Source of the DNA: a virus
DNA: 24,396 nt
Virus record (IMG/VR): IMGVR_UViG_3300037450_000086
Coordinates: 1 to 24,396 of that record
Strand: one strand, 5' to 3'
Below the pieces are notes generated by a model. It was not told the origin of the DNA, did no database searches, and saw only the letters and a program-made list of their open reading frames with translations. Shown here piece by piece: positions 1-24,396 of the stretch (position 1 is the first letter of the stretch; every line of letters starts with the position of its first letter). Made by a program: the position numbers and the translations under genes.

Positions 1-944
1 GTGACCGTACCGTGAAATCGGTCAATCTCTTCGTAGGTCTCTTCGCCAATTGGAAGCAGGCCCGCGTTGATCGAGTCGAGTACTTTCATCTTCGTGTTCT
101 GTGCCCGCTGTCTGCGATCATCAGACCAATACACGTTGCGATTCGTTTCCCGTTTGAAGAACCCGGCAGTGATCGTCTCCTGTCCCAGTACCTGATCCTG
201 CTGCGTGACTTTCGTCAAGTTGCGGTCGAGCCACTTGAGGCGATAGGCCGACAGACTCGGTTGCCCTTTGCCGCCTGCAATGCGCACTACGTCTTCGTTC
301 GTCAAGGTGATATCAGCAGGTCGGTCGACTGCCCGGTTGTAGAAACTGACTTTTCCGCGTGCCGTGGTATACGGGGTATATCCGATTGCCTGTCCAATCA
401 ATTGGAGCGCCGCCCACGGCGTCAGGTCCGCGAACTGCACATTCGCATGCGGGATCGTCTGCCCGACGAGCGGCACCTCGTACTCTTCGTCCCCGAGTCC
501 CTGTGCTCCGATGATGTCCTGCGCAGCAGCGGCGAGCAGTCCCCCCTGCTGAAATCTCGGCGAGGTGTACTTGCGCTTGCGCCACGGTCCTACCCCGTCG
601 CGTACTCTCGCGGTGAAGTTGACCGCCCGGTTGCCGCGTTCCTCGTTGAAGTTGTTGACCTCTTCGATGACCCCAATGAACAACTGCGCCTCGGCCTCGA
701 CGATTTCAAGGACGTCGCCGGGTTTCGGTTGATTCACGAGAAACGATCCGGTCGAGTCCCACGTCATCGTAAGGGTTGCCTCGGTTGCCGTATGACTACC
801 CTGCGTCATGAATGGGGCCACATCGAATCCGCCCGACGCGACACGATTGATCACGTCAACCATCGCGGTCGTCGCAGCCGGGAATACCGTTACCGTAACG
901 CTACGCTGCCGATCTAGCGAAAATTTGCCAACGTCAAGACGCAT
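1..944 (-). CDS. Putative tail hub / baseplate protein, 3' end cut by window edge
   Basis: The minus-strand frame is open from an ATG at 944 to the window edge, giving 314 residues without a stop, so the C-terminus is missing. It overlaps the end of the upstream gene by 11 bases, and GAGAAG lies just before the ATG. The N-terminal third reads like a tail hub: a phrase GDVLEIVEAE followed by LFIGVIEEVNNF, then FTARVRDG and a segment with AAAAQDII. This pattern of a short beta domain carrying 'F-x-G-x-V/I-E' before a larger domain is familiar from gpD/gp27-like hub proteins. The position, after the tape measure and a Dit-like gene, agrees. The hub call is inference from pattern and gene order; another distal tail protein is possible. 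A copy of the 14-bp palindrome lies inside the coding sequence at 393-406. Confidence 0.5.
   Translation of the reverse strand, partial: MRLDVGKFSLDRQRSVTVTVFPAATTAMVDVINRVASGGFDVAPFMTQGSHTATEATLTMTWDSTGSFLVNQPKPGDVLEIVEAEAQLFIGVIEEVNNFNEERGNRAVNFTARVRDGVGPWRKRKYTSPRFQQGGLLAAAAQDIIGAQGLGDEEYEVPLVGQTIPHANVQFADLTPWAALQLIGQAIGYTPYTTARGKVSFYNRAVDRPADITLTNEDVVRIAGGKGQPSLSAYRLKWLDRNLTKVTQQDQVLGQETITAGFFKRETNRNVYWSDDRRQRAQNTKMKVLDSINAGLLPIGEETYEEIDRFHGTV
393..406. repeat. TCCAAT-CA-ATTGGA spaced palindrome, copy 1 (inside a gene)
   Basis: An exact copy of the 14-bp element, the only one inside a gene. On the coding strand it reads CTC CAA TTG ATT GGA, encoding Leu-Gln-Leu-Ile-Gly of the hub-like protein. 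This copy could be fortuitous, although it matches the intergenic copies at all 14 positions. Confidence 0.6.
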
Positions 945-1473
945 AACTTCTCAACTGATACGTAATTGTGACCGGTAGGTCGCACCATCCCTGCAAGGAC
1001 GTGTCGGTCAGAGTGATGTCGGTATTGCCGACTGTCAGACCGACGACTGCCACATCGAACCCGAGGGTCGTTGTGTAACTCGGCCACCATTGAACATAAT
1101 CGACCTCGGGGTCGACCGGATTCTGAAATATCGTCATCAGCATGCGCAGCATCGACATCGGCATCGACAACCCGCCCGGTGCGGTCCACACCTCTGAGCA
1201 GCGCACGTCCTTGATGTTGCCGCCCCACAGGGTTGCCTGCCCACTCGACAGCGTCTGCGAGGTCTGCCACTGCGGACGAATAATTGCGTCCCCGTCCATG
1301 TTGATCCATTGCTCAGGCATGTACAGGTAGTCGAACGTACCGAGCGTCGGGTGTATCAGTCGCCCCCGACCTGTGCCTGCAGTGCCGACCGCGACAACCT
1401 CGATGTCCACATCAGCGACCACCGTCGAAGACGCTGCAATCGTGAATGCTGTGCTTGCTGTAAGTGTCGCCAT
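934..1473 (-). CDS. Putative distal tail protein (Dit-like position)
   Basis: 179 residues. The ATG follows the TAA of the upstream adhesin gene directly, and GGAG lies 9 bases before it. The N-terminus is a short Thr/Ala/Val-rich strand region. It is followed by GRGRLIHPTLGTFDY, a phrase of the kind seen in tail proteins that join the tube to the tip, then Trp-rich segments (residues about 57-140). There are two cysteines, near residues 91 and 163, and no signal peptide or membrane segment. Its place between adhesin-like genes and the probable hub suggests a structural protein of the tail tip. The specific Dit role is inference from position; I cannot assign a named family. Confidence 0.5.
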   Translation of the reverse strand: MATLTASTAFTIAASSTVVADVDIEVVAVGTAGTGRGRLIHPTLGTFDYLYMPEQWINMDGDAIIRPQWQTSQTLSSGQATLWGGNIKDVRCSEVWTAPGGLSMPMSMLRMLMTIFQNPVDPEVDYVQWWPSYTTTLGFDVAVVGLTVGNTDITLTDTSLQGWCDLPVTITYQLRSYAS

Positions 1474-3510
1474 TTAGAGATTCTCCGCAAACGCCTTCGT
1501 GATGTACCGGTTGCCATTCTCGTCAAGGGGCAACGCGTTCGTAGTATCGCGGGTCCAGATTACATTGCCCACATAACACGTCTGATCAGACGGTGCGTTG
1601 CCTTCCCAATCGCGGAAAATTCGCAATTCATCCGCACGGAATTGCCACCCTCGGCATGTCTTGATTACTTCGTTCGCCGTGAAGGATGTCAACGAACCAC
1701 CACCGCCCGAGTCGCGATACTGTGCTGCGTCATTGTCGAGTTCCCATACGATCAAGTCGTCAATCCATAACCGCTGACTCGTACTCGGTCCAGACGTGCG
1801 ATAGTTGCAGTAATATTGAATGAAGTGCCACGTGTCCACACTCGTGAGCACTGACGAGTGCGCCGCAAAATCATGCCGGGTATCGGTCACCGTTTCATTC
1901 GGCCACGCCAGCGAGTACCCCGTGTGCGTCGTACCGCCACCGTGCTTCAAACGTACCTCGACCACGATGTCATCGTCGGGATCAGTGAACTGCCAATATG
2001 AATCGCGAATCTGAAACAGGCGCAATCCATCGGTCGACGTACTGAAGTCGAATCCGGTCGGAAAATACACCCATGCCCCGACCCACAGGTGCCCCGCTTC
2101 CGGCACCGTCTGATCGGTCGACAAATCCATCACAAGATCGCCGCCGAATGCCGGGGAAACAATACCATCGTCACCGGACTCGATGCGCAGTTCCGCGCTC
2201 GATGTCTTCGCCGGTCGGGCAATGATCGTGTCACCGAATGCACCGTACCCCCCGGCCTGATCCCAGTGCACTTGCTCGTTTGGCAGGATCGCCGACAGGT
2301 CTGCGTTCGTCGTTTGATTATTGAAGTCGAGGTGCACAGTCGGCACCCATTGATTGCCGCTGCCCGATCCCTGTGCAACCGATCCGTCGAACCCTTCCTG
2401 CTGCTCAGTCGTGACCGTGATCGTCTCGGCCCCGCCTGTCGTCAGTCCGTCGTAGGCAGCAATCGCGTACCCTTCTCGATCCGTAGTCATCTCGACCGGT
2501 GCTACATCACCGACCCCTTCATCGGCCCAGTTGACGAGCGTTGATCCGATTCCTTCGCCTGCGTTGCCGATCACTCGCGTGAAGATGTTCACCTCGCGAT
2601 TCGTCTGCACCTGCTTGTCCGTGATCGGGTCGATGATCGCGTACGCCGTCGGCACCGGACTGAACCCTCTGATCACAATGGTCGGGTTGCCATCGAGGTC
2701 CGGGTCAGTCTGATCTGCGATCAAGATGCGGTGGTTATACCGGTCGTACGACCACACCCGCTCGCCCACCCCGGCCCCGCGTGCCGTGTCGAAGTCGGGC
2801 AATTTACCGACCGCCATTACCTGCCCGGTCATGTAGTTAAATTGCGTCACGTTGTTGTTCCGCGAGAACGCATAGCCGAACGGGGGGTTCGCGTTTGCAA
2901 TGTGCTCAATGTATCCGGCAGTCACGATCCTCGGCGTCAACAGTGCACCTGTCGATGCCTTGTAGGTCAGTATTGCCCCCTGACTCGCCGATTGTGACTG
3001 GAACGCAAAGATGTCGTTGATCGGGTCCCACAAGAACCCCTGCTGGTTCAGGGGATCGCCGTCCCAGTATCCTGTTGGCGGGAAGATCGTCGTGCCGGTC
3101 GCCGTGTAAAACCCGATATCCGGGTCGTCACTGATCGGAGTCTCGAACGAATAAATCGACAGGTTCCGCATGCACACGAGGTTGCCACCGAAGGTTTTCG
3201 ATGCGTTGTCGTACGTGGTGTTCGGGAGTTCGTATATCTGCCTCGTCAACAAGTGAAACAGAACCGAGTTGCCGTGATTGAACCGGGCACAGAAATTGCC
3301 ATCTTGCGCATCGAACAGGAAGAGCGGAAACCTAAAATAACAGGCATCAGTCGACGATCTGACGTCGCACATAAGTGCGATTGCAGCCCCACTCGGACAC
3401 ACTGTGTCGGGCACCCGGTGCACAAGGATACCGATCAGGTGATCGACGATCTCATCATTGCTGAGATCGAGAGGCAGAGTCGCGGATATTAGGGTCTCTC
3501 GAAAACTCAT
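1474..3510 (-). CDS. Modular adhesin: propeller-like, Ig-like and lectin-like domains
   Basis: 678 residues. The ATG overlaps the TGA of the upstream gene (TGATG), which suggests coupled translation. Three parts can be seen. Residues about 60-285 are a repeat-poor beta-rich region with blocks such as GFLWDPINDIFAF and RVWSYDRYNHRILIAD, of the kind found in beta-propellers. Residues about 286-370 look like a Big-1 type Ig domain, ending in TTDREGYAIAAYDG. Residues about 388-660 look like a concanavalin A-like lectin/glucanase fold, with HLWVGAWVYFPTGFDF, DTWHFIQYYCNY and LWIDDLIVWE. I see no catalytic signature that proves enzymatic activity. The lectin part suggests binding of a host surface sugar. 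It contains the module types of its two upstream neighbours in a single chain. Domain calls are by pattern, not by search. Confidence 0.6.
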   Translation of the reverse strand: MSFRETLISATLPLDLSNDEIVDHLIGILVHRVPDTVCPSGAAIALMCDVRSSTDACYFRFPLFLFDAQDGNFCARFNHGNSVLFHLLTRQIYELPNTTYDNASKTFGGNLVCMRNLSIYSFETPISDDPDIGFYTATGTTIFPPTGYWDGDPLNQQGFLWDPINDIFAFQSQSASQGAILTYKASTGALLTPRIVTAGYIEHIANANPPFGYAFSRNNNVTQFNYMTGQVMAVGKLPDFDTARGAGVGERVWSYDRYNHRILIADQTDPDLDGNPTIVIRGFSPVPTAYAIIDPITDKQVQTNREVNIFTRVIGNAGEGIGSTLVNWADEGVGDVAPVEMTTDREGYAIAAYDGLTTGGAETITVTTEQQEGFDGSVAQGSGSGNQWVPTVHLDFNNQTTNADLSAILPNEQVHWDQAGGYGAFGDTIIARPAKTSSAELRIESGDDGIVSPAFGGDLVMDLSTDQTVPEAGHLWVGAWVYFPTGFDFSTSTDGLRLFQIRDSYWQFTDPDDDIVVEVRLKHGGGTTHTGYSLAWPNETVTDTRHDFAAHSSVLTSVDTWHFIQYYCNYRTSGPSTSQRLWIDDLIVWELDNDAAQYRDSGGGGSLTSFTANEVIKTCRGWQFRADELRIFRDWEGNAPSDQTCYVGNVIWTRDTTNALPLDENGNRYITKAFAENL

Positions 3511-4523
3511 CAGTAAGTCAGGCTCGCTTGTATGGTGGGGTTGACACCGCCTGTGATCTCGGCCCGGTATTGTGTTGTCGCGATGCCGTCGTCATCGGTT
3601 GTTGTTTGATCGTCGAGCAAGTCCCCATTGCCTACCGTGATTGACCAGTCAATCAGACGCCCCGGTATGCCGACCCCCTGATCGTCGGTCAGGGTCGTGC
3701 TGATGTTGCTGATCGCCCCTGCCGTGACTGCCGGGTCTGCGACCGGGTTCGATAATGCGTTCGGTCCCATCTCGGTACTGTACACATACAAGATGCCCTG
3801 CCCCGCCGTGATACCGTCTTCCTCGTAGGTCATGAAGACGCCGAGTTTCGCTGAGTAATAGCACGCGTCGACCTGATGATCGAGTTCCCATCGTCCGGTG
3901 CCGTTCGGGTTCGGGAACACTTCGGTCTTCAGCACATAGTCATACGCAAGGATCAGCGGGTTCGTCGCGTCCCCCGTGTAGAAGTACAGCAGGTTGTCCC
4001 GCCCGAGACTAAAGACGTTCCTCGTCGTCGAGATAGTGAACGACGGGGTGAAGGTGTACTCGGTCGCGAACCCGGTGTCGTCTGCCGCGTCAAGATCAGC
4101 GCGTTGTATGTTCGAGCCGTTCATGCGATACCATCCGACCTTCGTGCGTAGATTCACGTCGATCATCGAGTTGATTGCCACATTCGGTTCGAGACCGCCA
4201 ACGTGCTGATTCATCAGGTACGGATTCCCCGACGCATAGTGCACGAGGACCTTGTCCGTCAGTGCATCTTGCGCGATGCCGGTAAGGATGGTGAATGCAG
4301 AAGGCAGATAAGTGCGCAGCCGGGTGACACCGTCGAGGTTGCAAGTAATGAGTCCCGTGTTCCCGCACCCGGTCATGTTGCCGAAGGAATGACTACCAAA
4401 CCATCCCATGTCGTCAAGCCATATACAGCTCTTCCCTGATTGGAATCCGGCAACGCCACCGAGGGTCGAATCCTCGGGGTCGAGGGTCATGTTGATCGGG
4501 CCTGCCATGACTTCGAGCGTCAT
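3510..4523 (-). CDS. Modular tail protein: propeller-like region plus C-terminal Ig-like domain
   Basis: I choose the ATG at 4523 (337 residues), which overlaps the upstream TGA as ATGA. A longer reading from 4589 adds 22 Arg-rich residues that lie inside the upstream gene. The N-terminal 250 residues are beta-rich, with repeated 'value in context' phrases such as GKSCIWLDDMGWFGS, GRDNLLYFYTG and LGVFMTYEEDG, consistent with a propeller-like fold. The last 75 residues look like a Big-1 type Ig domain: LTDDQGVGIPGRLIDW, then TTTDDDGIATTQY. It lies in an operon with the neighbouring adhesin genes and resembles the first two-thirds of the downstream 678-residue protein in layout. It is probably a tail-tip or side-fibre component; its ligand is unknown. 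Confidence 0.55.
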   Translation of the reverse strand: MTLEVMAGPINMTLDPEDSTLGGVAGFQSGKSCIWLDDMGWFGSHSFGNMTGCGNTGLITCNLDGVTRLRTYLPSAFTILTGIAQDALTDKVLVHYASGNPYLMNQHVGGLEPNVAINSMIDVNLRTKVGWYRMNGSNIQRADLDAADDTGFATEYTFTPSFTISTTRNVFSLGRDNLLYFYTGDATNPLILAYDYVLKTEVFPNPNGTGRWELDHQVDACYYSAKLGVFMTYEEDGITAGQGILYVYSTEMGPNALSNPVADPAVTAGAISNISTTLTDDQGVGIPGRLIDWSITVGNGDLLDDQTTTDDDGIATTQYRAEITGGVNPTIQASLTY

Positions 4524-5422
4524 ACCGGAACCCCCACTTCGACGTCGACGTTGTGCCCGCCGACAGTGCCGGGGGTGTATCGCGCCCACGCCTTGCCGCC
4601 TGCATCAGTCTGATCGGTCAGCACCGTCAACGTGCCGTCACCGGTCAGGGTCCAATCGACCGAGACGTTTGCCGCTCCGGTGTAGATCAGCAGCGAAGTC
4701 GCATCGGTTTGAACCGTCGAAGGATGCGCGACGAGGGTGTTGTCGTTGCCCGGTGCAACCGGTGTCGTGTCGAAGAAAAGCGGATCGTCGCCATCGGTTG
4801 CGAGCGAATACCAGTCATGCTCGATGCTGACCGTTGATTCCGATCCGGTACCGACCCATCCCGCCGCCGTCCACGTGCTGTCAGTTGTCTCAACCTGCCA
4901 GTTCGGGGGGGTCGTACCGAATTCCCACACCCGTCCCTTCAGACTGTCGCCTATGACTCGGAACTGTAACCAATACCACGTGTTGATCAGGAAGTCGGCA
5001 GGGGTCGTCAACGGATCGAGAAAGGCGATATTGGTACTCGTGCCCGCTGTCTGCTCAGCAATATAGAGACTTGGAGTGCCCAACTGACTGCAGCGAATGT
5101 AGTACCCGTTCTCGTTTCCTGTCGTGCCCGAGGCCCGGCACCACAAGGTGACGAACCGAGTACCCGGTGTTTCAATCGGTTTAAATAAAAACAGTTGATC
5201 CGTATCCGTCAAGTCGTCCTTGCCCTCGGCCCGGATGAACCGCATCAGTTTTGAATCCCCCAAAGGGTCCTCGGCCCGCATGATGTAGTCGCCGACGTTG
5301 TTGTTGCTCACCGCGAATAGAATCGGGGCTTGAGTGCTGTAGGCCCTGAACTCGTTCACCCATTCGGGGGGTGTCTGCCCCTCGAAGATCGCGCCGCCGT
5401 ATTCTGTTGTCCATATCCCCAT
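4520..5422 (-). CDS. Modular tail protein: lectin-like domain plus C-terminal Ig-like domain
   Basis: 300 residues. The ATG lies 3 bases after the tape-measure stop, with AGGTAACGC before it as ribosome binding site. Residues about 25-210 resemble a concanavalin A/laminin-G-like sandwich: RFVTLWCRASG, NGYYIRCSQ, INTWYWLQFRVIG and LKGRVWEFG. The W-Y-W-L-Q block corresponds to W-H-F-I-Q in the downstream 678-residue protein. Residues about 225-300 look like a Big-1 type Ig domain, with VDWTLTGDGTL and TDAGGKAWARYTPGT. Ig-like domains on tail proteins are well known as surface-attachment accessories. It is the first of three adhesin-like genes directly after the tape measure. No enzymatic motif is visible. 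Confidence 0.6.
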   Translation of the reverse strand: MGIWTTEYGGAIFEGQTPPEWVNEFRAYSTQAPILFAVSNNNVGDYIMRAEDPLGDSKLMRFIRAEGKDDLTDTDQLFLFKPIETPGTRFVTLWCRASGTTGNENGYYIRCSQLGTPSLYIAEQTAGTSTNIAFLDPLTTPADFLINTWYWLQFRVIGDSLKGRVWEFGTTPPNWQVETTDSTWTAAGWVGTGSESTVSIEHDWYSLATDGDDPLFFDTTPVAPGNDNTLVAHPSTVQTDATSLLIYTGAANVSVDWTLTGDGTLTVLTDQTDAGGKAWARYTPGTVGGHNVDVEVGVPV

Positions 5423-5425
5423 GCG

Positions 5426-8400
5426 TTACCTCGTCGCCATGATTCGCCCGAACTCGCGTTCGAGGAAGTCACGCATCGTCAGACCCAAAGTCGCCTCGTT
5501 GACTTCGAGCGTCATGCGTCCACGTTCTGCCGTCGCCGCATTCTGTATGCCTTGACTGCCTGCTCCGGCCTGCGATTCGAGCGGAGTCGTGCCGACGAAC
5601 CCACCGTCGGCGAATGCCGTGCGCCGGGGTCGCGTGATCGACAACTTGCGATTGCTACGGGCAGGTTTCGGGAACACGCCCCGGTTGATTGCTTCCATCA
5701 GTTGTACGCCGTACTTGTCAACCGCCGCCGCCTTGATCACATACTCGCCCGCCGACAGCATTGCCGGGATCGAATCGGACACCTTCGTGCCGGGTCCGCG
5801 TAGCTTGCCGCCCCCGGTTGCCACCTTCAGCACCCCGCCGCCCTTCGCGGCCCGGTAGACGTTGCCACTCGGATGTGCCGTGAGCGTCCCTCTGCGCCGC
5901 TGTGCGAGGTTTTGCAATGTGGGCATGGCAAGGCCCGCCATATACCCCCCGCGTGCAGCGTGCGCGATATAACCGCCTCTCGCTGCAATTAAGCCACCCC
6001 CCGAACCAAGCAGACTGCCAAGCACCGATTCACCACCGAACAGGGACGTCAGCAGTTTCTGCGCGAGTTTCTCTGCGATCAGTCGCTTGACCCGGTCGCC
6101 GATGCTTTGCAGCATCTGCGTGAATGCCTCATTGATGTCATCCGTGCCCTGTAGTATCTCTTCGAAAAAGTCCGCGAGTGCCCCTTCGGTTGCGGTCAGT
6201 ACCTGTGACTCGAACACGCTGATCGTGGTCGTCAGGTCTTTCACCTTGCCGTCAATCAGTTCAATCATCGCGATCAGTGCTTCGGCCTCGGGGCCTTCCC
6301 CGGCAACCGCTAGGGCCTCGACAAGTGCCTGTCGCAGTGCGTTATACGATGCGATTGCCTGATCGTTCGCGGCCCTGACCTTGTCGGCAAATTCCTGCGG
6401 TGAGATTTCATCGGAATCGAGTAGCGCCTTCAGGCGAATCAGTTCAGCCTGCAACACCGTGCTGATGTTCGTGACCTGACTCTGAAACCCTTCGACCGCA
6501 CTCTCGGCAAGTCTCGCCCCGGCCTCGAAGGTATCGGTCTGCGCATTGAGTACTGTGACTGCGATGTCTGCCCCGATCTTTTGCTGCGCGGTCACGAGGG
6601 CAACTTCTGCTGCTGCAATCTGATCGGACAGGTCCTTGCTCGTGTCCGCTGCTGCCTTCGCTTTTAAGTTGGCAATCTTCGCTTCGCCTTCTGCCGTCAC
6701 TGCATCGAGACGCTTGCGAAGACCTTCGAGGTCAGCCTGCAGTTGCGCGTCAATACGCCCTCGTTCTCGTTCTGCAAACTCTTCGCCGGTAATATCCCCG
6801 GCAGCGAGTGCCGCCCGATCTCGTGCCGCCTGCTGCCGATTGATCGCCTGCTGAAGTCGCGAGCGTGCGGCTGTCTGTGCCTGTATCTGCTTAGTCAGTG
6901 ACCGGGCAATCGAGAGTTCCTCGGCAGCGATCCGCAGATTTTCCGTGGTCAGGTCCTGCTTCCGTTTTTCCGCGTCGGCCTGCCGTTCAATCTCGTCGGC
7001 TTGATCTGATGCCGCCTCCACACGACGTTGCAGCACCCCTTGTGCTGTACGCAGTATCGTGACCTCGTCATTTATTTCAGCAATACGTTCTCGTGCGAGG
7101 TCCCGCTCTTCGGTCGCCAGTCGAATACGTTCTTTCTGATCCCGTCGCGCTTTACGATTTGCGATGCCGCCCTTGATTGCCGGGTCTTCGACTGCCTGAA
7201 TCGACACCTCGCGCAGGGTTTCGGCCTCGGCGATTAGCTCAGCAATTGCGTCCTCGGTTTCTTTGAGATCATCTTGATATTGCTTGAGATTTTCGGGATT
7301 GATCTCGGCATCGCTAATCGTTTCGATCTTGTCAGTGAACTCGGCGATCAGTTCTTCGGTGTCTTTGATGTCAGCATTCAACCCTGCGAGGTCTTCCTTC
7401 AGGCGTGCGATTGACCTGTTCGCACTTCGCCGTCCCTGCCCTCGTGCACTGCCGAGTCTGTCAATTTCTTCTTGCGCTTCTCTCGCCGCTGCCTTCAATT
7501 CTCGAAGCGTCTGCTGCGCTTCACTCAGTGCCCGCACTTGTCCGACGTCATCGAGGTCATTGAAGGTCTGTTTCAGTCGTTCGTTCGCATCGGCGAGGTC
7601 TTCAACGTCCTCTTCTGCTGCTGCCGCGCTCCCGGCGAATAGCGCGAGCGCCGTGACCACGAGACCGAGAATCGGTACTGCAAATCGCAACGCCAACCCG
7701 AACCCGCGCATTGCTGTCGCTGCAACTCCGGTCGTCAGTCCGAGTTGCGTCATCTTCGCGGTCACGATGCCGATGCTGCCCTGAACGAAGATAAGACCTC
7801 GACCCACGAGTGCCAGCGACACCGCGAGCGTGCCAAGTGCCGTCGCCGCAAGACCGAGGGTCGCAGTGAATGCCGTTACGAAACGCACGACCGGGGACTG
7901 TTCGAGCAGGGTTGTGAATCCCGCTGCCAGTTCACCGACCGCAACTACAATCGGTTGAATCGCCGGGACCACGAGATCGCCGAGTGCCTCGAATGCGTTG
8001 CCCGTGCGGGTCACCGCCTGTTCGAGACTCGTGCCGAATGCTTCCTCGACTTCTGCCGCTGCCGCTGCTGCGTCACCGGATGCGTTGACCTGATCTTCGA
8101 GTTGTTTCCTGAACTCGTCGAGTTGCGGACCGGTCAACCCGAGTACCGCACCCACGCCCTCGATACTGCCAAGCAATTTATTCAGCACGCCGACGTTGCC
8201 GTTTGCCGCCTTGCGTACGATATCGAATGCCTTCGCGAGACCCTGCTCTGCGATGACCTTCTGCGCCCCGCCGAGGTCCTCGAAGATTTCGTTCAGTTCC
8301 GGGGTGTCACGGACGATGCCATTGATCGCCGATCTGATCTGCGTGAATGCGACACGGGTCGGTACACCTTGCTTCGTCAGGGTGACGAGTGCTGCGTTCA

Positions 8401-9115
8401 GTTCCTCGAAGCGAACCCCGAGTTGTGATGCGACCGGTGCAGCCTGAAACAAGAACCGCGACAGTTCGTCAATCGTGGTTCGACCATTCTTAACCGTGAC
8501 GAACAACTTGTCGGCGACAGTCTCTGCTTCTTCGGCACTAAACCCGAACGAGTTCATCACTGTCGACAGTCCGTCGACCGCTGCTGACACTGAAGTCACA
8601 CCACCGCGTGCGGTGATCAGCGCAACTCGCAATATCTCGTTCGCTTCCGCGCCCGCTGCTGCGCCTGATGAAATTGCCTGATACAAGCCTCGGGCCACCT
8701 CACCGCGTGCCTGCCCGAACTCGTTCGACAACTCGATGATCGTCTGCCGCAGTTCTTCAGTGCTCTGTACCGCGTCATCGACAAGGGTGCCGACCTCGGC
8801 GACTTCAGTCGAGAACTGTGCCGTCGAGCGTAGACCGATCAGGAAGGGTGCCGCGATTGCTGCGCCGAGACCCGCGATTGCGAGTCCTGCGTTGCGGACG
8901 GTGTCTAGTTGTGCGTTTGCTTTTTCGGTCGCGGACTTGATGTCCGTGATTTCTTTTTCGAGCCGGTCGTATTCCTTGCGGACGTCCTTCGTATCTTGAC
9001 CGTTGAGTGCTTCCGCTTCATCGTTGACCGCATCGAGTTCCGTGCGGATCGTTTTCAGACCCTTCGTCAATTCGTCCTTGAGACGAATAAGTACGTCGAT
9101 GCGTGATTCAGCCAT
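5426..9115 (-). CDS. Tail tape measure protein (TP901-like)
   Basis: 1229 residues, the largest gene in the window. It sets tail length and is threaded through the tail tube; at the commonly used figure of about 1.5 angstrom per residue the tail would be near 180 nm. Residues 1-75 are a charged coiled coil, and a hydrophobic stretch (AIAGLGAAIAAPFLIGL) follows. Residues about 95-330 match the TP901-type tape-measure core (GEVARGLYQAISSGA, VTSVSAAVDGLSTVMNSFG, TKQGVPTRVAFTQI). A second hydrophobic cluster lies near 395-485, then long coiled coils to about 950. The C-terminus has the usual GPGTKVSDSIPAMLSAGEYV block. The ATG lies inside the end of the frameshifted chaperone frame (8-base overlap), as in lambda-like tails. 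Its partners are the tail tube protein and the two chaperones. Confidence 0.95.
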   Translation of the reverse strand: MAESRIDVLIRLKDELTKGLKTIRTELDAVNDEAEALNGQDTKDVRKEYDRLEKEITDIKSATEKANAQLDTVRNAGLAIAGLGAAIAAPFLIGLRSTAQFSTEVAEVGTLVDDAVQSTEELRQTIIELSNEFGQARGEVARGLYQAISSGAAAGAEANEILRVALITARGGVTSVSAAVDGLSTVMNSFGFSAEEAETVADKLFVTVKNGRTTIDELSRFLFQAAPVASQLGVRFEELNAALVTLTKQGVPTRVAFTQIRSAINGIVRDTPELNEIFEDLGGAQKVIAEQGLAKAFDIVRKAANGNVGVLNKLLGSIEGVGAVLGLTGPQLDEFRKQLEDQVNASGDAAAAAAEVEEAFGTSLEQAVTRTGNAFEALGDLVVPAIQPIVVAVGELAAGFTTLLEQSPVVRFVTAFTATLGLAATALGTLAVSLALVGRGLIFVQGSIGIVTAKMTQLGLTTGVAATAMRGFGLALRFAVPILGLVVTALALFAGSAAAAEEDVEDLADANERLKQTFNDLDDVGQVRALSEAQQTLRELKAAAREAQEEIDRLGSARGQGRRSANRSIARLKEDLAGLNADIKDTEELIAEFTDKIETISDAEINPENLKQYQDDLKETEDAIAELIAEAETLREVSIQAVEDPAIKGGIANRKARRDQKERIRLATEERDLARERIAEINDEVTILRTAQGVLQRRVEAASDQADEIERQADAEKRKQDLTTENLRIAAEELSIARSLTKQIQAQTAARSRLQQAINRQQAARDRAALAAGDITGEEFAERERGRIDAQLQADLEGLRKRLDAVTAEGEAKIANLKAKAAADTSKDLSDQIAAAEVALVTAQQKIGADIAVTVLNAQTDTFEAGARLAESAVEGFQSQVTNISTVLQAELIRLKALLDSDEISPQEFADKVRAANDQAIASYNALRQALVEALAVAGEGPEAEALIAMIELIDGKVKDLTTTISVFESQVLTATEGALADFFEEILQGTDDINEAFTQMLQSIGDRVKRLIAEKLAQKLLTSLFGGESVLGSLLGSGGGLIAARGGYIAHAARGGYMAGLAMPTLQNLAQRRRGTLTAHPSGNVYRAAKGGGVLKVATGGGKLRGPGTKVSDSIPAMLSAGEYVIKAAAVDKYGVQLMEAINRGVFPKPARSNRKLSITRPRRTAFADGGFVGTTPLESQAGAGSQGIQNAATAERGRMTLEVNEATLGLTMRDFLEREFGRIMATR

Positions 9116-9748
9116 TGTCGTCGAGTTCCTTTAGCAGTGCCGTGAACGCTTTTTTATCACCCCATACTGCCGCTCGAATGCCGACCATGAACTGTGACTG
9201 CTCTCTACCGAGACGATTCTCCGCTAGTTGTGTGAGTGCCAACAACCGGCGCAACGGTAGCTTGAACACTTTGTCAAGGTCGTGTCCGCTCGCAACTAAG
9301 AGTTCTGCGCCCTCTGCAAGGCCGCTGAGCCAGTCGGCAAGCCTTGCTTCAGAACTTCGAGGTTCTCGGCGTTGAGTCTGCTGACGCCTTCTAGCAGACT
9401 CGTTGCTAACTTTCCCACCGTCTCAACATCCAGACTCGACAGTTCCCAAATTTCCTGAATCGCACGCAGTTGCACGCCCACCGGCACCTTCATGATCTCG
9501 TCTTCAAGATCATGTTCGCCTGATGCGTATGCAATCGCGGCTGCGATAAAGTTCGGAAATTCTTTGATCAGCTTGCTGAAGTCGGTGTCGCCACCGCCCG
9601 CGCCGCCGAACACTCGAATGAGTGCGTCTTTGTGGTTCTCTAGCAACAGTACCAAGTCTTCGAGGGACAACCCCCGGACCTCAAACTCTACCCCGCTCTT
9701 CGCATCTTTGATGACCGCTTTGCGGTCGACTAAGTCTCGCAAACTCAT
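9108..9748 (-). CDS. Long tail assembly chaperone made by -1 frameshift (gpGT-like)
   Basis: This is a predicted fusion product. Ribosomes read 113 codons from 9748, slip back one base on G_GGA_AAG (9416-9410), and continue from 9410 to a TGA at 9110-9108, adding 100 residues for 213 in total. The extension has no ATG of its own near its beginning. Its sequence is protein-like (EARLADWLSGLAEGAELLVA, then LPLRRLLALTQLAENRLG and AAVWGDKKAFTALLKEL) and stays open while overlapping the last 38 codons of the short form. It ends 8 bases inside the tape-measure gene. In lambda, gpGT recruits the tail tube protein through its T part while the G part binds the tape measure. The same role is inferred here from gene position and the slippery site. 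Confidence 0.88.
9296..9748 (-). CDS. Short tail assembly chaperone (gpG-like)
   Basis: 150 residues, read from an ATG at 9748 to a TAG at 9298-9296. AGGG and GAGGG stretches precede the start. The protein is acidic and helical (GLSLEDLVLLLENHKDAL, VQLRAIQEIWELSSLDVETV), typical in size and character of the first tail chaperone of siphoviruses. It lies between the tail tube gene and the tape measure, which is the invariant place of this gene. Codons 112-113 form the slippery site, so a fraction of ribosomes should make the 213-residue form and the rest this one. It is a non-virion assembly factor thought to coat the tape measure before the tube polymerises. A terminator-like hairpin upstream would lower its expression relative to the tail tube protein. 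Confidence 0.85.
   Translation of the reverse strand: MSLRDLVDRKAVIKDAKSGVEFEVRGLSLEDLVLLLENHKDALIRVFGGAGGGDTDFSKLIKEFPNFIAAAIAYASGEHDLEDEIMKVPVGVQLRAIQEIWELSSLDVETVGKLATSLLEGVSRLNAENLEVLKQGLPTGSAALQRAQNS
9374..9416 (-). promoter_or_regulatory. Programmed -1 ribosomal frameshift signal: GGGAAAG plus stem-loop
   Basis: The heptamer GGGAAAG occupies 9416-9410 in the frame G_GGA_AAG, with the first G the third base of a GTG codon. This is the X_XXY_YYZ form and the same heptamer known from lambda G/GT. Eight bases downstream a perfect 9-bp stem begins: GAGTCTGCT (9401-9393) pairs with AGCAGACTC (9382-9374) around a 10-base loop. A stem at this spacing is the usual stimulator of -1 slippage. The -1 frame then stays open for 100 codons. 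Confidence 0.9.
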
Positions 9749-9777
9749 ACCCTGTTCCCTCTTCTCACTACTTCGCT

Positions 9778-9818
9778 AAATGCAAAGGGGCAGAGTCCAA
9801 TTGATTGGACCGTGCCCC
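9778..9818 (-). terminator. Terminator-like hairpin after the tail tube gene
   Basis: On the minus strand GGGGCA (9818-9813) pairs with TGCCCC (9792-9787). The inner arms are TCCAAT/ATTGGA, so the whole structure is about a 14-bp stem with one C-C mismatch and one G-T pair. It is followed by TTTGCATTTAG, a broken T-tract. It begins 15 bases after the tail tube stop codon. A partial terminator here would explain high expression of the tube relative to the chaperones. The weak T-run keeps confidence moderate. Confidence 0.55.
9796..9809. repeat. TCCAAT-CA-ATTGGA spaced palindrome, copy 2
   Basis: An exact copy of the 14-bp element, between the tail tube and chaperone genes. It forms the upper half of the terminator-like hairpin. 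The central dinucleotide is in the opposite orientation to copies 1, 4, 5 and 6. Confidence 0.75.
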
Positions 9819-9833
9819 CCTGCCGTTACTCGT

Positions 9834-10610
9834 TTATGTCACCGTCGGCGAATGCCTGATAGTGAAGAACTTCGAGCCGGTTGATCTCGTTGCGTCGGAT
9901 AGTGCCGTCGCCTCGACTGCCATCTGACTGATCTCGTCGTTGATCAGTGCCAGTTCTGCCAACGGGGTGATATCCATCTTGTAGACATCGACCACAACCG
10001 GGTTGTCCGAGTCGACCGTATTCAGTCCGTGGAATCGTGCCCATCGCTGCGGGTTCGAGGCAACCGTCAGTGCGTCGACAGTTTCCTGAATCGCGTAGGC
10101 ATAGTCCCACTCGACCGCCTGTGTGTCGGTGATCGTACCCGTCGATAGCGTACGGAATGCGCCCGCTGCTGCGTCGAGTTCGTAGTCAGTGTCGAGGGTG
10201 TAGGTCACGATGCCACCCGTATTCGTCAACACAAACGTCGAGACGTTGATGTGTTCGAGCGGGGTCCACAAGTCGTGATAGGCCACACCTGCGACGTCGG
10301 TCACCGAACTCGCAGTGACGTCCGCTGCTGTGCCTTTCAGCGCAATCGCGAGGTTCTCACTGATCAGTGATTCCATCGTCATAGATACGGCAACGTTGAT
10401 CTCGGTCACGAGCGTGATGTCAACGGCGCGAACGCCTGACTGCGACTCTTTGTGCTCGAACTCCGTGACCTCGTTACCGATGGTCAGTGCCGATACGTTA
10501 CCGACTGCGCGGAACCCTGAGTTCGGTTCGCCTGTCGTTCCGTCTTTCGTCGCCAGCAACAGCACACCCTGACCGGAGAGATAGTTGCTGCTTTCTTGAG
10601 CAGTAGTCAT
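9834..10610 (-). CDS. Major tail tube protein
   Basis: 258 residues. The ATG at 10610 has a strong AGGAG 9 bases before it. The protein is beta-rich, Thr/Val/Asp-rich and lacks cysteine, signal peptide or membrane segments. It opens with a segment LSGQGVLLLATKDG typical of tail tube proteins, followed by NVSALTIGNEVTEFEHKESQ, a strand-turn-strand pattern seen in this class. Size and position, between the tail completion genes and the frameshifting chaperones, are those of the polymerising tube subunit of a siphovirus. A terminator-like hairpin follows. I see no added Ig domain at the C-terminus. It would stack in rings around the tape measure and dock on the tail terminator protein. Confidence 0.85.
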   Translation of the reverse strand: MTTAQESSNYLSGQGVLLLATKDGTTGEPNSGFRAVGNVSALTIGNEVTEFEHKESQSGVRAVDITLVTEINVAVSMTMESLISENLAIALKGTAADVTASSVTDVAGVAYHDLWTPLEHINVSTFVLTNTGGIVTYTLDTDYELDAAAGAFRTLSTGTITDTQAVEWDYAYAIQETVDALTVASNPQRWARFHGLNTVDSDNPVVVDVYKMDITPLAELALINDEISQMAVEATALSDATRSTGSKFFTIRHSPTVT

Positions 10611-10679
10611 GATGCAATTCTCCTAAAAGTTTAATCTCAACTGATCAGCAGTGACTGACCCTTAGTCCTCTTCCTCGTC

Positions 10680-10880
10680 TTAATCCTCGCTGCCCTTGTC
10701 GGGCATCTCTGCTACTGCCTCGCTTTTCTCGTCACGTACGCCCACCTTTTCAGCGAAACCCTGCGCAATCATTCGTGCCGCTCGCTCCGGGTTCGTGGTG
10801 ATGATGTCGCCCTTCACCACGGGTTGCCCCGCATGTGTGTGGTGCTCGATCAGCATCTTCAACTCCACCTGTAAGGCCAT
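10680..10880 (-). CDS. Small conserved-type phage protein between tail terminator and tail tube
   Basis: 66 residues. The ATG at 10880 follows GGAG at a 9-base gap; the GG of that GGAG is the end of a TCCAAT palindrome copy, so hairpin formation could hide it. The layout, with H-H-T-H-A-G near residue 13, then a GD-x-I segment and AARMIAQGFAEKV, resembles a common small phage protein in which a short beta part precedes a helix. Such genes sit beside tail tube genes in many siphoviruses, but no function is established. The last 15 residues are acidic and probably flexible. Product unknown. Confidence 0.7.
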   Translation of the reverse strand: MALQVELKMLIEHHTHAGQPVVKGDIITTNPERAARMIAQGFAEKVGVRDEKSEAVAEMPDKGSED

Positions 10881-10890
10881 ACACTAATTC

Positions 10891-10904
10891 TCCAATTGAT
10901 TGGC
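10891..10904. repeat. TCCAAT-CA-ATTGGA spaced palindrome, copy 3 (13 of 14 match)
   Basis: Reads TCCAATTGATTGGC on the plus strand, one base off the consensus. It ends 10 bases upstream of the 66-residue gene, and its GG is part of that gene's Shine-Dalgarno sequence. An ATG with a near-ideal GGAGG site also sits at its other edge (10906). Confidence 0.7.
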
Positions 10905-10924
10905 ATCGTAGAACCTCCGGGTCG

Positions 10925-11401
10925 CTACGTCAGCCCGACGTCGCAACGCCATCGCTGCACATACGAGATAGATTGATCGTCAAAAAATACAGGTTGCTCA
11001 ACAACGAACGACCATACTCGTGTTTGTGACCTGCGCTCCGCAATGCCGCTCGCCGGTTGCGGCAGGGTCTGCTGAATCGCTTGTCGTATCTGTTCGAGGA
11101 ACCCGGTCGTAGTGATCTTGATGCCGGTTGCCTGCGAGATTTTCTCGACACACTGCTGCCCGCCGAGTATGTAAATGTCCATCGTCACCGTCGCGAGCAG
11201 ACCGTGTGGGCCTTGCTTGCGGTCGCCGATCTTGCCGGTCATGTTGTTGTACACGATGCCGATTGCAGGCAAGCCGATCTTCTCGGATTCAGTCAGCAAG
11301 TCATCGCCGTCGTACATGTAGATGACGCGCTTCTCGATTGCGCTGATCGTTTCGAGTTTTGTCGTCAGGTCTGCGACGAGGTCCGTTATCAAGTCTGGCA
11401 T
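10925..11401 (-). CDS. Putative tail terminator / tail completion protein
   Basis: 158 residues. The ATG overlaps the upstream TGA (TGATG). The protein starts with helix-forming sequence (LITDLVADLTTKLETI) and continues with strand segments such as GLPAIGIVYNNMTG and ATVTMDIYILGG, then FLEQIRQAIQQTLP. This alpha-then-beta layout at about 150 residues is that of gpU-like or 'minor tail' completion proteins that cap the tube at its head end. It directly precedes the tail tube gene, separated only by the 66-residue gene, and follows the gpG/HK97-gp10-like gene. That order is standard in siphoviruses. The specific terminator role is inference from order and size. Confidence 0.7.
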   Translation of the reverse strand: MPDLITDLVADLTTKLETISAIEKRVIYMYDGDDLLTESEKIGLPAIGIVYNNMTGKIGDRKQGPHGLLATVTMDIYILGGQQCVEKISQATGIKITTTGFLEQIRQAIQQTLPQPASGIAERRSQTRVWSFVVEQPVFFDDQSISYVQRWRCDVGLT

Positions 11402-11883
11402 CAGGTCTTGCCTCGAAGTATCTCTTCAATGCGCTGATGAATAACATCTTCAGCGAACTGCACATCATCCCCACCGAACCCGAGAAACACTCGCGCCGGT
11501 AATCCGTCTTCGCCCTTCTGCAATCTGCTCGCGTAGGGTATGTCGGTGCCGATGTTAATCTCGCCTCCGGACGCTTCCCCGAGTTGTATCGAGTGAAACA
11601 ATGCCCCGGTCTCGAACAAGGTGCCGGTGCCGCTATACCCTTTGCCATCTCTGTAAGTCTTGCCGCCCGCCTTCCGAATCTGCCCCGCAATCGACGGTTC
11701 CCACTCCACGCCGTCCGGGTCTGTCTCTGCGAGGAACCGAGTCCTGATGCGGTTCAGCAGCGCCGAACCAACCTGCTCCGCGAGCCGGTTCAGGCCGGGA
11801 CCCTTGACCTCTTCCTCGATTGCGGTGATAGCCGCGACTAGCTCACGGAATCCTGTCGCGGTGACCTCGAAGGTATCGCCCAT
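11401..11883 (-). CDS. Tail completion / virion morphogenesis protein (gpS/gp10-like)
   Basis: 160 residues, one base after the upstream stop. It resembles the Mu gpG / P2 gpS-type virion morphogenesis family: an N-terminal helix (LVAAITAIEEEV, LNRLAEQVGSALLNRIRTRF), a W-E-P-S segment near residue 61, then GTLFETGALFHSIQ, INIGTDIPYASRLQKGED and PARVFLGFG. The 'TG.L..SI', 'GT..PYA..LQ.G' and 'PAR.FLG' pattern is the family signature. These proteins act at the head-tail joint during tail completion. It sits in the correct place, between the connector and the tail terminator. Confidence 0.85.
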   Translation of the reverse strand: MGDTFEVTATGFRELVAAITAIEEEVKGPGLNRLAEQVGSALLNRIRTRFLAETDPDGVEWEPSIAGQIRKAGGKTYRDGKGYSGTGTLFETGALFHSIQLGEASGGEINIGTDIPYASRLQKGEDGLPARVFLGFGGDDVQFAEDVIHQRIEEILRGKT

Positions 11884-11884
11884 A

Positions 11885-12547
11885 TCAGGACATCGGCTTG
11901 AGCGCCGACGGCATGAACCGGATATACCGATTCACGAGCGACTCAATCGAGCACGGGCACCCCTGCGGGTTCTTATTGTCGTCCTTGCACGCTTTGCCAG
12001 TATCGAAAATCGACTTCGCAAGGATCATTGCCGCTTCGGTCAGCCAGTCCGGTGTGTTTTCGTAGATCGTGCCGTAGGCATCGGACTTCGAGGTGAACCC
12101 TGCGGTGTAGGTGATATCCGCGAAGTACCGGTCACTCAACGCAGGCGACGGCACCGAAATGCTCGTCACGTCTGTGCCGGATACCAGCAACGACCCCTTC
12201 GTTTGATCGAGCACGAAGTATGCCGCATCGGTATTTGACGCTGCCGCGAGGTCTGCCAGTGTGGACGCGATACGCATCGCGATGCCCGAGGTTGCAGTTG
12301 TCACAAACCCCTGCGACAGGAAGAACCGGGGGAACTCCCCGACAAACGGCAACTCGCCCGTGTCGACATAGTATTGATCCGTCGGGGTTTGTTCATCGAA
12401 AGTCGTGCGCAGGATTGAGACGAGGTGCGTTGTCGCCGCCTCGATTGACGCCTGTGCTTTTGCGGTTACATCGTCAGCGAGATCGTCAACATCACCGAGG
12501 CCCGCTCGAATCGCAAAGTCTTCAACCGAGACAAACTTTGTCGCCAT
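11885..12547 (-). CDS. Putative head-tail connector (adaptor) protein
   Basis: 220 residues. The ATG at 12547 follows a GGGGGA site 10 bases after the upstream gene. The N-terminus (FVSVEDFAIRAGLGDVDDLA) and the following helices resemble the start of gp6/gp15-like adaptor proteins, which form a ring under the portal. A middle beta region (residues about 60-150) ends in DITYTAGF, a phrase often seen in these proteins just before the last helices. Three cysteines cluster near the C-terminus (C-K-D-D, then C-P-C), which is unusual for a connector. The adaptor assignment is from layout and gene order. Confidence 0.65.
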   Translation of the reverse strand: MATKFVSVEDFAIRAGLGDVDDLADDVTAKAQASIEAATTHLVSILRTTFDEQTPTDQYYVDTGELPFVGEFPRFFLSQGFVTTATSGIAMRIASTLADLAAASNTDAAYFVLDQTKGSLLVSGTDVTSISVPSPALSDRYFADITYTAGFTSKSDAYGTIYENTPDWLTEAAMILAKSIFDTGKACKDDNKNPQGCPCSIESLVNRYIRFMPSALKPMS

Positions 12548-12557
12548 ACGTCCCCCG

Positions 12558-12929
12558 CTATAATGTTACTGCGTCGCCTTCCTCGTCTTCGGACATGTCG
12601 TCGAGATTCAGTTTCTCGTCGGCAGCGTCGTCAGCGGCAGGTTCAGCAGCAGGTTTAGCCGGGGCAGCATCTGCTGCGGGTTTGGCAGGTGTTGATTCAG
12701 GTTGAGGTACGCCGCCCTTTTCGTGCCGCTTCGTCGCGGGCACATGCGCCGGGGTCTCTTCATTCACCATGCGGAAGTAGGGAATGTCGCGTTCGCTACG
12801 CTGTGCAAGCAGGTGATTGCCGATGCCGTCTGCCACCGTGTACGCAAGACGTTTACCCGTTGCGTCAACTTTCTGGTACACCTTGCCCTGACATAGGTAG
12901 GTACTGCTTAACACTAACTCGATTTTCAT
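12558..12929 (-). CDS. Hypothetical protein with Ala/Pro-rich, acidic tail
   Basis: 123 residues; the start has a GGGAG site. The first 65 residues look folded (IELVLSSTYLCQGKVYQKVD, then YTVADGIGNHLLAQ). The rest is low complexity: an Ala/Pro repeat (TPAKPAADAAPAKPAAEPAA) and then an acidic end with many Asp and Glu. The gene lies just after a strong terminator and just before the connector. Small proteins of this shape occur between capsid and connector genes in many phages, without known function. I do not recognise a family. Confidence 0.65.
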   Translation of the reverse strand: MKIELVLSSTYLCQGKVYQKVDATGKRLAYTVADGIGNHLLAQRSERDIPYFRMVNEETPAHVPATKRHEKGGVPQPESTPAKPAADAAPAKPAAEPAADDAADEKLNLDDMSEDEEGDAVTL

Positions 12930-12971
12930 CTCTCTATTCTCCCGTCATAAAAACGACTACTCGCATTGCAG

Positions 12972-12999
12972 AAAAACCGGGGGGATCAAGCCCCCCCGG
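12972..12999 (-). terminator. Strong Rho-independent terminator after the 359-residue virion gene
   Basis: On the minus strand CCGGGGGG (12999-12992) pairs with CCCCCCGG (12984-12977) around a short loop and is followed at once by TTTTT (12976-12972). It begins 12 bases after a TAA stop. This is the best-formed terminator in the window apart from the one at 17843. Confidence 0.85.
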
Positions 13000-13011
13000 A
13001 TTTCCGGCAGA

Positions 13012-14091
13012 TTACCCGATGACTGCACAATCGGCCACTGCAACATTGCCGTGAATCACTACGCTCACGGTGCTAGTTGTGGCCCAGTCCACGAGGCCCG
13101 TGTTGTCGACGGTCACGAGGTTCAGCGTGCGGTCGAGAATGATGTCCCCGTCCCACGCTTCCGATGCGCCCGTCGCAGTCGTGCTCACCGTTACCGAAGC
13201 ACCGGTCGGCTCGAAGTTGCACGGGATCACAACCACCCCTGCCGTCACTTCTGCCGCACTCGGCACAAGGGTTACAACGTGGTTGACGTTCGCGTTCGCG
13301 CTCGAACCGCCTGCGGTGGCTGCCGGTAGCAATGTCGCATTCGTCAGGCCCGCGTCATCGACCACAACACCACGTGCGCCGCCAACCGTCGAAATCAGGA
13401 ACCCGGTTGTGTCGTCGTAGTTGATAAACCGCCATTGACGCTGCGTCATCTTCGTCAGAACCCCGGTCAACTGATTGCCCACCCCGAACACATTCGTCGC
13501 GATGAAATTCGAGTCGAACGGACCACGCGCTGAGTCATTACCGATGATCGCTGCCAGTGCATCGAGACCCGCCACCGCTGTGACCGCAATAGTCGGGACA
13601 GTGATCGTGTCTGCAGTCAGTGCCGTTGCTTCCTTCACCTCGATAGCAGTCGTGCCGGTCGCGTGCGCTGCGATGGTCGAACCCATGACACCGCGATAAA
13701 ACGTCACATCGTTGTCATCAGTGGCGTTGATCACCACCGCCGTCACAATGGCAAGCTCAGACTCGACTGCGACATAGTCACCCACAGCGAACTGGTAGTC
13801 GCCCGCGCCGTCGATTGCAGTCTGTGTGATGACTTCGTCGGTGTTGTTCCAAAAAGTCAGAACGTCTACCGTCGAGTCGGTGGATATGTCGACAATCTCG
13901 TAGATGTCGAGACCTTCCTCGGGGGCAGTGTTGTCGCCAATCTCGACAGTGTCGCGATCAACGAATACGCCGGTCGTCAACAGGGTCGACATATCGGGTC
14001 GACCGTTGCCTACCGCCTGACCCGCGACCATGTGGCCCGCGCCTTTGTTCGTGTGTACATCGAGGTGTTGGAATGGATTTGATGTCGTCAT
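13012..14091 (-). CDS. Probable virion protein, possibly head decoration or fibre
   Basis: 359 residues. The ATG at 14091 has TAGGAG 10 bases before it, and the gene ends just before a strong terminator. The protein is rich in Thr, Val, Ala and Asp, with few Lys, as in beta-structured virion proteins. Blocks include VFVDRDTVEIGDN, AVGDYVAVESELAIVTAVV and a C-terminal part with GASVTVSTTATGASEAWDG. The N-terminus (NPFQHLDVHTNKGAGHMVAG) has two histidines and may be flexible. It has the position of a decoration gene near the capsid gene, and the terminator after it would make a highly expressed unit. I do not recognise a family, and a tail role is possible. Confidence 0.65.
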   Translation of the reverse strand: MTTSNPFQHLDVHTNKGAGHMVAGQAVGNGRPDMSTLLTTGVFVDRDTVEIGDNTAPEEGLDIYEIVDISTDSTVDVLTFWNNTDEVITQTAIDGAGDYQFAVGDYVAVESELAIVTAVVINATDDNDVTFYRGVMGSTIAAHATGTTAIEVKEATALTADTITVPTIAVTAVAGLDALAAIIGNDSARGPFDSNFIATNVFGVGNQLTGVLTKMTQRQWRFINYDDTTGFLISTVGGARGVVVDDAGLTNATLLPAATAGGSSANANVNHVVTLVPSAAEVTAGVVVIPCNFEPTGASVTVSTTATGASEAWDGDIILDRTLNLVTVDNTGLVDWATTSTVSVVIHGNVAVADCAVIG

Positions 14092-14125
14092 TTTCAGGTG
14101 CTCCTATTTAACGCCCTTTTGCTTA

Positions 14126-14143
14126 CCGGGGTACCACCCCCGG
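14126..14143 (-). other. GC-rich hairpin upstream of the 359-residue virion gene
   Basis: CCGGGG (14143-14138) pairs with CCCCGG (14131-14126) around a 6-base loop. It is followed by TAAGCAAAAGG on the minus strand, so there is no T-tract and a normal terminator is unlikely. It lies between the secreted-protein gene and the virion gene, next to a TCCAAT palindrome copy. It may stabilise or process the mRNA. Confidence 0.5.
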
Positions 14144-14154
14144 CACATTTTTCG

Positions 14155-14168
14155 TCCAATCAATTGGA
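14155..14168. repeat. TCCAAT-CA-ATTGGA spaced palindrome, copy 4
   Basis: An exact copy flanked by G and C, so the inverted repeat is GTCCAAT/ATTGGAC. It lies in the 134-base gap between the secreted-protein gene and the 359-residue virion gene, 12 bases from a GC-rich hairpin. Nothing else is evident in this gap except the ribosome binding site. Confidence 0.75.
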
Positions 14169-14225
14169 CAGGACCGAAGATCAGTCTTTAGTGTTCGAGA
14201 TACTGTCGACTGTTCTAGATTACTT

Positions 14226-14690
14226 TTACTGCTGAGGCGCGTTCCTACAGACAACGGTGTACGTAATTTTCCCGCCACCGCTGCCGCGATCATCAGCATC
14301 GTCGCCGCCGCCCCGCTGTTTTCCAGCGCCCTTGACCTTATACGAACTCTCCCAATCCTGTGTTACATAGGTGGTGTTGTTCGAATCCACCATGACACAG
14401 TTGATCCCGGTCTCAGCGCCCGAGGAAAAGAAGGATTCCGTAAAGGGAATGCTGTCACCAGAGTATTTGACCGTGACCGTGGTTGTCCCCTGACCCGTTC
14501 CATCATTGAGCTGGGTGATCGAATTTTCACAATTGGCAAAGAACGTTTCAGCATCGTCGTTACCGCCCTGCAGACCTACTGGCAGGACAAAGTGGCAGAA
14601 GCCACCTGTAGTTTCAAAACGCTGGTCAGCATGGCTGGTCAGGACGAATAGTGCGGATAGTGCAAGTAGTGCAGTTAACAGGGTTTTCAT
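14226..14690 (-). CDS. Secreted or periplasmic accessory protein (moron candidate)
   Basis: 154 residues. The N-terminus is a clear Sec signal peptide: MK, then a hydrophobic core of about 15 residues (LLTALLALSALFVL), and a T-S-H-A cleavage site after residue 21. There is no lipobox cysteine. The mature protein has exactly four cysteines (32, 54, 98, 148), enough for two disulfides, and a Gly/Asp-rich loop near 121-140. A GAGAAAG site precedes the ATG. GC-rich hairpins lie on both sides (14729-14765 and 14126-14143), so the gene looks like an independent cassette inserted between capsid and later virion genes. Virion proteins do not normally carry signal peptides, so an effect on the host envelope, for example superinfection exclusion, is a reasonable guess. 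No homologue is recognised. Confidence 0.75.
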   Translation of the reverse strand: MKTLLTALLALSALFVLTSHADQRFETTGGFCHFVLPVGLQGGNDDAETFFANCENSITQLNDGTGQGTTTVTVKYSGDSIPFTESFFSSGAETGINCVMVDSNNTTYVTQDWESSYKVKGAGKQRGGGDDADDRGSGGGKITYTVVCRNAPQQ

Positions 14691-14728
14691 AACTTTCTCG
14701 TAAATAGTTGATACTTTTCACTTACTAA

Positions 14729-14765
14729 CCCCCGGTAAAGCATCAACATGACACGCTACCGGGGG
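14729..14765 (-). terminator. Perfect 9-bp GC-rich hairpin after the major capsid gene
   Basis: CCCCCGGTA (14765-14757) pairs perfectly with TACCGGGGG (14737-14729) around a 19-base loop. It begins 19 bases after the capsid stop codon. The following sequence, TTAGTAAGTG, is not a T-tract, so it may act as a 3' stabiliser of capsid mRNA or as a weak or factor-dependent terminator. Confidence 0.45.
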
Positions 14766-14783
14766 GTATTCAAGGCTGAGCTA

Positions 14784-15731
14784 CTAGCCCATATTTATGT
14801 ACTTGACGACAGCCTCTTCCTCTTCATATTTGAAGTCCATCCGCATGGTGAGAACGATAATGTACACCCGGCTAGTGATGTCTTTGTCGGTCTCGATGTG
14901 GATGTCCCTCTGAATGCCAAAGATCATGTTCAGCGGGTTTGTCGATAGACCGTTGACCGCAGGCATCAGTGATGCAGCGTCGACCGGCACACCGAATCCG
15001 AAGACCGGCGAGGTCCCCTGAATCTGTGCGTCGCCAAGTGCTGTCTCACGATTTGCCAGCGAATCGCGGTATGCGATCTCGTTATCAACCGACACAAAGT
15101 GCCGCATCGCTGCACGGTTCCGCAGGTACTGATCAGGCATCGCCTGCAGTCCTTGCTTCCACGTGTCCTTGCTGATGCTTGCCCCAGCGAGGTCGACCAC
15201 ATTCGTGGTTGATTGGATCAGCCAACCATCGAGCAGTGCAAGGTACGAGTCACCGGAACCGGTATCACCCAACAAGGCCAACTCTTCGAGGTCGAGTGCT
15301 GCACGTTCGGCGATCAACGTCATGATGGTATCGCGGATACCACCCGAGGTCGGGGTGCCGTTTGTGTCAGTCATCGCGCCGATGTTGCCGCGCTCGATGT
15401 TGTCCTCGATGACGTCGTAGGGCAACCGCACTTCGGCGATCACTTCCTTCGTGGTCAACAGGACCTGCTCGGTCGTCGGTGCAGAACGATCACCCGAAGA
15501 CAACGGGGTGTTCGATACGGCAGGTTTCAAGATTCGGCTTGCGAACTGAATCTTGTTGATCTGCCGCTGCGGGCTAGACATGGTTACCGTGCGGGCCTGA
15601 TTCAAAATTGTCGGCTGTACGAGTAACTTACGGATGAACTGGTTCGCCTGTTCGTCGTTCAGCTTGCCCCCGGTTGTTTCGAGGTCGCCGACGCTCCAGT
15701 CCGCTTTTTGCATGAGTTCCTGATTGTTCAT
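14784..15731 (-). CDS. Major capsid protein (HK97 fold)
   Basis: 315 residues; GGAG lies 6 bases before the ATG at 15731. The pattern is that of HK97-fold capsid proteins: an N-terminal helical arm, then a strand-rich part with PYDVIEDNIERG, a spine helix (RDTIMTLIAERAALDLEELALLGD), then SYLALLDGWL, a characteristic 'GD...D..L...DG' junction. The C-terminal strands (IQRDIHIETDKDITSRVYIIVLTMRMDF) match the P-domain end of these proteins. No cysteine is present. Capsid, scaffold and protease lie together in the usual order. The protein would form the icosahedral shell; the scaffold is expected to be degraded by the XkdF-like protease during maturation. The specific capsid subfamily cannot be named. 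Confidence 0.88.
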   Translation of the reverse strand: MNNQELMQKADWSVGDLETTGGKLNDEQANQFIRKLLVQPTILNQARTVTMSSPQRQINKIQFASRILKPAVSNTPLSSGDRSAPTTEQVLLTTKEVIAEVRLPYDVIEDNIERGNIGAMTDTNGTPTSGGIRDTIMTLIAERAALDLEELALLGDTGSGDSYLALLDGWLIQSTTNVVDLAGASISKDTWKQGLQAMPDQYLRNRAAMRHFVSVDNEIAYRDSLANRETALGDAQIQGTSPVFGFGVPVDAASLMPAVNGLSTNPLNMIFGIQRDIHIETDKDITSRVYIIVLTMRMDFKYEEEEAVVKYINMG

Positions 15732-15782
15732 GATTGCTCCAAAGATTTCAGGGGTTAGTCAATGATTCCGCGTGCGGACGAT

Positions 15783-17192
15783 CTACTCGCCGGTACCGAA
15801 GTCGCCGACAATTCGATCTAGTGCCGTGCCGCCCCACGTTCTCTCGTCAGTGTTCTCACCTTTCTGACGAGCACGAGTCCCGAGGGATTCGTCACGAACG
15901 CGGTCGCCCGCGTCACTATTTGACGGAACAGTTCTTTTCACCGCCTTCTGTGCCCGGTCTGCAATCGCCGCCGTCGTGTTGACCTTCTCGGTCAAGTCGG
16001 CCTGTTTCGATTTAAGATCAGATACTTCAGACTTCACGCTGCTAATAGCCTCTAAAACTTCGGACTTGAACGCGGTCAACAACCCCGCAATGCCCTCTGC
16101 TTCACTCGTTTCACTTTTCTCGGTCGTGCCTTCCGGCGCGGTCGATTCTGCTGCGGGAGCGGCACCGGCTGCGGCACCGGCTGCGACACCGGCAGGTCGA
16201 GATGACCACGGATCAGGCGCAACATCGAGGTCTTCGATGTGCACGCCTTTCAACTTCTGCTTCTCTTCATCGGACAGACCAGCAGTCGGGTCTGTTTTCG
16301 CTGCCGGTGCCGCTGTCTCTGCCGGTTTAGTGTCCTCGGCTGCGGGTTGTTTACCCTCTGCTTGTGCAGCAGCAGCAGCAGCGTCATCAGCGGCAGGTTT
16401 ATCTTCCGACGCGGGTGCGGCATCCGGTTCAGCGTCCGCAGGATCACCCTCTGTGGCGGCGGCCTGCTCGGTCGCGGTCGATTCGGTCGCGGTCGATTCG
16501 GCTGCGTCATCTGCCGCTTTGTCGCCTTCGCCCTTCTCGACAAACCCTTCGAGATTCAAACCTTCCAGCTTGAATGCCATCGTCGGCAGGTTGTTGGCGA
16601 GGTCGAGGATCGCCGTCTTGTACTTGTCGATGTTCGACTCGATGCGGTCTTTCGCATCGTCCGGGTCCTCGGCAGTACGCAGCACCTGAATCACCGTATC
16701 CATCAATGCGTCAGTGGCTATTGACATGCCGGGAAGAAAACCGAGTGCCATGTTCTCGTCGAAATCGTCGCTTGAGATGTACGGATCGAATGCCTTCGTG
16801 ACCTGCTCGGGCACGTTAATGAATAACCCGCCAATCTCGCCAAGTTTGATTGCCGTAACACCGTCCTCGGTGAAGTGTTCCTGCTTCAGGATCACAACGT
16901 CGTCGTCTTCCGACCGGTCGTCGATCTTGAGACCGAGTTCCTTGATCTGCGGTGCGAAGTGTTCCTCGTGTTGTTTCTGCAGGACGACCCCCACTAGGGT
17001 GCAGCCTTTCGGCGCAGCGCCGTCACGCTTGAACATTGTCTTGAGATGAATCATTAGACCTGCCTCCATTTCGGGGTCGTCGGATTTTGTGAGTCTGAAC
17101 GGAATACGTGACGCGGGCCTTGCCACAAGAGAGATGTAGTTCACGTCAGCGTCGACCATCGCGTTCGCTTTTGCTTTGATCTTTCGTGTCAT
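15783..17192 (-). CDS. Putative capsid scaffolding/assembly protein with XkdF-type N-terminal segment
   Basis: 469 residues, starting in an ATGA overlap with the protease gene. Residues 13-37 (VDADVNYISLVARPASRIPF and on to K) match a segment common at the start of XkdF-type or capsid assembly proteins. Residues about 60-215 look folded. Residues 220-360 are low complexity, rich in Ala, Glu, Pro and Thr, including a repeated STATE unit. Residues about 365-417 form a predicted coiled coil (LLTAFKSEVLEAISSVKSEV onward). The last 50 residues are polar, with an R-T-W-G-G motif. An acidic, Ala-rich centre and a coiled coil directly upstream of the capsid gene are typical of scaffolds. The scaffold role is inferred; cleavage by the neighbouring protease is likely. 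Confidence 0.7.
   Translation of the reverse strand: MTRKIKAKANAMVDADVNYISLVARPASRIPFRLTKSDDPEMEAGLMIHLKTMFKRDGAAPKGCTLVGVVLQKQHEEHFAPQIKELGLKIDDRSEDDDVVILKQEHFTEDGVTAIKLGEIGGLFINVPEQVTKAFDPYISSDDFDENMALGFLPGMSIATDALMDTVIQVLRTAEDPDDAKDRIESNIDKYKTAILDLANNLPTMAFKLEGLNLEGFVEKGEGDKAADDAAESTATESTATEQAAATEGDPADAEPDAAPASEDKPAADDAAAAAAQAEGKQPAAEDTKPAETAAPAAKTDPTAGLSDEEKQKLKGVHIEDLDVAPDPWSSRPAGVAAGAAAGAAPAAESTAPEGTTEKSETSEAEGIAGLLTAFKSEVLEAISSVKSEVSDLKSKQADLTEKVNTTAAIADRAQKAVKRTVPSNSDAGDRVRDESLGTRARQKGENTDERTWGGTALDRIVGDFGTGE
16470..16499. repeat. Two tandem 15-bp copies inside the scaffold-like gene
   Basis: GGTCGCGGTCGATTC occurs twice in direct tandem. It encodes the duplicated S-T-A-T-E unit near residues 233-242 of the scaffold-like protein, in its low-complexity centre. 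The copy number may vary by slippage without breaking the reading frame. Confidence 0.85.
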
Positions 17193-17815
17193 GCTGCTCG
17201 CTCCGATACGATTTGCATCAGTTCGGCAATGCTGTACCGATGCGTATGCCCGTTAGTCTCTTCCGTCACTGTGCCTCTGAGAATCGAGTGCCGATGTCCG
17301 TCGACTAGCGACGTCTTGCCTCCGACAAAATTCCCCTCACCGTCGAACCGGACCTCGAACTTGTGTACGTGTCCATCGACGTCACTCGTGTCCCCTTTTA
17401 GCACCTCCGGTATCTCTAGCTCGACAATTCTTTCATCGAGGTGTACCAGTGCTTCTATCGAGAACCCGTTGATCTCGCCGTCCTTGATCTTCAGCCACAT
17501 GTCGTCGTCGGGGACGTGCATCCCGATGACCCATGATTCAGAGATGAAAACCGGATCGTCTGCTCGCGCTATGAACGACTCGACAATCATCGACCCGTTC
17601 AACTCGTTGTCGTGGTTCGTGTCAATAGCTTCAAGGATGCCCTTCGACATGAACCTGTGCGCCATCTTGCGCACCTCAACCGGTGTCATAAATTCGCCAT
17701 GCACATCAGGCACGTTCGGTGCGTACACCTCGCCGTAGACGATTTGAAGTTCGTCGTCAGTTTTGCGAATCCGGCATTCAGTTGTCGTCATGAGAGGGGA
17801 GCGTAGAACCTCCAT
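17189..17815 (-). CDS. XkdF-like prohead serine protease with three GHxH motifs
   Basis: 208 residues from the ATG at 17815; a start at 17791 (200 residues) is also possible, and neither has a well-spaced ribosome binding site. Residues 24-125 carry the XkdF-type protease pattern: IVYGEVYAPNVPDVHGEFMT, then IDTNHDN (His68), VESFIAR, SWVIGMHVPDDDMWLKIKDG and INGFSIEA (Ser119). His68 and Ser119 are the likely catalytic pair, by analogy with other prohead proteases. The C-terminal third is unusual: GHVH (148-151), GHRH (173-176) and GHTH (189-192), each preceded by D or N and followed by strand-like residues. The gene lies just after a terminator and is coupled to the scaffold-like gene. It is expected to process scaffold and capsid proteins. 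Confidence 0.82.
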   Translation of the reverse strand: MEVLRSPLMTTTECRIRKTDDELQIVYGEVYAPNVPDVHGEFMTPVEVRKMAHRFMSKGILEAIDTNHDNELNGSMIVESFIARADDPVFISESWVIGMHVPDDDMWLKIKDGEINGFSIEALVHLDERIVELEIPEVLKGDTSDVDGHVHKFEVRFDGEGNFVGGKTSLVDGHRHSILRGTVTEETNGHTHRYSIAELMQIVSERAA

Positions 17816-17842
17816 TTCTTACTGGCAAACAATTGGACGGCA

Positions 17843-17869
17843 CAAAAAAAAGCACCCATGAGGGTGCTT
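17843..17869 (-). terminator. Rho-independent terminator between head morphogenesis and capsid genes
   Basis: On the minus strand AAGCACCC (17869-17862) pairs with GGGTGCTT (17857-17850) around a TCAT loop and runs into a T-tract of eight or nine bases (to 17843). It lies within an otherwise continuous head operon, only 27 bases before the protease gene. A TCCAAT palindrome copy lies 13 bases upstream and a degenerate copy 5 bases downstream. Confidence 0.88.
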
Positions 17870-17882
17870 AAGGGGACTGGGG

Positions 17883-17896
17883 TCCAATCAATTGGA
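17883..17896. repeat. TCCAAT-CA-ATTGGA spaced palindrome, copy 5
   Basis: An exact copy between the 59-residue gene and the terminator. A degenerate copy (11 of 14) lies at 17824-17837, so the terminator is bracketed by two versions of the element. Confidence 0.75.
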
Positions 17897-17899
17897 GAC

Positions 17900-18079
17900 T
17901 TATCGCTTGAAGAGATTCTTCAGTCGCTCGAACAGGTCCGACTTTTTGCGGTTCTCCCACTGTGAATTGCAGAAAGCGAACCGCTGATCCTGACTCGGAA
18001 AGTCTGACCGGGCCTCGGGGTTCGCCATGCAGCGCGACAGGAAGTCCTTCTTCGATTCACCGTCTCGTGGGCTAGGCAT
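17900..18079 (-). CDS. Small conserved phage protein with two cysteines, 59 residues
   Basis: The frame reads from ATG at 18079 to TAA at 17902-17900. It starts inside the end of the upstream 92-residue gene (8-base overlap). The sequence begins MPSPRDGESKKDFLSRCMAN and continues with an FPSQDQRFAFCNSQW segment. This 'P.P..GE...DF..RCM..p......P...QR.A.C..QW' pattern is common in small proteins coded near portal and protease genes of many phages. Its function is not known. The two cysteines (17 and 37) are part of the shared pattern and could bind a metal. The C-terminus is basic (SDLFERLKNLFKR). Gene position and pattern make it a real gene despite its size. Confidence 0.85.
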   Translation of the reverse strand: MPSPRDGESKKDFLSRCMANPEARSDFPSQDQRFAFCNSQWENRKKSDLFERLKNLFKR

Positions 18080-18350
18080 TGAGCACCGCCGATGCCGTTC
18101 GTAATTCGGCGACGCGTTTCATGTTGAGCGTTTCTTCGATAAGGGGGTCTTCAGGCAGACCCGCTTCGAGCGATGCGATGTACACTTCCTCGGGAGTCAT
18201 CGCTTCAGCCTGATCGGCCTCGGCATCCGTGAAGTCACTGTAATGCTCTGCCGGGATCAGTTCGCCGTTCGCGTAGGTCAGCAGTTCCTCGGACACGGAC
18301 GAGCGCACGCCCTGTGCCGGTTGCGTGTCGATCTTTTTCTGTTTTTTCAT
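18072..18350 (-). CDS. Small acidic protein coupled to the MuF-zeta gene
   Basis: 92 residues. Its ATG overlaps the TGA of the MuF-zeta gene (ATGA), so translation is probably coupled. After a basic start (MKKQKK) the protein is acidic, with about 18 Asp/Glu against 8 Lys/Arg. It contains a segment with TDAEADQAEAMTPEEVYIAS and a C-terminal helix (MKRVAELRTASAVLNA). There is no membrane segment or known motif. A small acidic gene directly attached to a gene with a toxin-like kinase domain is a candidate immunity protein. Equally, it could be a small head-assembly protein. I do not recognise a family. Confidence 0.7.
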   Translation of the reverse strand: MKKQKKIDTQPAQGVRSSVSEELLTYANGELIPAEHYSDFTDAEADQAEAMTPEEVYIASLEAGLPEDPLIEETLNMKRVAELRTASAVLNA

Positions 18351-20161
18351 GGTGTTCCGATCCCTGCCGGTAGATTGTTACCACCGACGAACCGGGGGAG
18401 TGCTCCGGGTTCGACTTGATTATCCCATAGACCCCATCGAGTGAACAGGTGCTTCAGTGCGTCGAATGCGTCCTCGTTGTCGAGGTTCTGCAGGATGATG
18501 TCAATCGGCACATACCGCAGTTCCTCGCCCTTCTCGATAGCACGAAACACTGACCTGAATGCTGCTTCCTGTCGCGGCAGGTGCATGTAGTATCCCTCGA
18601 CCGTGTAGCCTGCTTCGGTATACGCACCGACCGTGCGTGTTGCTTTATCAATCCCGCCCATCGTGGTATCGAGCACGACGTTGATGCGCCGCTGTCGTGC
18701 GATCTTCTCGATTCGTTTCAATAGATAGGACCCCTCGACGTGCACCTGTCCTGCGTTCCATCCTTCGTATTCGGGCAGCAATCCCTTGATCTCGTCCGAG
18801 TTGAGCACGACTTTGTTGCTAAGATCGACCGGTGCCCCCTTGCCTTTCTTGTCGGTGCCCTTTGTCAGGAAGGTCTTGCCGGAACCGCCGCGCCCGCCGA
18901 GGATCGTCATTACCGGGGCCTCGCCTTCAAGTGCGGTCGCCCTCGCGATCACGTCCTCATTCAATACATCGTCGATGATCTTATTGTGCAGTTTCACCCG
19001 CTCAGGTAGCCAATTGCCCTCGCTGTCTTGCCACGTCTTGTGCGTCGAGGTGCGTTTCTTCAGCCGCGTTTCGTAGTCGCGAATCACACCGGCAACACTC
19101 GGATCGTGCCGTGCGAGCACATCGTCCGGGGTGACCCCCGGCACGAAGAACCGGTCACGGTATTCGGCTGCGCTGCCGGTGAACGGCAACTCGTGCGGGT
19201 CGAGTACCCCGATCTCGTCCGGAGATACATTCGGCAACGGGGCCTCGCGAACGTCGCCGAGTTCCGGTTGCGTCGGCAACTTTTCCTCCAGCGACCCGGC
19301 AGGTACGAGCACCCCCCGGCACAAGGGGTGATACGGGGGAGTGTCCCACCCGTTCTGCTGTAGGCGCGAGTTTGACATCTGTGCCAGCAACTTGACTGAC
19401 TTGCGGTCTTGCTTCGGCCACGGTGCGATGCTCTTCAACTCATTCATGTCGGTGACCGACATCTGTGTCTCTAGCTTCGTCTGTGCCGGTCTGACCGCGA
19501 ACTTCCTGCCGTGCATGGTGCGACACACCGGGCAGGTACGCGAGTCGAGTTGTTCGCTGACCTGATAGAACTTGATGCCTCTGAAGTTCGCCTCTTGCGT
19601 GAATCCCCACGCACTCAGACGCGACGTGTGCAATGACGAGCCGATGTCGATGAACGCCTTCCCGTTGCCCCGAACACTTGACGTGAAGCGTTTGACAAAC
19701 CCTGATGTGCTGTTCTTGCGTACCTGCTCGTCTGCTTTGATCGCCTCTTCCTGCTGCGCAGCCCGTTCCTCGGTGATCAGTTTCTGCGCTTCCCGGCAGA
19801 CGTCCTCGGTCGCCGTCCCGCCTAGCATGTCGACCATCGCCTCGGATGCCCGTGTGACTTCCTCGGGTTGCTTCGCGCCTTCGTCAACGAAGACCGTGCT
19901 GCGGGGATTACCTCGGGTCAGTCGGGACGCGCCGAAGATCGTCGCCTGCATGCCGATGAACTCGGTGAACCGCTGATTGTGAGTCGCTGCGGGTGCCATG
20001 CTGAGACCATCGCAGTTGTCGATTGCAGTTTCGAAGTCGCCCCGGTTGACCGCTGCGAGAATTGTCCGCATCGCGTCATTTGAGTCGCGCTCCCACTGTT
20101 TCAGGATGCGATTCGAGAGAGACTTCTCAAGAACTAGGAATGATTCAACTGCCGTAGTCAT
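18347..20161 (-). CDS. MuF-type head protein fused to a zeta-toxin-like kinase
   Basis: 604 residues, starting 17 bases inside the end of the portal gene. Residues about 150-290 form the MuF-type domain, with DSRTCPVC (Cys210, Cys213) and PPYHPLCRG (His278, Cys281), a likely metal site. Residues about 350-580 look like a zeta-toxin/P-loop kinase: a helix with RVKLHNKII, Walker A GGRGGSGKT (Gly423, Lys429, Thr430), NSDEI (Asp456) at the catalytic acid position, then VEGSYL, NVVLDTT and HLPRQEAAFRSVFRAI with the expected arginines. Zeta kinases phosphorylate UDP-N-acetylamino sugars and so block cell-wall synthesis. MuF proteins sit inside the capsid on the portal and may be injected with DNA. 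MuF fused to toxin domains is a known class; activity here is inferred. The linker is about residues 291-350. Confidence 0.85.
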   Translation of the reverse strand: MTTAVESFLVLEKSLSNRILKQWERDSNDAMRTILAAVNRGDFETAIDNCDGLSMAPAATHNQRFTEFIGMQATIFGASRLTRGNPRSTVFVDEGAKQPEEVTRASEAMVDMLGGTATEDVCREAQKLITEERAAQQEEAIKADEQVRKNSTSGFVKRFTSSVRGNGKAFIDIGSSLHTSRLSAWGFTQEANFRGIKFYQVSEQLDSRTCPVCRTMHGRKFAVRPAQTKLETQMSVTDMNELKSIAPWPKQDRKSVKLLAQMSNSRLQQNGWDTPPYHPLCRGVLVPAGSLEEKLPTQPELGDVREAPLPNVSPDEIGVLDPHELPFTGSAAEYRDRFFVPGVTPDDVLARHDPSVAGVIRDYETRLKKRTSTHKTWQDSEGNWLPERVKLHNKIIDDVLNEDVIARATALEGEAPVMTILGGRGGSGKTFLTKGTDKKGKGAPVDLSNKVVLNSDEIKGLLPEYEGWNAGQVHVEGSYLLKRIEKIARQRRINVVLDTTMGGIDKATRTVGAYTEAGYTVEGYYMHLPRQEAAFRSVFRAIEKGEELRYVPIDIILQNLDNEDAFDALKHLFTRWGLWDNQVEPGALPRFVGGNNLPAGIGTP

Positions 20162-22064
20162 CGGTGTGCTCGTGCGCGTGTATCAACGCTGCCGCACCGA
20201 CAAGTTCGACCCCGCCTTCGAAATCGTAATCGAGCGCCCCCATCAGGCGCATCGCTGCGTACGCATCGAACTGCGCCCGCGTCTGCGGGTCCATGCGTCG
20301 CACAACTTCCTCGATCATCTTCGTCGAGTCGGGGGTTGTAGTCGACGGGTCGAGAACCGATGCACACCACGCGTTGACGAGTCCCATCATGTCGAAGGTG
20401 TCCATCTTCGCGGTTTGCTCGGCCTTCGATGCGGGTGATGCAGCAGGTGCCCCCGGTGCTGGTGGTTTGCCGGGGGTTGCACCGGGTTCTGCCACCGATA
20501 CCGGTACCCCCGGTTGACCATTACCAGTACCGGGGACTACGACCGGGTTGTCAGGTTCGTCGTCTGCATCGTCGTCTGCATCCTCGTCTACTTTCAACGA
20601 TAATCCGGTGACCTCGTTGACGGCCATCACACGTTGCTCGGCAGTCAGATCAGTCGCCACGATGCCGATTGCTTCAAGTTGTACCGCGACATCATTGACC
20701 GTTAACGGCATCGATCTGTACGCATATTCGCCGCTCTCGTCGAGTTCGCGCATGATCGTGTTATTGATGACTTCGTCGAACTCGGCCCGCTCGGGTTGAA
20801 ACACCTGCGCTTCGGCCACCGTGTAACTCGCGAACGCTGTCGCGAACGAGTAGTCCTGCGCCTTGCCGACAAAGATCGGCGGCAACCGGAACGCTGCCCG
20901 CACCCGCTCTTCGCACCTCATGTCGTAGTTCTCGAACATCGAATCCTGCATGCGCTCGGACCCGAACCGCTCGACGGTGACCTTGACATTACCGGTCGAG
21001 TCAATCGACCCGCCCGTGCTGTGCACCTCGATGACGCCGCCCCGATGCAAGCTCGAACCTCGGCCTGACATGTACTGCTGCACCTGCTTGCGCACTTCGG
21101 CAGTCAGTTCGCCGCCTTGAATGAAGATCAGCGCCGGGGGTAACCCGCCCGAATTGAAAAAGTCGAGATTCAGTTCCTCGGCCTTTCTGCTGCCGAGTAC
21201 CGACGGTATGTTGTTGATCCACCGGGGAATGCCGTAACTCGTGAAGGTGTCCTCGTGAATCGTGAAGTACAGCACCTCGGTCGCCCGGTCCTTGACGTCG
21301 ACGATCTCGCCTTCACCCGCCCATTTGCCGGTGTTGCGGTCGAGTTCCCGGCTCGCACCGTATTCCTTGAAGTACACGATTTTCTTGCCCTGCACCTGCG
21401 CAAACCTGCGCTCACGCTTCCACATAAGCACGTCCATGTCGGACCCATCACGCCGCACGGTCTCTTCGACCGCGACTGCCTCATCGAGTTTGACGAGTCG
21501 CATCATGTCCGAGTCGACCCGCTTCAAAAACATCAGCGTACCGTCGATTGCTCGCAGCACCTCGATGAATCCGTAACCGGTCTTCTCAAGGTCGCGCCGG
21601 ATATTGCGCCGCAGGGTTGTCATCGAGGTACGCGGGAACGGTTCATTGAACCACGCTGTCAGTCGCTCGATCTCTTCGTCTTCCTCGGGGTCTTCGTCTT
21701 CTGCGATGTCTTTTTTCTCGATTACCCACCCGGTGCCGTCGATGTTGACTTCCATCGCGGTGACCAATTGCCCGAGTGAGTTGTTGCGCTGCGTGAGCAT
21801 CGACAGTTGTTCGGGTTGATACGGGGGACGCAGGACCATCGCCTGAGCGTCTTGTTTGCGGGGGTCGAAGTAGTAAGGCTCGAACGAGTCGTCCTTCGCG
21901 ATATCGGTGCCCTGCAGAACTTCCTTATCGGCCTTGCTGACCTTGCCGCCTTTGATCAGGGTGAAGTGCGAGACCTTGTCGGCCTGAACCCCGAGTGCGT
22001 TGCCCACGGTCAGTGCTTTGTCAGCTTTATCTTCGCCGCCACCCTTCACGATTTTCACAGTCAT
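20145..22064 (-). CDS. Portal protein (PBSX-type) with long C-terminal extension
   Basis: 639 residues; AGGTGA lies 4 bases before the ATG. The core matches PBSX/HK97-type portals: RRNIRRDLEKTGYGFIEVLR, then LKRVDSDMMRL, VLYFTIHEDTFTSYGIPRWI, FFNSGGLPPALIFIQGGEL, and VRAAFRLPPIFVG followed by YTVAEAQVFQPER. These blocks span about residues 145-440. The ring of portals sits at one capsid vertex, passes DNA and holds the MuF protein and connector. After the core comes a linker (residues 493-553), first acidic and then Pro/Gly/Ala-rich, and an 86-residue helical module (FDMMGLVNAWC, then YAAMRLMGALDYDFEGG). The extension is unusual for the family. A sigma70-like promoter and a TCCAAT hairpin lie just upstream. 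Confidence 0.92.
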   Translation of the reverse strand: MTVKIVKGGGEDKADKALTVGNALGVQADKVSHFTLIKGGKVSKADKEVLQGTDIAKDDSFEPYYFDPRKQDAQAMVLRPPYQPEQLSMLTQRNNSLGQLVTAMEVNIDGTGWVIEKKDIAEDEDPEEDEEIERLTAWFNEPFPRTSMTTLRRNIRRDLEKTGYGFIEVLRAIDGTLMFLKRVDSDMMRLVKLDEAVAVEETVRRDGSDMDVLMWKRERRFAQVQGKKIVYFKEYGASRELDRNTGKWAGEGEIVDVKDRATEVLYFTIHEDTFTSYGIPRWINNIPSVLGSRKAEELNLDFFNSGGLPPALIFIQGGELTAEVRKQVQQYMSGRGSSLHRGGVIEVHSTGGSIDSTGNVKVTVERFGSERMQDSMFENYDMRCEERVRAAFRLPPIFVGKAQDYSFATAFASYTVAEAQVFQPERAEFDEVINNTIMRELDESGEYAYRSMPLTVNDVAVQLEAIGIVATDLTAEQRVMAVNEVTGLSLKVDEDADDDADDEPDNPVVVPGTGNGQPGVPVSVAEPGATPGKPPAPGAPAASPASKAEQTAKMDTFDMMGLVNAWCASVLDPSTTTPDSTKMIEEVVRRMDPQTRAQFDAYAAMRLMGALDYDFEGGVELVGAAALIHAHEHTDDYGS

Positions 22065-22074
22065 GGGTCACCTG

Positions 22075-22088
22075 TCCAATCAATTGGA
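22075..22088. repeat. TCCAAT-CA-ATTGGA spaced palindrome, copy 6
   Basis: An exact copy, flanked by G and C to give 7-bp arms, ending 10 bases before the portal ATG and directly before its AGGTGA ribosome binding site. It also overlaps the expected start of transcription of the promoter at 22093-22121. Confidence 0.75.
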
Positions 22089-22092
22089 CGAG

Positions 22093-22121
22093 ACTATACA
22101 ACCCCCGGTTCTCGTTTTTAA
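22093..22121 (-). promoter_or_regulatory. Sigma70-like promoter upstream of the portal gene
   Basis: TTAAAA (22121-22116) and TATAGT (22098-22093) are separated by 17 bases, matching the -35 consensus at 4 of 6 and the -10 consensus at 5 of 6. Transcription would start near 22086, inside a TCCAAT palindrome copy. It fits the 85-base gap before the portal gene, which holds nothing else. Not verified experimentally. Confidence 0.45.
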
Positions 22122-22149
22122 CCGGTTTCTGTGTCAATTCGATCTGTTT

Positions 22150-22515
22150 TCAGGGTTTTTTCAGCAAAGTTTCGACTGCGCCCTGCAGATGCTGCACCTG
22201 ATGATGCAGTGTTTTGATGTGATCCTTCAACGACTGTATGTACTCGTTCGACGACTCGATGCCCATCGGCCTGAACCCGAGATTCCACAGTTCCTGCATC
22301 ACGTCCCGTGCTTCGTCGTAGTCGAGTGCCAGCGTCGCCGCCTCGTCGGGGGGTATGAACATGCCCTGCTCGTGTTCTTGTTCCTCGGCCTCTTTGAATT
22401 GCCGGGTCCGGGTCTTGCCGCTGATGGTCTCGCCGACATTGAACAAGTGCACCCGCTGATGCGTAATGCTTTTCTCAGCGAACCATCTCCACTTCGTGTT
22501 GTCGTTGAATTTCAT
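22150..22515 (-). CDS. Small phage protein with helical C-terminus
   Basis: 121 residues from an ATG at 22515 that overlaps the TGA of the upstream 39-residue gene (TGATG). A longer reading from 22581 would lie inside that gene, so I prefer the coupled start. The middle segment (PPDEAATLALDYDEARDVMQ, then ELWNLGFRP) matches a pattern common in small phage proteins: a 'LD..EA...M..LW..G.RP' block followed by a helix with an 'HL' or 'HI' motif. The last 30 residues form a helix or coiled coil (YIQSLKDHIKTLHHQVQHLQ). No function is known. It is the last gene before the portal promoter. Confidence 0.75.
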   Translation of the reverse strand: MKFNDNTKWRWFAEKSITHQRVHLFNVGETISGKTRTRQFKEAEEQEHEQGMFIPPDEAATLALDYDEARDVMQELWNLGFRPMGIESSNEYIQSLKDHIKTLHHQVQHLQGAVETLLKKP

Positions 22516-22634
22516 CAGAAAAATATAAAGTAGATCAGAATCGCCCACAACGCTATGCAGATAGGAGCACTGAATATGCATCCCTGCCAGAATCGCAAAT
22601 CAGGATTAACCGGACGAGAGGGTTCGTCATCCAT
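22515..22634 (-). CDS. 39-residue single-pass membrane protein
   Basis: The frame reads from ATG at 22634 to TGA at 22517-22515. The N-terminal 15 residues are polar and acidic (MDDEPSRPVNPDLRF). The rest is one hydrophobic segment from about residue 19 to 39 (CIFSAPICIALWAILIYFIF), reaching the very C-terminus. The start lies 23 bases after the upstream stop; no clear ribosome binding site is visible, so translation may depend on the upstream gene. The stop overlaps the next ATG. The coupled position and the clean transmembrane segment argue that this is a real gene. Small phage membrane proteins serve in lysis, exclusion or host inhibition; which applies here is unknown. Confidence 0.65.
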   Translation of the reverse strand: MDDEPSRPVNPDLRFWQGCIFSAPICIALWAILIYFIFF

Positions 22635-22657
22635 GCGTTGAGTTCGTAGCTTGATTA

Positions 22658-22882
22658 TTACATTGCCGCTTCGAGGTACGCGGCGGGAAGTCGGTCAGTG
22701 TCTTTGTCGTAGGTTCCCCATGCAGATAACTCAATCGCTCGGTATTTTCTAACTCTATTCCCGAGGTCAAGCATCTGTCGAGGTGATTTAGGCGGAGACT
22801 GGAAAACAGTCGTCGCGGTTTCCGCGAAGACTCGATTCTCGGACAAGATGACATGCTCGCTCACGAGCATCACCACTGCCAT
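22658..22882 (-). CDS. Hypothetical small protein after the DNA polymerase
   Basis: 74 residues from an ATG at 22882, chosen because AGAGG lies 9 bases before it; ATGs at 22891 and 22924 are in the same frame, the last inside the polymerase gene. It begins MAVVMLVSEHVILSENRVFA and contains FQSPPKSPRQMLDLGNRVRK. There is no signal or membrane segment of convincing length and no cysteine. It lies 13 bases after the polymerase stop. I do not recognise a family, and function is unknown. Confidence 0.6.
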   Translation of the reverse strand: MAVVMLVSEHVILSENRVFAETATTVFQSPPKSPRQMLDLGNRVRKYRAIELSAWGTYDKDTDRLPAAYLEAAM

Positions 22883-22895
22883 ACATCCCATCCTC

Positions 22896-24396
22896 TCACA
22901 CGACAAATTTATGAACATCGGCAAGGTTACATTCTCCGAGTTCTATGTCAACAGGAAAATCGAGTTGTGGGGTCCAGTCAAATTTGTCTAAGGGCAGGTT
23001 TTCCATCACTTGCTTGATCCGAATTGCCTGTTCCTCGACTTCGTCTTCCCTGACGTAAAACGACACCGCGTCATGTGTGAATCCGAACTGCCACAAGTCC
23101 GGGTAGGCTTTGTCGAGTTCTGCCATTGCCAGCAATCCCATGTCCGTGAGAGTCGCTTGTACGCCTGCGTTGATCGCCTGACGTTCCTGCCGTGACCGCA
23201 CCTCGTTCGAGAATGAGTTGATCAACGGCACCCGTCGGATTCGTCCGAGGGGGGATTCGATGTATTTGTGCTTGTGCGCGAATTGCTTCGTCTCTTCGTG
23301 CCAGTCGAGCAGTCTACTGTAGAGACCGAAGAACGTCGCGATGAAGGTCCCGGCCTCGCGCAGGGTCAGCACCACGCCGTAGCTTTTGAGTGCGTAGTCG
23401 ACGAACCCTTCCGCACCCATGCCGTAAATCAATCCGAAGTTGCCCGCCTTGCCACCCTGCCTGATCTTGCCGATCAGCGGATCGCCTGCCGCCATCATTT
23501 CCATCGCAAGCGCGAGTTCGATACCGTTCAACTGCGCCCCGGTTTTCAGGTGCATGTCGATGCCCTGCTTGTAGGTCTCGATCATCGTCGGTTCGTTTGC
23601 GATGCACGCCGTGATGCGCAACTCACCCTGTGAGAAGTCGACGTTCAGGATCACATAACCGGGAGGTGGCACATACACTCGCCGCAAGGGTTTCGCCCAT
23701 ATCGTGTGCTTCGGGATTGTCTGATATGCGGGTTCCTTGCAAGACGTTCGTCCGGTGCGCCCGCCCGAGTCAACGTCCTTCTGATCGTCGCCGTGGAACT
23801 TGCCCCTGAACAACATATAGCTCGGGTGGAATCGACCATCGCTGCGCACGTGCGTCATAAACCCGTCGATGTACGTCGACTTGATCTTCGAGCCTCGGGT
23901 ATAGCTGATCATCGCCTTGATGAACGGACCCGCATCAGGGTGATCCTCGAACATCTGCAGGTGCTCCGCTGACATGCTCGGCATCTTCGTCTTGTCGGTC
24001 ACCATGTGCGGATTGATGTTCAGACCCCGATATGAGAACAGGAAGTCGAACGCGATCTTCGGTCGGGTCGGTCGCAGGTCGTGCATGTACCGGTGCTTCA
24101 GGTACGTTGGCAGGCAGTCGATCATCGTCACAAGGTCGTCGTTCATCTGCTGCGAGACTTCCTCGTCGAGCCGGATGTACTCGTCTGGGTCGATGACCAT
24201 GCCGCGCTGTTCCATCTTGCGCACCGCGTGCTGCGCCGGGTGCAGCAGTTCGGTGTAGAACCTGCGCAACCGTTTCTGCGGCATCAGGTTCTTGCGCAGG
24301 TGCAGCGCCACCCGTAGACCTGCGTCCGCATCTCCGCCCGCGTACTGTACAAGTTCAGGCTCGGGCACAAGGTCCATGCGCGATTTGTCGTACTTG
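22896..24396 (-). CDS. Family A DNA polymerase, C-terminal part (5' end beyond window)
   Basis: The frame is open to the right edge; the ATG at 24377 is internal, because upstream codons continue as Lys-Tyr-Asp-Lys-Ser-Arg. The first residues, with VQYAGGDADAGLRVAL, match the last motif of a 3'-5' exonuclease domain, so a proofreading domain is likely beyond the edge. Numbering from that Met: RTGRTS (207-212), motif A VDFSQGELR (Asp247, Glu252), motif B RQGGKAGNFGLIYG (Arg306, Lys310, Phe314, Tyr318), ESPLGRIRRVP (375-384), and motif C THDAV (His435, Asp436). Motif C lacks the usual Glu after Asp (here Ala437). Phe314 aligns with E. coli Pol I Phe762. It replicates the phage genome. It is placed directly before small genes and the head module. 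Confidence 0.93.
   Translation of the reverse strand, partial: KYDKSRMDLVPEPELVQYAGGDADAGLRVALHLRKNLMPQKRLRRFYTELLHPAQHAVRKMEQRGMVIDPDEYIRLDEEVSQQMNDDLVTMIDCLPTYLKHRYMHDLRPTRPKIAFDFLFSYRGLNINPHMVTDKTKMPSMSAEHLQMFEDHPDAGPFIKAMISYTRGSKIKSTYIDGFMTHVRSDGRFHPSYMLFRGKFHGDDQKDVDSGGRTGRTSCKEPAYQTIPKHTIWAKPLRRVYVPPPGYVILNVDFSQGELRITACIANEPTMIETYKQGIDMHLKTGAQLNGIELALAMEMMAAGDPLIGKIRQGGKAGNFGLIYGMGAEGFVDYALKSYGVVLTLREAGTFIATFFGLYSRLLDWHEETKQFAHKHKYIESPLGRIRRVPLINSFSNEVRSRQERQAINAGVQATLTDMGLLAMAELDKAYPDLWQFGFTHDAVSFYVREDEVEEQAIRIKQVMENLPLDKFDWTPQLDFPVDIELGECNLADVHKFVV

Follow-up and report, generated by a model that had tools for sequence, protein, structure and literature searches.

Introduction

Tail assembly chaperone genes of the G/GT class have been known since lambda and are conserved in numerous tailed phages (Xu et al. 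2004, cited in PMC5009743; PMC10885494). In lambda both products contain the part that binds the tape measure protein, while binding of the major tail protein falls to the -1 domain; the ratio of the two products, about 30:1, matters for assembly (PMC5009743). The heptamer used in lambda, G_GGA_AAG (PMC5009743, PMC7618472), is also used by phage TP901-1 (PMC4493119); it is highly shift-prone in E. coli (PMC5009743), which may not be the host of the phage described here, and shifting on it responds to tRNA-Lys modification (PMC7618472). For two tail-chaperone frameshift genes a shift of 6-7% was reported in another study (PMC3711429). A heptamer together with a downstream stem-loop as stimulator is known from E. 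coli dnaX (PMC3711429), a gene unrelated to the chaperone.

Gene order and chaperone family

The DNA analysed here (IMGVR_UViG_3300037450_000086, 24,396 nt; referred to as the window) is part of a viral contig and spans 24.4 kb; its nearest large relatives are L015 and L016, two contigs of about 92-94 kb. Its minus strand carries, in this order, the genes for a neck protein, a 158-aa protein, the major tail protein, the chaperone, the extension and the tape measure protein (Table 1). The 158-aa protein between the neck and major tail protein genes had no family match in the profile search. According to the profile matches, the chaperone gene sits between the major tail protein and tape measure genes, as the G/GT class requires, and the order from major tail protein to tape measure is the same as in lambda.

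Table 1. Coordinates of features at the tail gene locus of the window
Feature	Coordinates	Strand	Remarks	Basis
Neck protein		-	upstream of 158-aa protein	phrog_26
Major tail protein	9834..10610	-	upstream neighbour of chaperone gene	phrog_807 3e-63
Tail assembly chaperone (pre-tape-measure protein)	9296..9748	-	zero-frame product, 150 aa, lambda gpG-like	PF23789, phrog_5260
Slippery heptamer G_GGA_AAG	9410..9416	-	chaperone codons 111-113	sequence; relatives
Stem, 9 bp perfect, 10-nt loop	9374..9401	-	8 nt 3' of heptamer; putative stimulator	sequence, folding, relatives
-1 frame extension (GT-like domain)	9108..9416	-	including TGA	phrog_11703; pN/pS
Tape measure protein	5426..9115	-	1229 aa	phrog_23013 8.9e-79, PF10145 8.3e-27

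Regarding its family, the chaperone matched PF23789 (Pre_tape_measure) at 7.8e-22 with 78.1 bits, the curated cut-off being 27, and phrog_5260 (tail protein) at 2.3e-24. No match was found in NCBIfam, and a search of the chaperone profile against PDB sequences gave no useful match. The predicted model of the chaperone is of moderate confidence (pLDDT 68); in the PDB fold search the HK97 tail assembly chaperone 2ob9 ranked first with an E-value of 0.64, which is not significant alone. A predicted fold match (E 4.7e-6, 20% identity) was found to the 'pre-tape measure frameshift protein G' of Xylella phage Sano, already named a frameshift gene by its annotators. No sequence family shared with lambda was detectable. 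In phrog_11703, positions 1-130 match the zero-frame part and positions 133-232 match the extension; this family covers both parts as one protein, and others have therefore already met the zero-frame part and the extension as one protein.

The slippery heptamer and the -1 reading frame

The sequence CTTTCCC on the plus strand at 9410-9416 reads GGGAAAG on the minus strand, and codons 111-113 of the ORF 9748-9296, towards its 3' end, are GTG GGA AAG, which frames the heptamer as G_GGA_AAG for a -1 slip, with the same bases and in the same frame as in lambda G/GT. After the slip the -1 frame stays open for 100 codons (9410-9111) up to a TGA at 9110-9108, and this stop overlaps the tape-measure ATG at 9115 by 8 nt, ATGGCTGA, the same 8 nt by which the extension stop overlaps the tape-measure start in lambda T/H. 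The resulting fusion would be 113 + 100 = 213 aa long, with the peptide AAVWGDK inside the extension. The two phages differ in the distance from the heptamer to the zero-frame stop, 40 codons in the window and 8 in lambda, and in the length of the extension, which is about 144 codons in lambda. The first-pass annotation had named the heptamer as that of lambda G/GT, had placed it in the correct frame and had described a -1 frame open for 100 codons, ending 8 bases into the tape-measure gene and yielding a 213-residue product; on each of these points our reading of the DNA agrees with it.

In-frame X_XXY_YYZ heptamers occur 10 times in the approximately 7,300 codons of the main genes of the window, and GGGAAAG at 9416-9410 is the only one of the 10 where the -1 frame is open for at least 100 codons. 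A -1 frame open that long is found at 4% of in-frame positions. Here it opens 2 codons upstream of the heptamer and then contains no ATG, GTG or TTG for 49 codons; an independent start therefore cannot yield the full extension. Some related records do annotate a short separate CDS at this place, as would be expected if translation of the extension began at a start codon of its own, giving a separate protein without any frameshifting. However, L012, L014 and L015 share with the window the lack of these start codons from the heptamer to codon 49, a point inside the conserved domain, and the slippery heptamer is conserved though its type varies. With no early start codon and a conserved heptamer we rejected a separate start, which we regard as very improbable.

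Past the zero-frame stop, pN/pS over five close sequences was 0.36 in the -1 frame and 1.04 and 1.38 in the other two frames, and most changes in this part affect third codon positions of the -1 frame. As far as these five sequences reach, this pattern of substitution shows purifying selection acting on the extension in the -1 frame only.

Conservation of the heptamer and the extension

Extra scans for relatives, in which the chaperone, extension and major tail protein served as queries, returned the same four close relatives plus L016, and the close alignment is therefore limited to five rows. Chaperone identity to the window amounts to 60-63% in L012, L013, L014 and L015 and to 37% in L016, and the extensions of these five relatives are 33-46% identical to that of the window. 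In all five the corresponding Gly-Lys codon pair is part of GGGAAAG or GGGAAAA, and Gly112-Lys113 are invariant in the alignment: GGGAAAG is present in L013/L002 and L016, and GGGAAAA in L012, L014 and L015 as well as in the more distant contigs L017-L019. A group of Vibrio, Salmonella and Xanthomonas siphophages (SAP012, XAP3, vB_VhaS-MS03 and others; phrog_11703/PF23789) resembles the window in its chaperone (~30% identity) and in a conserved -1 extension, but its heptamer is A_AAA_AAG, and in the alignment the site of the Vibrio phages comes four codons later. The heptamer is TTTTTTT or TTTTTTC (T_TTT_TTY) in a further group of more distant contigs, reached via the major tail protein, and in L050 GGGAAAC is found among several candidate heptamers. 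The -1 frames of the relatives with a heptamer all end near the tape-measure start.

All relatives whose chaperone gene could be identified have a slippery heptamer at about this position and an open -1 extension, with the exception of L049, where no in-frame X_XXY_YYZ heptamer was found in the distant chaperone homologue (L049:3001-3483); this record either shifts at a site of a different type or is arranged in another way. The stretches examined in L037, L042 and L051 yielded no identifiable chaperone gene. A frame change in a metagenomic contig can always be read as a decayed gene or a sequencing error, that is, as a long gene split by an indel. Here, however, more than 25 independent contigs and isolates show this frame change at the same position, each time at a slippery heptamer, the protein is conserved on both sides of it, and the zero frame continues to a proper stop. 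The relatives thus rule out a broken gene or a sequencing error, and we give this explanation practically no chance.

On this comparative evidence the tail-chaperone gene very probably belongs to the lambda G/GT class and uses programmed -1 frameshifting. The first-pass annotation had made this proposal and had named the loss of the heptamer and of the open -1 frame in close relatives as what would speak against it; the alignment revealed no such loss, and the conserved heptamer, -1 frame and position together with the coding selection strongly support the proposal. It had also expected the long product to be missed by ordinary gene calling, and this holds in the public records of related phages examined, where the extension is either unannotated or called as a separate short CDS.

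The heptamer type has switched (GGGAAAR, AAAAAAG, TTTTTTY) among the homologous or positionally equivalent chaperone genes of L012-L019, L003-L011 and L020-L043, with the predicted frameshift kept, and between the window and the Vibrio phages the site itself has moved. A scan of bacterial genomes yielded one distant relative, with no chaperone identifiable beside the match. On L051 (5001-6576), a contig of a Helicobacteraceae metagenome-assembled genome, two major-tail-protein-like genes are arranged in tandem.

The downstream stem-loop

An 8-nt spacer, TTAGCAAC (9409-9402), separates the heptamer from the stem-loop GAGTCTGCT-AGAAGGCGTC-AGCAGACTC at 9401-9374, in which nine Watson-Crick pairs close the 10-nt loop AGAAGGCGTC, just as had been described at first. 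No other perfect stem of 9 bp or more enclosing a loop of 3-12 nt occurs on the coding strand of the window; the arrangement is palindromic, so that the same one is found on the other strand. From base composition, about 1.1 stems of at least 9 bp with such loops are expected per strand over the whole window and about 3e-4 at this place. The 28-nt hairpin folds with -14.1 kcal/mol (z -4.0). Its energy stands out less when a wider segment of 86 nt is folded, which gave an uninformative z of -0.54, or when the best hairpins at other positions, whatever their size, serve as reference (rank about 0.08). In contrast to the clear hairpin in the window, no comparable simple stem was obtained when the lambda site was folded. 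The combination of a heptamer with a downstream stem-loop is shared with dnaX, which however has A_AAA_AAG and its own upstream Shine-Dalgarno-like element; none such is evident by eye in the window. The 8-nt spacing of the stem falls within the 5-10 nt of dnaX-like signals.

In the close alignment 82% of the cells are paired in the register of the stem, compared to 24-44% in slid registers, and two stem pairs are changed on both sides (UA/CG at columns 28-49 and GC/CG at 31-46). L012 has an 8-bp stem in the same register with a both-side change at one pair, and L014 and L015 have a weak, interrupted stem with a both-side change at another. The covariation score of these five related rows was reached by 56 of 500 shuffles, and we regard the covariation as suggestive, short of proof. 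An own perfect stem of 11 bp, TAAACCGTCTG/CAGACGGTTTA, begins 4 nt past the heptamer in L016, and strong hairpins were found at the sites of L022, L028, L036 and L040. L013 has kept G_GGA_AAG with no stable stem, and many distant relatives are also without one. Over 35 sites, hairpins were mildly stronger than elsewhere in the same loci (KS p 0.017, without correction for relatedness).

The first-pass annotation had taken the stem for an added stimulator, and this stands in part: the register is kept in close relatives with two compensatory positions, but not all relatives have a stem. The frameshift may well be real and the hairpin idle, with the heptamer alone sufficing, as in the stemless relatives; to this explanation, which the retained heptamer of L013 and the modest enrichment over the 35 sites favour, we give not much less than an even chance. 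It has to be set against the facts that the window has only this one such stem, at the usual spacing, that register and pairing are kept in L012 and in L014/L015, that L016 has a separate stem, and that the four sites named above have strong hairpins. Since the stem is present in some relatives and missing in others, and the enrichment is modest, stems are probably used in some lineages and are not a defining part of the frameshift signal; the stem at 9401-9374 is plausibly a lineage-specific stimulator rather than a conserved element. Going further, the hairpin might be a fast-evolving stimulator that tunes the ratio of chaperone to fusion in a given lineage and is gained, rewritten and lost while the heptamer stays, a tentative reading that we consider possible but somewhat doubtful. 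If true, this group of phages would set its product ratio by heptamer type and stem strength jointly.

Proposed mechanism

Slippage and its efficiency, a role for the stem and the separate tasks of the two products are inferred from the sequences. Most ribosomes would terminate at 9298-9296 and release the 150-aa chaperone, while a minority would slip back one base on G_GGA_AAG (GGA AAG to GGG AAA) and produce the 213-aa fusion. The 9-bp hairpin that follows after 8 nt perhaps assists this slip. If the two products work as in lambda, the N-terminal part common to both would bind the tape measure protein and the -1-frame domain would recruit the major tail protein, and a low fixed ratio of the two products would govern tail assembly.

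The site in the window is a fresh example of the long-known lambda G/GT mechanism and leaves the general picture of tail-chaperone frameshifting unaltered. It corrects the annotation of an uncultivated group of tailed phages, as well as that of records from related phages of Vibrio, Salmonella and Xanthomonas, which lack the long chaperone or have it split. How product ratios are tuned could moreover be studied on the set of homologous sites, which comprises three heptamer types and includes sites both with a stem and without one.

Other features of the window

A strong hairpin is located on the minus strand in the intergenic region between the major tail protein and chaperone genes (9782-9823). 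It consists of the palindrome GTCCAATCAATTGGAC inside a G-run/C-run stem, followed by a T-rich tail, has a z of -5.7 in the window and is conserved in L012-L015. It looks like a partial terminator or attenuator, and as such it would lower the expression of chaperone and tape measure relative to the major tail protein; it was absent from the output of a simple terminator scan. Next to the portal gene, a 604-aa protein is encoded on the minus strand at 18347-20161, which shows a weak match to Mu F-like head proteins and carries in its C-terminal half a Zeta-toxin-type kinase domain (PF06414, 7e-24).
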